Positions 1 through 64,000 of a DNA stretch of 64,000 nt are shown piece by piece. Made by a program: the position numbers and the translations under genes. The notes below the pieces were generated by a model, which was given only the letters and a program-made list of their open reading frames with translations, ran no database searches and was not told the DNA's origin. Source of the stretch: Halobacteriovorax sp. JY17 (GTDB taxonomy: Bacteria > Bdellovibrionota > Bacteriovoracia > Bacteriovoracales > Bacteriovoracaceae); contig NZ_NJER01000002.1 of assembly GCF_002753895.1 (NCBI RefSeq), positions 248,001 to 312,000 on the forward strand, in the 5' to 3' direction. Every line of letters starts with the position of its first letter. Position 1 is the stretch's first letter.

Positions 1-2
1 AT

Positions 3-1340
3 GGGGTATTTTTCTCTCTACTTGCCGTATCGGTTCAAATTTTCTTAGGAGCAGTTCTTAGACATAGTGGAGCGGGAAAAATTTGTGGAGCGGGAGAGTT
101 CTTTCTGCAATGTGTACATCATCAAAGTCATGAAATCCTTTACTGGTCTAGCATTCCTAAGGTTCAGCTGAATCTTGCTCATAAGTATTTTGCAATAGTA
201 TCTCTTGTGACTGTCGTTTGGAATTGCTCAAGAGTTTTCTTTTCAGGGCATAAGTGGGAAGGAGTTTCTAATAAATTTAAAAATTCTCTAAAAGCTCATT
301 CTGTTTTGATAACCACTGTTATTTTAATTCAAGCATTCTCAGGTTCACTTGTTGCTAAGTCTAGTGTGAGTGTTATCCCTACAACTGTACATTTAGCGAT
401 AGGGACATTACTTATTTGTCTCCTTTGGAATTTTAGAAATAAATTAAAGTACACGGAGCTAGAAGCCCTAGGTGAAAACCAGCATACTTTTGTTAGTGAT
501 GTTCTAGAGATTACAAAGCTTAGGCTTGGAACTTTAGTTGTTGTGACAATCGTTGTTGGAATATTTGCGGCACCCGGTGAGCTCAACTTCTTTAAGGCCA
601 TATTCTCGCTTATTTTGATGACGATGGTTGTCTGTGGGGCGACGACTTTAAATTGTTATATTGAAAGAGACGTCGATAAATTAATGGACCGTACAAAGAA
701 TAGAGCTCTTCCATCTGGAAGAATGAAGCCCTCGACTTCTCTAATTATTGGTTACGGAATGATTGTTATAGCTCTTCCTCTAATTGCAATTTTTGTTAAT
801 TGGCCAACAATGATTCTCTCATTGTTAGCAGCAGTTCTCTATTTATTTGCCTACACACCTATGAAGTTAAAGAGTGAATTGGCCCTCTTTGTTGGAGCGA
901 TACCAGGGGCAATTCCTCCTGTGATGGGTTGGACAACAGTGACCGGCAAAATTGATGCTATGGCAATTATACTTTTTTCAATTCTTTTTGTTTGGCAGAT
1001 CCCTCATTTTCTAGCTATCGCAATTTATTACTCTAAAGATTATGACGCGGGTCATATTAAAGTTTATCCAAATAAGACAGGTTTCGATAAATCTAAACGA
1101 GATATCTTTATTTATACTATTGTATTGGTACTAACTTCACTGACCCCTTATTTAATCGGCTATGCGAGCGTTGGCTACTTGAATACATCTCTTGTTTTAG
1201 GCGCATTATTTATAATTCTCTCTATTTTAGGATTTTTTAAAGACACGGAATTGAAGACTGATCGTTGGGCAAGGCAGTATTTTCTCGCCTCAATTATCTA
1301 TCTACCAATTCTTTTATCATCTTTGATTTTCTTTAGCTGA
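3..1340 (+). CDS. ctaB: Heme A synthase / protoheme IX farnesyltransferase fusion (CtaA-CtaB), 5' truncated by window edge
   Basis: The frame is open from the left edge, so this is the C-terminal part of a longer protein. The ATG at 207 lies inside it and is not the start. The first ~150 visible residues match the second half of CtaA (heme A synthase): an 'FLGAVLRHSGAG' loop with a following Cys pair and the 'LNLAHKYFAIV' helix with a heme-ligand-type His. The rest is a complete CtaB (heme O synthase), an integral membrane prenyltransferase that adds farnesyl to protoheme IX. It carries the DxxxD signature 'ERDVDKLMDRTKNRALPSG' and about eight hydrophobic segments. CtaB makes heme O and CtaA oxidises it to heme A for the oxidase encoded just downstream. 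Such fusions are known, for example in Thermus. The fusion is directly visible as one uninterrupted frame. Confidence 0.92.
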   Translation, partial: GVFFSLLAVSVQIFLGAVLRHSGAGKICGAGEFFLQCVHHQSHEILYWSSIPKVQLNLAHKYFAIVSLVTVVWNCSRVFFSGHKWEGVSNKFKNSLKAHSVLITTVILIQAFSGSLVAKSSVSVIPTTVHLAIGTLLICLLWNFRNKLKYTELEALGENQHTFVSDVLEITKLRLGTLVVVTIVVGIFAAPGELNFFKAIFSLILMTMVVCGATTLNCYIERDVDKLMDRTKNRALPSGRMKPSTSLIIGYGMIVIALPLIAIFVNWPTMILSLLAAVLYLFAYTPMKLKSELALFVGAIPGAIPPVMGWTTVTGKIDAMAIILFSILFVWQIPHFLAIAIYYSKDYDAGHIKVYPNKTGFDKSKRDIFIYTIVLVLTSLTPYLIGYASVGYLNTSLVLGALFIILSILGFFKDTELKTDRWARQYFLASIIYLPILLSSLIFFS

Positions 1341-1450
1341 AATCTATAGTAGAAGAATCTAGAATTATCATACTTTTATATATAGAATATAGTGACTTAG
1401 AACTCTAATTTACTAATTCTAACTTCATAGTTTATTGAAAGGTTTTATCT

Positions 1451-2245
1451 ATGACTGTTTTATCTGCTGCAGTTGCAAATACTGCAAAAACTTGGACTCT
1501 TTGGGAGAGAATGCAAACTCCTGAGGATATTTCTGTTAATGGCCATCTTATTGACTGGCTTTTTAACTTCACGACTTACCTGAATTTATTCTTTTTCATC
1601 CTAGTATGTGCAGGGATTTTTGGTTTTTCTTATCTGTATAGCGCTAAGAGAAACAAGAAGGCTTACTATACTTATGGAAATAAGAAAATTCACATCATCG
1701 TTTTAACGGTAATTGGTCTATCAGTATTCCTTGGTATTGATATGAACATTACAAGAATTTCGAATCAAGACTACGTTGAAGTATTCGCAAATTGGCCGAA
1801 AGAAGATGAGAAGCCACTTCGTATAGAAGTTATGGCGCAACAGTGGGCATGGCATTTTAGATATGCGGGTCGTGATGGTGTTTTTAATACTGAAGATGAC
1901 GTAGTTCAACTAAATGATCTTAGACTACCTGTTGGTAGAAAAGTTATTTTCCAAGTTGTTTCTAAAGACGTTATTCACTCTCTCTATTTTCCAAATACGA
2001 GAAGAAAAGTTGATGCAATTCCTGGTCGTATAACAAGACTTTGGTTTGAATTAACAAAAGATGGATACTACAACATTGCCTGTGCGGAAATGTGTGGAAC
2101 TTATCATTACAGAATGAAAGCTTACTTAACTTCATATACTCAAAATAACTTTGAAGAATGGATGAAGGAAGCAGAAGACAAAGCAATTGCCCAAAATGAT
2201 CGTGAAAATGCTGATCTATATTGGGGATGGCCTTGGACTTGGTAA
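1451..2245 (+). CDS. ctaC: Cytochrome c oxidase subunit II
   Basis: Subunit II takes electrons from cytochrome c through a binuclear CuA centre and passes them to subunit I. Two N-terminal membrane helices (about residues 37-66 and 82-100) precede a periplasmic cupredoxin domain. All CuA ligands are present: H176 in 'DVIHSLYF', then C211, E213, C215, H219 and M222 in 'CAEMCGTYHYRM'. The aromatic electron-entry segment 'QQWAWHFRY' lies at 130-138. Length (264 aa) is normal for a form without a fused cytochrome c domain; a separate diheme cytochrome is encoded downstream. An AAAGG ribosome site lies about 9 bases before the ATG. The 110-base gap from ctaB could hold a promoter, but none is convincing. 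Confidence 0.97.
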   Translation: MTVLSAAVANTAKTWTLWERMQTPEDISVNGHLIDWLFNFTTYLNLFFFILVCAGIFGFSYLYSAKRNKKAYYTYGNKKIHIIVLTVIGLSVFLGIDMNITRISNQDYVEVFANWPKEDEKPLRIEVMAQQWAWHFRYAGRDGVFNTEDDVVQLNDLRLPVGRKVIFQVVSKDVIHSLYFPNTRRKVDAIPGRITRLWFELTKDGYYNIACAEMCGTYHYRMKAYLTSYTQNNFEEWMKEAEDKAIAQNDRENADLYWGWPWTW

Positions 2246-2281
2246 AATTAAACGAATTAGTTATTAAGGAGATATAGAGCA

Positions 2282-4009
2282 ATGGCTTTTTACGAACAAC
2301 ATATCCATGATGCTCCAAAAACTTTCTTGTCGAAGTATATTTTTTCTTACGACCATAAAGTGATTGGAAAACAATTTCTTTGGTATGGAATCCTATTCCT
2401 AGGAATCGGGGGAATGATGGCCCTTATGATTCGTTGGACACTAGCGTTTCCTGGACAACCGTTCCCAGTAATTGGAAATTTCTTATTTCCTTCTACAGGT
2501 GGAGTTGTTCCTCCTGATACGTATGCGATGCTTTTTACTATGCACGGTACGATCATGATTTTCTACGCAATTACGCCGATCTTAATTGGAGCATTTGGTA
2601 ATTACCTTATACCTCTTATGATTGGGGCGAGAGATATGGCATTTCCTTTGTTGAACTTGCTCTCTTTTCACGTAGCAGTTCTCTCTGGCGTACTTTTACT
2701 TGCGGGGTTATTTACTCCTCTAGGTGCAGCCGCTGGGGGATGGACGTCATATCCAACCCTTTCAACATTAATTGGTTCTCCTGGGGTTGGACAAACTCTT
2801 TGGACTCTCGCGATTTTTGTTCTAGGGATTTCATCTACAATGGGTGCCATTAACTACATTACAACTATCATTACGCTTAGAGCTCCAGGTATGGGATATT
2901 TCGATATGCCACTATCTGTTTGGGGACTTGGACTGACTGCAATTTTAAATGCAATCTTTCTTCCTGTTCTAGGTGCAGGTTGTTTACTTCTAGTATTTGA
3001 TAGAGTTTTTGGAACTGCGTTCTTCCTTGCAGGGGCTGCGGCAACTTCAGGAACAGGGGACCCAATTTTATTCCAACACGTATTTTGGATCTTCGGTCAC
3101 CCGGAAGTTTATATCCTAATTCTTCCAGCGTGGGGAATTGTGTCTGACCTTCTATCATTTTTTGCTAGAAAGCCGGCGTTTGGAGCAAAAGCAACAGCAT
3201 TATCGATGACGACAATTACAATTCTTTCAACTGTAGTTTACGGTCACCATATGTACACAACTCAGATGTCTCCACTGTTAACTCAGTCGTTTATGACACT
3301 GACGATGACCATTTCAATTCCATCAGCAATCTTTTTTGCGAACTGGCTTGGAACAATTTGGAAAGGTTCGATCCGTTTCCATTCTCCGATGCTTTTCTCT
3401 CTAGGGGTTGTATTCGTATTTGGTCTTGGTGGTTTAACTGGTTTATACCTTGCAACAGTTACAACTGACCTTTACCTTCACGATACTTACTTCGTTGTTG
3501 GTCACTTTCATTACACAATGGCTGCTTCTGTTTTACTTGGTGGTTTTGCTGCTACTTATTTCTGGATGCCAAAAATGTTTGGAACGATGATGAACGAGTT
3601 TTGGGCAAAGGTTCATTTTTGGATCACAATGATTGGTCTTAACGGTATCTTCATGGGAATGATGGTTGTTGGTTATGCGGGAATGCATAGAAGACTATAC
3701 AATCCATTCGTCTATGAATTTATGGAAAGAATGATGCCAATTAATACTTTTATTACTTGGTCTGCAATCATTATGGGACTTTCACAGATTATTTTTGTGA
3801 TTAATTTTGTACATGCAGTATTTTTCAAGAAAGAAAAAGCTGGTGACAACCCATGGGAAGTTGGAACACTTGAATGGACTATTCCATCTCCATCTCCTCA
3901 CTATAACTTTAAGGAAATCCCTATTGTTAAGTGTGGACCACACGAGTTTGGAAATCCTAATTTAACTGGTGAAAGAGACTTTCAATACCAAACAGAAGAG
4001 CTTGCATAA
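2282..4009 (+). CDS. ctaD: Cytochrome c oxidase subunit I
   Basis: This is the catalytic subunit of an A-family heme-copper oxidase, reducing O2 to water while pumping protons. Visible ligands are the low-spin heme His (H88, 'FTMHGTIMIF'), the CuB His with the cross-linked Tyr ('FGHPEVYILILP', about 270-280), the CuB His pair ('YGHHMYT', about 322) and the 'VGHFHYTM' heme ligands (about 408). The Glu in GHPEV marks the A1 type. Length (575 aa) is typical, with 12 or more membrane helices. A strong Shine-Dalgarno (AAGGAGA) precedes the ATG. It lies 36 bases after ctaC and 4 bases before ctaE, clearly one operon. Confidence 0.98.
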   Translation: MAFYEQHIHDAPKTFLSKYIFSYDHKVIGKQFLWYGILFLGIGGMMALMIRWTLAFPGQPFPVIGNFLFPSTGGVVPPDTYAMLFTMHGTIMIFYAITPILIGAFGNYLIPLMIGARDMAFPLLNLLSFHVAVLSGVLLLAGLFTPLGAAAGGWTSYPTLSTLIGSPGVGQTLWTLAIFVLGISSTMGAINYITTIITLRAPGMGYFDMPLSVWGLGLTAILNAIFLPVLGAGCLLLVFDRVFGTAFFLAGAAATSGTGDPILFQHVFWIFGHPEVYILILPAWGIVSDLLSFFARKPAFGAKATALSMTTITILSTVVYGHHMYTTQMSPLLTQSFMTLTMTISIPSAIFFANWLGTIWKGSIRFHSPMLFSLGVVFVFGLGGLTGLYLATVTTDLYLHDTYFVVGHFHYTMAASVLLGGFAATYFWMPKMFGTMMNEFWAKVHFWITMIGLNGIFMGMMVVGYAGMHRRLYNPFVYEFMERMMPINTFITWSAIIMGLSQIIFVINFVHAVFFKKEKAGDNPWEVGTLEWTIPSPSPHYNFKEIPIVKCGPHEFGNPNLTGERDFQYQTEELA

Positions 4010-4013
4010 TTAA

Positions 4014-4607
4014 ATGAGTACAGTACTTAGTAGCTCCACATTGAATAAAGAAAGAGTTGGAAGACAAATTACGTCTTCCATCGCTATGACTGTTATCCTG
4101 GTCACTTTTTCGATGTTGTTTGCTTCATTACTTTTGGGGTTCACTGTCTTTAGAATAACTTCTGAAGTATGGCCACCAATGGGGTTTGAGAGAGTTGATC
4201 TCTTTCTCCCTACAATCAGTACGATTGTAATTGCACTAAGTAGTTTTACTTTTTGGAAATATGAAAGACTTTTTTTAATTGAGAATTCTGAAAAGAAGTT
4301 GTGGCTTGGTTTTACAACACTTTTAGGACTCTCATTTATGGTCACTCAAATGTTACTTTGGAGAGACCTGCACACAAAAGGAATTTATGTTCAAGATGGG
4401 ATTTTTCCATCGATCATTTTTTCTTTTACATGGACTCATGCCGCACACGTTGTAGTTGCATGGCTTCTACTATTTTATTTGGTACCGACGCTTAAAGAAG
4501 ATGTCAGTGTTGAAAGTCTTGAGAATAGAGTTTTTAACATTGGAAAATTTTGGCACTTCTTAGGTGTTGTTTGGTTAATTATGTATATAACGATTTTTTT
4601 ATTTTAG
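4014..4607 (+). CDS. ctaE: Cytochrome c oxidase subunit III
   Basis: Subunit III of the aa3-type oxidase (197 aa), an integral membrane protein with five hydrophobic helices, the short form usual in bacteria. Family residues are visible around 'FTWTHAAHVVVAWLL' and the C-terminal helix 'FWHFLGVVWLIMYITIFLF'. It stabilises subunit I and lies near the proton entry path. The ATG follows the ctaD stop by four bases, so translation is probably coupled; the start is fixed by this spacing. Confidence 0.95.
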   Translation: MSTVLSSSTLNKERVGRQITSSIAMTVILVTFSMLFASLLLGFTVFRITSEVWPPMGFERVDLFLPTISTIVIALSSFTFWKYERLFLIENSEKKLWLGFTTLLGLSFMVTQMLLWRDLHTKGIYVQDGIFPSIIFSFTWTHAAHVVVAWLLLFYLVPTLKEDVSVESLENRVFNIGKFWHFLGVVWLIMYITIFLF

Positions 4608-4616
4608 AGGAATGAC

Positions 4617-5513
4617 ATGAAGAATATGGCTAAGCTAATTTCAACTCTTCTTATCCTTGGTGCTTTTACTTCTTGTAGTGAGAGTCACTTTCGCGAAGAT
4701 AAAATCTTTGCTGGTGGTAAGTATGTAACTGCTAAGACTTTGAACAAAGGAAAACAAACTTATACTGAGTATTGTATGCCTTGTCATGGTGTGAACGGAG
4801 ATGGGAAAGGTGTGGCATCCAAAGGGATGAAAGTACCTCCGAGAGACTTTACTAAAGGTATATTTAAATTTGGTCATGTGCTTTCCGGAGAGTTGCCACA
4901 TGATGAGGATCTATTTGAACTTTTAAAGAAAGGTTTAGATGGTACAGCGATGCTTCCGTGGGATTTAAAGCCAGATCAAGCAAATGCAGTTGTCCAATAC
5001 ATTAAAACTTTTGCACCTAAGGTTTGGGAAGGTAAGGATAAAGAGCTTGGAAAGCATGTTGAGTTAATAAGTGATCCATATGGACTTGCGCACCAGTCTG
5101 CGGCCATAGCAAAAGGTAAGGCTATTTATCACGGTGAAGCTAATTGCCAGTCTTGTCACAGAGCTTATATTGGAGTTGAGGCCCTAGGTAAAATTACAGA
5201 AGAAAACCCAAGAGAAGTTGATATGACGGTTTTTCAACAAAAGCCACAAGAGACAGAATGGGGATTTCAAAATATTCCACCAGACTTTACTTGGGATACT
5301 GTTAGAAGTGCAAGAACTGTTGACGACCTTGCTCACAGAATTGCCGCAGGAATTGGCGGAACATCGATGCCAGCATGGAAAGATACAATTACTGATGATC
5401 AAATTTGGGCTGTTTCATATTATGTAAAAAGCTTGATGGATATGAAAGATACTCAACTTAGAAAAGACTTAATGAACGCCATTAAAGCTGAAAACCAAAA
5501 ATTTGGAAAATAG
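4617..5513 (+). CDS. Diheme cytochrome c, lipoprotein-type
   Basis: This 298-residue exported protein has two cytochrome c domains, each with a CxxCH heme-attachment site: C53-C56-H57 ('CMPCH') and C177-C180-H181 ('CQSCH'). Later Met residues ('TAMLPW', 'GTSMPAW') are probable axial ligands. The N terminus is hydrophobic and ends 'LGAFTSC' at C20, a plausible though imperfect lipobox, so the protein is likely anchored in the periplasm. Inside the oxidase operon it is most likely the electron donor to subunit II, replacing the cytochrome domain that CtaC lacks. It starts 9 bases after ctaE. Confidence 0.9.
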   Translation: MKNMAKLISTLLILGAFTSCSESHFREDKIFAGGKYVTAKTLNKGKQTYTEYCMPCHGVNGDGKGVASKGMKVPPRDFTKGIFKFGHVLSGELPHDEDLFELLKKGLDGTAMLPWDLKPDQANAVVQYIKTFAPKVWEGKDKELGKHVELISDPYGLAHQSAAIAKGKAIYHGEANCQSCHRAYIGVEALGKITEENPREVDMTVFQQKPQETEWGFQNIPPDFTWDTVRSARTVDDLAHRIAAGIGGTSMPAWKDTITDDQIWAVSYYVKSLMDMKDTQLRKDLMNAIKAENQKFGK

Positions 5514-5519
5514 GTAAGA

Positions 5520-6203
5520 ATGTCTACTGTTATTGGTTACGTTAGAAAAAATACATTCTTCGAAAAGCTTGTTGCTAGCAAGCTTTTTTGGTTTCTATTT
5601 ATTGCTTTTACTTTTTCGTATCCAATTTATAAGTCAGTAGTTAGAGAACTACCTCCACCGCTTCCAAAACTGTATAAAGTTCCAGAGTACACTCTTATAA
5701 ATAGCTTCAATAAGCCATTTGGAAGTAAAGACTTAGAAGGTAAGCTTTATATTGCTGGATTCGCTTTTACTAGTTGCCCAACAACTTGCCCGGCCCTCAT
5801 GGAAAAAATGGATAAAATTCAAAAAAGAGTGAGAGGCCTTGGAACAAATATTGCTCTTGTTACTTATACTGTAGATCCAGAGTACGACACACCAGACGTT
5901 CTTTTTAAATTTGCAAGAAAGAGGCATGCTAATCCATACGTGTGGACGTTTCTAACTGGAAGTGAAGCAGATCTTAAGAAAACGATTATAGATGGTTTTA
6001 AAGTCCCGATGGGAAAGCGTGAGCCAATATCTGGAAATGTAGACGGCGAGGAAGTATCTTTGATAGATATCGCTCATAGTGAGAAATTTGTGCTTGTAGA
6101 TTGGAACGGTTATGTTCGAAAATATTACGAGACAGATAAACATAGCATTAATCAGATGATGATTGATGTTGGTTTGCTCGCCAATAGTAATGAAAAAAAA
6201 TAA
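5520..6203 (+). CDS. SCO1/SenC-family copper chaperone
   Basis: Membrane-anchored thioredoxin-fold protein that delivers copper to, or reduces the cysteines of, the CuA site of subunit II. An uncleaved N-terminal helix lies at about residues 21-40. The copper-binding CxxxC is C86/C90 ('TSCPTTCPAL') and the third ligand His is near residue 185 ('DIAHSEKFVLVD'). Length (227 aa) is usual. It follows the diheme cytochrome gene by six bases in the oxidase operon, which supports the assignment. No CtaG-type CuB chaperone is seen in the window. Confidence 0.93.
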   Translation: MSTVIGYVRKNTFFEKLVASKLFWFLFIAFTFSYPIYKSVVRELPPPLPKLYKVPEYTLINSFNKPFGSKDLEGKLYIAGFAFTSCPTTCPALMEKMDKIQKRVRGLGTNIALVTYTVDPEYDTPDVLFKFARKRHANPYVWTFLTGSEADLKKTIIDGFKVPMGKREPISGNVDGEEVSLIDIAHSEKFVLVDWNGYVRKYYETDKHSINQMMIDVGLLANSNEKK

Positions 6204-6214
6204 GGAGAAATATC

Positions 6215-6496
6215 ATGTCTGAAGTACGCCACCATAGCCATAAGAAATTATACTTAATCATATTCTTTGCTCTTGCTGTATTAACAGCTGTTGAGATCTT
6301 AGTTGCGGAATCGGCACTTGCTTATCACTTAATCGCAACTTCTGTTATTTCTCTTGCACTAGGAAAGGCATTTCTAGTCGCTTACTTTTTCATGCATTTA
6401 AATGAAGAGACAAAGTGGCTTAAGTGGATTGCTGCAGTTCCTTGTTCTGCATTTATCTATGCGGCAGCTTTAATTGTAGAGTCAATGTACAGATAA
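6215..6496 (+). CDS. Cytochrome c oxidase subunit IV (prokaryotic COX4-type)
   Basis: Small membrane protein (93 aa) with three hydrophobic helices and the family feature 'GKAFLVAYFFMHL' in the middle helix. It is an accessory subunit of the oxidase and the last gene of the operon. A good AAGGAGA ribosome site lies 6 bases upstream, and a bidirectional terminator follows its stop. Confidence 0.9.
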   Translation: MSEVRHHSHKKLYLIIFFALAVLTAVEILVAESALAYHLIATSVISLALGKAFLVAYFFMHLNEETKWLKWIAAVPCSAFIYAAALIVESMYR

Positions 6497-6522
6497 GAAT
6501 TAGAAGAAAAATTATAGAAAAC

Positions 6523-6551
6523 AAAAGAGCTCCCCTTGAGGAGCTTTTTTG
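6523..6551. terminator. Bidirectional intrinsic terminator
   Basis: The stem AGCTCC (6528-6533) / GGAGCT (6540-6545) has a 6-base loop and is extended by an A tract on the left and a T tract on the right. It can therefore stop transcription of the oxidase operon (+) and of the convergent binding-protein gene (-). Confidence 0.9.
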
Positions 6552-6568
6552 TTTTTAGGATGCAATAA

Positions 6569-7567
6569 TTATTTGTATTCTGCTTTAGACATTACTTCTT
6601 TTGCAACTTCAACAAAGTTCCCAATAGTTCCAACATTAATTCTATCAACATTGAATGTTCCAAAACCTTCAAGAGTAGGGCTAATTGAAGCATTGCTATT
6701 GACTGGGTATTGGTCGAATGCTTTTGCTACAGGAGCTTGAACTTCTTTTGAACTTAGGTATTCTAAAAGCATTGTAGCTTCTTTTGTGTTCTTAGAATAT
6801 TTAACGATTCCAATTCCAACACCATTTACATGAGCATTTGAAAAACCTTGATTCGCAAAAAATGGTTTTACTGGATAGTCGGCATCAGCTTCAATAAATG
6901 GAGCTAGGTAGTAAGAGTTCACAACTCCAACATGACAATCTCCAGCGGCGATTGCACGAATAACATCACGATCGCTTGTCGTCGGCTCTTTCGCAAAGTT
7001 AGTAACCCAAGATTTTAAAATATTAACAACTCTATCTGCTCCAAGGTGAGCAACCATAGAGGCTACAAGAGCTTGGTTATAAGAACTTCCAGAAGTTCTC
7101 ACACATAACTTATTTTCCCATTTCTTATTTCCAAGATCTGCATAAGTAGATAACTCATTTGGAGAAACAAGATTCTTGTTATACATAATGACTCTAGATC
7201 GGTAGAAAATTGTAAACCAATTCTTATTCGTTTCAATAAAGTTCGCTGGAACATTTGCTTCAACTACTTTTGAATTAAAGGCCTTGTAGATTCCAGATTG
7301 AGTTGCAAGAGAATGATAAACGAGGTCTTTATCTAGGTGTAAATCAGCAAGCGTATTTTCACCTTCATTTTTTATTTTATTAATAAGGTCTTTGCTTTTA
7401 CCTTCAACAAACTTAACTTCAATTCCAGTTCTCTCTGTAAAAGGTTTAAAGACAGCCTCAAGTTGTTCACCTGGGTAAACAGAGTAAATAGTTAATGATT
7501 TAGCTGCTGCATTCGTAGTGCTTATCAAAAGAAGTGATAAGAGTAATAGCTTAAAAATTTGATTCAT
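6569..7567 (-). CDS. Periplasmic iron(III)-type ABC transporter substrate-binding protein (FutA/FbpA-like)
   Basis: Exported solute-binding protein (332 aa) with a cleavable signal peptide ending near 'TTNAAAKS'. It has the bacterial extracellular solute-binding fold and begins 'SLTIYSVYPGEQLEAVFKPF'. The paired tyrosines in 'NSYYLAP' (about residues 218-219) match the iron-coordinating tyrosines of the FutA/FbpA/IdiA group. No permease or ATPase gene is adjacent, so it either works with subunits encoded elsewhere or is a stand-alone binder. The ribosome site is TGGAG before the ATG. Specificity for Fe3+ is inferred from the motif only. Confidence 0.85.
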   Translation of the reverse strand: MNQIFKLLLLSLLLISTTNAAAKSLTIYSVYPGEQLEAVFKPFTERTGIEVKFVEGKSKDLINKIKNEGENTLADLHLDKDLVYHSLATQSGIYKAFNSKVVEANVPANFIETNKNWFTIFYRSRVIMYNKNLVSPNELSTYADLGNKKWENKLCVRTSGSSYNQALVASMVAHLGADRVVNILKSWVTNFAKEPTTSDRDVIRAIAAGDCHVGVVNSYYLAPFIEADADYPVKPFFANQGFSNAHVNGVGIGIVKYSKNTKEATMLLEYLSSKEVQAPVAKAFDQYPVNSNASISPTLEGFGTFNVDRINVGTIGNFVEVAKEVMSKAEYK

Positions 7568-7597
7568 AATAACTCCATATTGTTAGTGTGGAGTGGT

Positions 7598-7624
7598 TGT
7601 ATAAGGTGTGGTTTGAGTTGTCAA
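7598..7624 (-). promoter_or_regulatory. Candidate promoter of the FutA-like gene
   Basis: On the minus strand, a perfect -35 TTGACA (7619-7624) is followed after 15 bases by TATACA (7598-7603). The spacer is shorter than the usual 16-18, so strength is uncertain. No clear Fur box is seen nearby. Confidence 0.45.
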
Positions 7625-7650
7625 ACAAAAGTGGCGGCAGTTAAACGAAT

Positions 7651-7690
7651 ACTCATTCTCTATGCATTTAAGTCGTTATAAAGAATGAGT
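7651..7690 (-). terminator. Inverted repeat downstream of the cyclophilin gene, possible terminator
   Basis: Nine-base perfect arms ACTCATTCT (7651-7659) and AGAATGAGT (7682-7690) enclose a 22-base loop between the cyclophilin stop and the FutA-like promoter. There is no good T tract on the minus strand, so it could equally be an operator. Confidence 0.35.
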
Positions 7691-7707
7691 TTATAAGAGA
7701 TTAGCTT

Positions 7708-8283
7708 TTATAACTGAATTGAAATTGTAATAATCTTATCGTTTAAGTTGATTCGATCTAAAGTTTCAAGCCCATCAACAACTTGTCCAAAGACAGTGTA
7801 ATTAGAGTCCAGATGATTCAGTGTTGTTAAAGAGATATAGAATTGTGAATCTGCACTATCAATATCCTCCGGCTTTCTTGCCATTGCGACAGTTCCTTTA
7901 ATGTGTTGAAGTTTATTAAATTCAGCCTTAAGTTTTTCACCGCTTCCACCGTTACCTGTTCCTGTAGGATCTCCAGTTTGTATAAGAAATTTTGGATGCA
8001 CTCTATGAAACTTTAAACCATCATAAAAACCTTCCTGAACCAGCTGTAGAAAGCGAGTTACAGTGTTTGGAGCTTCATGTGGATAGAGTTTAATAACTAT
8101 ATTTCCCTTTGCTGTTTTTAATATGACAGACTCTTGGGAAAGCCCATTATCATTGACCTTTAGGTCCTTTGAAGTAATGTTTTTTGATACATTTATTTCA
8201 TTAGGGATAATGTTTTTTTCTTTTTCACTACAACTAGTAAAAAGAAGACTGAGGAGAACTGGAAAAAGAAGACGAAATTTCAT
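7708..8283 (-). CDS. Peptidyl-prolyl cis-trans isomerase, cyclophilin type, lipoprotein
   Basis: Cyclophilin-fold proline isomerase (191 aa) acting on exported proteins. The N terminus is a lipoprotein signal with lipobox 'LLFTSC' and a charged linker before the domain. Core motifs are visible: 'GNIVIKLYPHEAPNTVTRF', 'FYDGLKFHRVHPKFLIQTGD' with the catalytic Arg, and 'VAMARKPEDIDSADSQFYI', close to the bacterial PpiA/PpiB consensus. It is a single gene transcribed away from the rRNA operon. The ribosome site is AGCAGG. Assignment to the isomerase family is firm; its clients are unknown. Confidence 0.92.
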   Translation of the reverse strand: MKFRLLFPVLLSLLFTSCSEKEKNIIPNEINVSKNITSKDLKVNDNGLSQESVILKTAKGNIVIKLYPHEAPNTVTRFLQLVQEGFYDGLKFHRVHPKFLIQTGDPTGTGNGGSGEKLKAEFNKLQHIKGTVAMARKPEDIDSADSQFYISLTTLNHLDSNYTVFGQVVDGLETLDRINLNDKIITISIQL

Positions 8284-8379
8284 AAAACCTGCTATTTTTA
8301 AATGTTTTTTATAGTGATTAGTAGTGTCGACTAATGGCCTTTATTAATACAGACTTAAGTCAACAAAATCACCTAGTAG

Positions 8380-8456
8380 AATTATGGAAAAAAAATCAAA
8401 AAAACACAAATTAATTTAAATTCTTTGTTGACAGGTGAACAGGAAACTCATAAATT
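8380..8456 (+). promoter_or_regulatory. rRNA operon promoter with AT-rich UP-like element
   Basis: A perfect -35 TTGACA (8428-8433), an exact 17-base spacer and -10 TAAATT (8451-8456). The 45 bases upstream are A/T runs, as in UP elements. The predicted start is about 30 bases before tRNA-Ala. Confidence 0.88.
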
Positions 8457-8492
8457 ACGTCTCACATCGAAACAACAAGTTTTGGAAAGCAC

Positions 8493-8568
8493 GGGGGTGT
8501 AGCTCAGTTGGGAGAGCACTTGCTTTGCACGCAAGGGGTCGCAGGTTCAACTCCTGTCATCTCCACCA
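8493..8568 (+). tRNA. tRNA-Ala (anticodon TGC)
   Basis: A complete 76-base cloverleaf. The acceptor GGGGGTG pairs with CATCTCC (two G-U pairs). The anticodon stem CTTGC/GCAAG encloses TTTGCAC, giving anticodon TGC. The T arm is GCAGG-TTCAACT-CCTGT. CCA is genomically encoded at 8566-8568. It lies between the rrn promoter and 16S, so it is co-transcribed with the rRNA genes but outside the 16S processing stem. Confidence 0.97.
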
Positions 8569-8586
8569 TTTCTTGATTTAGTTTCG

Positions 8587-8598
8587 GCTCTTTAAAAT
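8587..8598 (+). promoter_or_regulatory. boxA-like antitermination element in rrn leader
   Basis: GCTCTTTAAAAT closely matches the boxA consensus (TGCTCTTTAACA) bound by NusB-S10. It sits just after tRNA-Ala in the pre-16S leader. A second boxA-like stretch (ATCTTTAACATT) lies in the 16S-23S spacer at 10525-10536. Confidence 0.7.
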
Positions 8599-8640
8599 TC
8601 GAATAATAGTTAAAGATATGAAGCTTCGGCTGAATATCAA

Positions 8641-8672
8641 GATGAGAAGATCCCAAAAATAGTATAAGTGCT
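8641..8672 (+). other. Left arm of the 16S precursor processing stem
   Basis: This stretch is the near-perfect reverse complement of 10429-10459, downstream of 16S. The cores are GATCCCAAAA on the left and TTTTGGGATC on the right, then ATAAGTGCT / AGCACTTAT. Such a stem brings the ends of pre-16S together and is the usual RNase III substrate. The tRNA lies outside it. Confidence 0.85.
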
Positions 8673-8830
8673 AATTAAAGTCTTGGCGTAACTAAATCTT
8701 GGATGCTGTAAACAGTTGAAGTTAGTAACGTAGAATTCCAAAAGCCAAGAGCCAAATTTATTTGGAAGATTTAGAGCACTGTATATCAATTTTTAATTTT
8801 TAAATTTTAATGAAGACAACAGTTCATATT

Positions 8831-10388
<1,558 letters not shown>

Positions 10389-10428
10389 AAAGGAATTGAA
10401 CAGCTTGCTGTTCTATGACCGGTCAAGG

Positions 10429-10459
10429 AGCACTTATGCTTTTGGGATCTTTTTTCATC
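10429..10459 (+). other. Right arm of the 16S precursor processing stem
   Basis: Pairs with 8641-8672 (AGCACTTAT, then TTTTGGGATC, then TCATC). The 16S-23S spacer (10389-10630) holds no tRNA gene, only this arm, a boxA-like site and the left arm of the 23S stem. Confidence 0.85.
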
Positions 10460-10520
10460 TTTCAACTCTTATAGTTGTTATTTTTCAAAGTACTTTAACG
10501 AGTATTTTAAAAAATAACAG

Positions 10521-10583
10521 CATAGATCTTTAACATTCTCATAACAGAATCAGATAGAAGACGAGAACCTAAAATAAAAATAA
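10521..10583 (+). other. Left arm of the 23S precursor processing stem
   Basis: Two blocks, CATTCTCA (10534-10541) and GAACCTAAAATAAAA (from 10565), are complementary to TGAGAATG (13597-13604) and TTTTATTTTAGGTTC (from 13562) beyond the 23S 3' end. Together they make a long imperfect stem enclosing 23S. The arm overlaps the spacer boxA-like site. Confidence 0.8.
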
Positions 10584-10630
10584 AATTCAAACCAAGAAAA
10601 TTTAAAAACTTGTGTAAAAACTTTAGATAG

Positions 10631-13560
<2,930 letters not shown>

Positions 13561-13617
13561 ATTTTATTTTAGGTTCACTTCTATTTGGTTTTGTTTTGAG
13601 AATGCCAAAGATGATTG
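13561..13617 (+). other. Right arm of the 23S precursor processing stem
   Basis: TTTTATTTTAGGTTC (13562-13576), CTTCTAT and TGAGAATG (13597-13604) are complementary to the pre-23S leader at 10534-10583. The rest of the 23S-5S spacer has a small hairpin TCGTGG (13627-13632) / CCACGA (13651-13656) and no tRNA. Confidence 0.78.
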
Positions 13618-13697
13618 ATAAAATTTTCGTGGTGGAGTTGACTCTGTTTGCCACGAGTAGTATTAAAGAGTCCATATCTAAATTGTTAAAATCAGTT

Positions 13698-13815
13698 TGG
13701 GTGTGTCGATAGCGACGAGGAAATACCTGATCCCATCCCGAACTCAGAAGTCAAGCTCGTCAGCGGCGAAAGTAGTGCCAGGGGGACTTGGTGTGAGGCT
13801 AGCACGATGCACCCA
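13698..13815 (+). rRNA. rrf: 5S ribosomal RNA
   Basis: About 117 bases. The terminal helix GGGTGTGTC (13699-13707) pairs with GATGCACCC (13806-13814), and the conserved loop B/C segment 'CCTGATCCCATCCCGAACTC' is present. Ends are estimated from the terminal helix. Confidence 0.93.
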
Positions 13816-13821
13816 TTATTT

Positions 13822-13853
13822 AAAAAGCTCATCTTCGGATGAGCTTTTTTTTT
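13822..13853 (+). terminator. rRNA operon intrinsic terminator with UUCG tetraloop
   Basis: Twelve-base arms AAAAAGCTCATC / GATGAGCTTTTT are closed by a C(TTCG)G tetraloop and followed by a T run. This is an exceptionally stable rho-independent terminator ending the operon. Confidence 0.97.
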
Positions 13854-13861
13854 GTCTAAAG

Positions 13862-13910
13862 CATTTGCAGGAGCAAATGATTCTAAGCAATACAGCGAGG
13901 GCAGGAGCCC
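13862..13910 (+). other. Two consecutive hairpins with identical AGGA loops (function unknown)
   Basis: CATTTGC-AGGA-GCAAATG (13862-13879) and GGGC-AGGA-GCCC (13899-13910) both present AGGA as the loop of a perfect stem, just after the rrn terminator and before ftsK. GGA in a hairpin loop is the CsrA/RsmA recognition form. No promoter of their own is evident. Confidence 0.4.
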
Positions 13911-13964
13911 GAGTCGTGTAAGTCTAAATTCTCTTCTTTCTTAAGTAACTTCGCAGTTTTTTCT

Positions 13965-13998
13965 TTTAGTGCAATCTCTTGCGCGATACAATAGTTAT
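13965..13998 (+). promoter_or_regulatory. Candidate leaderless promoter of ftsK
   Basis: -10 TACAAT (13987-13992) ends six bases before the ATG at 13999, so the predicted transcription start is the start codon itself. The -35 (TTTAGT, 13965-13970, 16-base spacer) is weak. No Shine-Dalgarno precedes the ATG. Confidence 0.5.
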
Positions 13999-16398
13999 AT
14001 GATCTCTAAAATACTAAAAATACAACTTATAGGCTTATTCTTTATTACTTTAATCGCTTTCTATGCGTATTACTTCTCTGATGTCCTGCCAGACAACTTC
14101 TTTCTTATTTCATCAGGGTCTAGTGATGTTAACTTCTTTAGTTATTACTTAACTACTTTGGTTGCGCTTGTTGGCTATTATACAGGTCCTTGGATTTTTC
14201 TTCCGTTCTTCTTCTTTGCTCTTCTTTACACTTTTGTTTTTTCAAAGAGAGAGTCACTTTTAGATGCTTTTAATGCTCTAACACTTTTTGGAACTTTCTT
14301 ATTTTGCACTTATTTAGTTTATCCAAGCTTTATGGGAGCAGGAATTTTCTATGTCCTTGAGAATAACTTTTCAGGAATGATGATTTTCTTATGTACAGCT
14401 TTTTGTCTTGTAGGCTTCTTGGCTGGCTCTTTTAGAGAGTCTTTTAAAGATAGTGTTTTTTCAATAATAGACTTTTTAAAAAATGCTCCTTCTAAAGTGG
14501 CAAAGGCCTCTGCTCAAATTTCTCCTTCTGAAATAAATAATAGATTACAAAATAAAAGTGAGGACTTTGTTTCTAAAGTTAAAACAAAAGTACCTTTACT
14601 TCTTAAGGGAGAAGCAAAATCTGATGAAAAACCAGCATTTGCTCAGAGAATGGAGCAGGCAGAAAAGCCATCTCCAAGCGTAGAAGTAGAAAAGGAAAAG
14701 TCTTCAATTGCATCTTTTTTTAAGAAGGATTCTGGAAGTGATGATGTTGAAGATGTAACTCCAATAGAAAAAAACGAAGAAAAAGTAAGTCATTCAGTTA
14801 TTAACGAAGACAAATCAGCTCCCGGTGGTGGAGTGGTGAGAATGGCCTCATCAACGAGCCCTTATAAGCTTAAAAATTCTAATGCTGGAGCACCAGAAGA
14901 AAGTCAGTACTACTCATTAGTAAAAACAATCTCTAAAAAGAAAGACGTGAAGAGAGTTGGTCACCCTGATGATAAATACTTTGACGAGATCACAGATATA
15001 ATTGAAGAAAAACTCTCTGAATTTAAAATTGATGGACTCATTATCAATGTTCTGAAAGGGCCAGTAGTTGATACATTCGAATTAGAACTTGGGTCTGGTA
15101 TTAAAGTTTCAAAAGTAACTGGTGTTACCGAAGATTTATCAATGGCCTTATATGGGGCACCTATTAGAATTGTATATCCAATGAAGGGTAGAACAACAAT
15201 TGGGATCGAAGTACCTAGAAACCCTAGGGAAATTATCTATCTAGACGAAGTTCTTGATTCTCAAGATTTTAAAGATTCAAAGACAATGCTTCCAGTTGCT
15301 ATGGGAAAAGATGCTTTTGGAGACACATTTGTCGTAGATTTAGCGGCCATGCCACATATGCTTGTAGCTGGGGCAACAGGAGCAGGTAAGTCTGTTTTTA
15401 TTAACTCACTTCTTGTCTCACTATTAGTTAAGAAATCCCCAAGACAAATGAAGTTAATTCTTATTGATCCAAAACAGCTTGAACTTGCTGTTTATTCAAA
15501 GCTTCCGCATTTAGTAATGCCAGTGGTAACGGATGCAAAAACTGCCTCGATTGCTCTTCTTTGGGCCGTTCAAGAAATGGAGAGAAGATATTCTATTTTA
15601 AAAGAATTTGGAGTTAGAAATATTGCAGGATTTAACGAAAAGTTGAAAACTGCTGGACCTGCGATGATTGCTAAAATTCACCAGTACTATGAAGACTCTG
15701 GAGCAGACGAGTACGAACTACCATGCTTAGTGGTAGTGGTTGATGAATTTGCAGACTTAATTCTTACAAAAGCAGGAAAAGAAATTGAGATGAATATTGC
15801 TAGACTTGCAGCAAAGGCTAGAGCCGCCGGAGTTCACTTAGTTCTAGCAACTCAACGTCCATCAGTTGATGTAATTACAGGTGTGATAAAATCAAATTTT
15901 CCAACACGAGTTTCATTTAGAGTAACATCTTCTACCGACTCAAGAACAATTCTAGATAAGATGGGGGCTGAAAAGCTACTCGGAAAAGGGGATATGCTTT
16001 ATAAGCGCGGAGTTGAAATGACTCGTGTTCATTCATCTTTTGTAGATGAGGCCGAGATTGAAGTTTTGACGGAAGAACTGAGTCAGCTGCCACAAGACTT
16101 TAATGAAAACGCGATGGAGTTTTTAGAAAATGGTGGAGAAGTGGAAACTGATGAGTACACTTATGGCTCTCACGTCGTAGCTCCAGATAGTACGAGCTCT
16201 GATGATGATATGTATAATCAAGCCCTTAGAATTGTGATGGAGTCGAGATCTGCTTCGGCATCAATGCTCCAAAGAAGACTTAGAATTGGCTACAATAGGG
16301 CGGCAAACCTTATTGAAGAGATGGAAACGAAAGGAATAGTGGGACCAGCTCAGGGGTCAAAACCTCGTAAAGTTCTCGCTGCGTCAGATAGCTTGTAA
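13999..16398 (+). CDS. ftsK: DNA translocase FtsK/SpoIIIE
   Basis: Septum-anchored double-stranded DNA pump that clears chromosome ends at division and activates dimer resolution. About four N-terminal membrane helices lie in the first 150 residues, followed by a charged linker of variable sequence. The motor domain has Walker A 'GATGAGKS', Walker B 'VVVDEFADLI' and 'ATQRPSVDVITG'. A C-terminal winged-helix gamma domain ('QRRLRIGYNRAANLIEEME') reads KOPS-like sites. The frame could begin at a GTG at 13969, but the ATG at 13999 (MISKILK) gives the better membrane start and matches the leaderless promoter. At 799 aa the linker is shorter than in E. coli. Confidence 0.95.
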   Translation: MISKILKIQLIGLFFITLIAFYAYYFSDVLPDNFFLISSGSSDVNFFSYYLTTLVALVGYYTGPWIFLPFFFFALLYTFVFSKRESLLDAFNALTLFGTFLFCTYLVYPSFMGAGIFYVLENNFSGMMIFLCTAFCLVGFLAGSFRESFKDSVFSIIDFLKNAPSKVAKASAQISPSEINNRLQNKSEDFVSKVKTKVPLLLKGEAKSDEKPAFAQRMEQAEKPSPSVEVEKEKSSIASFFKKDSGSDDVEDVTPIEKNEEKVSHSVINEDKSAPGGGVVRMASSTSPYKLKNSNAGAPEESQYYSLVKTISKKKDVKRVGHPDDKYFDEITDIIEEKLSEFKIDGLIINVLKGPVVDTFELELGSGIKVSKVTGVTEDLSMALYGAPIRIVYPMKGRTTIGIEVPRNPREIIYLDEVLDSQDFKDSKTMLPVAMGKDAFGDTFVVDLAAMPHMLVAGATGAGKSVFINSLLVSLLVKKSPRQMKLILIDPKQLELAVYSKLPHLVMPVVTDAKTASIALLWAVQEMERRYSILKEFGVRNIAGFNEKLKTAGPAMIAKIHQYYEDSGADEYELPCLVVVVDEFADLILTKAGKEIEMNIARLAAKARAAGVHLVLATQRPSVDVITGVIKSNFPTRVSFRVTSSTDSRTILDKMGAEKLLGKGDMLYKRGVEMTRVHSSFVDEAEIEVLTEELSQLPQDFNENAMEFLENGGEVETDEYTYGSHVVAPDSTSSDDDMYNQALRIVMESRSASASMLQRRLRIGYNRAANLIEEMETKGIVGPAQGSKPRKVLAASDSL

Positions 16399-16421
16399 AA
16401 TATAGTTTTTAGTCAGCAAAT

Positions 16422-16457
16422 AATGCTTTTAGGTGGTCATTTACACCTTGAAGCATT
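16422..16457 (+). other. Two-part hairpin between ftsK and rpsB
   Basis: AATGCTT (16422-16428) pairs with AAGCATT (16451-16457) and, inside it, AGGTG (16431-16435) pairs with CACCT (16444-16448), with an 8-base loop. There is no T tract, so it is a poor terminator. Its right arm overlaps the predicted rpsB -35, so it may be an operator. Confidence 0.5.
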
Positions 16458-16476
16458 ATGATCTCTATGCTATTTA
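16448..16476 (+). promoter_or_regulatory. Predicted rpsB-tsf promoter
   Basis: -35 TTGAAG (16448-16453), a 17-base spacer, and an extended -10 TGC-TATTTA (-10 at 16471-16476). It would give a leader of about 90 bases. Confidence 0.55.
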
Positions 16477-16511
16477 AAATCACTTAATTGCAATCGTGCA
16501 AAATAAACATT

Positions 16512-16548
16512 CCCTCTCGGGAAGGTCTACCAATTGGTAGCTTGAGGG
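16512..16548 (+). promoter_or_regulatory. Structured rpsB leader, candidate S2 autoregulatory site
   Basis: An outer stem CCCTC (16512-16516) / GAGGG (16544-16548) encloses the perfect palindrome CTACC-AATT-GGTAG (16527-16540), just upstream of the ribosome site CTAGGAG. rpsB mRNA is autoregulated through its leader in other bacteria; a match to a known motif was not tested. Confidence 0.45.
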
Positions 16549-16575
16549 ATTAGACTAACCAACCTAGGAGTAAAC

Positions 16576-17376
16576 ATGTCTAATGAATTAAAAATCCAAG
16601 ATCTATTATCTGCAGGAGCACACTTTGGTCACCAGACTCACAAGTGGAATCCAAAAATGAAGAAATATGTTTTTGGTGAAAGAAACGGAATCTACATTGT
16701 TGACCTTGGAAAGACAATTCCAGCAGCAAAGCAAGCATATGACTTTCTTAAGAAAGTATCTTCAGAAGGTAAGCCAGTTCTTTTCGTAGGAACTAAGAGA
16801 CAAGCTTCTGAAACAGTTAGAAATGCAGCAATTAGCTGTGGAGCTAACCACGTTACTTATAGATGGCTAGGTGGAATGCTTACTAATTATAAAACAATTA
16901 CTCTTTCAGTTGATAAGCTTAGAAAAGTAGAAAAAATGAAAGAAACTGGTGACTTCGGACTTCTAACAAAGAAAGAAAGATCTAAAATTGAAAAAGACGT
17001 AATCAAGCTAGAGAAAAACCTTGGTGGAATCAAAGACATGAGAAAGATCCCAGGAGCTTTATTTGTTGTTGATCCTAACTCTGAGAGAATTGCTGTTCAA
17101 GAAGCAAACGTACTAGGTATTCCTGTAGTTGCTATCACAGATACAAACTGTAGCCCAGATGGAATTGATTTTGTTGTTCCAGGTAACGATGATGCAATTA
17201 AGTCTGTTTCTCTATTTGCAGATTACTTTGCAAGTGCAGTTAACGAAGGTCTTGGACAAGCTAAGAAAACAGGAAAGCTTTCTAAAGATACAAAGACTGC
17301 TAGAGACACAACTTTAGAAAAAGAAATCATTTCAAAGTACGAAAATGATATCGATCTTAAAGGTGACGAAGAATAA
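16576..17376 (+). CDS. rpsB: 30S ribosomal protein S2
   Basis: Small-subunit protein S2 (266 aa). It begins with the family signature 'LLSAGAHFGHQTHKWNPKM', and the second signature region 'PGALFVVDPNSERIAVQEA' is present. The C terminus is extended and charged. A strong ribosome site (TAGGAG) precedes the ATG. It forms the classic rpsB-tsf operon with the next gene, 33 bases downstream. Confidence 0.98.
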   Translation: MSNELKIQDLLSAGAHFGHQTHKWNPKMKKYVFGERNGIYIVDLGKTIPAAKQAYDFLKKVSSEGKPVLFVGTKRQASETVRNAAISCGANHVTYRWLGGMLTNYKTITLSVDKLRKVEKMKETGDFGLLTKKERSKIEKDVIKLEKNLGGIKDMRKIPGALFVVDPNSERIAVQEANVLGIPVVAITDTNCSPDGIDFVVPGNDDAIKSVSLFADYFASAVNEGLGQAKKTGKLSKDTKTARDTTLEKEIISKYENDIDLKGDEE

Positions 17377-17409
17377 TTAATTTTTAATTGATATAGTGGA
17401 GAATAAAAA

Positions 17410-18297
17410 ATGGCAATTTCTGCAAAAGATGTAAAAGAGCTAAGAGAGAAAACTGGCGCAGGTATGATGGACTGTAAGAAAGCATTAACTGAAGTTAATG
17501 GTGACTTAGAAGCAGCTGTTGATTACCTAAGAACTAAAGGTTTAGCTAAGGCGGCAAAGAAAGCTAGCCGTGTAGCTGCTGAAGGTGCTGTTGTTACTCT
17601 TATCGATGGTAATAATGGAGTAATCTTAGAAGTAAACTGTGAAACAGACTTTGTTTCTAAGGGCGATGACTTCCAAGGTTTCGCGAAAAGTATGGCAGAG
17701 TTTGCTCTTTCAAATAAAGCCGGATCTGTTGATGAATTAAAATCTGCTAAAGAAGCAGCTATCACAGAATTAACTATGAAGTGTGGAGAGAAAGTAGACG
17801 CTAGAAGATTAGTATCTCTTTCAACTTCTGGACTTTTAGGTTCTTATAACCACGGTGGAAAGATTGGTGTACTTGTTGATCTTGAAACTGATAAAGCAGA
17901 TGCTCCTGAAGTGGCTGAACTTGCAAAAGATATTTCTATGCACGTTGCTGCAGCAGCTCCAACTTTCTTAAGTGGAGATGATATTGATGAAAGCTTTAAA
18001 GAAAGAGAAGCTGAAGTTTATAGAGCGCAATTGAAAGAAGAAGGGAAGCCTGCTGATATGATTGAAAAAATCGTTCTAGGTAAACTTGGAAAACTAGCTA
18101 AAGAAGTTTGTCTTCTTGAGCAAGCTTTTATCAAGAACCCTGATTTAAGTATTAAGAAACTTGTTGCTGAAACAGCTTCAAAAGTTGGTGGAACAATTAC
18201 TGTTAAGTCATTCCACAAACTAAATCTTGGTGAAGGTATCGAAAAGAAAGAAGATAACCTTGCTGATGAAGTTGCAAAAATGACGAGTGGGCACTAG
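17410..18297 (+). CDS. tsf: Elongation factor Ts
   Basis: Guanine-nucleotide exchange factor for EF-Tu. The N-terminal UBA-like domain holds the signature 'LREKTGAGMMDCKKAL', followed by 'EVNCETDFVSKGDDF' with the conserved TDF of the EF-Tu contact, and a coiled-coil and C-terminal module. Length (295 aa) is normal. It is co-transcribed with rpsB and ends at a strong terminator. Confidence 0.98.
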   Translation: MAISAKDVKELREKTGAGMMDCKKALTEVNGDLEAAVDYLRTKGLAKAAKKASRVAAEGAVVTLIDGNNGVILEVNCETDFVSKGDDFQGFAKSMAEFALSNKAGSVDELKSAKEAAITELTMKCGEKVDARRLVSLSTSGLLGSYNHGGKIGVLVDLETDKADAPEVAELAKDISMHVAAAAPTFLSGDDIDESFKEREAEVYRAQLKEEGKPADMIEKIVLGKLGKLAKEVCLLEQAFIKNPDLSIKKLVAETASKVGGTITVKSFHKLNLGEGIEKKEDNLADEVAKMTSGH

Positions 18298-18319
18298 GTC
18301 TTACAAAATTTAAAAAAAT

Positions 18320-18349
18320 AAAGGGGACTTTAATTGTCCCCTTTTTTTT
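18320..18349 (+). terminator. Intrinsic terminator of rpsB-tsf
   Basis: GGGGAC (18323-18328) / GTCCCC (18336-18341) with a 7-base loop, followed by eight T residues. Confidence 0.95.
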
Positions 18350-18376
18350 GATCTACTTTCAAATATTGGAGCGCAC

Positions 18377-19084
18377 GTGAAATATAATAGAATTCTTTTG
18401 AAGTTATCTGGGGAAGCACTTGCTGGCGACAAAGGTGGTGGCGTTTGTAACGAGATTTTAAACCAAATTTGTGATGAAGTTAAAAACTTACATAAAATGG
18501 GTGTTGAAGTCGCAATTGTAATCGGTGGTGGAAATATTCACAGAGGAGTTGCTGGAGCAACGAAGGGAATGGATAGAACGACTTCTGATCACATGGGGAT
18601 GCTCGCAACAGTTATTAATTCCTTGGCCATTCAGGACTGTTTAGAAAGAAAAGAAATTAGTACAAGAGTAATGTCGGCAATAGAGATGGCAGAGATAGCG
18701 GAACCCTATATTCGCCGCCGCGCTGTGAGACATTTAGAAAAGAAGAGAGTTATAATATTTGCAGCTGGTACAGGTAACCCGTACTTTACAACTGACACTG
18801 CTGCGGCGCTTCGTGCCAATGAAATTGATGCTGATGTCATCATGAAGGCGACAAAAGTTGATGGGATCTATGACAAAGATCCAATGGAACATAAAGACGC
18901 TGTAAAGTTTGATGAATTAAAGTATATTGATGTACTAAATAAAGGTATAAAAGTAATGGATTCTGCAGCAATTTCATTGTGTATGGATAATGAAATTGAG
19001 ATTATTGTTTTCAATATGTTCGATAAGGGTAATGTTCAAAAAGCCGTTATTGGAGATACTATTGGAACTATAGTTAGGAATTAA
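18377..19084 (+). CDS. pyrH: Uridylate kinase
   Basis: UMP kinase of the amino-acid-kinase fold (235 aa), phosphorylating UMP to UDP. Motifs are '[13 protein letters not shown]' (phosphate loop), '[13 protein letters not shown]', '[14 protein letters not shown]' and '[19 protein letters not shown]'. It uses a GTG start, fixed by the TTGGAG ribosome site. It begins a pyrH-frr-uppS-cdsA-rseP run common in bacteria, just after the tsf terminator. Confidence 0.97.
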
Positions 19085-19097
19085 TGGAGAAGAATAT

Positions 19098-19655
19098 ATG
19101 ATGGATGAAATTAAGTCGACATTAAATACTCAAATGACAAAATCAATTGATTCACTTAAGCATCAATTAACGAAAGTTAGAACTGGTAGAGCGTCAGCTA
19201 GTGTTCTAGACGGGGTGTCTGTTGATTACTATGGTTCAGCTACAGCAGTAGCTCAAGTTGGACAAATTAGTACACCGGAAGCAAGACTTCTACAGATTCA
19301 ACCATTCGATAAAACGATGATCGCTGCTATCGAAAAAGCTATCCTAGGAGCAAATCTTGGTCTTACTCCATCAAATGATGGGAACTTAATCAGAATTCCT
19401 TTTCCGGCCCTAACGGAAGAGAGAAGAAAAGAGCAAGTTAAAGAGATTAAGAAGAGTGGCGAAGATGCAAAAATTGGAATCAGAAACTCTCGTCGTGATC
19501 AAAATGAAGTTGTAAAGAAAGCTGAAAAGGCAAAAGAGATTTCAGAAGATGATTCAAAGAAATTTCAAGCTGAGATTCAGACAATTACTGATAAGTATGT
19601 CGCAGAAGTTGACGTGATTATAGAGGCAAAAGAAAAAGAGCTACTTTCAATTTAA
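19098..19655 (+). CDS. frr: Ribosome recycling factor
   Basis: RRF (185 aa) splits post-termination ribosomes with EF-G. The family features 'LTKVRTGRASASVLDGVSVDYYG' (in part) and 'IRIPFPALTEERRKEQVK' are clear. The second Met (19101) is an equally possible start. It follows pyrH by 13 bases. Confidence 0.97.
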   Translation: MMDEIKSTLNTQMTKSIDSLKHQLTKVRTGRASASVLDGVSVDYYGSATAVAQVGQISTPEARLLQIQPFDKTMIAAIEKAILGANLGLTPSNDGNLIRIPFPALTEERRKEQVKEIKKSGEDAKIGIRNSRRDQNEVVKKAEKAKEISEDDSKKFQAEIQTITDKYVAEVDVIIEAKEKELLSI

Positions 19656-19656
19656 A

Positions 19657-20412
19657 ATGGATAAAGCAAAACTCAAACATATTGCTATAATAATGGACGG
19701 TAATGGGCGCTGGGCTCAGTGCCGCTCTCATGAGCGTATTTGGGGGCATATTCGTGGCTCTAAAATTGTTTCGAATATAGTTGAGGAGGCCGATGATCTT
19801 GGCGTGCAAGCGTTAACTTTATATGCATTTTCAACAGAGAATTGGAGCAGACCTCTCGGAGAAGTTACAGTTCTCTTTAAGTTATTAAAGAAGTTTCTCT
19901 TAAAAGAAAGAAGTAGAATCCTTAAGAATAATATTCAATTTAAGGTCATGGGTGATACATCAAAATTACCTGAGAAAACGAAGTCTTTAATAAAAGATTT
20001 AGAAGAAGAATCAAATTCAAACACCGGACTTAAGCTTACTTTTGCTTTTGGCTATGGTGGGAGAGATGAGATTGTTCAAGCTGCAAATAATTTTATAAAA
20101 GAAAATCCTGGGAAGGAGTTAACGGAAGAGCTCCTTCAGTCATATTTACTCATGCCACATCTTGGTGATGTCGATTTAATGATTAGAACTGGTGGTGATC
20201 AAAGAATATCAAACTTTCTTCTTTGGCAGTCAGCTTACGCTGAACTTTATTTTACAGAAACGAAGTGGCCAGACTTTACAAGAGTAGAGTTTAGAAAGAT
20301 TGTGGAATTTGTATCTAAGCGCGAGAGAAGATTTGGTAATGTATGTTCTTCCGATTTACAGACATCAAAGTTGATGGCCGTAGAAAATAAAGAAATTATT
20401 ACTAACCTTTAA
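19657..20412 (+). CDS. uppS: Isoprenyl (undecaprenyl) diphosphate synthase
   Basis: cis-Prenyltransferase (251 aa) making the C55 lipid carrier for peptidoglycan and O-antigen. Motif 'IMDGNGRWAQ' has the catalytic Asp, followed by 'LTLYAFSTENWSRP' and the C-terminal 'LMIRTGGDQRISNFLLWQ'. It starts one base after the frr stop, so translation is coupled. Chain length cannot be read from sequence by eye; the undecaprenyl product is inferred from context. Confidence 0.95.
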   Translation: MDKAKLKHIAIIMDGNGRWAQCRSHERIWGHIRGSKIVSNIVEEADDLGVQALTLYAFSTENWSRPLGEVTVLFKLLKKFLLKERSRILKNNIQFKVMGDTSKLPEKTKSLIKDLEEESNSNTGLKLTFAFGYGGRDEIVQAANNFIKENPGKELTEELLQSYLLMPHLGDVDLMIRTGGDQRISNFLLWQSAYAELYFTETKWPDFTRVEFRKIVEFVSKRERRFGNVCSSDLQTSKLMAVENKEIITNL

Positions 20413-20423
20413 GGTATATTCTC

Positions 20424-21248
20424 ATGTCTAATACTCAGAAAAGAATTTTCTCTGCCCTTGTTTTAGCCTTTATCGTAGGAGTTTGCCTCTACTTTGGAAC
20501 GAGAACAACATTACTATTCATTCTTGTCACTGGAGTAATAAGTATTGATGAGCTATTTGTTAATTTTTTCAAAGGCTCTAGAAAAAGTGTAAATTATCTA
20601 TTATCTCATCTTGTTCTAATTTTACCGTTTATTTATTTTAATCTCATTGATGTGAGTACTCACTTCTTAGGAGTCTTTGTAAATGCGGGACTTGTTCTAA
20701 ACTTATTATTATTAGTTTATCTATTCTATACTCCTATGGAGTCAAATTTTGTTGTAAGAAAGTTAAAAAAATACTCTATTGCTTCTTCTTTATTGATTCT
20801 TCTTCCGCTTATGTCTTTGGCCTCAATTTTTCAATTCAACAAGTGGATCTCTCTTGTAGTGGTTCTTCTTCTTGTAAATTTTGGAATGGATACTGGAGCA
20901 TGGTTCTTTGGTAAGAATTTTGGAAAACACAAGCTTTGGCCAAGTGTAAGCCCAAATAAAACAATTGAAGGCGTTATTGGTGGAGCTCTTACTTCTGCAT
21001 TTGTTGGAGGGATTGCATTTCACTTTCTCTTTGGAAGAATGGAAGTAAAATTGTTTATATTCTTTGCATTCCTAGGCTTGATGTCCCAAGTTGGCGATCT
21101 CATTCAATCTAAGCTTAAGAGACAATGTGAAATTAAGGATAGTTCTGCACTTATTCCAGGTCACGGCGGAGTTTATGATAGAATAGATAGTCTAATGTTC
21201 TTAACCCCATTCTTTGCGGTTGCGATCAAGTATTTTTATTTCGGATAG
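20424..21248 (+). CDS. cdsA: Phosphatidate cytidylyltransferase (CDP-diacylglycerol synthase)
   Basis: Integral membrane enzyme (274 aa, about eight helices) that makes CDP-diacylglycerol, the precursor of all phospholipids, from CTP and phosphatidate. The signatures 'SPNKTIEGVIGGAL' and 'IPGHGGVYDRIDSLMF' are diagnostic. It lies between uppS and rseP, the common order. Its product feeds PssA, encoded further down the same cluster. Confidence 0.96.
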   Translation: MSNTQKRIFSALVLAFIVGVCLYFGTRTTLLFILVTGVISIDELFVNFFKGSRKSVNYLLSHLVLILPFIYFNLIDVSTHFLGVFVNAGLVLNLLLLVYLFYTPMESNFVVRKLKKYSIASSLLILLPLMSLASIFQFNKWISLVVVLLLVNFGMDTGAWFFGKNFGKHKLWPSVSPNKTIEGVIGGALTSAFVGGIAFHFLFGRMEVKLFIFFAFLGLMSQVGDLIQSKLKRQCEIKDSSALIPGHGGVYDRIDSLMFLTPFFAVAIKYFYFG

Positions 21249-21255
21249 GTAAGAG

Positions 21256-22824
21256 ATGATTGAAAAAGTATTGATATTTATATTATTCCTTGGGCCTTTA
21301 GTTTTCTTTCATGAGCTAGGGCACTTTCTATTTGCGAGACTTTTTGGAGTAAAAGTCCAAGTATTCTCCATAGGCTTTGGACCAAAGTTATTTAAATTTA
21401 AAAAAGGTGACACTGAGTACGCACTTTCATTAATTCCTCTTGGTGGATATGTGAAAATGTTTGGTGACGATCCATTCAATGGCGATGCTATTCCTGTTGA
21501 AGAAAGAAAGTATAGCTTTACTCATAAGAGTAAGTGGGCAAGATTTTGGATTGTCTTTGGTGGACCTCTTGCGAACTTTATTATGGCCTATGTTATTTTC
21601 TTTTCGCTCTTAATTGGTGGCGAGAAAATGCCTGAATTAAAAATGGGACTAGTTACAAAGGATTCAAAGTTTGCAAACTTCGGTATTAAGACTGGTGATA
21701 TTCTTAAAGAGGTAAATGGAGAATCTGTTTCAAATCCATCTGATGTAGTTCTAATGGACGGAGGGGTGAAGACTCTTACCGTAGAGCGCTTTGGTGAAAT
21801 GAAAACTGTAAATATAGGAATGAGTGGAGAAGAATTTTTTGAAGAGATGGTTAATTACCCACCATTTCTAAGACGTCCTGTTATGACTTCTTATAATGGA
21901 GAGGTATTTGCTCTGTCATTGAATAAAGACTCCGTAAATTGGGGAGAGTCTCTTGATGAGCTCGCAGATCATGCTGAGAACCAAAGTGTTTACTTATTTA
22001 AAATGAAAAAAGATGCGGACCTCGGTGATATAAATATCCAGGAAGAGAGACCATTTGTAAGCGAAGTAAAAATTGGTAATAAAGGAATGGAGAATTTCTT
22101 TAAAACAATGAGAGAAGCAAAGCTTTATCCAAATGATATGTTTGTAAAAAGTATTTCTATGAAATCTCCTGCTGAAAAAGCTGGGATTCTAGGTGGGAAT
22201 ATTATCTTGGGACTTAATGGAGAAGATATCTATAGCTTTGAAGTTTTAAGAGCAACACTTCAAAAGATTGAAACAAAAGAAGTTCAAGTAAAAATCTTAG
22301 CAGATAATATTGAAAAGTCTGTGAGTCTTACTCCGGATGTAAAACCTCAAGGGGAGAAGAAAGTAAAACTCATTGGAGTCTACTCAAACGGTGTATTCCA
22401 AGGAATGAGGTTTGTTGACACTCCTTCTAAAGGCTTTGTTGGGTCGTTCACGGGAGCTTTTTCAAGAACTTGGGACACTATTGTAAAAACAGTAGGCTCG
22501 TTTAAAAAACTTATTGTTGGAGAAGTTTCACTTAAGAATATTGGAGGACCTCTCGCTATTGGTAAGGTTGCTTCGGATTCTTTTCAGACGAGCCTTTCTT
22601 ACTTTTTTCAATTGATGGCCTTGATTTCAGTTAACCTTGGAGTTATAAACCTATTCCCAATTCCAGTTTTGGATGGCGGGCATATTTTATTTCTAGGACT
22701 TGAATTTTTAAATAGAGGACCCGTCTCCAGAAGAAAAATGGAAATTGCACAACAATTTGGTCTTTCAATGTTACTGATGCTGATGATTGGTGCGATCTTT
22801 AACGACGTGGTGAGATTCTTTTAA
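21256..22824 (+). CDS. rseP: Site-2 protease RseP (membrane zinc metalloprotease)
   Basis: Intramembrane zinc protease that cleaves anti-sigma factors and remnant signal peptides. The active-site HExxH is H19-E20-H23 ('FFHELGHFLFARLFG') in the first helix. The third zinc ligand motif 'PIPVLDGGHI' is near residue 472. Two periplasmic PDZ-like modules lie between them ('FGIKTGDILKEVNGE' and 'AGILGGNIILGLNGEDI'). Length (522 aa) is longer than E. coli RseP (450), with extra sequence between the PDZ domains. Ribosome site TAGGTAAGAG. Confidence 0.95.
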   Translation: MIEKVLIFILFLGPLVFFHELGHFLFARLFGVKVQVFSIGFGPKLFKFKKGDTEYALSLIPLGGYVKMFGDDPFNGDAIPVEERKYSFTHKSKWARFWIVFGGPLANFIMAYVIFFSLLIGGEKMPELKMGLVTKDSKFANFGIKTGDILKEVNGESVSNPSDVVLMDGGVKTLTVERFGEMKTVNIGMSGEEFFEEMVNYPPFLRRPVMTSYNGEVFALSLNKDSVNWGESLDELADHAENQSVYLFKMKKDADLGDINIQEERPFVSEVKIGNKGMENFFKTMREAKLYPNDMFVKSISMKSPAEKAGILGGNIILGLNGEDIYSFEVLRATLQKIETKEVQVKILADNIEKSVSLTPDVKPQGEKKVKLIGVYSNGVFQGMRFVDTPSKGFVGSFTGAFSRTWDTIVKTVGSFKKLIVGEVSLKNIGGPLAIGKVASDSFQTSLSYFFQLMALISVNLGVINLFPIPVLDGGHILFLGLEFLNRGPVSRRKMEIAQQFGLSMLLMLMIGAIFNDVVRFF

Positions 22825-23438
22825 TGGCCTACCTCTTTATCGATACCTCTGATCATTTAGTGCTAGGTCTTTTAGACGAAGAGTATAATTGGTTAGAGTT
22901 TATCGAAACGGATGACAAGAAGAGCTCAGCCTCTATCCATTCTCATATTTACAATCTCTTAGAGCTTAGAGGATTGAAAGTAAAAGAGATCAAGGGACTT
23001 TTTCAAGTTGCTGGACCTGGCTCATATACAGGAATGAGAATATCTGAAGGGATTGCCCAAGTTCTTGAGTGGCAGAATATCCCGATATACTCTTTCTATC
23101 ATTTTGCTGTTCCTTATATTTTAGGTGTTAATAATGGCGCTTGGGTTTCTAAGGCCTTTAAGAATGAAGTATTTCTCTATGAGTGGCGCGGTAGTGTAGT
23201 AAAAAAATCTCTACATGCTGAGAGCGAATTAGTCTCTTTGCAAAATAGTTTAAGGCATGAGCTCGGTGAGTTTTGGACTCACTTTGATGGAAACTTTGAG
23301 GGGGTTAAACTTTCGAGCGCAAAGCTTATGAAAGATAATCTAAAAGAGCTATTAACTCATGTCGCAGACAGTCAGATGAGAGAAAAGCCCTTTTATTACA
23401 GATCCTTAGAAAATGAGTTCCGTGTAAGCAATAAATGA
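22824..23438 (+). CDS. tsaB: tRNA N6-threonylcarbamoyladenosine biosynthesis protein TsaB-like
   Basis: Actin-like-fold partner (204 aa) of TsaD in making t6A37 on ANN-decoding tRNAs. The hallmark 'GPGSYTGMRISEGIAQVL' is intact, and the N terminus 'FIDTSDHLVLGLLDE' fits the family. The rest is divergent, as usual for TsaB. Its ATG overlaps the rseP stop by one base (TAATG), indicating coupled translation. Confidence 0.85.
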   Translation: MAYLFIDTSDHLVLGLLDEEYNWLEFIETDDKKSSASIHSHIYNLLELRGLKVKEIKGLFQVAGPGSYTGMRISEGIAQVLEWQNIPIYSFYHFAVPYILGVNNGAWVSKAFKNEVFLYEWRGSVVKKSLHAESELVSLQNSLRHELGEFWTHFDGNFEGVKLSSAKLMKDNLKELLTHVADSQMREKPFYYRSLENEFRVSNK

Positions 23439-23469
23439 CATTGGCGCAATTTGTTGATAGATTTATTAC
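23435..23469 (+). promoter_or_regulatory. Candidate internal leaderless promoter before the psd-like gene
   Basis: ATGACA (23435-23440, five of six matches to TTGACA), a 17-base spacer and TAGATT (23458-23463), ending six bases before the ATG at 23470. No Shine-Dalgarno precedes that ATG. The -35 overlaps the tsaB stop codon. Confidence 0.45.
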
Positions 23470-24093
23470 ATGGGATTAACTTACTTACCTCGGTGGATAT
23501 ATTTCTGTATTTCATTTCTAGCATTCTTGTTAATGCTATCGTTTGGTTTTTTGGGATTCCTATTAACCGTCGCGGCCTTTGCTTTTCTCTTTGGAATTTT
23601 TAGAAAACAAAAACAAGATTTTAGAGATCATTCTAACGATAATGTTATTGTCTCTCCTGTTAATGGAAGAGTTTATAAAATTTATAAAAATGTAGATCAT
23701 GACTTCTTTGGAAAAGATATGACTTGTGTTCTTATTCAAGTTCCCTTCTGGAAAGAGTTTGGATTGTTTTTCCCTGCGAAGGCCGAAATTCATGAGGTTC
23801 AATCTAGTAGAAAAGATTGTCTTGATCACCTTGTAAAGTTTAGACTATCAAGTGGAATAGATATAGGTCTTGCTGTTGGACAAAATATTCTTAGGCTTGC
23901 GCCACAGATTGTAGTGCTGCCTGGGGACCGTGGGAAACAGAAAGTTAATTTTGGATTTCTTCCAATGGGTGGTGAGGTGAAAGTATACATCCCATCTGTG
24001 TTGGAAGTTTTAATTAATGAAAAAGATGAAGTAGTTGCTGGCGAAGGAATTCTTGCTGGGATACCTACAGATGTTGAGGAAAAAATAATATGA
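23470..24093 (+). CDS. Phosphatidylserine decarboxylase-like protein lacking the catalytic triad
   Basis: The whole chain follows the short (about 210 aa) phosphatidylserine/archaetidylserine decarboxylase family: two N-terminal membrane helices (8-45), then 'VIVSPVNGRVYKI', a central sheet, and 'MGGEVKVYIPSVLEVLI' near the end. Active members cleave themselves at a Gly-Ser to form pyruvoyl, using an Asp-His-Ser triad. Here the Asp of S-P-A-D-G is N65, the 'VHVNR' His region (about 90-105) contains no His, and the Gly-Ser is G167-G168. It should therefore be unable to self-process or decarboxylate. Its frame is intact and it overlaps pssA, so it is probably functional in another way. Homology is my reading; loss of the residues is seen directly. 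Confidence 0.75.
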   Translation: MGLTYLPRWIYFCISFLAFLLMLSFGFLGFLLTVAAFAFLFGIFRKQKQDFRDHSNDNVIVSPVNGRVYKIYKNVDHDFFGKDMTCVLIQVPFWKEFGLFFPAKAEIHEVQSSRKDCLDHLVKFRLSSGIDIGLAVGQNILRLAPQIVVLPGDRGKQKVNFGFLPMGGEVKVYIPSVLEVLINEKDEVVAGEGILAGIPTDVEEKII

Positions 24094-24848
24094 TTGATCA
24101 ACCTAAGAGACTTGCTTTCTTTTTACCAAACACTTTTACAGCGTTGAATATGGCCTGTGGTTTTGCCTCAGTAATAATGTCGTGGAATGGACAATTCTAT
24201 AATGCAAGTATGATTCTTCTTTTAGGAGCAATCTTTGATTCCGTTGATGGAAGAGTTGCTAGAATGACTGGAACCCAATCTCAGTTTGGAGAGCAATTTG
24301 ATTCAATCAGTGATGTTGTATCATTTGGTATAGCTCCTGCATTTCTTGTTTATAACTGCTTTTTTAAAGATCTTGGACGACTTGGAATGGTCGTATCATT
24401 TATTTATCTTCTTTGTGGAGCCTTGAGACTTGCTAGGTTTAATGCAAATATTGATAAAGTAAGTAGTGATTATTTTCAAGGCCTTCCTATTCCGACTGCA
24501 GCTTTAGGACTTGTGGGTTATGTTCTACTAGCAATTGAGTTTGAACTTATTAAAACTTTAACCCCTTTTACAATTTTCTATGTTGTCCTTTACTCTTTGC
24601 TGATGATTTCAAATGTTCCATTTTATTCATTTAAAAATGCAGCATGGGTAAAAACTCATAAGAAGAGAGTATTAGCTTTAATATTTCTTTTGCTAGCATT
24701 GATATTTACATATGAACAATTAATGATTGGTGTAATCACTGGAGCGTATGTTCTTGGTGGATTGATTTACTTTATTACTCATAAAGGTGCACTTGAAGAT
24801 GTTTTTTCATGGAAGAGCGAAAATGATGAAATTAACGAAGGTAATTAA
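24090..24848 (+). CDS. pssA: CDP-diacylglycerol-serine O-phosphatidyltransferase
   Basis: Membrane CDP-alcohol phosphatidyltransferase (252 aa) making phosphatidylserine from CDP-diacylglycerol and serine. The diagnostic DGxxAR-(8)-G-(3)-D-(3)-D motif is complete, running from 'DGRVAR' to 'FDSISD'. The N-terminal 'FLPNTFTALNMACGFASVI' is typical of the Bacillus-type PssA. It overlaps the psd-like gene by four bases (ATGA). CdsA, upstream, makes its substrate. Confidence 0.93.
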   Translation: MIDQPKRLAFFLPNTFTALNMACGFASVIMSWNGQFYNASMILLLGAIFDSVDGRVARMTGTQSQFGEQFDSISDVVSFGIAPAFLVYNCFFKDLGRLGMVVSFIYLLCGALRLARFNANIDKVSSDYFQGLPIPTAALGLVGYVLLAIEFELIKTLTPFTIFYVVLYSLLMISNVPFYSFKNAAWVKTHKKRVLALIFLLLALIFTYEQLMIGVITGAYVLGGLIYFITHKGALEDVFSWKSENDEINEGN

Positions 24849-25782
24849 GTTATTTACTTTAACTCTAATTTTAGCAAATTCTTATGCTGAAGACTTCGGG
24901 CAAACGGTGCCTGGAAGTATTCCAAATGCAATGGAAGACGTTAAAGTTGATGGTGAAAGTGTCTATATTCCAGATGGAAATGAAAGACCATTAGATAAGG
25001 TTGAGAAGAAGAAAACGTCGGCACTTGTGCCGGGTGAAGAAGATTATGGAACTGAGGTCTCAGGCAAAGGTTCTCCTTCGCAGTTTAACTCAGGCGCGCC
25101 ATTTAGTGGACTTGATTCTGACAGCTATATTACCTATACGAATAAAGATATTTTAAAAGGACTTGCAAAGAAGAGTAAGTCGTCTTTTTCATTCGAATTT
25201 TTTCAAAATAATTTTGATTACACTGATACTAGAGGAGTATATTCAAAAACTTTTGATTCCGATTCAGGAGCAAAAGGTGGATCACTTCATATTTCAATGG
25301 ATCGCTATTTATATAAAGGCTTTCTAAATTTTGGTTATGGTGGTGGACTTGGAGTTGGTTATAGTACAGGAAAAGGGATTTTTGCAGACGATAATACAGT
25401 TAGTAAAACTCGATTTAATCTCTACTCGTTGCCAATTGATTTAAGACTACTCATTGAATTGCCTATAGGAGAAGTTGTTAAGCTATCATTTGCTGGAGGA
25501 CCAAGTGTTATGGGCCTCATTCAAAATAGAAGTGATAGAGATGACGGTGATAAAGATAAAGAGAGACGGCAAGTAGGCTATGGGTATTCTGCAGAAGGAA
25601 AACTTAAGTTAAATCTAGGGCACCTTTTTACGGATACAGGTTTTGAATACTATAGAACTCATGAGGTTAGTTTCATGTCTATTGATTTGGCCATCCGTAC
25701 ACAAAATTATTCTGGATTTGCAGATGAAGTTGAAATTTCGGGAATGTCATACGGCTTAGGTTTCACTTTTGAATTTCTATAA
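24826..25782 (+). CDS. Predicted outer-membrane beta-barrel protein, function unknown
   Basis: I do not recognise this protein. A signal peptide ('MKLTKVIKLFTLTLILANSYA') starts at 24826 (or the Met at 24823), overlapping pssA by 23-26 bases. A low-complexity charged linker of about 80 residues is followed by alternating aromatic/glycine strands such as 'FLNFGYGGGLGVGYSTGKG' and 'LKLNLGHLFTDTGFEYYRT'. The chain ends in '...GFTFEFL', a barrel-like C-terminal strand. It probably forms an 8-10-stranded outer-membrane barrel. The open frame extends upstream to 24787, but that part overlaps pssA. Confidence 0.75.
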   Translation: MKLTKVIKLFTLTLILANSYAEDFGQTVPGSIPNAMEDVKVDGESVYIPDGNERPLDKVEKKKTSALVPGEEDYGTEVSGKGSPSQFNSGAPFSGLDSDSYITYTNKDILKGLAKKSKSSFSFEFFQNNFDYTDTRGVYSKTFDSDSGAKGGSLHISMDRYLYKGFLNFGYGGGLGVGYSTGKGIFADDNTVSKTRFNLYSLPIDLRLLIELPIGEVVKLSFAGGPSVMGLIQNRSDRDDGDKDKERRQVGYGYSAEGKLKLNLGHLFTDTGFEYYRTHEVSFMSIDLAIRTQNYSGFADEVEISGMSYGLGFTFEFL

Positions 25783-26539
25783 ATTAAAAATTAAATATAA
25801 AGGCCAGCGCTATCAGGGTTGGCAAAAGCAACCTCATTCTGAATTAACGATTCAAGGGCAATTAGAGAAAGCTCTTTTAAAAATTGTAAAATCAAATGAT
25901 ATTCATACAATTGGTTCGGGTAGAACAGACTCGGGGGTCCATGCTCTCGCTCAAGTTGCCAGAATTCAAATTCCATTTTCAATTGAGAGTTCATCACTAC
26001 TTAAGGCGATAAATTCTCACTTACCTGATGATATTGAATGCATGACTTGCGAGGATTCGAGTGAAGACTTTCATCCAGTTTTTGGGGCCAAGGATAAGAC
26101 CTATCGTTATGTTTTTAGTCTTGGAAAAAGAAGGGATGCACTTGCTGGTGATATGGTGACTTATCTTTCTCGGAGCCTAGATATTGAAAAAATGAAAATG
26201 GCCTGCAAAGAGTTCATTGGAGAGCATGACTTTGCAGATTTTTACACAACGGGCACGGAAGTTTCATCTACAGTTAGAAGAATTTTTGACTGTAGCTTAG
26301 AAAAGTCATCTGGCTCAGGGTTTCTTAAAGATATCTACCCCGAGTACTTTGTCTTTGAAGTTAAAGGAAGTGGCTTCTTGAAGCAGATGGTCAGGCTGAT
26401 GGTTGCAACTATTTGGAATATTGGAGAAGGGAAAGTGAGCTTAGATGAGCTTCGGGTGGCCCTTAGCTCACCAACTGGCAGAAAGCTGGCTCCAGTGGCC
26501 CCTCCCCAAGGACTTTATCTCTATGAAGTGAATTACTAG
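25769..26539 (+). CDS. truA: tRNA pseudouridine(38-40) synthase
   Basis: TruA (256 aa) isomerises uridines 38-40 of the anticodon arm. The catalytic Asp motif 'GSGRTDSGVHALAQVA' and the C-terminal 'FLKQMVRLMVATIWNIGEGK' are intact. It overlaps the preceding barrel gene by 14 bases and is the last gene of the pyrH-truA run. No terminator is evident after it. Confidence 0.96.
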   Translation: MNFYKLKIKYKGQRYQGWQKQPHSELTIQGQLEKALLKIVKSNDIHTIGSGRTDSGVHALAQVARIQIPFSIESSSLLKAINSHLPDDIECMTCEDSSEDFHPVFGAKDKTYRYVFSLGKRRDALAGDMVTYLSRSLDIEKMKMACKEFIGEHDFADFYTTGTEVSSTVRRIFDCSLEKSSGSGFLKDIYPEYFVFEVKGSGFLKQMVRLMVATIWNIGEGKVSLDELRVALSSPTGRKLAPVAPPQGLYLYEVNY

Positions 26540-26585
26540 CCCTTTAACAAAACTCGCAAATCCCCTCTCTAATACAGTACTTTCA

Positions 26586-26614
26586 TTGACTTTTGAGGCC
26601 AATCTCGATACTTT
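26586..26614 (+). promoter_or_regulatory. Predicted tig promoter
   Basis: -35 TTGACT (26586-26591), a 17-base spacer and -10 TACTTT (26609-26614), within the 128-base gap after truA. Confidence 0.6.
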
Positions 26615-26667
26615 CACCACCTAAAAATTAAGTTAATATGATGCAACTAGTTACGCGAGGGAAAGAT

Positions 26668-27948
26668 ATGTCTTATACTGTTGAAACAATTAATGATTGT
26701 ACAAAGAAAATTGTTTTTAATTTTGAAACTCTAGATCTTACTGCTGAAATTAAAACAGCAATTGTTCAAAAGCAAAAAACAACCTCATTAAAAGGTTTTA
26801 GAAAAGGAAAAGCTCCTTTAAGTATGGTTGAGCAAGTTTATGGACCACAAATCCAATCAGAAGCTTTAAATCAATTTGTACAAAATCAATTCTTTGATGC
26901 TGTTCAAAAAGAAGAGCTAAGAATCGTTGGTTACCCATCGTTTGAAAATATGAATTACGATGAAGGGAAATCAGTTAAGTTTGATGCTCTCGTTGAAATT
27001 TTCCCAACTGTAGAAGTAAAAGGTTTAGATAAAATTACTGTAGCTAAAGAAACAGTAGCGGTTTCTGACGAAGATGTTACAGCAATGGAAAAGAATTACC
27101 TAGGTTCTAGAGCAGAGATGAAAGAAATTGAAGAAGATGTGAAACTGGCAAATGGTCAATTCGCAGTTCTTAACTTTCAAGGTGAAAAAGAAGATGGTGA
27201 GAAGCCAGAAAATATGAAAGGTGAAGAGTTCTTACTTGAAATTGGTTCAGGGCAATTTATCCCAGGATTTGAAGAAGGTATGATTGGTATGAAAAAAGGT
27301 GAGAAGAAAGTTATTGAACTTACTTTCCCTGGAGACTACCACGTTGAAGAACTTAAAAACTCTAAAGTAAAATTTGATACTGAGCTTTTAGAAATTAAGC
27401 AAAAGGTATTCCCTGACTTTACAGATGAGCTTGCTAAAGAATTTGGATTTGAAACTGTAGAAGATTTCAAAACAAAAACAAAAGATAATCTCTTTAAGCA
27501 AAAAGAAAGAGAAGTTGCTGAGAAAATGCACCAAGAAATTCTTGAGAAATTAATTGAAGCAAATAAGTTTGATGTTCCAGCTTCACTTGTTTCGCAGCAA
27601 GAAGCTAGCCTTAAAGAAGATCTTTCTAGAAACCTTAAAGGGCAAGGGTTCAACGAGCAAATGCTTGGTGAGTACTTTGAAAAATGGGCAGGAGATCTTT
27701 CTGAGAAAGCAACTTTTCAAGTTCGTTCAGGATTAATTCTTGATAACCTTGCAAAGAAATACAATGTTGAAGCAACAGATTCTGACTTTGATGCAAAGAT
27801 TGAAGAGATGGCCGCTGGTTCAGGTATGCAAGCTGATCAAATTAAAGGTTACTATTCTTCTGATGCAAAACTAAAAGGAAACTTAATGTACGCTATCAGA
27901 GAAGAGAAGACTTTTGAGAAGATTAAAGAAGAAATTAAACTAAAGTAA
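26668..27948 (+). CDS. tig: Trigger factor
   Basis: Ribosome-bound chaperone with a peptidyl-prolyl isomerase domain. The N-terminal ribosome-binding domain has 'LKGFRKGKAPLSMVEQVYG'. The FKBP-type domain spans about residues 150-240 ('GSGQFIPGFEEGMIGMKKG'). The C-terminal chaperone arms are helical. The best start is the ATG at 26668 (MSYTVETIN), preceded by GAGGGA. An in-frame ATG at 26638 adds ten unlikely residues. Confidence 0.96.
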   Translation: MSYTVETINDCTKKIVFNFETLDLTAEIKTAIVQKQKTTSLKGFRKGKAPLSMVEQVYGPQIQSEALNQFVQNQFFDAVQKEELRIVGYPSFENMNYDEGKSVKFDALVEIFPTVEVKGLDKITVAKETVAVSDEDVTAMEKNYLGSRAEMKEIEEDVKLANGQFAVLNFQGEKEDGEKPENMKGEEFLLEIGSGQFIPGFEEGMIGMKKGEKKVIELTFPGDYHVEELKNSKVKFDTELLEIKQKVFPDFTDELAKEFGFETVEDFKTKTKDNLFKQKEREVAEKMHQEILEKLIEANKFDVPASLVSQQEASLKEDLSRNLKGQGFNEQMLGEYFEKWAGDLSEKATFQVRSGLILDNLAKKYNVEATDSDFDAKIEEMAAGSGMQADQIKGYYSSDAKLKGNLMYAIREEKTFEKIKEEIKLK

Positions 27949-27976
27949 TTTGTTTAAATATTGATCAAATATCACT

Positions 27977-28003
27977 AAGCCCGCGTAAATGCGGGCTTTT
28001 TTT
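27977..28003 (+). terminator. Intrinsic terminator of tig
   Basis: AAGCCCGC (27977-27984) / GCGGGCTT (27991-27998) with a 6-base loop and a T run. Confidence 0.95.
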
Positions 28004-28025
28004 ATTGTATTTTTTATAGTGGTAG

Positions 28026-28053
28026 TTGTGTGGTGTTCGAATTTCTGTAGAAT
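28026..28053 (+). promoter_or_regulatory. Predicted promoter of the small exported protein gene
   Basis: TTGTGT (28026-28031), a 16-base spacer, TAGAAT (28048-28053), about 30 bases before the GTG start. Confidence 0.5.
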
Positions 28054-28083
28054 TTATCTAAATAAATATATCTGGAGTATATA

Positions 28084-28545
28084 GTGAAATCAGCCCTAAA
28101 GGTTCTTTTAGTCTTTATTTTTATTACTAATATTGCGGCTTCCTCAGATCCTGCAGTTGAAACTATTTCAAAAGTTGCAGCAGACTTTAAACAGGATTTG
28201 ATTCGAGAGCACTCAGCAGAGAGCGTGAAGATAGTTGTTAAGAAGATTAGAGGACTTGATGCACTTGATGTTCGTGAATATATTGAAGATGGAGCCTACT
28301 CAGGAGGGACGTCTTTTATAGCTGATAAAATTAAGTTTTGTGATGGAAGAGATTGTCGAATTTTTCACATGAAAGCTGTTATTACAACGCCAATCGGACT
28401 TGAATTTACTTTTGTAAGAGTTCTCTTATTGCATAAGAGAAATGATTCAATACCAGACGTCTTAGACTTCTTCGTTGAAACAGGTCTACTTGCTAACCCT
28501 AGAACTGTTGACAGTGAAGGATGGGGTGAGCTTTTCTCAATTTAA
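28084..28545 (+). CDS. Small exported protein, function unknown
   Basis: A 153-residue protein with a clear signal peptide ending near 'TNIAASSDP'. The mature part is mixed helix and strand, with one possible disulfide pair in 'FCDGRDCRIF'. I recognise no family. The GTG start is fixed by the CTGGAG ribosome site. It has its own promoter and terminator, so it is a single-gene unit. Confidence 0.7.
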   Translation: MKSALKVLLVFIFITNIAASSDPAVETISKVAADFKQDLIREHSAESVKIVVKKIRGLDALDVREYIEDGAYSGGTSFIADKIKFCDGRDCRIFHMKAVITTPIGLEFTFVRVLLLHKRNDSIPDVLDFFVETGLLANPRTVDSEGWGELFSI

Positions 28546-28730
28546 AAGACATTTAACTTATTAAAAGCCGAGGCCATCTTTTGCACAAACTTAGATGGCC
28601 TTTTTAGTACAGCAGCAGATTCTTCTGCATTTTTCTCTGCCGTGGCCATTGTGATTCTTGTCTTAGTGGCAATTGAACCAGCTTTGTTAATCTCTTTTAA
28701 TCTTTCTTGTGTTGTTTGATTTATTTTCAT
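28542..28730 (-). CDS. Possible small protein (62 aa), doubtful
   Basis: A short basic, helix-prone frame ('MKINQTTQERLKEINKAG...') fills the gap between two convergent genes. AGGG lies five bases before the ATG. However, its 3' part coincides with the terminator of the + strand gene, and it overlaps that gene's stop by four bases. I know no homologue. It could be real or chance. Confidence 0.35.
   Translation of the reverse strand: MKINQTTQERLKEINKAGSIATKTRITMATAEKNAEESAAVLKRPSKFVQKMASAFNKLNVF
28571..28605 (+). terminator. Intrinsic terminator of the small exported protein gene
   Basis: AGGCCATCT (28571-28579) / AGATGGCCT (28593-28601), a 13-base loop and a short T run. Confidence 0.8.
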
Positions 28731-28760
28731 AGAAGCCCTATCGGAAGGGCCGGTGACAAA

Positions 28761-28790
28761 CTTGAGGAAAAATGTAGGGTATTCCTCAAG
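28761..28790 (-). terminator. Hairpin after the homogentisate operon, probable terminator
   Basis: Perfect 9-base arms CTTGAGGAA / TTCCTCAAG with a 12-base loop lie just beyond the flavin-reductase stop on the minus strand. The T tract is only three bases. Confidence 0.6.
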
Positions 28791-28799
28791 TCATTGAAA

Positions 28800-29432
28800 T
28801 TATTTTTGAATTTGCTTCTGCATAAGGCGCTCTCTTTGAATGAGATGATCGCAGAGTATCCAATCATTGCCAGCACCTCTTCCCACAGGTTTGAATTTAG
28901 AAGTATCAATTCTTCCTGAATCGAGAAGATCCTCATTTATATGAACCTTTACCACCTCTCCAGTAATAATTTGCCCACAACCAGGTTCATCGCCATAGCT
29001 AAGGTGATCTCTATAGATACATTCAAAGTGTATTTTACTTTCAAGGATTCTCTTGGCCTTAACAATGTCTGAATCAATTGGTGTAAGTCCCGCAAGTTTA
29101 AATTCATCTTCCCCGTAAGGTAGCTCTACAGAAGTTGTATTGATCTGATCAATGATCTCTTCACTGACAAAGCTCACAACAAATTCTTTCTCTCTAAAAA
29201 TATTTCTAGGAGTATCTTTCATCTCTCCTGTTGAACTCTTGATCATTGGAGAGAAGGCGATAATCATTGGCTTAGCACTAACAGCTGTGAAAAATGAAAA
29301 AGGAGCTACGTTATTTGTTCCATTCTCATTTACTGTTGAGACCACTGCAATTGGCCTTGGAAGTATAGAGCCAATAAGAAATTTATAATTTTTAGCAAAT
29401 TCACCATTTGTATCGAAACTTTTCATATTCAT
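28800..29432 (-). CDS. Flavin reductase-like domain protein (FMN-binding split barrel)
   Basis: FMN-binding split-barrel protein (210 aa) of the flavin reductase / DIM6-NTAB family. Typical features are 'LIGSILPRPIAVVSTVNENG', 'NVAPFSFFTAVSAKPMIIAF' and 'TPRNIFREKEFVVSFVS'. Members reduce flavin for partner oxygenases or act as oxidoreductases themselves. It is the last gene of the aromatic catabolic operon, 16 bases after hmgA. Its role there is not obvious, since homogentisate dioxygenase needs no flavin. Confidence 0.85.
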   Translation of the reverse strand: MNMKSFDTNGEFAKNYKFLIGSILPRPIAVVSTVNENGTNNVAPFSFFTAVSAKPMIIAFSPMIKSSTGEMKDTPRNIFREKEFVVSFVSEEIIDQINTTSVELPYGEDEFKLAGLTPIDSDIVKAKRILESKIHFECIYRDHLSYGDEPGCGQIITGEVVKVHINEDLLDSGRIDTSKFKPVGRGAGNDWILCDHLIQRERLMQKQIQK

Positions 29433-29448
29433 AATTTAATCCTTTTGA

Positions 29449-30537
29449 CTACATCCAACTTTTCCAATAATCACTTACTTCATTCTCTGCAAACCACTTT
29501 GTTGGCTCAAGTGGATATCTGGCATCAACCATAACGGCATACTCGTCAGTGTGAGTTTTATCATCGACACTATTAAAGGCCTTTGGGTGTGGCCCATGAT
29601 GAATTCCTTGTGGGTGAAACGTTAGTGCTCCAGCATCTATATTATCTCTACTGAAGAAGTTTCCTTGATGATAGAAAAGAACTTCATCGTAATCAATATT
29701 TGAGTGATAGAAAGGAACTCTAAGGACCCCATGCTTTGAGTCCTCTAAAGGCCTTTCTACAAAAGAGCAAATAACAAAATTTCTACAAACATAAGTCGTA
29801 TGTCCAGAGGGTGGAATATGATACTTATGTGACATCACAGGGCAAAGATCGTAGATAGAGAGCTTCGTTGGATAAACGGAACCTTTCCATCCTTTTGCAT
29901 CAAGTGGGTTAAAAGGATAAGTAACTGTCGTAATTTTACCTAGTCTTTTTATTTCAACTTTATACTCACTTAAATTTTGTTCAGAGCCAAGTGCGCTCTC
30001 AGGAGTTTCAATAACCGTTTGGTCATATAGAGCATTTGGACCAAGCATTCCTCTGTCCGGCTGTTCAAATTCAGAGTTTGATTCGATTTTAAATATCTTT
30101 GTCGCATTCTTTACGAAAAGTTTATAAGTTGTCCCTCTTGGAATTGTAATATAATCACCACGCTTATAAGTGAGGTGGCCATAGATCGTTTCAAAATGTC
30201 CCTCTCCCTCATGAATGAAGTAGAGTTCATCAAAGTCTGCATTTCTAAAGAAGCATTCAAAGCTCACGGTATAATGAGCAACATTGATTGTAACATCGTT
30301 ATTAAAGAGAATGGGTTGAAAGTAATTTACTTCTAAGTGATCGCCAAACATTGGCTTTTGGCATCTTGGTTTTAATTCACCTTCGATATTAGTCCAATTT
30401 ACTGGTGGGTTTTGGTGATAAATCTGACTTACTCTGCCAAAGAAACCTTTTCTTCCATGCTCCTCTTCATAAAGACCTTCTGGAATCTTTACGTGAGCTT
30501 GTTTAGAAAAAGTTCCACTTGATTTAAAGCTTTCCAT
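29449..30537 (-). CDS. hmgA: Homogentisate 1,2-dioxygenase
   Basis: Cupin-fold non-heme iron dioxygenase (362 aa) opening the ring of homogentisate to maleylacetoacetate. The iron-ligand segment 'FHPQGIHHGPHP' (about 305-316) is well conserved, as are 'ELYFIHEGEGHFETIYG' and the terminal 'YAVMVDARYPLEPTKW'. It is shorter than the ~430-residue human/Pseudomonas form but matches short bacterial homologues. Its start overlaps the fumarylacetoacetase stop by 14 bases. Confidence 0.9.
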   Translation of the reverse strand: MESFKSSGTFSKQAHVKIPEGLYEEEHGRKGFFGRVSQIYHQNPPVNWTNIEGELKPRCQKPMFGDHLEVNYFQPILFNNDVTINVAHYTVSFECFFRNADFDELYFIHEGEGHFETIYGHLTYKRGDYITIPRGTTYKLFVKNATKIFKIESNSEFEQPDRGMLGPNALYDQTVIETPESALGSEQNLSEYKVEIKRLGKITTVTYPFNPLDAKGWKGSVYPTKLSIYDLCPVMSHKYHIPPSGHTTYVCRNFVICSFVERPLEDSKHGVLRVPFYHSNIDYDEVLFYHQGNFFSRDNIDAGALTFHPQGIHHGPHPKAFNSVDDKTHTDEYAVMVDARYPLEPTKWFAENEVSDYWKSWM

Positions 30538-31537
30538 TCTTCTTTCCTATTTTATTTTTTAAAGTTCCAATACCTTCAATAAATAATTCTATCTCATCTC
30601 CAGATTGAATCCATTTATCAATCTCAAGCCCACAGCCTGTTCCTACAGTTCCAGAGCCAAAGAGATCTCCTGGGAGAACCCATTCGTCTTGTGAAACATG
30701 AGTGATCATTTGGGCAAAAGAGAAGTGAGAGTCTCCGGACTGTCCTCTTGACCATTCCTTTCCATTAACAGTGGCGGTCATTAGAAGGTCAGGCTCTAGA
30801 CCATCAAACTCATCGATTGTTGTAATAACAGGACCAATGATTGAGCAGAAGTCTTTTCCTTTTGCTGGGCCTAGTCTGATGGCCATCTCTTTCTTTTGAA
30901 TATCTCTCGCTGAAATATCGTTTAAGATTGTAAAGCCAAAGATATGTTTTAAGGCATCTTCTTCTTTTATATTAATTCCCTCTTTTCCTACAACCATTCC
31001 AATTTCTAATTCGTAGTCGAGAATATTAGTATAGCTAGGCCAGAGCACTTCTTCATCAGGTCCAATAAAACCTTGTGTTGCCCCTTTGTAATAAGCAGGT
31101 ATTTCATACCAAGCTTCAGGAATAGGCTCTCCTCTTTTTTCGAAACCTTTCGCCACATGTTTTTCGTGGGCATAGAAGTCTCTGTAGGTTGCAATTTTAT
31201 CAAGAGGCTTTGCTAGAGAAATACTTTCATCATCTAGTTTATAAAATGTAGGTGTTCCATCTTTTAATTTTAGGTCTCCAACAAGTTTTAGAAATTGAAA
31301 AAGTCCATAGCTCTCTTGAAGAGCATCTAGAGGATCATCACAGAAATTTAAGACGTCAAAGAGAGAGCTTGGGAGAGTTCGATCAGCTCTTTCGTATGGG
31401 TTAAATCTTCCTTCTCTTTCATAATCACAGGCCCAGACAAAGTTTGGGTCAATGATAATTCCTTCATTTTCATCTAAGATTCCAAGGCGCGTTTTTCCAC
31501 CGGGAATGAAGTTATTTCTGTAGTGACAAATTTTCAT
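30524..31537 (-). CDS. Fumarylacetoacetate hydrolase family protein
   Basis: A 337-residue FAH-fold protein. The metal-site segments are clear: 'DYELEIGMVVGKEG' (acidic ligands), 'GFTILNDISARDIQKKE' and 'GSGTVGTGCGLEIDKWI'. Between hmgA and an aminotransferase it is most likely fumarylacetoacetase, the last step of tyrosine breakdown, giving fumarate and acetoacetate. No maleylacetoacetate isomerase is seen nearby. It overlaps the upstream gene by four bases (ATGA). Confidence 0.88.
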   Translation of the reverse strand: MKICHYRNNFIPGGKTRLGILDENEGIIIDPNFVWACDYEREGRFNPYERADRTLPSSLFDVLNFCDDPLDALQESYGLFQFLKLVGDLKLKDGTPTFYKLDDESISLAKPLDKIATYRDFYAHEKHVAKGFEKRGEPIPEAWYEIPAYYKGATQGFIGPDEEVLWPSYTNILDYELEIGMVVGKEGINIKEEDALKHIFGFTILNDISARDIQKKEMAIRLGPAKGKDFCSIIGPVITTIDEFDGLEPDLLMTATVNGKEWSRGQSGDSHFSFAQMITHVSQDEWVLPGDLFGSGTVGTGCGLEIDKWIQSGDEIELFIEGIGTLKNKIGKKNGKL

Positions 31538-32673
31538 TTCTTAGCTCTCCCAAATAGATCATTATACTTTGGAAGAATTTTTTCCATTGCTTCAAAGTAG
31601 TGTTGCATCTCTTCTTTATTTCCAAGTGAAACTCTTACGTAGTCCGGCATCTCATTTGCCTTAAGAGGACGAATTATCACACCTTCATTTAAAAGGTGCT
31701 CAAACATCCACTCACTAGCTTCAAGTGATCCTGTTTTATAAGTGATAAAGTTTGTTATAGACTTTATTGGATTAAAATCATGCTTTGTTAAAAACTCAAA
31801 AGTTTCATTATATCTTTTAACATTATTTTTTAGTGTTCTATTTAAGTGAGGTGTATCATTGAGGGCACCTCTCGCTCCTAGTTGTCCAATGAGATTTGGT
31901 TCAAAGGGGAGTTTTACCTTGCTGAGATTTGTAATGAAGTCCTCATGAGCAAAGCCATAGCCAACTCTAATTCCTGAAAGCCCGTAGGCCTTAGAAAATG
32001 TTCTAAGAGTAATGACGTTGTCATAGCGGTAGTCCATTGAGTCAGGGTAATCATCGCAGTCTTTTGCGAATTCAAAATATGCTTCATCTAGTAAAACAAT
32101 GACGTGGTCGGGAACGTATTCCATTAAGTAATCAAATTCTTTCTTTGTAATATAAGTTCCTGTTGGATTATTCGGATTTGCAATATAGATCGCTTTTGTT
32201 TTCTCATTGATTGATTTAGCAAGAGCTTCAACATCAAAACGGTAATCCTTAGTTAGTGGAACCTTCTTCAAGTGAGCGCCGACACTTCTAGTGAGTATAT
32301 AAAATCCGATGAAAGTATTCTCGCACGTGAGAACTTCATCTCCTGGTTGAAGAAAGGCCCTTGCAATATAGGCCATAATACCTTCGCTTCCATTTCCTAG
32401 AATTATATTTCCAGGTTTTAAATTATAGAGCTTACATAGGGACTTCTTTAATTGGAAGGCATGCATATCTGGATAGCGATGTAGATCCCAAAGACCACCA
32501 GTCATTTCCTTAATTGCATAAGGTGAAGGTCCAAGTGGATTTTCATTACTAGCAAGCTTTGAAATATTAGTTAATCCCTTCTCTCTAGCAACTTCTTCTA
32601 TAGGTTTTCCTGCCTGATAGACTTGCAGTTCTTTTAAATAGTCGGGAACTAGTGTTCTAGCTAGTTTTTCCAT
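31534..32673 (-). CDS. Class I/II aminotransferase, HisC type, probably aromatic amino acid transaminase
   Basis: PLP enzyme of fold type I (379 aa). It is closest in pattern to histidinol-phosphate aminotransferase: 'LASNENPLGPSP' at the N terminus, 'NPNNPTGTYI', 'VLLDEAYFEFA' and the PLP lysine in 'TFSKAYGLSGIRVGYG' (about K225). As first gene of a homogentisate operon and away from other his genes, it more likely converts tyrosine to 4-hydroxyphenylpyruvate; HisC-like enzymes often accept aromatics. The ribosome site AGGAGCTCC lies just before the ATG. Specificity is inferred. Confidence 0.82.
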   Translation of the reverse strand: MEKLARTLVPDYLKELQVYQAGKPIEEVAREKGLTNISKLASNENPLGPSPYAIKEMTGGLWDLHRYPDMHAFQLKKSLCKLYNLKPGNIILGNGSEGIMAYIARAFLQPGDEVLTCENTFIGFYILTRSVGAHLKKVPLTKDYRFDVEALAKSINEKTKAIYIANPNNPTGTYITKKEFDYLMEYVPDHVIVLLDEAYFEFAKDCDDYPDSMDYRYDNVITLRTFSKAYGLSGIRVGYGFAHEDFITNLSKVKLPFEPNLIGQLGARGALNDTPHLNRTLKNNVKRYNETFEFLTKHDFNPIKSITNFITYKTGSLEASEWMFEHLLNEGVIIRPLKANEMPDYVRVSLGNKEEMQHYFEAMEKILPKYNDLFGRAKK

Positions 32674-32765
32674 TGGAGCTCCTTATCTTCTTCGTCTTCA
32701 TCACAGTCTTTTATGTACCTAATTTTTTATCATTTCTTAGGCCTTTTGTGTTCATGAAATTCACC

Positions 32766-32800
32766 TTGTAACAAATGAATAGCCTTTTTATAATGGTTAG
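32766..32800 (+). promoter_or_regulatory. Strong candidate leaderless promoter
   Basis: TTGTAA (32766-32771), a 17-base spacer and a perfect TATAAT (32789-32794) ending six bases before the ATG at 32801. The predicted start site is the A of ATG. No ribosome site can fit. Confidence 0.75.
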
Positions 32801-33223
32801 ATGGAAACAAATTATCAATTCGGCCAATTCACTAATGAGCATCTTAACTTACTGAAAACAGGCATTGTTCTTTATAACGAAGATAAATTTTGGGAATGTC
32901 ATGAGGAAGTTGAAGATCTCTGGCTCTCCGATTATGGTGACGATGCGCGCTATGTCTATTGGGTGGTTATTCAAGTGGCCACTTCCCTTTACCATTATTT
33001 AGATGGAAATCTTAATGGCGCAGAGGGAATGATTAGAAAGGCGAAGAGAAAATTGGAAATTTGTGAAAAGAGAAAAGTTGAAACGGAAATTCTTTATAAA
33101 TATCTTAGTTGGGAAAAATTTAAGAGAATAATACGAAAAATTCCAGAAAAAAGTTGTTTAGATGACTATAATGAACTTTATAGTTTTAAATTTAAAAATC
33201 CAAATCATTGGGAAAAAATATGA
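32801..33223 (+). CDS. DUF309 family protein
   Basis: A small helical protein (140 aa) of the DUF309 type. The family core is visible as 'GIVLYNEDKFWECHEEVEDL' and 'YWVVIQVATSLYHYLDGNL', with the conserved W-E-x-H-E. Biochemical function is not established for the family. It heads a three-gene operon and its last four bases overlap the next start (ATGA). Confidence 0.85.
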   Translation: METNYQFGQFTNEHLNLLKTGIVLYNEDKFWECHEEVEDLWLSDYGDDARYVYWVVIQVATSLYHYLDGNLNGAEGMIRKAKRKLEICEKRKVETEILYKYLSWEKFKRIIRKIPEKSCLDDYNELYSFKFKNPNHWEKI

Positions 33224-33939
33224 GCAGACCAATCAAGGCGATACACAAATCACTTAGCTTATTAAAAGAAGATAAAGTTATTCTACTCTTATCAATGATT
33301 CCAGTTCTGATTGGAATCATTGCTTACTATTATATTGGAAATTTATTCTATGTAGATTTTCTTGATTGGGGGAAGAACTTAGTTGCTGAAAAGATTAGCA
33401 GTAGTGAATGGCTGAGTTATATTTCTTGGATCTTTACAGCTATTCTCACTGTAATTCTTTACTTTCTTGTCAGTTGGACCTTTGTTCTCTTTGTTTCTAT
33501 TATTTCTTCGCCTTTTAATGACATTATTTCGGGTAGGGTGGAAAAGCGTTTATTAGGTGAGCCTTCTCCAGATTTTGATACCGATAAATTCTTTAAGAGA
33601 ATGTTAAAGGTCTTAGCTAATGAGGCGAAGAAAATTTTATTTATTCTTCTTCTATCAATTCTTGCATTCATCCTAGGTCTTTTCTTTCCTCCTGTCTCTT
33701 TTGCTATATCTGCCTTATTGCTGGCCGTTTCATTTTTAGATTATTCGTGGTCAAGGAAGAATTTAAGCTTTTCAGACTGTGTCGGAAGTTTAAGAAGATC
33801 ATTTCTTACATATCTTTTTACAGGTTGTGTTTTTATGGCGTTAATTTCAATGCCTATTTTAAATCTCTTCATTCTTCCATTTGCTGTAATTTATTATTCA
33901 GTGCTCTTTTATACAAAAGAGAATGGGCTAAAAATTTGA
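33220..33939 (+). CDS. EI24/CysZ-like integral membrane protein
   Basis: A 239-residue membrane protein with about five hydrophobic segments, including a helical hairpin near 165-190. The pattern resembles the EI24/CysZ family ('FVSIISSPFNDIISGRVEKRLLGE' in part, and the final 'LPFAVIYYSVLFYTKENG'). CysZ is a sulfate channel, but most EI24-family bacterial proteins are uncharacterised, so transport of sulfate is not claimed. The start at 33220 gives an ATGA overlap; the longer frame from 33208 is unlikely. Confidence 0.75.
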   Translation: MSRPIKAIHKSLSLLKEDKVILLLSMIPVLIGIIAYYYIGNLFYVDFLDWGKNLVAEKISSSEWLSYISWIFTAILTVILYFLVSWTFVLFVSIISSPFNDIISGRVEKRLLGEPSPDFDTDKFFKRMLKVLANEAKKILFILLLSILAFILGLFFPPVSFAISALLLAVSFLDYSWSRKNLSFSDCVGSLRRSFLTYLFTGCVFMALISMPILNLFILPFAVIYYSVLFYTKENGLKI

Positions 33940-34907
33940 AAACAAAATTCTTAATTCAGGGACCAAGAGATAAAGATAAGTTAGTTTCTTTATTTCCTTT
34001 CTTTATAAAGCTCAATGAGTTTTTTCCAGATTCAGAAGTTAATGTCATTGTGGATAAGGGGTTGGAGGGTGTTTTGGAACTGCTTCCTCATAAGGTGAGA
34101 ATTTATCCTTTACCTGAAAGTCTAAATACGATTATAGGAATCCATAAATTTGCAGTAAATGTTAAAGATGTATTTAATATTGATCACTTCTTTGACTTCT
34201 CATTCGACTTTAAAGGAGCGCTGACGGGCTTTTCTTTTAGAGCAAAGAATCGAATAGGAGAGGACTGTGGAGGGAAGAAACTTCTCTATACGACTAAGAT
34301 GGGAGTTGCTCCTCATAACACACCAATAGATCTGATTTCAATTAATTATCTAAATACAATACTTGAAAGTGATATGGATGATTTCTTTTTTAAATTACCT
34401 GAAATTGAAGACGAGGAAGAAGACAATGTTCATGAGCTATTTGAAAATACAAAACCAAATTTCTTTCTTTTAAAAAACTCAAAGAAGAACTTTTATTTAT
34501 GGAAAGAACTCATTCTACTAATGGATAGTGGCGTTGTTGTTATTTGGGATATGAAAAATCTAAGTTTCTGGCAGGAGCTAAAGTCTCATGAGAATTTGAA
34601 AGTTGAGTTGATTATTCAGGGTGAGGTTGAGGGCCTGAGTTTTCTACCGGACTTAATTGAGAAATCTCAGTATATTTTAACAGATGATAAGTATCTCGCT
34701 CATGCCTGTCTCTTCTATGAAAAAAGAGCCTTTCTATTCTGTGAAGATGATTACACAAGAATTAACTCTAATTACTTTTCTAATATTGATGATTTAATTA
34801 TCACAGAAGATTGTGATGTTGTTGAAATATTTAAAGATGGAAAAAAGAAAGAAATCAGAGTCATGGATGAAGTTTTAGACCTCATCCATGATGTTATGAA
34901 ATTATGA
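33936..34907 (+). CDS. Glycosyltransferase family 9-like protein
   Basis: About 323 residues, with a TTG start overlapping the previous stop by four bases (TTGA). The open frame reaches back to 33747, but there it shadows the EI24-like gene. The N terminus 'KTKFLIQGPRDKDKLVSLF' and the region 'FDFSFDFKGALTGFSFRA' resemble GT9/heptosyltransferase-type enzymes (ADP-heptose:LPS transferase fold) in layout, and the C-terminal half has Rossmann-like strands. Similarity is weak. It ends in a 6-base tail-to-tail overlap with valS. Confidence 0.55.
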   Translation: MKTKFLIQGPRDKDKLVSLFPFFIKLNEFFPDSEVNVIVDKGLEGVLELLPHKVRIYPLPESLNTIIGIHKFAVNVKDVFNIDHFFDFSFDFKGALTGFSFRAKNRIGEDCGGKKLLYTTKMGVAPHNTPIDLISINYLNTILESDMDDFFFKLPEIEDEEEDNVHELFENTKPNFFLLKNSKKNFYLWKELILLMDSGVVVIWDMKNLSFWQELKSHENLKVELIIQGEVEGLSFLPDLIEKSQYILTDDKYLAHACLFYEKRAFLFCEDDYTRINSNYFSNIDDLIITEDCDVVEIFKDGKKKEIRVMDEVLDLIHDVMKL

Positions 34908-37568
34908 CTTAAAATTTTCTAAATTTTCAACTATAGAGTTCTTTTTCTCAGTCAGTTCAGAGTGCTCTTCCTTTACCTTAGAAATAACTTCGTCTTTAGC
35001 ATTAGAAATGAATTTTTCATTTGATAATTTCTTATCTAATTTTTCAATCTCTTTTTCTGTCTTAGAAAGATCTTTTTCAAGTTTTTGTATTTGCTCAGAA
35101 AGATCAATAGATCCATCAAGAGGTATGAATACTTCTGTGTGAGTCGTGGCCTTCATTACAGACTTTGTAGGTCTGGAACTATTCTTATCTTCCACAGTAA
35201 GAGACTTAACTCTTGCAAGATCAGCAAAACCTTTTTCTGTAGTTTTGAAAAAATCTAAGAGATCTTTTTGGTCAGTAAATAAAGCAGCATTGATTTCTTC
35301 TTTAGGCTTAAGATTTAGAGATGATCTAAGATTTCTAAGAGAAGTAATAACCTCAATAAACTTATTCATCATTTCTTGGTCACTTGTGAAGTTTAGTTTT
35401 GACTCAAACTCAGGATAGTCTTGAATGATTAAGAGTTCTTCCTCACTGTCTTTTAAATGACTCCATAGCTCTTCAGTTATAAATGGAGTAATAGGGTGAA
35501 GAAGAGTCACAATTTGTCTAAAAGAATACTTAAGAACTGAGGCTCTTCTAATCATTGCAGCTTCATCATCACCATGAAGAATATTCTTAGAAAGTTCAAT
35601 GAACCAAGAGCAAAATTTATCATAAACGAAGGCATAGATTGCTGAGCAAGAGTCGTCGAAGCGGTACTCTTCCATAGAGTCGTTCATGACTTTAGTTACC
35701 TCATTTAATTCTGAGAGAATCCATTTTTCTTGTTGGTCTAAATCACTTGGCAAAGTAGATTCTCCCTTTTCAAGAAAAGGAGATATAAATCTAAAAGCAT
35801 TCCAGATTTTATTAATGAAATTCCTATAACCACCAATTCTTTCAGGGTCTAAGTTTAATCCTCGGTTATATCCAGAACCTGCCGCGAGAGTAAACCTAAA
35901 GGCATCGGCTCCATACTCTTCAACTGTTTCAAGAGGATCAAGTCCATTACCAAGAGACTTACTCATTTTTCTTCCAAGTTTATCTCTCACAAGGGCATGA
36001 ATATAGATGTCGCTAAATGGTTTTTCTCCAGTAACTTTTAAAGACATCATCATCATTCTAGCTACCCAGAAGAAAATAATATCAAAGCCTGTGACTAAAC
36101 AAGTTGTTGGAAAGAAGCGGTCATAGCCTCTTTCTTTCATTCTCTCAGCGTTTGGCCAGCCCAGAGTGGACATTGGCCATAGCCCTGAAGAGAACCATGT
36201 ATCTAGAACGTCAGGGTCTTGAGTGACATTTTCACTTTTACACTTTGAACAACTTGTCTCATCAGTCTCACTTGCCCATTGGTGAGAGCAATCAGAACAA
36301 TTGAATACAGGAATTTGATGTCCCCACCATAACTGCCTAGAGAGACACCAGTTTCTTGGCTCTCTCATCCAAGAGAAGTAAGTATTCTCCCACTGCTTAG
36401 GATAGAATTTTGTATCACCTTTTTCAACGCACTCTAGAGCTTCTTTAGACATGTCTTGAACGTTTAGAAACCATTGTTTAGAAACCATTGGTTCTATTAC
36501 AGATTTTGATCTATCTCCATGTCCTACTTGATGTGTATGTTCGATCTCTTTAACATATGCTCCGACTTCTTTTAGTTTTTCAACAACGAGTTTTCGTGCT
36601 TTCTTAGTTGTAAGGCCTTGGAATTCTCCAGTCGCTTCACTAAGTGTTCCATCTTTATTCAAAATATTAATAATCTCTAAATTGTGTCTCTTACCAATTT
36701 CAAAATCGTTGAAGTCGTGACCAGGGGTAACTTTTAGGCAACCAGTTCCCACTTCAATATCAACATGTTCATCTCCAATAATTAAAACTTCTCTATTGCA
36801 AATAGGGACGATAGCTTTTTTTCCGATAAGATGAGCAAATCTTTCATCTTTAGGATTTACTGCAACAGCAGTATCTCCGAGAAGAGTTTCCGGTCTTGTC
36901 GTCGCAATCTCTAGTTTTATGTCGCTATCTTTTACGGAGTAGAGGATGTGGTAGAAAGCACCTTTAACTTCTTTGTGCTCAACTTCAGCGTCTGAAATTG
37001 CAGATTGTAAAACAGTATCCCAGTTAATAATGTAGTCTGATTGATAGATGAGTCCTTCATTGTAAAGCATAACAAAAACTTTTCTAACAGCTTCATTAGC
37101 TTCTGGGTCCATTGTAAACATGGAGTAGTCCCAGTCTGGAGAGGCCCCCATCGTTTTTTGTTGTTGGGCAATAATACCACCGTATTCATCTTTCCATTTC
37201 CAAATTTTTTCTAAGAACTCTTCCCTAGTGAATTCGTGCCTAGTCTTTCCTTCTTCAGCTTGAACTTGTTTTTCTACAACAGATTGGGTGGCAATACCTG
37301 CGTGATCCATTCCTGGAAGCCAAAGAGTTTCAAATCCCTTCATTCTCTTCCAACGAATTAATGTATCTTGATTCGTTACGTCTAGCGCGTGTCCTGCGTG
37401 AAGTCTTCCTGTGACATTTGGAGGAGGCATAATAATACAGTAGCTCTTTCCAGTTTTTCCTGGAGTAGGTTTAAAGTACTTTCCATCTTCCCAAATTTTA
37501 TACCACTTCTTTTCAGCGTCAATTGGTGAATAAGTCGTAGAAATATTATTTGTTTCTTCAGCAGACAT
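34902..37568 (-). CDS. valS: Valyl-tRNA synthetase
   Basis: Class I aminoacyl-tRNA synthetase (888 aa) charging tRNA-Val. The HIGH-type motif is H57-A-G-H60 in 'PPPNVTGRLHAGHAL', and KMSKS is intact near residue 532 ('GRKMSKSLGN'). An editing (CP1) domain with 'TTRPETLLGDTAVAVNP', a four-Cys zinc-ribbon-like insert ('CSDC...CSKC') before 'DPDVLDTWFSSGLWPMS', and the C-terminal coiled coil diagnostic of ValRS are all present. The ribosome site is GGGAAG. It is a single gene. Confidence 0.97.
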   Translation of the reverse strand: MSAEETNNISTTYSPIDAEKKWYKIWEDGKYFKPTPGKTGKSYCIIMPPPNVTGRLHAGHALDVTNQDTLIRWKRMKGFETLWLPGMDHAGIATQSVVEKQVQAEEGKTRHEFTREEFLEKIWKWKDEYGGIIAQQQKTMGASPDWDYSMFTMDPEANEAVRKVFVMLYNEGLIYQSDYIINWDTVLQSAISDAEVEHKEVKGAFYHILYSVKDSDIKLEIATTRPETLLGDTAVAVNPKDERFAHLIGKKAIVPICNREVLIIGDEHVDIEVGTGCLKVTPGHDFNDFEIGKRHNLEIINILNKDGTLSEATGEFQGLTTKKARKLVVEKLKEVGAYVKEIEHTHQVGHGDRSKSVIEPMVSKQWFLNVQDMSKEALECVEKGDTKFYPKQWENTYFSWMREPRNWCLSRQLWWGHQIPVFNCSDCSHQWASETDETSCSKCKSENVTQDPDVLDTWFSSGLWPMSTLGWPNAERMKERGYDRFFPTTCLVTGFDIIFFWVARMMMMSLKVTGEKPFSDIYIHALVRDKLGRKMSKSLGNGLDPLETVEEYGADAFRFTLAAGSGYNRGLNLDPERIGGYRNFINKIWNAFRFISPFLEKGESTLPSDLDQQEKWILSELNEVTKVMNDSMEEYRFDDSCSAIYAFVYDKFCSWFIELSKNILHGDDEAAMIRRASVLKYSFRQIVTLLHPITPFITEELWSHLKDSEEELLIIQDYPEFESKLNFTSDQEMMNKFIEVITSLRNLRSSLNLKPKEEINAALFTDQKDLLDFFKTTEKGFADLARVKSLTVEDKNSSRPTKSVMKATTHTEVFIPLDGSIDLSEQIQKLEKDLSKTEKEIEKLDKKLSNEKFISNAKDEVISKVKEEHSELTEKKNSIVENLENFKS

Positions 37569-37731
37569 AACTAACTTCCCATAAATTTATTTGAACTTAA
37601 AAATGGTGAAACTATAACATAAGAGGTGGGTTAGAGAAATAATTTGCTAAGTAAAGTGAATAAGATTTGCGGTTGATGCGGTGTGGCTTTTTTGGCGCAA
37701 AAGAAAATAGCATCTAAATAGAAAATAACTA

Positions 37732-37737
37732 TATAAT
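37732..37737 (+). promoter_or_regulatory. Predicted -10 of the Tsx-like gene promoter
   Basis: A perfect TATAAT 26 bases before the GTG start; no good -35 is found at the normal distance. Confidence 0.4.
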
Positions 37738-37762
37738 GAAGCTTTAAATTTAAGGAGAGAGT

Positions 37763-38521
37763 GTGAAAGTAATTTGTAAAATTCTATTTATTAGTTGTGT
37801 CCTTCTTCAAAGTGCTTACTCATATGAGTGGTCAAGAACATCATTGAGTTACCTCAATGGTTCAAGCTTTAAGTTGGGAGATAATAATCGCGTAGAGTAT
37901 ACGTTTGAGCATGCTGGAGCCTGGAAGTACGGAGATAACTTTTTCTGGTTTGATGTGACGGATCCTCAATCTTCAAATGATTCAAGTAAGACTGCGATAT
38001 ATGGCGAGTGGGCACCGCGCTTGAGCTTTGGAAAGATTTTTGAATTCTACAGTAAAGATCGATTTGTAAAAGACGTTCTCTTGAGCACAACTTTTGAGCA
38101 TGGAAAGAGTACTGCAACTTCGAGGTCAAGACTAATTGGAGCAGGAGTAGATTTAAACTTACCTCTTTTTCAATTCTTTCAAATTAACTTCTATGTCAGA
38201 GATAATCTAGATGCTGAAGGGACATCTCTGCAGTCTACAATAGCTTACAATCTTCCTATGAATATTTCAGAGAAATTATCTTTCTACTATAGTGCTTATA
38301 TCGATATTGTTTTTGGTAGTGAGGGAAATAGAAGTGATAACACCCTTGTAAAGAGTCATTGGCATACAGGTCAGCAGCTAGCTTATGATGTGGGAAAAGC
38401 CTATGGCCATTCTGATGTCATTTATCTGGGAGCGGAATATCAGTACTGGAATAGAAAGTATGGAATTGAAGGCGGCCCAGTAGAAAATAATTTAAAATTA
38501 CTTGTTAAATGGATTTTTTAA
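37763..38521 (+). CDS. Outer-membrane channel, Tsx/OmpK (nucleoside-specific) family
   Basis: Signal peptide to about residue 20, then a 12-strand-type barrel. Family landmarks are 'VEYTFEHAGAWKYGDNFFWF', 'IYGEWAPRLSFGKI' and the C-terminal aromatic residue of '...LKLLVKWIF'. Tsx lets nucleosides cross the outer membrane; the same pattern occurs in OmpK of vibrios. GTG start with a strong AAGGAGA. Its stop overlaps the stop of the convergent neighbour by four bases. Substrate is inferred from family only. Confidence 0.8.
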   Translation: MKVICKILFISCVLLQSAYSYEWSRTSLSYLNGSSFKLGDNNRVEYTFEHAGAWKYGDNFFWFDVTDPQSSNDSSKTAIYGEWAPRLSFGKIFEFYSKDRFVKDVLLSTTFEHGKSTATSRSRLIGAGVDLNLPLFQFFQINFYVRDNLDAEGTSLQSTIAYNLPMNISEKLSFYYSAYIDIVFGSEGNRSDNTLVKSHWHTGQQLAYDVGKAYGHSDVIYLGAEYQYWNRKYGIEGGPVENNLKLLVKWIF

Positions 38522-39477
38522 ATTTCTAGAAGCCAGTCATTTACTGGCTCAGGTAAAGAGTCTGGCCTTTGGTAGTTAGGGTCAGGCTTAGGAAAGAGTT
38601 CACTCTTTTTGACTTTGAGGGGAGCTAAGTCATCCTTTGGAATCCAATCATTAGAAGGCTTAGGTAAGTCTGTAATCTCTGTATTATTATCTTCCTTACT
38701 TGGAAAGAGTTCGATATTTCCAATAACATCATCAATCTTCTTAAGTGTGGACTCTTGAGTTGTAAGTTCTCTAGAATATTTGAAAAGTTTTAACTTATCT
38801 AGAGAAGCAAGCTTAGGAGATTTTTCAAAACTTGATGTTTGATAAATAGTCTTTGATAAGAAAGCGAGTTTTCTTAGTAAATCAAAGTGGAGAGGTCTTG
38901 TTAAAAGATTAATCTCCTCTGGTGATGATTTCGTAAAAGTTTTAATCCAAGGAGTGAGCAGAGTTATCTTCTTATCAAGCTTTAAAAGTTCTAAGTTCTT
39001 TAGAGACTTATTCTGAGATTTTTGAGTGAGATAAGTTTGATAATACTTATACTTAATAATAATGTTTAGATCTCTGATCACGGCCTTAAGTATCCAGTGA
39101 GCAAAAGGAGAGAGATCTTCTTTATATTTTCTCTCTATTTTCATAAGCTCATTAATTTCACTTTGATTCACTCTCGCAGTTTTATAGTCAGATGTTTTAA
39201 AGAAAGATAGGACTGATTTATATGTTTCCATCTTTATGAGAATGTAGAGTTCATTTTTAGGGATTCTACTAAAAAAAGTATCACTTAGAATAACGTCAGT
39301 AAGAACCTCATCTTTGTCTGATTTACTGAGTTCATAGTGATTTATTGAATCTATTAAAATTTGGTATTCAGCGGGTGTTCCTGTGGATTCTAGATGTATT
39401 TTTCCTTTATATGCATCTCTAAAGTCAGTTGCATGAATATTTATAAAGAAAAGAAGGGGGAGGATTAGTGCAATCAT
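38518..39477 (-). CDS. Exported protein with a repeated C-terminal motif, function unknown
   Basis: A 319-residue protein with a signal peptide ('MIALILPLLFFINIHA'). The body is charged and helix-rich. The last 75 residues contain two copies of a motif, 'ELFPSKEDN...LPKPSNDW' and 'ELFPKPDPN...LPEPVNDW', and the chain ends five residues after the second. I recognise no family. It overlaps the gene before it by four bases and is the last of a three-gene exported-protein set. Confidence 0.7.
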   Translation of the reverse strand: MIALILPLLFFINIHATDFRDAYKGKIHLESTGTPAEYQILIDSINHYELSKSDKDEVLTDVILSDTFFSRIPKNELYILIKMETYKSVLSFFKTSDYKTARVNQSEINELMKIERKYKEDLSPFAHWILKAVIRDLNIIIKYKYYQTYLTQKSQNKSLKNLELLKLDKKITLLTPWIKTFTKSSPEEINLLTRPLHFDLLRKLAFLSKTIYQTSSFEKSPKLASLDKLKLFKYSRELTTQESTLKKIDDVIGNIELFPSKEDNNTEITDLPKPSNDWIPKDDLAPLKVKKSELFPKPDPNYQRPDSLPEPVNDWLLEI

Positions 39478-40553
39478 TTTTTCACCTCTTGTACACTTTC
39501 TTTTTTAGATACCTCTAGAAGAGAGTCATTTGTGAGAGTATTCTTCTTTGTATTTAAGAGAAAGAACTTTCCATGATAAGGAAGAATAAGTTTATCGTCC
39601 ATATTAATGATGGAGCTGACCCATTTGAAAGAACTTAATATTTCAACGTCTTTATTCTCTAAGTTGATTGAACTTGCTTCGTAAGTTTCTTCCCTGTTCT
39701 CTTTCGTCGCATTCTTTATGAAGTAGAGTTTCTTATCAGAACTATCGCAAATAATAGATCCACGATCGTTATACTTGCTATCGTAAATAATACTTCCTTT
39801 GGAAATTTGAAAGTTTTTTATTGGATACTTTGTTATGGAAGAATACTTTGCGATATTTCTTGTTCCAAACGTTCCTAGGAAGAGCGAGTCTTCGTTGATA
39901 CAAAGTTCATACCTTGAGAATTCATTTTCAGCCTTTAAGAGAAGGTTTGATTTGGTACTGTTTCTATCGAACTCTATAACCCCTGCAACAGCATCTGTAT
40001 TTAAATCTGAAAATAAAATGATCTTATCATTTAACATTACTCTTTGAGGAATGAAGTAGGGATTCTTATTGTTTTGTAGTTTTATTTCAAATGAAGTTCC
40101 AAGTGTCTTTAGGCTCGTAAAGTAAATGGTCATCTTGTAAGGATTGAAGTAGGAAACCCATGAATCATTTAAGTGTAATCGAGCATCTATGCCTTCACCT
40201 AGAAAGTTAGTCTTCTTTTCTCCGTAGCTAGTAAGGTAGATCTTATTGAGTTTTCTAACACTAAGGTAAGTATGAAAGTTTTCATTTTGTTCAATTATTT
40301 GAAATTTCTTAGTTGAGCTTGAAATAATATTATATTGTGAGCCTTCTTTTCCTTTTAGAACTTCTTCAACATTGTAATTTGTTGAAAGAAGTAGGCTTCC
40401 TGATCGTCTTTGGTAATAAGAAAATTTTCCATCTTTTGAGATGAAGCGAAGATTATTGGTCGCTTGTTTCGTTGCCATCTCTGGAAGAGTTATCTCTGCC
40501 TTTGAAAAATTTATTAAGGCCATAAATATAATAAAATACTTATTTAATTCCAT
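39474..40553 (-). CDS. Exported protein, possible beta-propeller, function unknown
   Basis: A 359-residue protein with a short signal peptide ending near 'NFSKAEI'. It is rich in short beta strands separated by turns (for example 'LRFISKDGKFSYYQRRSGSLL' in part, and 'FLGTFGTRNIAKYSS'), with YWTD/TolB-like spacing that suggests a propeller, but no blade motif is firm. It sits between two other unknown exported proteins, overlapping the first by 14 bases and the next by four. Confidence 0.7.
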   Translation of the reverse strand: MELNKYFIIFMALINFSKAEITLPEMATKQATNNLRFISKDGKFSYYQRRSGSLLLSTNYNVEEVLKGKEGSQYNIISSSTKKFQIIEQNENFHTYLSVRKLNKIYLTSYGEKKTNFLGEGIDARLHLNDSWVSYFNPYKMTIYFTSLKTLGTSFEIKLQNNKNPYFIPQRVMLNDKIILFSDLNTDAVAGVIEFDRNSTKSNLLLKAENEFSRYELCINEDSLFLGTFGTRNIAKYSSITKYPIKNFQISKGSIIYDSKYNDRGSIICDSSDKKLYFIKNATKENREETYEASSINLENKDVEILSSFKWVSSIINMDDKLILPYHGKFFLLNTKKNTLTNDSLLEVSKKESVQEVKK

Positions 40554-42510
40554 AGAGCGTCCATGTTTCTAGCGGATGTAGTTCTTTATAGTTGGCAACA
40601 GAATTAAAAATCATATTCCAAGCAATATTCTTAGGAGTATGGATATCAGAAATTGCGCCTCTAAAAACCAATTCTGTTTTATCTTTCTCCTCTACAATTC
40701 CGTCAATAATAAAAGGTAGAGGCTTACATTCATTAAGAGATATTCTTTGGAAAATTAGAGGGTAGAGATCTTCTGCGCAACCGATTCCGTGTATAATTCC
40801 AGTCTTTGTGTTGGAAAAAAAGAATTTAAGAGCCGTTAAATTTCTTATTGTCTTAGATTCCTTTCTGAGTGAATCATTTACTAAATTTGAAGTTGCATAC
40901 TTTTCATTGGAAAATGATGTTGGAAAATAGTCATATAGAACTTTCCCCTCATATTTTAAGTAATCAATGAGCTTTGTCTCGTAATAAATTTCTTTAGGGC
41001 AATGGATTGAGGTGCAGTTGCTCGGATCGTAAACAATATGGCATCCTGTTTTGTATCCCAGCCTATTTGGGTTATATATATTTGAGTTTACAAGCTTGCA
41101 TGAAATATCAAAAGGAGTTCTCTCGGCCTTCTTTAATATTTTTGAGATGACAATATCTTCAGACAGAGGGCTGTTCTTGGAAGCTCCAGGAACATATGAG
41201 TAGCACTCTTTTAATTCAGAGGCTAAATTTTTAAAGCAAATTTTAAGAGGCCATCCCTTTGAATTATTGGCATCAATATTTAACTTGGCAAAGCTTAAAT
41301 TTGCCTCTGAAGCACAGGTAAACTCTGTTGAGGAAAATTCAGCCTTTCTGAAGTGGCTTAGTAGTCTATGGGTATTAATAATACCTTCATTATCAACGGA
41401 GCCTGGGCAGTCGTGATACTTTGTAATAAGCTGACTACTATTTAGAGAGTCTGATATGCTTTCGCAATTCTCTAAAGGATATGATGAAGGGTGCTTGCTA
41501 TTACCTTTTGTTAGACAGTATTTGGGCTCATTTTTAAACTTTAGTGCACATTTTCTTAAATCATTCTTGTTAACAGTATCCTTCCCTAGAACATTCTTGC
41601 ACTTATAGCTAAGTAGGTAATCAGGCTCTTCTCCTGTCACTATTTGAGACCAAATATCTTTGGCAAGATACTTGTCGCAGAATTGTTCTTGATTATCAAT
41701 ATTTTCACATAAGTTCTTTAAGTATGTTCTTTGAAAGTATGGAATAAGTGGGGTGAGTCTTTCAGCAGTATTTATCCTTGATTGTAAAACAGACCTTCTC
41801 TTTCTTTGAATAGGGCTGATTGCAGGAAGAATAAGTTTTGCTTTGTCTCCACGGCTGAGAGTCTCATGAAGTCCACAAAGAAAGGGAGTATTTGGGTTTC
41901 TCTGCCAGTCGTTTAGAATTTGAACACATTGATTACTTGTCGTAGGAGTTGTTAGAGTAATACTTTTCATAGTATTCGCAAGATTACCTCGTTCAAATAA
42001 CTTTTCGAGTTCTTTATTATTGATACATTTCTTCTTAAAATATAACTCTAAGAAATTACTCTTTGTGAGTAACGCTCTCTCCCTCTTGTTATCTTTGTCT
42101 ATGAAATTAACGATAACTCTATTTACAAGGCCTCTCGAAGTTTTAATGAGATCATTTTGAAAGAGAGAGATTAATCTACATTCATCAGTCTGATCTTTTA
42201 TAAAATTTAGATATCTATTTTCACTATTTAAAAGAAGAGACTTCACAAAGAATGGATCGAGCTTTATTTCTTTAACTTGTTCATCATCAGTTATAAGAAG
42301 GCTCTTTTTCTCCGCTTCTTTTATAAGAGTAGAATATTGATTTTTTTCAATATCAATAACTTCAAGTAAGGACTCAATGATACCTGGAGTGGTTTCAATC
42401 TTAGCTTCAATATTTTCTTGTGAATAACTAGGAAAAATATATGCCTGGGACAAGAGCCCCAGGCAAAGTATTTTTTTAAAGAATAGTTTTTGCCAAAATT
42501 GAGGCAACAT
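40540..42510 (-). CDS. Cysteine-rich exported protein, function unknown
   Basis: About 656 residues from the ATG at 42510; the open frame reaches 42546 but overlaps the upstream gene further. A hydrophobic signal ('ILCLGLLSQAYIFPSYSQ') is followed by a mature part with 20 cysteines spread throughout, an even number that suggests many disulfides. I see no catalytic motif or known domain. It is coupled to two smaller exported proteins. A terminator-like hairpin lies inside its signal-peptide codons. The start is uncertain because no good ribosome site is found. Confidence 0.7.
   Translation of the reverse strand: MLPQFWQKLFFKKILCLGLLSQAYIFPSYSQENIEAKIETTPGIIESLLEVIDIEKNQYSTLIKEAEKKSLLITDDEQVKEIKLDPFFVKSLLLNSENRYLNFIKDQTDECRLISLFQNDLIKTSRGLVNRVIVNFIDKDNKRERALLTKSNFLELYFKKKCINNKELEKLFERGNLANTMKSITLTTPTTSNQCVQILNDWQRNPNTPFLCGLHETLSRGDKAKLILPAISPIQRKRRSVLQSRINTAERLTPLIPYFQRTYLKNLCENIDNQEQFCDKYLAKDIWSQIVTGEEPDYLLSYKCKNVLGKDTVNKNDLRKCALKFKNEPKYCLTKGNSKHPSSYPLENCESISDSLNSSQLITKYHDCPGSVDNEGIINTHRLLSHFRKAEFSSTEFTCASEANLSFAKLNIDANNSKGWPLKICFKNLASELKECYSYVPGASKNSPLSEDIVISKILKKAERTPFDISCKLVNSNIYNPNRLGYKTGCHIVYDPSNCTSIHCPKEIYYETKLIDYLKYEGKVLYDYFPTSFSNEKYATSNLVNDSLRKESKTIRNLTALKFFFSNTKTGIIHGIGCAEDLYPLIFQRISLNECKPLPFIIDGIVEEKDKTELVFRGAISDIHTPKNIAWNMIFNSVANYKELHPLETWTLYGIK
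42430..42464 (-). terminator. Terminator-like hairpin inside the signal-peptide codons of the Cys-rich protein
   Basis: On the minus strand, GCCTGGG / CCCAGGC (42458-42464 and 42443-42449) with an 8-base loop is followed by ATATATTTTT. It begins 12 bases after the oxidoreductase stop. It could terminate or attenuate transcription into the downstream exported-protein genes. Confidence 0.6.
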
Positions 42511-44491
42511 CTTCGATTTCAACTGCATCAGTATTTGTTTTCTCATTCTTTGATGAGTGGAAATTAATCATACAATACGAGCAAGCTGTTGCAAGCTTTG
42601 GAGCCTTTGTTTCTCCAATTTGCTCAAGTCTCTTCTCAGCAAGGTGCACACCTTCTGGAAGCTCGTACCACATATTTCCACCGCCCATTCCACAGCACAT
42701 GGCCTTGTCTTTATTCATCTCCATTTCTTTTATACTTGCTCCAGAGGCCTTAAGTATTTCTCTTGGAGCATTGTATTCGCCGTGGTGACGACCTAAATAA
42801 CAAGGGTCGTGAAATGTAAGCTCTTCATTAAGCTTTTTCTCTGGTTTTAGTTTACCACTTCTGATCAATTCTGCCAGTAATTCAGTGTGGTGAACTGTCT
42901 CAAATTCACCGTCTTCGAACTTTCCATACTCTTTTCCAATTGTATGTAGGCAGTGAGGGCAGTGAGTGACAACTTTGTCGAAATCATATTGATTCATATT
43001 GGCAATATTTTCGATAGCAATTTCATAGAATGTGTATTCATCACCAAATCTTCTGATCGGATCACCATTACATTTCTCTGTTTTTCCCATCACTGCGAAG
43101 CTAACTCCAGCTTTTGTAAGTAGTTTAACAGTGTCTTGAACAACCTTTTGGTTATTGGCATCATATGAGCCAGCACAACCAACATAGTAGAGGTAATCAA
43201 CTTTCTTACCGGCTTCAATTACAGGAACATCCATTCCATCGGCCCAGTTGAATCTGTCATCTTGCGTGATTCCCCAAGGGTTTCCATTATTTCTCACTTT
43301 ATTTACAGCATCAGCAGCCGCTGGAGGTATGTCTCCAAGGGTAAGAGTTTTATACCTTTTCGCTTCCATGATGATGTCAACGTGTTCGATATTGGCCGGA
43401 CATTCTTCCATACAAGCACCACAAGTCGTACAGGCGTCAAGCTCGTTTGAAGCGTAGAGTGGATTTTCCCAAATATCGGCGTCTTTTTCACCTTTTGCTT
43501 CTACTTCAAGAACAAAGTCTCTCGCTTTTGTGATAATTGTTTTTGGATTTAAGTTCTTTCCTGCGTTTAGCGCTGGGCAAACATTTGTACATCTTCCACA
43601 CTCAACACAAGTTAGAAGATCAATTCTATTCTTTGCAGTAAGTTCTGATAATCTACCCAGTCCAAAGGTTTCAGCATTCTCATCTTCAAAGTTCATTGGT
43701 TTTAGAACTGCACCTCTTCTTGGTGGAGTAATTAAAGCTTGAAAAGGTAACATGAAAATATGAGAAAATTTTGAGTGACCAATACTTGCGACGAAGGCCA
43801 TTGTATTTGCCATATGGAAGAACCATAAAACTCTGTAGATAGTTGCAAGAGTACCATCTCCCATATTAAAAGTTTGGAATAGGCTTGCTAGACACCAACC
43901 AATTGGGGCCCAAGTTCTTTCGCCTTCTGGCATTCCTGTTCCAAGAATTCTAATACCCTCAATTAAGTAACCAATAATAACAAGGGCGGAAAGCATTCCA
44001 TACATGAAGAGTTCTTGCTTTGGCTTACTGGCAGATAGGTAATCAGGCTTATTTATATATCTTCTCTTAAATGCCATGGCGAGACCAACAAGGACCATTA
44101 GTCCTGCAATATCAGCGAGAAATGATACTGTTATATAAAGTGGTCCCTTAAAAATTTTAAAAGGAGTGTCGTAGTGAATGGCCACTAAGTCTGTAGCAAT
44201 CCAGAGAATGAAAAATCCCCAGAAGATAAGCCCGTGAAAGATTTTTACATCTTTAGATCTTGGGACCTTTCCAGTTAGAAATGCAGTTTTAAAAAACGCG
44301 CCCCAATTTAATTTTTCTGGAAGTAATCTCTTTAGTCCTTTTATACCTTCGCCAGCAGTGATGAATATGACTTTGTCATAAAACCCTTTGGCCATGTAGG
44401 CGAGACTTGCAAAAAATAAAACATACATTGCCACCTTGAACGATGGGGGTATGTTCCACATAATTTCGCGTGATGCCATAGTTGCGTCCAT
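42476..44491 (-). CDS. Membrane-bound iron-sulfur oxidoreductase, EtfD/HdrD-like
   Basis: A 671-residue protein in three parts: an N-terminal nitrate-reductase-gamma-like membrane domain of about five helices; two [4Fe-4S] ferredoxin sites near 295 ('CVECGRCTNVCP') and 351 ('CTTCGACMEECP'); and two CCG (heterodisulfide-reductase-type) modules ending in 'CCGMGGGNMWYE' near 600. This architecture matches the membrane ETF:(mena)quinone oxidoreductase EtfD of mycobacteria and relatives. It probably passes electrons from ETF or another soluble donor to the quinone pool. No etfAB is in the window. Ribosome site AGGAG. Confidence 0.85.
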   Translation of the reverse strand: MDATMASREIMWNIPPSFKVAMYVLFFASLAYMAKGFYDKVIFITAGEGIKGLKRLLPEKLNWGAFFKTAFLTGKVPRSKDVKIFHGLIFWGFFILWIATDLVAIHYDTPFKIFKGPLYITVSFLADIAGLMVLVGLAMAFKRRYINKPDYLSASKPKQELFMYGMLSALVIIGYLIEGIRILGTGMPEGERTWAPIGWCLASLFQTFNMGDGTLATIYRVLWFFHMANTMAFVASIGHSKFSHIFMLPFQALITPPRRGAVLKPMNFEDENAETFGLGRLSELTAKNRIDLLTCVECGRCTNVCPALNAGKNLNPKTIITKARDFVLEVEAKGEKDADIWENPLYASNELDACTTCGACMEECPANIEHVDIIMEAKRYKTLTLGDIPPAAADAVNKVRNNGNPWGITQDDRFNWADGMDVPVIEAGKKVDYLYYVGCAGSYDANNQKVVQDTVKLLTKAGVSFAVMGKTEKCNGDPIRRFGDEYTFYEIAIENIANMNQYDFDKVVTHCPHCLHTIGKEYGKFEDGEFETVHHTELLAELIRSGKLKPEKKLNEELTFHDPCYLGRHHGEYNAPREILKASGASIKEMEMNKDKAMCCGMGGGNMWYELPEGVHLAEKRLEQIGETKAPKLATACSYCMINFHSSKNEKTNTDAVEIEDVASILAKTIL

Positions 44492-44634
44492 AACTCTTCT
44501 CCTAGAGTGATTAAGCTAATCAATTTTCTTTTCAGTTTCCTTAATAGAATAGTTGATTTAGGGTAATAAATGAATGAGAAATTTTAGGCACATAGGCCAT
44601 TTCATTAAATATAGACCTCTGTAGGGATAAAAAC

Positions 44635-45159
44635 TTGATCAATTTACTATTAGAATCAAAAGTCATAAGTATTAATGTCGTATTATTGATCGTTTTAGGT
44701 CTTAAGAAATATTTTGCAACAAATAATTATAGAGAATTTAAATTTCTTGAGTACTTTAGTCTTCTACTGTTTTTTATTGTTCCTTTGTTGGGGCTAGAAA
44801 GAAAGATTGCGGTTAATTTATCAGTAACATCTCTAGGCTGTTTCGTTGCTTGTTTAATTTATCCACATTTACTTACTTATTTAAAAGAAGGGGAGTTAAA
44901 ACAAAAGAAGAGGGCCATACAAAAGATTCCATTTCTATTTATTGTAATTTTCTTTACGATGTCTAATCACGTTGAGTTGTTGTACGCATATATATTTATC
45001 GGACTTGTGATTCTTGTCTTAAAGAGAAGCCTAGCAGGAGCGTTTTTTTCCTGGCCATTTCTACTTTCGGGATTTTTTGAAAATTCCGCTATAATGGTTA
45101 CTCTAGTCACAATTTCTTTTGCTGTAGGAATTTACTTATTTGAGGATAAGAATGTTTAA
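44635..45159 (+). CDS. Integral membrane protein, function unknown
   Basis: A 174-residue protein with about six hydrophobic segments and short loops. I recognise no family. It uses a TTG start supported by AGGGA seven bases upstream. It overlaps the next gene by eight bases, so the two are probably made together. Confidence 0.65.
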   Translation: MINLLLESKVISINVVLLIVLGLKKYFATNNYREFKFLEYFSLLLFFIVPLLGLERKIAVNLSVTSLGCFVACLIYPHLLTYLKEGELKQKKRAIQKIPFLFIVIFFTMSNHVELLYAYIFIGLVILVLKRSLAGAFFSWPFLLSGFFENSAIMVTLVTISFAVGIYLFEDKNV

Positions 45160-46180
45160 AAAACTTATAATAATATCATTTATTTTTATAATGGCTTCAT
45201 GTTCAAAAGTAGAAACAATAGGGCTTAAAACACATAATTTTAATTCAAGACCTAAGAGAATTGTGTGGATTCAGGTTGCTGGATTAACCGAGGAGCACTT
45301 TGCCCTTGCAAAATTTACAAGATCAGCAGTAGAGGAGAAAATTTCATTTGAAAACTCATCATGCATGGGAAAACTATGGAATTTTAACCTCTATGAATTA
45401 CGGCCAGATGCTACATCAGGTTTTCTATCTCAATCATTTGGAACAAAGAATATCACTGGCCAATGTTCAGACTATGAAAATGAGCCGCTTTGGTCTTACC
45501 TTCATCGAATTGGTTTTAAGGTGAGTGTTTTAGAAAATGGTGCAAGTGATAAGCAGTCTCTTATTAACTCTTGGAAGTGTAACTCGGAAAAGAATGTTAT
45601 CCCTAAAGTAACTAGTCTTTGGAAAATGGCTGATTCCTCTAATGAAAAGGCAAAGAGGTTTCACTTTCAAGAAGAAATGGAATTCAATGATGGAGATATT
45701 CTCTACGATAGAAGTTGTAAGGCGGGAATTTGCTATGCGAGCCTCTATAATAATGCCATCGAAATGTATAAAAATCTTTTAACAAAAACAGTTCGCAGCA
45801 TGCTTATTGTTAGAGATTTTAGTTTGGAAAGTGCTATCGCTCGAAAAGACATTGAAAATGTTCGAGATAGGATTAATGGCCTTGAGAAGCTTTATGGGTT
45901 CTTTATAAATGAAGTAGATAAAAAGAGAGATGTGTTGCTCGTTTTGACTGGTTCTGGTGGAAGAAATATAGAACTTCCAAGAAGAGGAAAGCAGTGGGAA
46001 AAGTTCGATCAAAAAGGAAGTTTTGTCATCTATAAGAGAAACTCTCTTATGTCACCTGTTCTTGCTGAAGGGGCTGGCTCTGAAAACTTTTGCGGGCTCT
46101 ATGACGAGAGTGAAATATTTAAGAGATTTCTATGGTCTCCTGAAGAAAAGAAAATCCCTCTCGATTTAATCAATCTCTAG
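45152..46180 (+). CDS. Lipoprotein, possibly with a degenerate alkaline-phosphatase-like fold
   Basis: A 342-residue protein with a lipoprotein signal (lipobox 'IMASC'). The first strand 'KRIVWIQVAGLTEEHF' and the late 'DVLLVLTGSGGRNIELPRRG' recall the alkaline phosphatase/sulfatase superfamily layout, but the metal-binding Asp/His residues (normally a DHG near 'LTG') are absent. Function is unknown and the fold is a guess. The start at 45152 is favoured over 45140 by signal-peptide position. Its stop overlaps the convergent hslO stop. Confidence 0.65.
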   Translation: MFKKLIIISFIFIMASCSKVETIGLKTHNFNSRPKRIVWIQVAGLTEEHFALAKFTRSAVEEKISFENSSCMGKLWNFNLYELRPDATSGFLSQSFGTKNITGQCSDYENEPLWSYLHRIGFKVSVLENGASDKQSLINSWKCNSEKNVIPKVTSLWKMADSSNEKAKRFHFQEEMEFNDGDILYDRSCKAGICYASLYNNAIEMYKNLLTKTVRSMLIVRDFSLESAIARKDIENVRDRINGLEKLYGFFINEVDKKRDVLLVLTGSGGRNIELPRRGKQWEKFDQKGSFVIYKRNSLMSPVLAEGAGSENFCGLYDESEIFKRFLWSPEEKKIPLDLINL

Positions 46181-47022
46181 TGGTTGATATTTACTATCTC
46201 ATCTCTTGTGATGAGGTAGTAAGTCTTGCAGTAATCGCATTTTGCTTCTAGTTCATTCTTACTTTCAAATATTTCATCAATGCCAGAAGAAAGACAGAGA
46301 GATGATATAGAGCGAACCATTCTCTCTCTAGAGCAATTACACTTAAACTCTACAAGTTTACTACCAAGGTAAGTAAAGCCTAGGGATTCAAAGTGTCCTT
46401 GTATTTCAGTTTGCTGTGTTGTGGACTTTGAAAAAATTTCTTTAATATGCTTTTGAGATTTTACCCAATACTCGGCAGGAGATAGTTGAGTAGAGTCGGC
46501 TTCTTCTTTGTCCACATTTGTTTGTGGTAACTGTTGAATCATTACACTTTGATCAGAGTTGTCACTGAGGTGTATATCCGCTTTTAATTGATAAGAGTCT
46601 TGTAGAATCTTATTTACGACTTGATGAAAACTAATATTATTAAGTTCGATAACTGAAGTGTATGGACTTGGATTATTTGGAAATATTTTAGAAAGCCTAC
46701 AAGTTCCAGTGATCTTTTCTGGAAAAGTATTAAAGTTTTCAGGCATAAGGAGAGTTCTCATTCTTCCTGCAAAATTCATCTCTATCTTTAGTTTAAAATA
46801 AGGCTCATTAGAATCAATAAAGAGGCCTAGACCTTCACCGGACTTTAAAAGAGAGATAAGGTTTTGGGCCGTAAGTATGGAATCCCTGAAATAGGCAAAA
46901 CCATCAGACTTAACATCGTGAATTATTGCTAGGTCGTGAATAAGTTTCTGTCCATCTAGAAAGTGAACAGTGAAATTATTCTCTCTATCTAAAAAACTAT
47001 ATAATCTACTCTCATCTAACAT
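46177..47022 (-). CDS. hslO: Hsp33 redox-regulated chaperone
   Basis: A cytoplasmic holdase (281 aa) activated by oxidation. The zinc-binding cysteines are C228 and C230 ('FKCNCSRERM') and C262 and C265 ('KCDYCKTYYLI'), the exact Hsp33 pattern. The N-terminal domain has 'TAQNLISLLKSGEGLGLFID', fitting the family though divergent. It is divergent from the AddB-like gene, with which it shares a short upstream region. Confidence 0.9.
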   Translation of the reverse strand: MLDESRLYSFLDRENNFTVHFLDGQKLIHDLAIIHDVKSDGFAYFRDSILTAQNLISLLKSGEGLGLFIDSNEPYFKLKIEMNFAGRMRTLLMPENFNTFPEKITGTCRLSKIFPNNPSPYTSVIELNNISFHQVVNKILQDSYQLKADIHLSDNSDQSVMIQQLPQTNVDKEEADSTQLSPAEYWVKSQKHIKEIFSKSTTQQTEIQGHFESLGFTYLGSKLVEFKCNCSRERMVRSISSLCLSSGIDEIFESKNELEAKCDYCKTYYLITRDEIVNINH

Positions 47023-47042
47023 TATGCTTTTAACCTTTTTTT

Positions 47043-47050
47043 GCTATGAT
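47043..47050 (+). promoter_or_regulatory. Predicted extended -10 promoter of the addBA-like operon
   Basis: TGC-TATGAT (-10 at 47045-47050) lies 53 bases before the GTG start; the -35 is poor, as is allowed with an extended -10. Confidence 0.4.
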
Positions 47051-47103
47051 TATCACTGAAATCTTTAACACAGCGAGACTTGTTGTGTCATGGGGAAAAT
47101 CTT

Positions 47104-49464
47104 GTGCTAAGCGTATATTTATATGAAAACTCAACAGAAATTTATAACCTTGAACCTCTTGGAAATAGTGAAGAGAAGGTTGTAGTAATCTGCCCTCATC
47201 CTATGGCCGCTGACTCCTTGAGATCTCGAATTTCTGATCCATCTCGTGCCGAGGTAATAACAATTTCAAAGTTCTCATCGGATCTTTTAAATAAAATAGA
47301 TGAAGAAATTATTTTAAAGAGAAAGGCCGATCTATTAGGACAATTAGCTACAATTTGGAAGAAGAAGTTAAGCGATTACGCTGCGGACTCTTTCTTTGAT
47401 AGCTTTAACCTTTTCACAGAACTACGTGGATATAGTTTAGACTTTGAAATGATTAAAGAAGTTTTACCTTCTTATGATGAAGCCATTCAAAAAAGTCTTC
47501 CAATCTATTGGATGTACTTTGAACAACTTGGAATTGTTGACGAGCATAAGGCCAATGAAATTCTCTCACATCATTTAAAAATTGGGATTAGTGAAGAAGT
47601 TGAAACGACTTACTTATTCTGGGGATTTAATCATATAAACTCTGGGCAAATCGACTTTATTAACTCACTAGCAATTCGAAACAAAGTTATTATTCCTTTT
47701 CCAAAAGAAGTTTTTAAACAAACAAGACCAGGTGATTGGATTAGGTGGTTTAAGGCGGATGAATTAAGAGAAGAACTTACTGAATTTAAAAGAGATGTGA
47801 AGAGTTATTTCTTTCCTAAGAAGAGATTGGCCCAGAAGTTAAAAGAAATATTAGATGTAGAAGAAGTTGAACAGATAGTTCTCGCTGAGAAGAAAGTAAC
47901 TCTCGACTCTTGCTTAGAAGTAAGTGTTCTTCCTACCCACTTTAGAACGACGGCAGATCTTTTTAGTGCTTACACAAAAAGAGCAATAGATGAAATTGAA
48001 AGTGTTGTTGGAGAGGGGATTGAATGTGAAGAATTGATTTCTTGTGTTAAGTCTAAGGTCGCTTTTGAACTGAGCAAGAATATCGAAGAAAAGAACTTTC
48101 GACTTATTAAGGTTTATAGCTCTCTACTAAAAATTATCACAGATTATAAAGCCCTTTCAGATGATAATGAATTTATAAAGTTCTATGACGTTCAAGTTGT
48201 AAGAGAAATAATAAGTCTAAATCTTCCAAGAGATTACTTTGCTCCTATATCAAATTTAGAAAAGAAGATCTCCATTCTGGGGTTGAATGAATTAGAGAGT
48301 AGTGAAGATGTTGAGTCAATTTTTCTGCTTACTGATGCCTATCAGGGAGTTAAAAAGGGAGGAAGTAAGTATCAAGAAGATATAATGAAATTTCTCTCTT
48401 CTCTTGGCCCAATTCAAAGACCCGAGCTTGAGTTTCTTATGGTTCGCGAAAAGTTTAGAGAACTATTAGATAAGGGTAAAATTATTTTCTGTATTCAAGA
48501 AGGCCTTGTTGAATCAGATCGAAGTTGGAGTGAATTCTTTAGAGGAGTTGAGTTTCTTCGAGAGGAAATATTCACACCTAAAGTAGAGACCTTTCGAAAT
48601 GTACTTGAAACAGAAGGGCGATCTTTTGATCAAAAAGTATCTGCTAGTAAACTTCAAACTTATATCGATTGTCCAAAGAAGTTTTTCTATACCTATCTTG
48701 AGAGAAAGGAAATCGATGCTTCAAATTCCAAAGATTTGAGACCAAACGAAATTGGAAGTTTAGAGCATGAAGTGATTGAAAAGTATTTTGATAAAGTAAG
48801 AAATTGGGATGAAGGAGTTCTTCGAGAAACCGTTTCAGAAGTTTATAAGAAATTTGTGGAAGAAAACCGAAAACTCTTGAGCGAAGTTAAAGAGAAGATT
48901 TCACTATATGAAATTTATAACTATAGTGAAAATGGTGTTAAGTATATATTAAACATCTTAGAAAATATGGTTGGAAGTGAGGTTTCATTTGAGGCCTTTC
49001 TTGCAGATAAAGAATTTGTTTCAGGTCGAATCGACTGCATTATTAAATTCGAAGATAAATTTATTATTTTAGACTTTAAAAGATCAGGCTTTAGTATTCC
49101 AAGTAAAGGTGAAATTGAGAAGTATAGCAAGATTCAATTACCTTTCTATCTAAAGCATTTTGGAGGAGAAATTCAAGATGTTCTCTTTTGGGGATTTGTA
49201 AATCTCTCAAATACAGAAGAGTCTCTACTTATCCATGGCGGACACGAGCTTGGAAAAGACTTTATGGAAAGAGTGGGACTCGGTGTAAAGACACGAAAAT
49301 CTGCCTTTGATGATTTGAATTTATGGTTTTCAGAATACTGTGAATTTGAAGATGAGGTTATTGAAGAGTTGAAGAAAGAAACTCTGTGGAGAGCGAATCC
49401 ATCTAAAGATGATGTATGCACTTTTTGTTCAGTATCAAATCTATGTACAAGAGGATCAGTATAA
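47104..49464 (+). CDS. AddB-like PD-(D/E)XK nuclease subunit
   Basis: About 786 residues. The C-terminal RecB-type nuclease is clear: 'SKLQTYIDCPKKFFYTYLER' begins it (Cys about 521), with catalytic segments 'GRIDCII' (about 640) and 'IILDFKRSGF' (about 656). The Cys cluster 'CTFCSVSNLC' near the end completes the four cysteines of an AddB-type [4Fe-4S] nuclease. The N-terminal ~500 residues are helicase-like but lack Walker A, as in AddB. The preferred start is the GTG at 47104, seven bases after GGGGA; a TTG at 47080 is open too. It is coupled to the AddA-like gene by TAATG. Confidence 0.85.
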   Translation: MLSVYLYENSTEIYNLEPLGNSEEKVVVICPHPMAADSLRSRISDPSRAEVITISKFSSDLLNKIDEEIILKRKADLLGQLATIWKKKLSDYAADSFFDSFNLFTELRGYSLDFEMIKEVLPSYDEAIQKSLPIYWMYFEQLGIVDEHKANEILSHHLKIGISEEVETTYLFWGFNHINSGQIDFINSLAIRNKVIIPFPKEVFKQTRPGDWIRWFKADELREELTEFKRDVKSYFFPKKRLAQKLKEILDVEEVEQIVLAEKKVTLDSCLEVSVLPTHFRTTADLFSAYTKRAIDEIESVVGEGIECEELISCVKSKVAFELSKNIEEKNFRLIKVYSSLLKIITDYKALSDDNEFIKFYDVQVVREIISLNLPRDYFAPISNLEKKISILGLNELESSEDVESIFLLTDAYQGVKKGGSKYQEDIMKFLSSLGPIQRPELEFLMVREKFRELLDKGKIIFCIQEGLVESDRSWSEFFRGVEFLREEIFTPKVETFRNVLETEGRSFDQKVSASKLQTYIDCPKKFFYTYLERKEIDASNSKDLRPNEIGSLEHEVIEKYFDKVRNWDEGVLRETVSEVYKKFVEENRKLLSEVKEKISLYEIYNYSENGVKYILNILENMVGSEVSFEAFLADKEFVSGRIDCIIKFEDKFIILDFKRSGFSIPSKGEIEKYSKIQLPFYLKHFGGEIQDVLFWGFVNLSNTEESLLIHGGHELGKDFMERVGLGVKTRKSAFDDLNLWFSEYCEFEDEVIEELKKETLWRANPSKDDVCTFCSVSNLCTRGSV

Positions 49465-52400
49465 TGAGAGAGCCTAATTCAGAACAAAAGCTTGCCATAG
49501 AGCATACAGGAGGTGTTCTCTTAAGTGCAGGAGCTGGTTCAGGGAAGACATTTGTTCTTGTTGAACATGTTATTTATCTTGCAAAGAGATTCATTAACCA
49601 AAATGAAAATATAGATTTAATTGAATTTGAGCAGAAGATTCAATCTTATTTCTCAAAAATTGTTCTAATGACATTCACTAAAAAGGCTGCGGGAGAAATT
49701 TATGAAAGATTGGTTCAGAGAATTGAAGTTCAAATTGAATCAACTCAAGATAACTTGGAGAGTTGGTTAATTATAAAGAATGCTGTCGACTTTATGACAA
49801 TAAGTACGATTCATGGATTTTGTTATAAGCTAATAGGACAAGGATTGATCCCCGGAGTCTCTTCAAGTGTAGGAATTATTTCTGAGAGTGAGTACCGTGA
49901 AAAAATAAGCAAACTCTATGAAAGATGGTTTGAGAACCATCTAGAAGAAATTCCAAGTGAAGAGTTTAGAAAGATTATTTCTCTTAATTCATCTCAGATA
50001 ACAAAATCAATGCTAAATATTTTTGGTTCACCGGAAATAAGGTTGATGTGGAAAGATTTAAAGTTTGAAAACCTGGAGAAGGATTCGAGCGAGATATGGC
50101 CGAAAATATGGGAACTTCTAGGGGTCGATGAATTATGGAATAATCCAATCGATTTAATTCCTTTTAGCGAATTCAGTGATAAGCCTTGGTTTCAAGTCAT
50201 TCAGAAAATTCAAAATAAGTATCAAGGTAAAACTCAATGGAAGTTAGAAGACTTTGAGTTCTCTATTGAAATGTTTGATGGAATATCTAGGTTAACAGGG
50301 CCTAGTAAGAAAATTATAACAAATGAGCTAGAAGAACATTTTTCTTTGATTAAGGAGTTTAGAGGCTTCTTGAAGAAATACACTGAAGATATAACGCAAA
50401 CTTTTACCTCAATGAATGAAGATATAAAAAAGTGGTGGGAGTCCACTCATCTAATTTATCAATATATAGAAAAGCATTACCGAGATATTCCTGGAGTTAC
50501 ATTCTCAGATTTAGAATACTATGTTTCTTTATCTCTTTGTGATGAAGAGACAAGGAAGAATATCGCTCACAATTATGAATACTTTATTGTAGACGAATTT
50601 CAAGATACTTCTGAAGTTCAATTTGAAATGCTGAGTCAAATTATTGATGGGGATTTTCATAAGCTCTTTACTGTAGGAGATATGAAGCAGGCCATCTATG
50701 GTTTTAGAGGTGGAGAACTTGGTGTTTTTAAAAGTTGTATGGAGAAATCTCCACAAACACTTAAGCTTTCAAATAACTATAGGTCAAAGGCAAATATAAT
50801 TGACTTCAATAATTATGTTTTTGATTACTTATTTAAAATCGGATTAAACTTCGAAGGTATAGATAACCATAGTGTACCAGTTGATTATCAAACATTTCCC
50901 TTTGAAAAAAACAGTGAAAATTCTGGAAAGGTTGTAGTCTCTAATTATGATATTGGAGAATTCTTTGAAGAAAAAGAAAAGCCAAAGAGTGAGGACTTCT
51001 CTCTCTTTGAGTCAAAGTCTTTTCTCACACAAATTGAAGATATCTTTAAAAATACAGATGAAAATGTTTGTGTTCTTTATAAGAATCTAGGTCCTTCAAA
51101 GTATTTAATTAATGAATTAATAAAAAATGATTTAAGTTTTACTGCACAAATTAAAGTACCTTTGGCAGAAGACCCAATCTTAGCAATATTTAAAACACTT
51201 GTTGATTTTCTTCTTTCTAGTGAAGAAGAGGAAGATGTCGCGAAGTTAAAATTCTATCTCAGTGGGTACTTTAATTTACTTAATCTCTCTATCTCTGAAA
51301 CACTTGAAGAGGTGGTTAAGCAATTTGTCGCAGACACTTTAACTCTTGGTGTTTACAATTCATTTTTAAAGTTCAGCTTTTCTGCAGGACTTCTAAACTC
51401 TAATCATAAGAATAATGGGCAAATTGTAAAAGAGCTCTGTGAAATGTGTGGAGATGATTTAGAGCAAATTCAAATGAAAATCTTTGGTTATTCAGATGTT
51501 AAGTATTCAATTGATTTTGAATATGGAAAGGACGCCAAGAGAATTCAAATTATGACAGCTCACGCCTCCAAGGGACTGGAATTTGATAATGTATTCATAG
51601 GCGGAATTCATAATAATGGAAGGACAATGCCCGAGATGAGTTTCTTTGGAAAGCTTCCATGGAGTTTTAAGTGGAAGAAGGATTCAAGGCAAAAGACTGC
51701 CTATGCAACACCAACGTTTATTTACGAAGGCCTTCTTTATAAGAAGAAAGACTTTGCAGAGTCAAAGAGACTTTTCTACGTCGCAAGTACGAGAGCACAG
51801 AAAAATCTCTATTGGACCGATCTTTCTTTAAATGGGGAGCCTCTTCAAAGTGCAAAGAATAGTTGGATTTGTGGACTTAGAAAGTGGCAGGAAGAAGACT
51901 TGATTAAGAAAATTGATTTTATGGAAGTCATTAAAGATAATCAAAGAAATATTGAAGGACTTGATGTTGAATTTGTAAAACTAAAAGCACCTCTCTTTCA
52001 TATGGACTCTTTAGGAGTAACTTCAGCAGTAAGTAATGATAGTAGTCTAGGAATAATCTCTGAACTCTCAGTAACGAGGCTTGCCTCAATTTCTCAATGC
52101 CCTCGGAAATTCTATCTATTAAATGTTTGTAAATTTACAGAAGAAGATGTTGTTGAGCTAACAGGGAAAGAGTCTGTTTTTAGTGGAATTAAGGCAAGTG
52201 AAATAATTGAAGAAGAGGGCGTCATAAGCTCTAGCGCTTCTAGAGGAACAGAAATACATGAAGCTCTAAGTTTTGCTATCAAGAGAAATTGGATTGCCCC
52301 AGCTTCTTTTATAGATAAAAATATTAAGAAAGATATAGCGGCCTTTGATTGGACCATTTCAAAGCTAAAAGAAAAGAGTCTAGACTATAATTTTATTTCA

Positions 52401-52781
52401 GAAGAAATGATAAAGTTTCCATTCTTTGAGCAAATGATTTCTGGAACACCAGATTTAGTTCTCACACCAAAAGAATCAGGTAATCAGCTTGAAGTTTGGG
52501 ATTTTAAAACAGGACAAAGAGAGGAGGCCAAGGAAGTACCTTATTGGTTCCAACTGAAGTCGTATGCTTACGCCTATCAAGTTCTCTATCCTGAGTTTGC
52601 AGATAAGCCAGTTAAATTAGTTCTTTCATTCGCAGACATGCAGGAAAATGTCGAAGTAATCTTAACTCATCAAGAGTTGAAAGAATCGCTACATAAGGAT
52701 TGGGAACTCACTTCTAAACCGGACTTAATTAATCAGGATCATTGTAAGCAGTGTACATTTGGAAATTTATGCCACTTTTAG
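49464..52781 (+). CDS. addA: AddA/UvrD-like helicase-nuclease subunit
   Basis: About 1105 residues. SF1A helicase motifs: Walker A 'AGAGSGKT' (22-29), 'FTKKAAGEI', 'STIHGFCYKL', Walker B 'VDEFQDTS' (about 377-384), 'GDMKQAIYGFRGG' and 'IMTAHASKGLEFDNVFIGG'. A C-terminal PD-(D/E)XK nuclease follows with 'GTPDLVL' (about 993) and 'VWDFKTGQ' (about 1012). With the AddB-like partner it should resect double-strand breaks for RecA-dependent repair. Unusually it also has the four-Cys set ('SQCPRKF' about 877 and 'CKQCTFGNLC' about 1093). The ATG overlaps the preceding stop; an upstream Met at 49416 is inside addB. Confidence 0.92.
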   Translation: MREPNSEQKLAIEHTGGVLLSAGAGSGKTFVLVEHVIYLAKRFINQNENIDLIEFEQKIQSYFSKIVLMTFTKKAAGEIYERLVQRIEVQIESTQDNLESWLIIKNAVDFMTISTIHGFCYKLIGQGLIPGVSSSVGIISESEYREKISKLYERWFENHLEEIPSEEFRKIISLNSSQITKSMLNIFGSPEIRLMWKDLKFENLEKDSSEIWPKIWELLGVDELWNNPIDLIPFSEFSDKPWFQVIQKIQNKYQGKTQWKLEDFEFSIEMFDGISRLTGPSKKIITNELEEHFSLIKEFRGFLKKYTEDITQTFTSMNEDIKKWWESTHLIYQYIEKHYRDIPGVTFSDLEYYVSLSLCDEETRKNIAHNYEYFIVDEFQDTSEVQFEMLSQIIDGDFHKLFTVGDMKQAIYGFRGGELGVFKSCMEKSPQTLKLSNNYRSKANIIDFNNYVFDYLFKIGLNFEGIDNHSVPVDYQTFPFEKNSENSGKVVVSNYDIGEFFEEKEKPKSEDFSLFESKSFLTQIEDIFKNTDENVCVLYKNLGPSKYLINELIKNDLSFTAQIKVPLAEDPILAIFKTLVDFLLSSEEEEDVAKLKFYLSGYFNLLNLSISETLEEVVKQFVADTLTLGVYNSFLKFSFSAGLLNSNHKNNGQIVKELCEMCGDDLEQIQMKIFGYSDVKYSIDFEYGKDAKRIQIMTAHASKGLEFDNVFIGGIHNNGRTMPEMSFFGKLPWSFKWKKDSRQKTAYATPTFIYEGLLYKKKDFAESKRLFYVASTRAQKNLYWTDLSLNGEPLQSAKNSWICGLRKWQEEDLIKKIDFMEVIKDNQRNIEGLDVEFVKLKAPLFHMDSLGVTSAVSNDSSLGIISELSVTRLASISQCPRKFYLLNVCKFTEEDVVELTGKESVFSGIKASEIIEEEGVISSSASRGTEIHEALSFAIKRNWIAPASFIDKNIKKDIAAFDWTISKLKEKSLDYNFISEEMIKFPFFEQMISGTPDLVLTPKESGNQLEVWDFKTGQREEAKEVPYWFQLKSYAYAYQVLYPEFADKPVKLVLSFADMQENVEVILTHQELKESLHKDWELTSKPDLINQDHCKQCTFGNLCHF

Positions 52782-52813
52782 GTTGACCGGTTTTTAGATT
52801 TACACAGATATGC

Positions 52814-52856
52814 TAGAATAAGTGTATGAATATAGAGGGGAGGAACCCCTTTTTTA
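52814..52856 (+). promoter_or_regulatory. Extended -10 followed by a terminator-like leader hairpin
   Basis: TGC-TAGAAT (-10 at 52814-52819) precedes the hairpin AGGGG (52836-52840) / CCCCT (52846-52850) with loop AGGAA and six T residues. The hairpin may end the addA transcript or, since the -10 lies before it, attenuate the barrel-protein operon. Confidence 0.55.
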
Positions 52857-52875
52857 ATTAGCAGGACGCGTGTTT

Positions 52876-53586
52876 ATGAATAAATTCATAGTATTCTCAT
52901 TTTTATTAGTTAATTTCTTTTATTCAGTTCAGTCATTTGCCGCCGAAGGTGACGCCTATGACTTTTCTTGGCTTGACCCAGACAAAGAAGTTTTTGTTTT
53001 GCAAAATAGAAAATTTCGAAAAGCTGGTCGTCTACATGCTACAGGTGGTTTTGGATTTACAACTTCTGGAGCGTTTGTTGATGCAAAGGCATTTCAAGGA
53101 CGTGTAGGCTACTTTGTTAAAGAAGAATTAGGTGTCGAGTTTGTTTACTCTAAAAATAGTGGTGAAGAAAACTCTACAGCAACTTCTGTTCGTAACCCAG
53201 GCGGACCGGGATCATTTCCATTTAGAAGAATAGTAGATAGTTATATGGGAGCAATGTTCTTGTGGTCTCCTTTTTATAATAAGATTAATACCTTTAATAA
53301 AATAATTTATATGGATTGGATTCTAGGTATTGGTTTTGCAAAGCTAGAAGAGACTAATAATAGAAATGAAATTACTTCAAGTGGTGGAGATACGACGCTA
53401 ACAACTGAGTCACATACGGGACTAATGTGGGATGTGGGAGCGAAGTTTTATATTACAGAGAGATGGGATTTAAGAATAGATCTAACTTCTGTAAATTATA
53501 AGGCCATGGAAGCTAAGACTGTAGGAGCTGAAGAGAAGCTTTATAGTAATTACGATTTAACAATCGCACTTGGAATCACTTTCTAA
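52876..53586 (+). CDS. Outer-membrane beta-barrel protein of a Glt-like locus
   Basis: A 236-residue protein with a signal peptide ending near 'QSFAAEGDA'. A short proline-poor lead 'DPDKEVFVLQNRKFRKAGRL' is followed by alternating strands (for example 'GRVGYFVKEELGVEFVYS' and 'KFYITERWDLRIDLTSV'), ending '...TIALGITF', a barrel C-terminal strand. The layout matches the outer-membrane barrel family frequent in myxobacteria and bdellovibrios (GltA/B/H type). The ATG at 52876, nine bases after AGGA, is preferred to the GTG at 52870. First gene of a six-gene operon. Confidence 0.75.
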   Translation: MNKFIVFSFLLVNFFYSVQSFAAEGDAYDFSWLDPDKEVFVLQNRKFRKAGRLHATGGFGFTTSGAFVDAKAFQGRVGYFVKEELGVEFVYSKNSGEENSTATSVRNPGGPGSFPFRRIVDSYMGAMFLWSPFYNKINTFNKIIYMDWILGIGFAKLEETNNRNEITSSGGDTTLTTESHTGLMWDVGAKFYITERWDLRIDLTSVNYKAMEAKTVGAEEKLYSNYDLTIALGITF

Positions 53587-53610
53587 ATAAGGATGAACAG
53601 GATGTTCTTC

Positions 53611-55035
53611 ATGAAGAAAAAAATAATTTTACTAGCAGCTACGCTATGTTTAAATGTTGCAGCAAGTACTGATGTCGCTTGGGACTATTTAAGGAAAAGC
53701 CAGGGAAGTGTAAAGTATTATCCCAGCGTTATTCAAAATCTAGTTAAGGAAAAACTGTATTTCGCTTCAATCCCTTACATTAAGGAACTCTTGGCGAGAG
53801 GAAAGAATTTAAATAGTAGAGAATTGGATTCTCTAATTGATGAAGTTGTAACAAATGTTGGTGTTAAGCAATTTGAAGTATTGCCTGTTTCTTTCTTAGA
53901 GAAATCAAAAGCTCCAACCTTAAAGTATATACTTGCAAAGAAATACTTCCGAAAAAGTGATTTTCCAAAAGCACTTAAAGAGTTAAATGGGACAATCCCT
54001 AGTGGGCACCCATCAAAAGCTTTTGCTCTTTTCTTAGAAGGGTCAATTTTCTCTGTTACAAAGAAATATTCTTCAGCCATCAAAGCTTATGAGGAATGTA
54101 TCTCAAAGTCTGAATCTACTGATAATAGAGGAAGTGTTAACAGAAAGCGTCAGCTTAGTATTAACAGAGATTACTGTATTGTCGGAAAAGCTAGAGCTCA
54201 CTTTTCTCAAGGGAAATATGAACTTGCGAATCTAGACTACCTAGACCTTTCAAAGTCATCACATATTTGGCCTGAAATACTCTTTGAAGAAGCTTGGAAT
54301 GGATTCTATATGAGAGATTATAATAGAACTCTTGGAAAGTTAGTTACCTATAATTCTCCGTTTCTTTCATTTATTTTTAACCCTGAAATAGACGTTCTAA
54401 GGTCTCTAACATATATGGAACTTTGTCTATGGCAAGATACACTTAAGGTCGTGGATGAATTTTACGCAAAGAATGAAAAAAGCCATAGAGAAATAGAGTC
54501 TTTTTTGAAAAAACATGGAAAGGACTATAAGTATTTTTATCTTTTAGCAAAATCAAAAATGAAAGGGAAAGAAAGTGGAAATGAGTTATTAAATAGAATG
54601 CTCAGTTCAATTTCTAGAGACCCTACATTTAGAGAAATGTTTGATTTCTTTCAAACTGGTAGAGATGAATTTGAAGTGATTAATAAGCTACCAAAGAGTC
54701 AGATTAAAAATATTTTGAAACTAAATTTAAAAGAAGCTCTTCTTCTTCAAAGAAATCTCGTAGGTGCCTATGTTAGAAAACAATTACACTTGGGCTGGCA
54801 TCAAGTTAGAAAAACATTCTTAGATATGAGTTATATTAAGCTTGAGGTTCTAGCTAGAAGAAAAGAGAGTCTTTATTCTCCGGACTTGTCTATGAATAGA
54901 GGTCGTGGAGATATTAGAAATCTTAAGAGAACTGATAAGCAATATTTTTGGAATTTTAATGGAGAGTTTTGGGCCGACGAACTTGGTGATTATGTATTCT
55001 CTCTAAAATCGGAGTGTAGTGGTAATGCTCTTTAA
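53611..55035 (+). CDS. Exported TPR-type protein, GltC-like
   Basis: About 474 residues with signal peptide 'MKKKIILLAATLCLNVAA'. The Mets at 53593 and 53602 are alternative starts, but AGGA eight bases before 53611 fits best. Helical repeats of TPR type lie in the middle ('ALFLEGSIFSVTKKYSSAIKAYE'-like units). The C terminus 'QYFWNFNGEFWADELGDYVF' resembles a conserved ending I associate with myxobacterial gliding TPR proteins. The protein is probably periplasmic. Its stop overlaps the next start. Assignment rests on layout and neighbours. Confidence 0.6.
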   Translation: MKKKIILLAATLCLNVAASTDVAWDYLRKSQGSVKYYPSVIQNLVKEKLYFASIPYIKELLARGKNLNSRELDSLIDEVVTNVGVKQFEVLPVSFLEKSKAPTLKYILAKKYFRKSDFPKALKELNGTIPSGHPSKAFALFLEGSIFSVTKKYSSAIKAYEECISKSESTDNRGSVNRKRQLSINRDYCIVGKARAHFSQGKYELANLDYLDLSKSSHIWPEILFEEAWNGFYMRDYNRTLGKLVTYNSPFLSFIFNPEIDVLRSLTYMELCLWQDTLKVVDEFYAKNEKSHREIESFLKKHGKDYKYFYLLAKSKMKGKESGNELLNRMLSSISRDPTFREMFDFFQTGRDEFEVINKLPKSQIKNILKLNLKEALLLQRNLVGAYVRKQLHLGWHQVRKTFLDMSYIKLEVLARRKESLYSPDLSMNRGRGDIRNLKRTDKQYFWNFNGEFWADELGDYVFSLKSECSGNAL

Positions 55036-57910
55036 TAATTATATAAAGAAAATTTTAATTGGATTTCTGCTCCTGTCTTCAATGGCTTCATTTTCAAATG
55101 AGGCTAGTCGAAGAGGTGAGTTAATTAAGGTGATTGATCTAGAGCTTAGAGAAGTGACAAGACTTAATAAGCAGACAAGAACCTCTAATCCTGACCTACT
55201 TCTTAGAATGGCTGAGTTACTTTTAGAGAAAGCAAGACTAGTAAAAGAGCTTGAAAATGCACAATTTGTTCAATTAGATGCTGAGAAAAGACAGAAAATA
55301 GATAAGAGAAAATTCTTTAGTAAGTCTAATAACTACTTTGTCCAGGCTCAGAAAACTTGCCAGCTTATTTTAAAGAAGTTTCCAAGATTTAAAGGCAAGT
55401 CAGATGTTTATTATATTATGGCCTATAATGCCAAAGAGTTTCAGCAGGATAAGAAAGCTCAGAACTACTTTGCAAGATCAGTTAAGTCATCTGGTAAAAC
55501 AAGCTTCACATCGACAAGATCAAAAATAGCTCTGGCAGAAATTTACTTTAATCAGGGTCAGTATAAGAAAGCTATACCTCTTTATGAGAATGCTTTTAGA
55601 AATAAGAAGTTTAGAGATAAGTGGTATACAAAAGATAGCTACAACCTTGCATGGTCTTACTATAGATCTGGAAGAGAGAAGAAAGCGATTTCTCTAATGA
55701 GAGAGGCCTATAAGCTCAGTAAAAGTCCAAAGTATGTAGATATGAGTTTTTCAATTGAAAGAGATCTTGCTTATTTCTATACGGACTCAGGTCAAGTTAA
55801 TCAAGCAGTTAAGTTTTACAAGAGTATAGGAAAGAATATCGCCTCAAATCTTTTAAAGGTTTCAACTTACTTAATGAATAGAGGTAAGTACTCTCAAGCT
55901 GAAAAAACTTTAAAACAAGCATTAAATTATAAAGTTTCAGAAGAAGAAGAAATAGAAATTAATATTAAACTTCTAAGTCTGTATGAGAGATTTGGGAAAT
56001 ATTATAGCCATCAAAAAGTAGCTAGAACACTCTTGAAATATTACCAGCAGAAAAAACTAAACCCTGAGCAAGTAAAAGCTCTTGAGTACCAACTGAAGAG
56101 AATTAGTGGAATAGTTCAAAAACAAGTAAGTGGAAAACAATATAAGAAGCAGAAGAAGACACTCTATAGTAAGGCCAAGTTAGCAGTAGGTTACTTTGCA
56201 CTTCTTTCTGAATTTGATCCACTAAATGCTTACAAGTATACCTTTTTAGGTGCGGAAACATATTACGCTGCAGGAATGAATAATAGTGCCGTAGAAGAAT
56301 ATTCTCAGTCCTTAAAAAGAGCGCAAGATATCAACAATGAAAAATACATCAAGCTATCTAATGAAGGAATGATGGCGGCCCTAGCTGGGAAGAATATTAG
56401 TAAGAGAAGTAAAGATAAGTATATTGAAGTAGCTTACTTGAATTCTCTTAGAGAGGATCCACGCTCTAAGCAAGCAGATAAAATCTATCAGAGACTATTT
56501 AGCCTATACTTTGCGAAAGGAGATATTCCTTCGTGTGAGAAAACCCTTCTTTCATATAAGAGTAATTTTCCGCGTAGCTATTCTACACAAGAGGCCATGT
56601 TAGCAAAAGTAATGGATCACTATAAGAAGAAGGGCGATATTGCAGGAATTAAAGCTTGGGTTGCAAGAATTAATGCAGGAGACTTCAAAGTTTCAAGCAA
56701 TTATGCAAAGAAAGTTAAAATGACTGTTTTAACAATGCAATTTGAAAATGTTGAGAGTGCTAGTTCTAAAGGAGACAAGAAAAAAGCCCTTGCTCTTTAT
56801 GTAGCAATTTACAAGGACCCATCCACTGATGGCGAAGCAAAGAAGAACGCCTCATATAATATTGCGACTCTCTTTCATGAATTAGGTGATACATATAGAA
56901 GTTACGGTTGGTCTAAAAGGGCCCTTTCTCATATGACTCCAAAGAATGTTAAAAAGTTTCAAGCATCTTTCTTAGTTATTGCAAATGACCTATTCAATCA
57001 TCAGAAAATTACTGAAAGTGTTGACCTATACGCATCTGTTCTTGAAAAGCTCTGCGGGGAAAGAAGTAGTAATAAAGCAGTTTTTCTTAAGAATGCTGTT
57101 GTTGTTGCTCTTGCCAGTGGAGATGATGCTAAGGCCAGAGACGTCTTAGATAGCGCCTATCGCTGTAATATTTCAACTGCGAAAATTGATGAAATGGAAC
57201 TTGAATTCTTAAATTATGAAATTGAGAAGAAGAATTGGTCAAGTGCTGTAAAGCAAGTCGAGAAACTGAGTCGATCGAGCAGTATTTACCCTCAGCTAAT
57301 TTATCCCCTAGGGAAAGTTCGAAACGCCTATCTCGCAGCAGGTAGAGTAAGTAACGCGAGATCAATTGAAAATGATATTCAAAGTTTTTATTCAAAAATT
57401 AAGAATAAGAAAAGCTTACAACTAGAAGCTTTAGATGAGGTAGCTTCAATTCGAATTCAAGGTCTAGAAAGAAGAGTCGATCAACTAAAAGGGTTTGAAC
57501 TATCATTTCCAGATAAGAAGTTTAATGAACTCCTTAAGAAGAAATTCTCAGCCCTTGATGGACTTACAAGTGAAGCCATTTCAATTATGAATATAGGTTC
57601 TGGAAAAGGAATTATAAAGTCATACGCAATGTTAATAGATGCATATAATTATTTAATAAATGAAATTGATAAATTTTCACCTCCCGGAAAGTCTCCCGAA
57701 TATGTGACTTCATTTAAAAATAGTATGAAAAATCTTGTTAAACCATTAATTGCGAAAGCTTCTGATTTTAAGAAAGAAGCTACAAAACAGATTTCAACAA
57801 ATAAAATTCTATCAGAAGATAATCAACTAGTTTTATTCGAAGGAGGCTTTTCTCCGGAGTTTATTCCTGGCAATAGTGGAGTGTTGATGGATAAGGGAGG
57901 ACAGAGATGA
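55025..57910 (+). CDS. Large exported TPR protein, GltD-like
   Basis: About 961 residues with a signal peptide ('ILIGFLLLSSMASFSNEA'). It is followed by at least eight TPR-like helical pairs ('ALAEIYFNQGQYKKAIPLYE' and 'NLAWSYYRSGREKKAISLM' are clear). The protein is lysine-rich and almost entirely helical, suggesting a periplasmic scaffold. It resembles AgnA/GltD of the Myxococcus gliding machinery in size, repeat content and position. ATG at 55025, ten bases after GGAG; a GTG at 55019 is also open. It overlaps the next gene by ATGA. Confidence 0.65.
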   Translation: MLFNNYIKKILIGFLLLSSMASFSNEASRRGELIKVIDLELREVTRLNKQTRTSNPDLLLRMAELLLEKARLVKELENAQFVQLDAEKRQKIDKRKFFSKSNNYFVQAQKTCQLILKKFPRFKGKSDVYYIMAYNAKEFQQDKKAQNYFARSVKSSGKTSFTSTRSKIALAEIYFNQGQYKKAIPLYENAFRNKKFRDKWYTKDSYNLAWSYYRSGREKKAISLMREAYKLSKSPKYVDMSFSIERDLAYFYTDSGQVNQAVKFYKSIGKNIASNLLKVSTYLMNRGKYSQAEKTLKQALNYKVSEEEEIEINIKLLSLYERFGKYYSHQKVARTLLKYYQQKKLNPEQVKALEYQLKRISGIVQKQVSGKQYKKQKKTLYSKAKLAVGYFALLSEFDPLNAYKYTFLGAETYYAAGMNNSAVEEYSQSLKRAQDINNEKYIKLSNEGMMAALAGKNISKRSKDKYIEVAYLNSLREDPRSKQADKIYQRLFSLYFAKGDIPSCEKTLLSYKSNFPRSYSTQEAMLAKVMDHYKKKGDIAGIKAWVARINAGDFKVSSNYAKKVKMTVLTMQFENVESASSKGDKKKALALYVAIYKDPSTDGEAKKNASYNIATLFHELGDTYRSYGWSKRALSHMTPKNVKKFQASFLVIANDLFNHQKITESVDLYASVLEKLCGERSSNKAVFLKNAVVVALASGDDAKARDVLDSAYRCNISTAKIDEMELEFLNYEIEKKNWSSAVKQVEKLSRSSSIYPQLIYPLGKVRNAYLAAGRVSNARSIENDIQSFYSKIKNKKSLQLEALDEVASIRIQGLERRVDQLKGFELSFPDKKFNELLKKKFSALDGLTSEAISIMNIGSGKGIIKSYAMLIDAYNYLINEIDKFSPPGKSPEYVTSFKNSMKNLVKPLIAKASDFKKEATKQISTNKILSEDNQLVLFEGGFSPEFIPGNSGVLMDKGGQR

Positions 57911-58830
57911 AATTACTAATACTCTTAGCTTTATTCACTGTCGTAGGTTGTTCATCAAGCTCAACAAATAATGAAGTTGCTGGACCTACTTCAGGATCAA
58001 TTGAAGAGTTTTCTTGGGTAGAGAATGCAGACTTTAAAGAAACACCAGAAGTTCCATTTAGTTCTAGAAATGATTCATTCCAGGGGGATATTGCAAATGT
58101 AGACTCTTTATCAACTGAGTCTTTAGCAAGAATTCCTGAACCGAAACTAGAAGAGGTTGACCAAAGTACAGATGCCTTAGTTCAAGGTGTAACTCATTGT
58201 TATAGAAGAAATTTTAAAGCAGGTGAGAAGATCTTTCAAGATAACTTTAGAAAGTATAAGTCTCACCCAGGTTATTGGAATCTGCTTGGAACTTGTTATT
58301 ATTTACAAGGGAAAATAAGAGCTGCTCTACTTTATTATAATAAATCTCGTGATCTAAAGAAGGACTACGCCCCACCTGTAAATAACCTTGGTGTTATTTA
58401 TCAATATCAAGGCTTAGAACAAAAAGCACTTGCTGCTTACAAGAGAGCTTCAGAAGTTGGAGCCTTTAGTATGACACCAATGTTTAATATGGGGCAATTG
58501 TATCTTAAGTATCATTTAACTCATGATGCAAAGATTATTTTTTCAAGATTAGTTAAAAAGAACGCAACAGATGTTGATGCCCTTAATGGACTTGCGACAA
58601 GTTATTTGATGGAAGGAAATGCAAAAGCAGCGGTCTCTCTTTATTCGAGACTTACTGCTGTTCATTACGTTAAGCCTCAAATAGGTATAAACTTTTCTTT
58701 GGCCTTAGCAGATGTCGGAAGATCAAAAGATGCTCATACAATCCTCTCTTCAATTGATACTGGGAGTTTAGGGCAATATGCAACTTACTATAATAAAGTT
58801 TTAACTAAAATATCAGGAGCAAAGAAATGA
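57907..58830 (+). CDS. TPR lipoprotein, GltE/AglT-like
   Basis: A 307-residue lipoprotein (lipobox 'TVVGC'). An acidic linker of about 70 residues is followed by five TPR units, including 'YWNLLGTCYYLQGKIRAALLYY' in part and 'PVNNLGVIYQYQGLEQKALA'. It probably sits at the inner face of the outer membrane, linking the barrel and the periplasmic TPR proteins. Size, lipidation and TPRs match AglT/GltE. It overlaps both neighbours by four bases (ATGA), so the three are translated together. Confidence 0.7.
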   Translation: MKLLILLALFTVVGCSSSSTNNEVAGPTSGSIEEFSWVENADFKETPEVPFSSRNDSFQGDIANVDSLSTESLARIPEPKLEEVDQSTDALVQGVTHCYRRNFKAGEKIFQDNFRKYKSHPGYWNLLGTCYYLQGKIRAALLYYNKSRDLKKDYAPPVNNLGVIYQYQGLEQKALAAYKRASEVGAFSMTPMFNMGQLYLKYHLTHDAKIIFSRLVKKNATDVDALNGLATSYLMEGNAKAAVSLYSRLTAVHYVKPQIGINFSLALADVGRSKDAHTILSSIDTGSLGQYATYYNKVLTKISGAKK

Positions 58831-59084
58831 AAGTTCTAGCACCACTATTTATACTTCTCATGGCCTTTACGTCTGTTAAAGCGCAAGAGAGAAAGAAGAA
58901 TGTTGTTTATAGATATAAACAATATGAGAAATTCGACTTTGAAGATCTTGTAATTGAGGGAGAGACAGGAGGACCTGGAGATCTTTCTATTGCACCTAGA
59001 TATCAAAAGAAATTTAAAAATAAATTACCATATAGAAAGAATTTTAATGCTGAAATTAGAAAAGGTGTTGAGAGAGTTCGTTAA
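58827..59084 (+). CDS. Small periplasmic protein of the Glt-like locus
   Basis: An 85-residue protein: signal peptide ('MKVLAPLFILLMAFTSVKAQ'), then a highly basic mature part with the central segment 'YEKFDFEDLVIEGETGGPGD'. I know no biochemical function. The conserved position between a TPR lipoprotein and an FHA/TonB-like protein suggests a linker of the same complex, perhaps the counterpart of GltF. ATGA overlap with the gene before it. Confidence 0.6.
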   Translation: MKVLAPLFILLMAFTSVKAQERKKNVVYRYKQYEKFDFEDLVIEGETGGPGDLSIAPRYQKKFKNKLPYRKNFNAEIRKGVERVR

Positions 59085-59097
59085 CAGGGATTAATAC

Positions 59098-61119
59098 GTG
59101 AACATAGACGTTCTTGCAGAATTAAGTGAGGCCTATGAGCTACTTCCAGTAGGAGTTAGTCATGGACAAGAGGGAAAAGTTATTAGGAAACGTAGGGTTC
59201 TTGTAGGAAGTACAAGTGCTTGCGATGTCCAGATATCTCATTCTTCAATTAACTCGATTCATGCCGTGATTGAAGTCACAAATGGAAGTTTCAAAGTATT
59301 CGATATGGATACTCATATGGGAACTTATATAAATGGAAAAAAGGTTGTTACCGAGAGCTTCGAGCTTGGTGATACAATTAAGTTTGGTTCAATTGAATTT
59401 GCATTTAAAGTATTTTCTAGGGACGACTTACCTCCACCATTAGATATGCTTGCAGTGTCACTTCCTCCAATTGTTGAAGATGTTGAAACAAAGAGATCTT
59501 TGCCTGAGAGTCCTGATCTTGCAGGAAAAGAGGCACCAAAACTTCCAAAGAAGGCTCCGGTTGCAGTGAAAGAGGGAAGTTCTCTGCCAAGAGTTGAGTA
59601 TCCTCTTGGAGCTGATCCAAAAGCCGACTTTACGGAATATATTTTTGAAGATGTTGAAACACTCTATCCAATATTTGATTATTCTCCCTCTAAGAGATCT
59701 GTTGAAATCATCATTCTTCATAAAGATAGAATTCATAGCGTTGATTATCTTCCATATAAAGATGGTGTATATAACTTTGTGGGATCTAATCCAAAATCAA
59801 GAGATGTTGAATATGCTTATCTTGGTAAGAAGGAAAAGATACCATTTGTTGAAGTAAGAGGAAGTGAAATATTCTTATCTTCATTGCCTGGCTATAAAGA
59901 GATTTGTTTAAACGATAGTAAGAAAACTTTTGCAGGAGGACAGTATCATCTTCACGATAGTGATATTGTTCGCTATGTAAATGGAGACCTTCAGGTTTAT
60001 GTTAGAGGGACCGAGGCTCCTCCAAGAGTTGCTCATGCGCCAATTTTAAGAAGAGATAAAGAATTTACTAAATGGTTAATTCTTGTTTTCTTAATGTGTT
60101 TTCTATTTCTTGGTATTTTCACTTTCTATACTGTTGATGAAGAACTTGAAACAGAGAAAGCTCCTGAGAGAATTGCAACGATTCTCTATAAGCCTAAGAA
60201 GTTAACTCTTTCTAAGTCTAAGGCCATAGACAAGACCAAGGAAGCACCAAAGAAGATTATTCAAAAATCTCCTTCAGTGAAGAAAATTAAAGTGACAAAA
60301 GAAGTGAAGAAAGTAACAAAGCAACCTGCAAAAAAGGCCGTGGTTAAAACGGGAGATAAGTCTGCTAAGTCGACGGCACCAGCTAAAAAGGCTGAGGCTA
60401 ATAAAGGTAAAGTTAACAAGAATATTAATAAAGTATCTCCTACTAAAAATAGTGGTGGTAGACCTACTCAGGCTCGTAACTCTGTGAGCAAAGCTAGAGC
60501 AAATAGTAAAGCAAGAGGAGCTGTCGATACATTTAAGTCTGTAGACTTCTCAAGTACTCTAAGTTCACTCATGGCCAAAGGTGGGGGAGCTAAATCTGCA
60601 CAAGCAGTTAATACTCTAAGTAATAATCCTGGTAGTGGGGCAAGCCTTGGTGGAAGTGAGTCTTCCACTTTAACGAGGGCTAAAGTTTCAAATAATGTCG
60701 GAAGTTTAACAGGGGCAGCATCTGGGAAATTAGATTCTTCTAAGGGTGTTAGTGGTCTTGTGAACAAGAAGAGTATTTATACGGCAGGAGTTCCTTTTGA
60801 AGAGGTTGTTCTTGGTGGAATGGACCCAGATGTTATTAGGAAAATTCTCATTGATAATATTCCGCAGTTTAGATATTGCTACCAACAAGAGCTTGATAAA
60901 TCTCAATCTGCCTTTAACGGTGTTGTAAGACTTGATTTTGTAATCGGAGCTTCTGGACACGTTTCTAAGGCAAGCGTTGAATCAGCTTCAAGTGGTTTAC
61001 CATCAAAAGTTAAAGGTTGTGTTGTTAATGTTCTTAGAGGAATAAAATTTCCTGAACCTCTCGGGGGAGGAGTCGTTGAAGTTAACCAGCCATTTAATTT
61101 CTATCCAAAGAGAAAGTAA
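59098..61119 (+). CDS. FHA domain / TonB-like trans-envelope protein, GltG (PglI/AgmX C-terminal) type
   Basis: A 673-residue protein spanning the inner membrane. The cytoplasmic part has an FHA domain (about 30-100; 'RRVLVGSTSACDVQISHSSI' then 'GTYINGKKV') that should bind phosphothreonine, and a second, degenerate FHA-like stretch (about 230-310). One membrane helix lies at about 325-348. A lysine/alanine-rich periplasmic linker (about 365-470) follows. The C-terminal TonB-like domain (about 560-673) has 'FRYCYQQELDKSQ' and 'GVVRLDFVIGASGHV', the AgmX/PglI signature. It probably transmits force or energy to the outer-membrane components. GTG start after AGGGA. Confidence 0.85.
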   Translation: MNIDVLAELSEAYELLPVGVSHGQEGKVIRKRRVLVGSTSACDVQISHSSINSIHAVIEVTNGSFKVFDMDTHMGTYINGKKVVTESFELGDTIKFGSIEFAFKVFSRDDLPPPLDMLAVSLPPIVEDVETKRSLPESPDLAGKEAPKLPKKAPVAVKEGSSLPRVEYPLGADPKADFTEYIFEDVETLYPIFDYSPSKRSVEIIILHKDRIHSVDYLPYKDGVYNFVGSNPKSRDVEYAYLGKKEKIPFVEVRGSEIFLSSLPGYKEICLNDSKKTFAGGQYHLHDSDIVRYVNGDLQVYVRGTEAPPRVAHAPILRRDKEFTKWLILVFLMCFLFLGIFTFYTVDEELETEKAPERIATILYKPKKLTLSKSKAIDKTKEAPKKIIQKSPSVKKIKVTKEVKKVTKQPAKKAVVKTGDKSAKSTAPAKKAEANKGKVNKNINKVSPTKNSGGRPTQARNSVSKARANSKARGAVDTFKSVDFSSTLSSLMAKGGGAKSAQAVNTLSNNPGSGASLGGSESSTLTRAKVSNNVGSLTGAASGKLDSSKGVSGLVNKKSIYTAGVPFEEVVLGGMDPDVIRKILIDNIPQFRYCYQQELDKSQSAFNGVVRLDFVIGASGHVSKASVESASSGLPSKVKGCVVNVLRGIKFPEPLGGGVVEVNQPFNFYPKRK

Positions 61120-61141
61120 TTTTAGAATTTAGATTGTTTAT

Positions 61142-61167
61142 AGAGGGCCTGTTTGGGCCCTTTTTTT
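61142..61167 (+). terminator. Intrinsic terminator of the Glt-like operon
   Basis: AGGGCC (61144-61149) / GGCCCT (61156-61161) with a 6-base loop and a run of seven or more T residues. Confidence 0.93.
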
Positions 61168-61174
61168 GTATGTA

Positions 61175-61192
61175 ATACTTTCGTGAGAGTAT
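61175..61192 (+). promoter_or_regulatory. Palindrome upstream of feoAB, candidate operator
   Basis: ATACTTTC-GT-GAGAGTAT is an 18-base near-perfect palindrome. A third half-site-like ATACTCTA lies at 61214-61221, near the likely feo promoter (TATACT or TATAAC). It does not look like a classical Fur box. Confidence 0.4.
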
Positions 61193-61246
61193 GCTTAGTC
61201 AAACAATTGTTATATACTCTAAATATAACTCAATTGAGGTGAATGT

Positions 61247-61483
61247 ATGCAAATTCTTATGAGTAGACTGAAAATTGGTCAAAAAGCGGTTATAGATAGC
61301 TTCCCAGAGAATTCAGGGGAAAGTTTAAAGCTCTTATCGTTGGGGATTCTCCCTGGAGATGAGATTGAAGTAACTTCTAAAGCATTATTATTTGGACCTC
61401 TATCTCTTAAGCATTGTAATGATACCTTTTTCGCTTTGAGAAGAAGTCACGCTAGTAAAATCTTTGTAAGGTTAATAGATTAA
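61247..61483 (+). CDS. feoA: Ferrous iron transport protein A
   Basis: A 78-residue SH3-like-fold protein assisting FeoB. It has the typical 'LLSLGILPGDEIEVTSKALLFGPL' layout (in part) and the final strand 'HASKIFVRLID'. The ribosome site is GAGGTGA. It overlaps feoB by one base (TAATG). Confidence 0.9.
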   Translation: MQILMSRLKIGQKAVIDSFPENSGESLKLLSLGILPGDEIEVTSKALLFGPLSLKHCNDTFFALRRSHASKIFVRLID

Positions 61484-63444
61484 TGAATTCAAGAGTCTTA
61501 TTCGTTGGCTTCCCTAATTCGGGAAAATCTTCTCTATTTAATATTCTTAGTGGGCAAAGAAGAAAAGTTACAAACTATTCTGGGATTACGGTAGATGCTG
61601 CTGAAGGTGATCTGCTTTCAAATCAGAATTATGAAAATAAGGTTAGAATCGTCGATTTACCTGGAATGTATAATCTTGTGCCAACAAGTATTGATGAAGG
61701 AGTTTCTTTAAACAACCTTTTAAATCTCTCCCCTGGTTCAGTCTATCACTTGGTCGCTCTTGTGATAGATATAGAAAGATTTGAATCCTCAATGTCACTC
61801 TGTTTAGCGTTGAAGAAATTGATGGGTGATAAGTTAATTCTAATTATAAATAAAGATGATAAGAAGTTAATTACAAATGAGCAGAGAATTACAATTGAAA
61901 AATTAACGGGTCTTAGGGCGTTAACTACCTCTGCTAAGAAATCAAATATTCGTGAAATTGATCGTTTCCTTAGAGATAGTATTTCTGGTGAAGTTGATCT
62001 TTCCGGAGAGATTACTCTTTCTCGTGAGAGTTTAGAATATATTCCCGATTTCCGTGAGACTCCTCAAGTAAAAATTGAAGAAGATACAAAGAAAGTTTTA
62101 GAACTTATAAATGATTTTCACATTAGGGCCAGAGAAATTGTTGATACAATTGTTAAGCCTGACTCCAGGAAAGCGGCCATTACAAGAAAGCTAGATAAGG
62201 TTCTTATTCACCCTCTTTGGGGAACAATTATTTTCTTTATTATTTTCTATCTTATTTTTAATTCAATCTATGAATGGGCAGGACCATTGATGGATGGTGT
62301 AGATGCTCTTGTGGGAATGCTTGGAGATTGGGTTGCAAATATTCTTCCTGATGGGTACTTAAAGAGCTTGCTTGTTGATGGAGTAATCGCTGGAGTGGGA
62401 GGAGTTATTATTTTTGCTCCTCAGATTGGAATTCTATTCTTACTTTTAAGTCTTCTCGAACAGTCTGGATATATTTCGAGGGCCGCTATTTTAAGCGATA
62501 GGGTAATGAGCTTCTTTGGATTAAATGGAAAGGCTTTTCTCCCTTATCTCTCTGGATTTGCCTGTTCAATTCCTGGAATAATGGCAGCTAGAACGATACC
62601 AAGTAGAAAAGAGAGAATCGCAACAATTATGACGATTCCAATGATTACATGTAGTGCTAGACTTCCCGTCTATATTCTCTTGATCGGAACCTTTGTTCCT
62701 GATGAGAAAGTCTTTGGTTTTTTTAATGCTCAAGCTCTTTCATTTTTCTTCTTATACTTTTTAGGAAGCTTCTTTGCTCTTTTTATGGCGCTTATATTTA
62801 GACTCAGTTACTTTAAGGGACAGACAAGTTCATTCTTTATTGATCTCCCTTTTTATCAAAGACCAAGTCTTAGAGTTGCTTTTGCAATGGCCTTTCAAAA
62901 AGTTAAATTCTTTTGCAAGAAAGCGGGAACAATTATTCTTGTTCTTTCAATTGGAATTTGGTTTGCTTCCACCTTCCCAAGGTTAAGCCCTTCTGAAGTA
63001 TTGAATAAATCCCCTGATGTAGTAGCTTCAATGCAATTACAACATTCTGTGATGGGAAGAATTGGAAAGGCCATTGAGCCAGCTCTAAAACCTATTGGAA
63101 TGGATTGGAAAATGGGAGTAGGTCTCTTAGTTGCTTTTGGTGCGAGAGAATTATTTGTTTCAACCATGGGAACGATCTATGCTCTTGGTGAAGTAGATGA
63201 AGAGTCTTCAACTTTAAGGGAGCGTCTAAAGCTTGAAAAGGACGAGGTCACTGGGGAGCCTAAATTCAACTTAGCCGTGGCTTGGTCGATTCTCATATTC
63301 TTTGTCTTCTCTTTGCAGTGTACAAGTACCTTAGCAATCCTTAGAAGGGAGCTTGGAAATTGGAAGCAGCCGATGTTCATGTTTACTTATATGGGGATTC
63401 TCGCTTGGGTAGGATCATATATCGCTTATAATTTACTCAGCTAA
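61483..63444 (+). CDS. feoB: Ferrous iron transporter FeoB
   Basis: Inner-membrane Fe2+ importer (653 aa) with an N-terminal GTPase domain: G1 'GFPNSGKSS' (8-16), G2 Thr in 'NYSGITVD', G3 'DLPGMYNL' (about 57) and G4 'NKDD'. The two Gate motifs of the membrane domain are visible ('LPYLSGFACSIPGIMAAR' and 'GARELFVSTMGTIYALG'). It is shorter than the 773-residue E. coli protein, with a reduced helical and C-terminal region and no FeoC. The ATG overlaps the feoA stop. Confidence 0.96.
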   Translation: MNSRVLFVGFPNSGKSSLFNILSGQRRKVTNYSGITVDAAEGDLLSNQNYENKVRIVDLPGMYNLVPTSIDEGVSLNNLLNLSPGSVYHLVALVIDIERFESSMSLCLALKKLMGDKLILIINKDDKKLITNEQRITIEKLTGLRALTTSAKKSNIREIDRFLRDSISGEVDLSGEITLSRESLEYIPDFRETPQVKIEEDTKKVLELINDFHIRAREIVDTIVKPDSRKAAITRKLDKVLIHPLWGTIIFFIIFYLIFNSIYEWAGPLMDGVDALVGMLGDWVANILPDGYLKSLLVDGVIAGVGGVIIFAPQIGILFLLLSLLEQSGYISRAAILSDRVMSFFGLNGKAFLPYLSGFACSIPGIMAARTIPSRKERIATIMTIPMITCSARLPVYILLIGTFVPDEKVFGFFNAQALSFFFLYFLGSFFALFMALIFRLSYFKGQTSSFFIDLPFYQRPSLRVAFAMAFQKVKFFCKKAGTIILVLSIGIWFASTFPRLSPSEVLNKSPDVVASMQLQHSVMGRIGKAIEPALKPIGMDWKMGVGLLVAFGARELFVSTMGTIYALGEVDEESSTLRERLKLEKDEVTGEPKFNLAVAWSILIFFVFSLQCTSTLAILRRELGNWKQPMFMFTYMGILAWVGSYIAYNLLS

Positions 63445-63459
63445 ATGACTTTTATTCTG

Positions 63460-63484
63460 GGCACTATATCTAGAATGTAGTGCC
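63460..63484 (+). terminator. Hairpin after feoB, possible terminator
   Basis: Perfect arms GGCACTA / TAGTGCC with an 11-base loop. The T run (TTTTT) starts only about 13 bases later, so termination is uncertain. Confidence 0.45.
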
Positions 63485-63499
63485 TCTAACATCTTGATT

Positions 63500-63534
63500 T
63501 TTAGTTATGGGCTTTCGGCAGTTATACTTAGTCC
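63500..63534 (+). promoter_or_regulatory. Candidate leaderless promoter of the right-edge gene
   Basis: TTTAGT (63500-63505), a 17-base spacer and TATACT (63523-63528), ending six bases before the ATG at 63535. No ribosome site precedes the ATG. Confidence 0.5.
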
Positions 63535-64000
63535 ATGATTCAAAAGATTCGAAATTTCACAGATTTCCGCTTAAAGATGATGCTTACAGTATTGTTTGCG
63601 ATTCTTTGTATTCTAGAGTTTCTAGATGGAAAAATTGATGTCTCCGATTTTACAATTCCGGCCCTGCTATTCATTGTCTTTAGTGAAATTTTCTATACCT
63701 TTATTAGAACTAGAGGAATAAGTAATGTGGAGTATAGTGATTCTTCTACTCAGTTAAGTATTTTTGAAAGAGGAAATCTTGGTTTTACTCAATGGGTGAG
63801 AATGCTTGATAAGGGGCAGCTTTCAAGGTTTATCTTTAATATAACAATTTTTATTATTTTCTTAGTCGCTCTTGTTTTAGATTTGAATATTGTGGCCCAT
63901 GGAACCAATGACTTAGTTGTAAATATAATTATGGTTGTGTGGGGGAGCGTTTTCTTTGTCGTTTCGATTAAGGAGCTTAAGAAGGCGGTTAGCTATTATA
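63535..64000 (+). CDS. Membrane protein, 3' truncated by window edge
   Basis: An ATG at 63535 opens a frame (MIQKIRNFTDFRLK...) that runs without a stop to the right edge, at least 155 residues. It has two N-terminal hydrophobic segments (about 15-28 and 40-57), a short charged stretch, and two more ('FIFNITIFIIFLVALVLDL', 'IIMVVWGSVFFVVS'). I recognise no family. It lies 90 bases after feoB with its own candidate promoter. Confidence 0.6.
   Translation, partial: MIQKIRNFTDFRLKMMLTVLFAILCILEFLDGKIDVSDFTIPALLFIVFSEIFYTFIRTRGISNVEYSDSSTQLSIFERGNLGFTQWVRMLDKGQLSRFIFNITIFIIFLVALVLDLNIVAHGTNDLVVNIIMVVWGSVFFVVSIKELKKAVSYY

Follow-up and report, generated by a model that had tools for sequence, protein, structure and literature searches.

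A phosphatidylserine decarboxylase homologue lacking its catalytic residues is retained beside pssA in a family of predatory bacteria

Results

psdX overlaps the phosphatidylserine synthase gene pssA

The window analysed here is a 64,000-nucleotide stretch of the Halobacteriovorax sp. JY17 genome (RefSeq GCF_002753895.1, contig NZ_NJER01000002.1; C2:248001-312000 in our numbering), and all of its genes described below lie on the forward (+) strand. An intact open reading frame at positions 23470-24093, which we call psdX, encodes a 207-residue, catalytically dead homologue of the small-type phosphatidylserine decarboxylases (Psd), assigned from the reading frame, HMM searches and hhalign. As an earlier preliminary description of this DNA had stated, the frame runs into pssA: its TGA stop codon shares four nucleotides with the pssA ATG (24090), forming an ATGA overlap. 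The pssA gene (24090-24848) encodes CDP-diacylglycerol-serine O-phosphatidyltransferase (TIGR00473, 141.9 bits versus a cut-off of 107). Upstream lies a divergent tsaB (22824-23438), a conserved neighbour named from a weak HMM match and synteny; its product scores 52.6 bits against TIGR03725, below the curated cut-off of 69.3, and the orthologue from family f20 scores 126.7. The second conserved upstream neighbour, rseP (21256-22824), was recognized by synteny and by the RseP identity of its orthologue at locus L138, and is preceded by a cdsA-like gene (20424-21248), named from sequence and gene order, that probably serves CDP-diacylglycerol synthesis, the step before PssA. On the other side, a predicted outer-membrane beta-barrel gene (24820-25782; weak OMP_b-brl match) begins inside the 3' end of pssA; it is kept in many relatives, and truA occupies its place in others.

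The relationship of PsdX to Psd, which the preliminary description had proposed, was borne out by profile searches. PsdX scores 20.7 bits against Pfam PF02666, slightly below the cut-off of 22, and its relative at L007 clears this cut-off with 31.1 bits. Ten NCBIfam small-Psd models match PsdX (best, NF003678, E = 2.7e-12), and hhalign pairs the intact small Psd of L138 with a profile of 30 PsdX relatives at E = 3e-12. A sequence search of the PDB with PsdX matched no solved structure. Judged from these profile matches, the homology is real but remote.

An AlphaFold2 model of PsdX (pLDDT 87.9, pTM 0.80) features two helices (residues 8-25 and 27-43) followed by a beta domain. Together with hydropathy, the model predicts that the helices form a membrane hairpin (residues 8-43; 23491-23598), and 78 of 79 PsdX relatives carry a highly hydrophobic stretch of 19 residues close to the N-terminus. 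PsdX is thus predicted to be membrane-anchored at its N-terminus. The top PDB fold match of the model is IIA-glucose (1gpr; E = 4.6e-5, TM 0.59 by target length), with M23 peptidases and the Psd-family protein PsiD (TM up to 0.50, weak E-value) as further matches.

The catalytic residues are missing in PsdX and its relatives

Alignment by hhalign with the intact L138 Psd places N65 of PsdX (23662-23664) at the position of the family Asp (SPVNG here, SPADG in intact small Psd), F97 (23758-23760) at the catalytic His (EFGLFFP here, VHVNRxP in intact small Psd) and G168 at the cleavage Ser, such that G167-G168 (23968-23973) replaces the self-cleavage Gly-Ser. The residue numbers given in the preliminary description were therefore exact, and its statement that the His region contains no His holds, with F97 standing there. 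That description had also envisaged a Gly-Ser or Ser-Thr pair elsewhere in the chain; the 207-residue protein contains no Gly-Ser, Gly-Thr or Gly-Cys pair anywhere.

Self-cleavage of E. coli PSD is driven by D90/D142-H144-S254; the S254A variant remains uncleaved, maturation and activity survive mutation of D90 alone, and Y137, H144 and S166 make contact with the headgroup of PS (PMC7952604). Because D90 single mutants are active, it is the losses of His and Ser in PsdX that are decisive and not the loss of Asp alone. By analogy with the E. coli enzyme, PsdX, with Ser replaced by Gly and His lost as well, should be unable to form the pyruvoyl group and its PS binding should be altered; binding of the PS headgroup by PsdX is doubtful since the PS-contacting His of E. 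coli PSD is gone.

To this pattern the relatives conform, as the preliminary description had suggested they might: none of 79 distinct family sequences combines all three catalytic residues. The Asp column is occupied by Asn (43 sequences), Ser (13), His (8) and others, and the His column is widely scattered (Met, Phe, Tyr, Lys and more), with His in five sequences, none of which has the Ser. At the cleavage-Ser column, by contrast, Gly is found in 76 sequences, Ala in one and Ser in two (L098 and L024), neither Ser being preceded by Gly or accompanied by His. The L024 sequence retains Asp and Ser (SPIDG, GFNSK) without His or the preceding Gly, a state that may be either early-branching or a reversion. 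When similar sequences were down-weighted, conservation reached 94% for G168 and 100% for D153. Hence, substitutions accumulate freely at the Asp and His sites, whereas Gly is held fixed at the site of cleavage. D153 belongs to PGDRG (residues 151-155; 23920-23934), a new motif of the pseudoenzyme subfamily in which G152 and D153 are invariant. Conservation that intact Psd does not share also extends to G98, E106, P145, G155 and P165 of PsdX.

psdX is widespread in the family and under purifying selection

A profile of 23 relatives detected psdX in 90 of 97 sampled genomes of the GTDB family to which the window belongs (Bacteriovoracaceae/Halobacteriovoraceae, also including Bacteriovorax and Halobacteriovorax records and a few loosely labelled MAGs). 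The nearest named isolate carrying it is Halobacteriovorax marinus 36_234_T64 (61% identity). The order rseP-tsaB-psdX-pssA was present at every psdX locus read, and the psdX-pssA spacing is 20 nt or less in 74 of 80 loci. Diverged psdX copies occupy the same slot at L096 and L098, where they were missed by the single-sequence search and are absent from the profile-search list, and a very diverged copy (orf193) is found there at L099 (E = 1e-6 with a broad profile). In some genomes without a psdX match (L092, L094, L095 and L097), tsaB adjoins pssA. In a PssA tree the family forms one clade, within which at least four changes are needed to account for the genomes without psdX. At least four losses of psdX in lineages that kept pssA mean that PssA has no strict need of it.

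Identity of PsdX across genera is about 23-38%. Within the genus, dN/dS of psdX is 0.09-0.25 where estimable, compared with 0.06-0.16 for tsaB and 0.02-0.06 for pssA, all of these values being rough because dS is near saturation. With this caution about dS, the dN/dS values and residue conservation led us to reject the reading of psdX as a pseudogene.

An intact Psd of another subfamily is encoded elsewhere in the genome

The preliminary description had raised the question of how phosphatidylethanolamine (PE) is made and whether a second psd exists. The window genome contains one strong PF02666 match (G000:C2:345339-345884, 157 bits), located 33 kb past the end of the window and ~74 kb from psdX. 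It belongs to an intact protein of 306 residues with YHRYHFP and FGGST motifs that is of the large, PRK00723 type (NF001941, 295 bits). Thus, pssA and an intact psd are both present, with the cdsA-like gene upstream, which rules out a missing PE pathway; as judged from its motifs, the large Psd can make PE. Its assignment to a subfamily other than that of PsdX rests on HMM and hhalign scores, the hhalign probability against the psdX profile being 4.9%.

A motif scan (YHR[YF]H and FGGST) revealed an intact Psd in 21 of 24 family loci, the window genome included. Intact Psd and psdX occur together in nearly all family genomes, and the large Psd is also retained where psdX is missing. Two of the genomes lacking psdX (G022 and G028) have extra Psd-like proteins of 511-541 residues, encoded at L172:953-2488 (-) and L173:65-1690 (+), in which the VDYHxxHFP and FGGS[TS] motifs are intact and the N-terminus is hydrophobic, resembling an export signal. 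Another genome (G005) encodes a 547-residue Psd-like protein (L174:25-1668, +) whose last part retains APSDVHGYVVP and LNGSTI, probably another divergent large Psd relative.

psdX derives from a small Psd in the same slot

Outside the family but within the phylum, nine loci encode an intact small Psd with Asp, His and Ser immediately upstream of pssA. In family f20 (L138), the order rseP-tsaB-psd-pssA is identical to that of the window; HMM matches identified TsaB and RseP there. Fourteen outgroup genomes were checked, and each has one Psd except G195, which has two. In a tree with the intact small Psds, the PsdX sequences form a single clade (support 99/99). This single clade, along with intact small Psds in the same slot elsewhere, argues that the ancestral Psd died in place, once. 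On the simplest history, the large Psd was already present in the family ancestor before catalysis was lost.

Discussion

Our results indicate that PsdX is almost certainly a pseudoenzyme. That it is a conserved one, as the preliminary description had it, stands: the PsdX sequences are monophyletic, present in most family genomes and under selection, with a cleavage site that is nearly always Gly. The lipid-binding or PssA-regulating role suggested at the same time is kept here as a conjecture, because we found no PssA-specific signal of co-evolution: the partial distance correlation given RseP is 0.24 for psdX-PssA and likewise 0.24 for tsaB-PssA. Moreover, the linkage to pssA was inherited from an ancestral psd-pssA operon and is therefore weak evidence for a role at PssA.

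We propose that the small Psd of this operon was converted in place into a pseudoenzyme after the presence of the second, large Psd in the family ancestor had made it redundant. The loss of His and the change of Ser to Gly would have ended autocleavage and pyruvoyl formation, and the single-chain, membrane-anchored barrel would then have been retained for a non-catalytic job at the membrane, where it would scaffold or regulate the synthesis of aminophospholipids. PsdX might bind PssA or its product PS and thereby adjust how much is made or how it is passed to the working Psd. That PsdX takes some part in PS/PE synthesis is probable. A scaffold or regulator at the membrane is the likeliest form of such a part, since PsdX is made beside PssA, at close spacing between the genes, keeps both the membrane hairpin and a Psd-like domain, and is under selection, but we advance only tentatively the view that the PS/PE pathway of this predatory family has in PsdX a fixed subunit that regulates or scaffolds and does not catalyse. 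The same reserve applies to the complete scenario, in-place conversion followed by scaffolding or regulation, even though it explains the data best, and the idea that PssA is the direct partner of PsdX is put forward with slightly greater hesitation.

Several other explanations were weighed against this scenario. That PsdX still decarboxylates by means of another residue is highly improbable. Many relatives read FGGT at the cleavage site, and cleavage might in principle shift by one residue to the Gly-Thr bond, but the window sequence is MGGE there and other relatives have Lys, Ile, Gln or Phe; such cryptic cleavage is thus ruled out for the window protein and the Thr is not conserved. The catalytic His is absent as well, and the uncleaved S254A variant of E. 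coli PSD speaks against such rescue (PMC7952604). We also regard it as rather improbable that psdX is the decaying relic of a redundant gene, kept merely for its position inside an essential operon. The repeated losses, the fast divergence across genera and very diverged copies such as orf193 would fit such decay, yet the frame is open in nearly all of the ~90 genomes, the dN/dS values are low and the monophyletic PsdX group has conserved residues of its own.

Two further possibilities, each unlikely though less so than a relic, concern the retained function. In what we consider the main rival, PsdX would act as a prozyme: by binding to the large, intact Psd, it would activate or modulate that enzyme. 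This logic is known from another pyruvoyl enzyme, as a dead paralogue of S-adenosylmethionine decarboxylase (AdoMetDC) activates the active enzyme in trypanosomes (PMC5201418); E. coli PSD acts as a dimer of alpha-beta units (PMC7952604), and an intact Psd accompanies psdX almost throughout the family. On the other hand, the large Psd is encoded far from psdX, is kept where psdX is missing and belongs to a different subfamily, which makes prozyme-like action less direct. Alternatively, PsdX could have taken on a new function at the membrane that has nothing to do with PS, for example as a carrier of lipids or cofactors, as a protein-binding platform or as an enzyme that employs D153 and E106 and needs no pyruvoyl group. 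The motifs that intact Psd lacks (G98, E106, P145, PGDRG and P165) and the non-Psd barrel of IIA-glucose as top fold match would be consistent with this, but the fold search also returned PsiD, sequence profiles match Psd only, and the retention of psdX beside pssA in ~90 genomes suggests a lipid-related role. We continue to favour, tentatively, a scaffold or regulator of PS/PE synthesis.

We found no earlier report of a Psd-family pseudoenzyme in the open-access papers searched. As a lineage-fixed pseudoenzyme of a pyruvoyl decarboxylase, PsdX offers a clean natural case in which self-processing was lost in place, presumably after another enzyme took over the job, and the gene was nonetheless long kept next to the one that serves the step before. 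If PsdX controls PssA or the working Psd, PE synthesis would be subject to protein-level control in bacteria that remodel membranes during predation. For annotation, the finding is a warning that in this Bacteriovoracales family the psd-like neighbour of pssA should not be taken for the decarboxylase.

Among known systems, PsdX is closest to the small-type phosphatidylserine/archaetidylserine decarboxylases (NCBIfam PRK05305 models including NF003678, TIGR00164; PF02666), to which it is homologous across the domain. It resembles them in length, N-terminal membrane anchor, slot immediately before pssA and SPxxG, NRxP-type proline, FG hairpin and YLP motifs; it differs in having lost the Asp, His and cleavage Ser, the last to a near-invariant Gly, in its new PGDRG and P165 motifs, and in scoring far under the cut-offs of these models. 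The large Psd of the same genome shares superfamily and Pfam family with PsdX but is intact (YHRYH, FGGST), located elsewhere and of a different subfamily. The barrels of PTS IIA-glucose and M23 peptidases are the best PDB fold matches of the PsdX model, but we found no sequence relation to them, and they have no known link to lipid synthesis here. Like PsdX, the AdoMetDC prozyme of trypanosomatids is related to a pyruvoyl enzyme but is itself dead and incapable of self-cleavage, and selection maintains it beside an active copy. The prozyme, however, is closely paralogous to the active enzyme that it partners and works by heterodimer formation, whereas the active Psd belongs to a subfamily other than that of PsdX.
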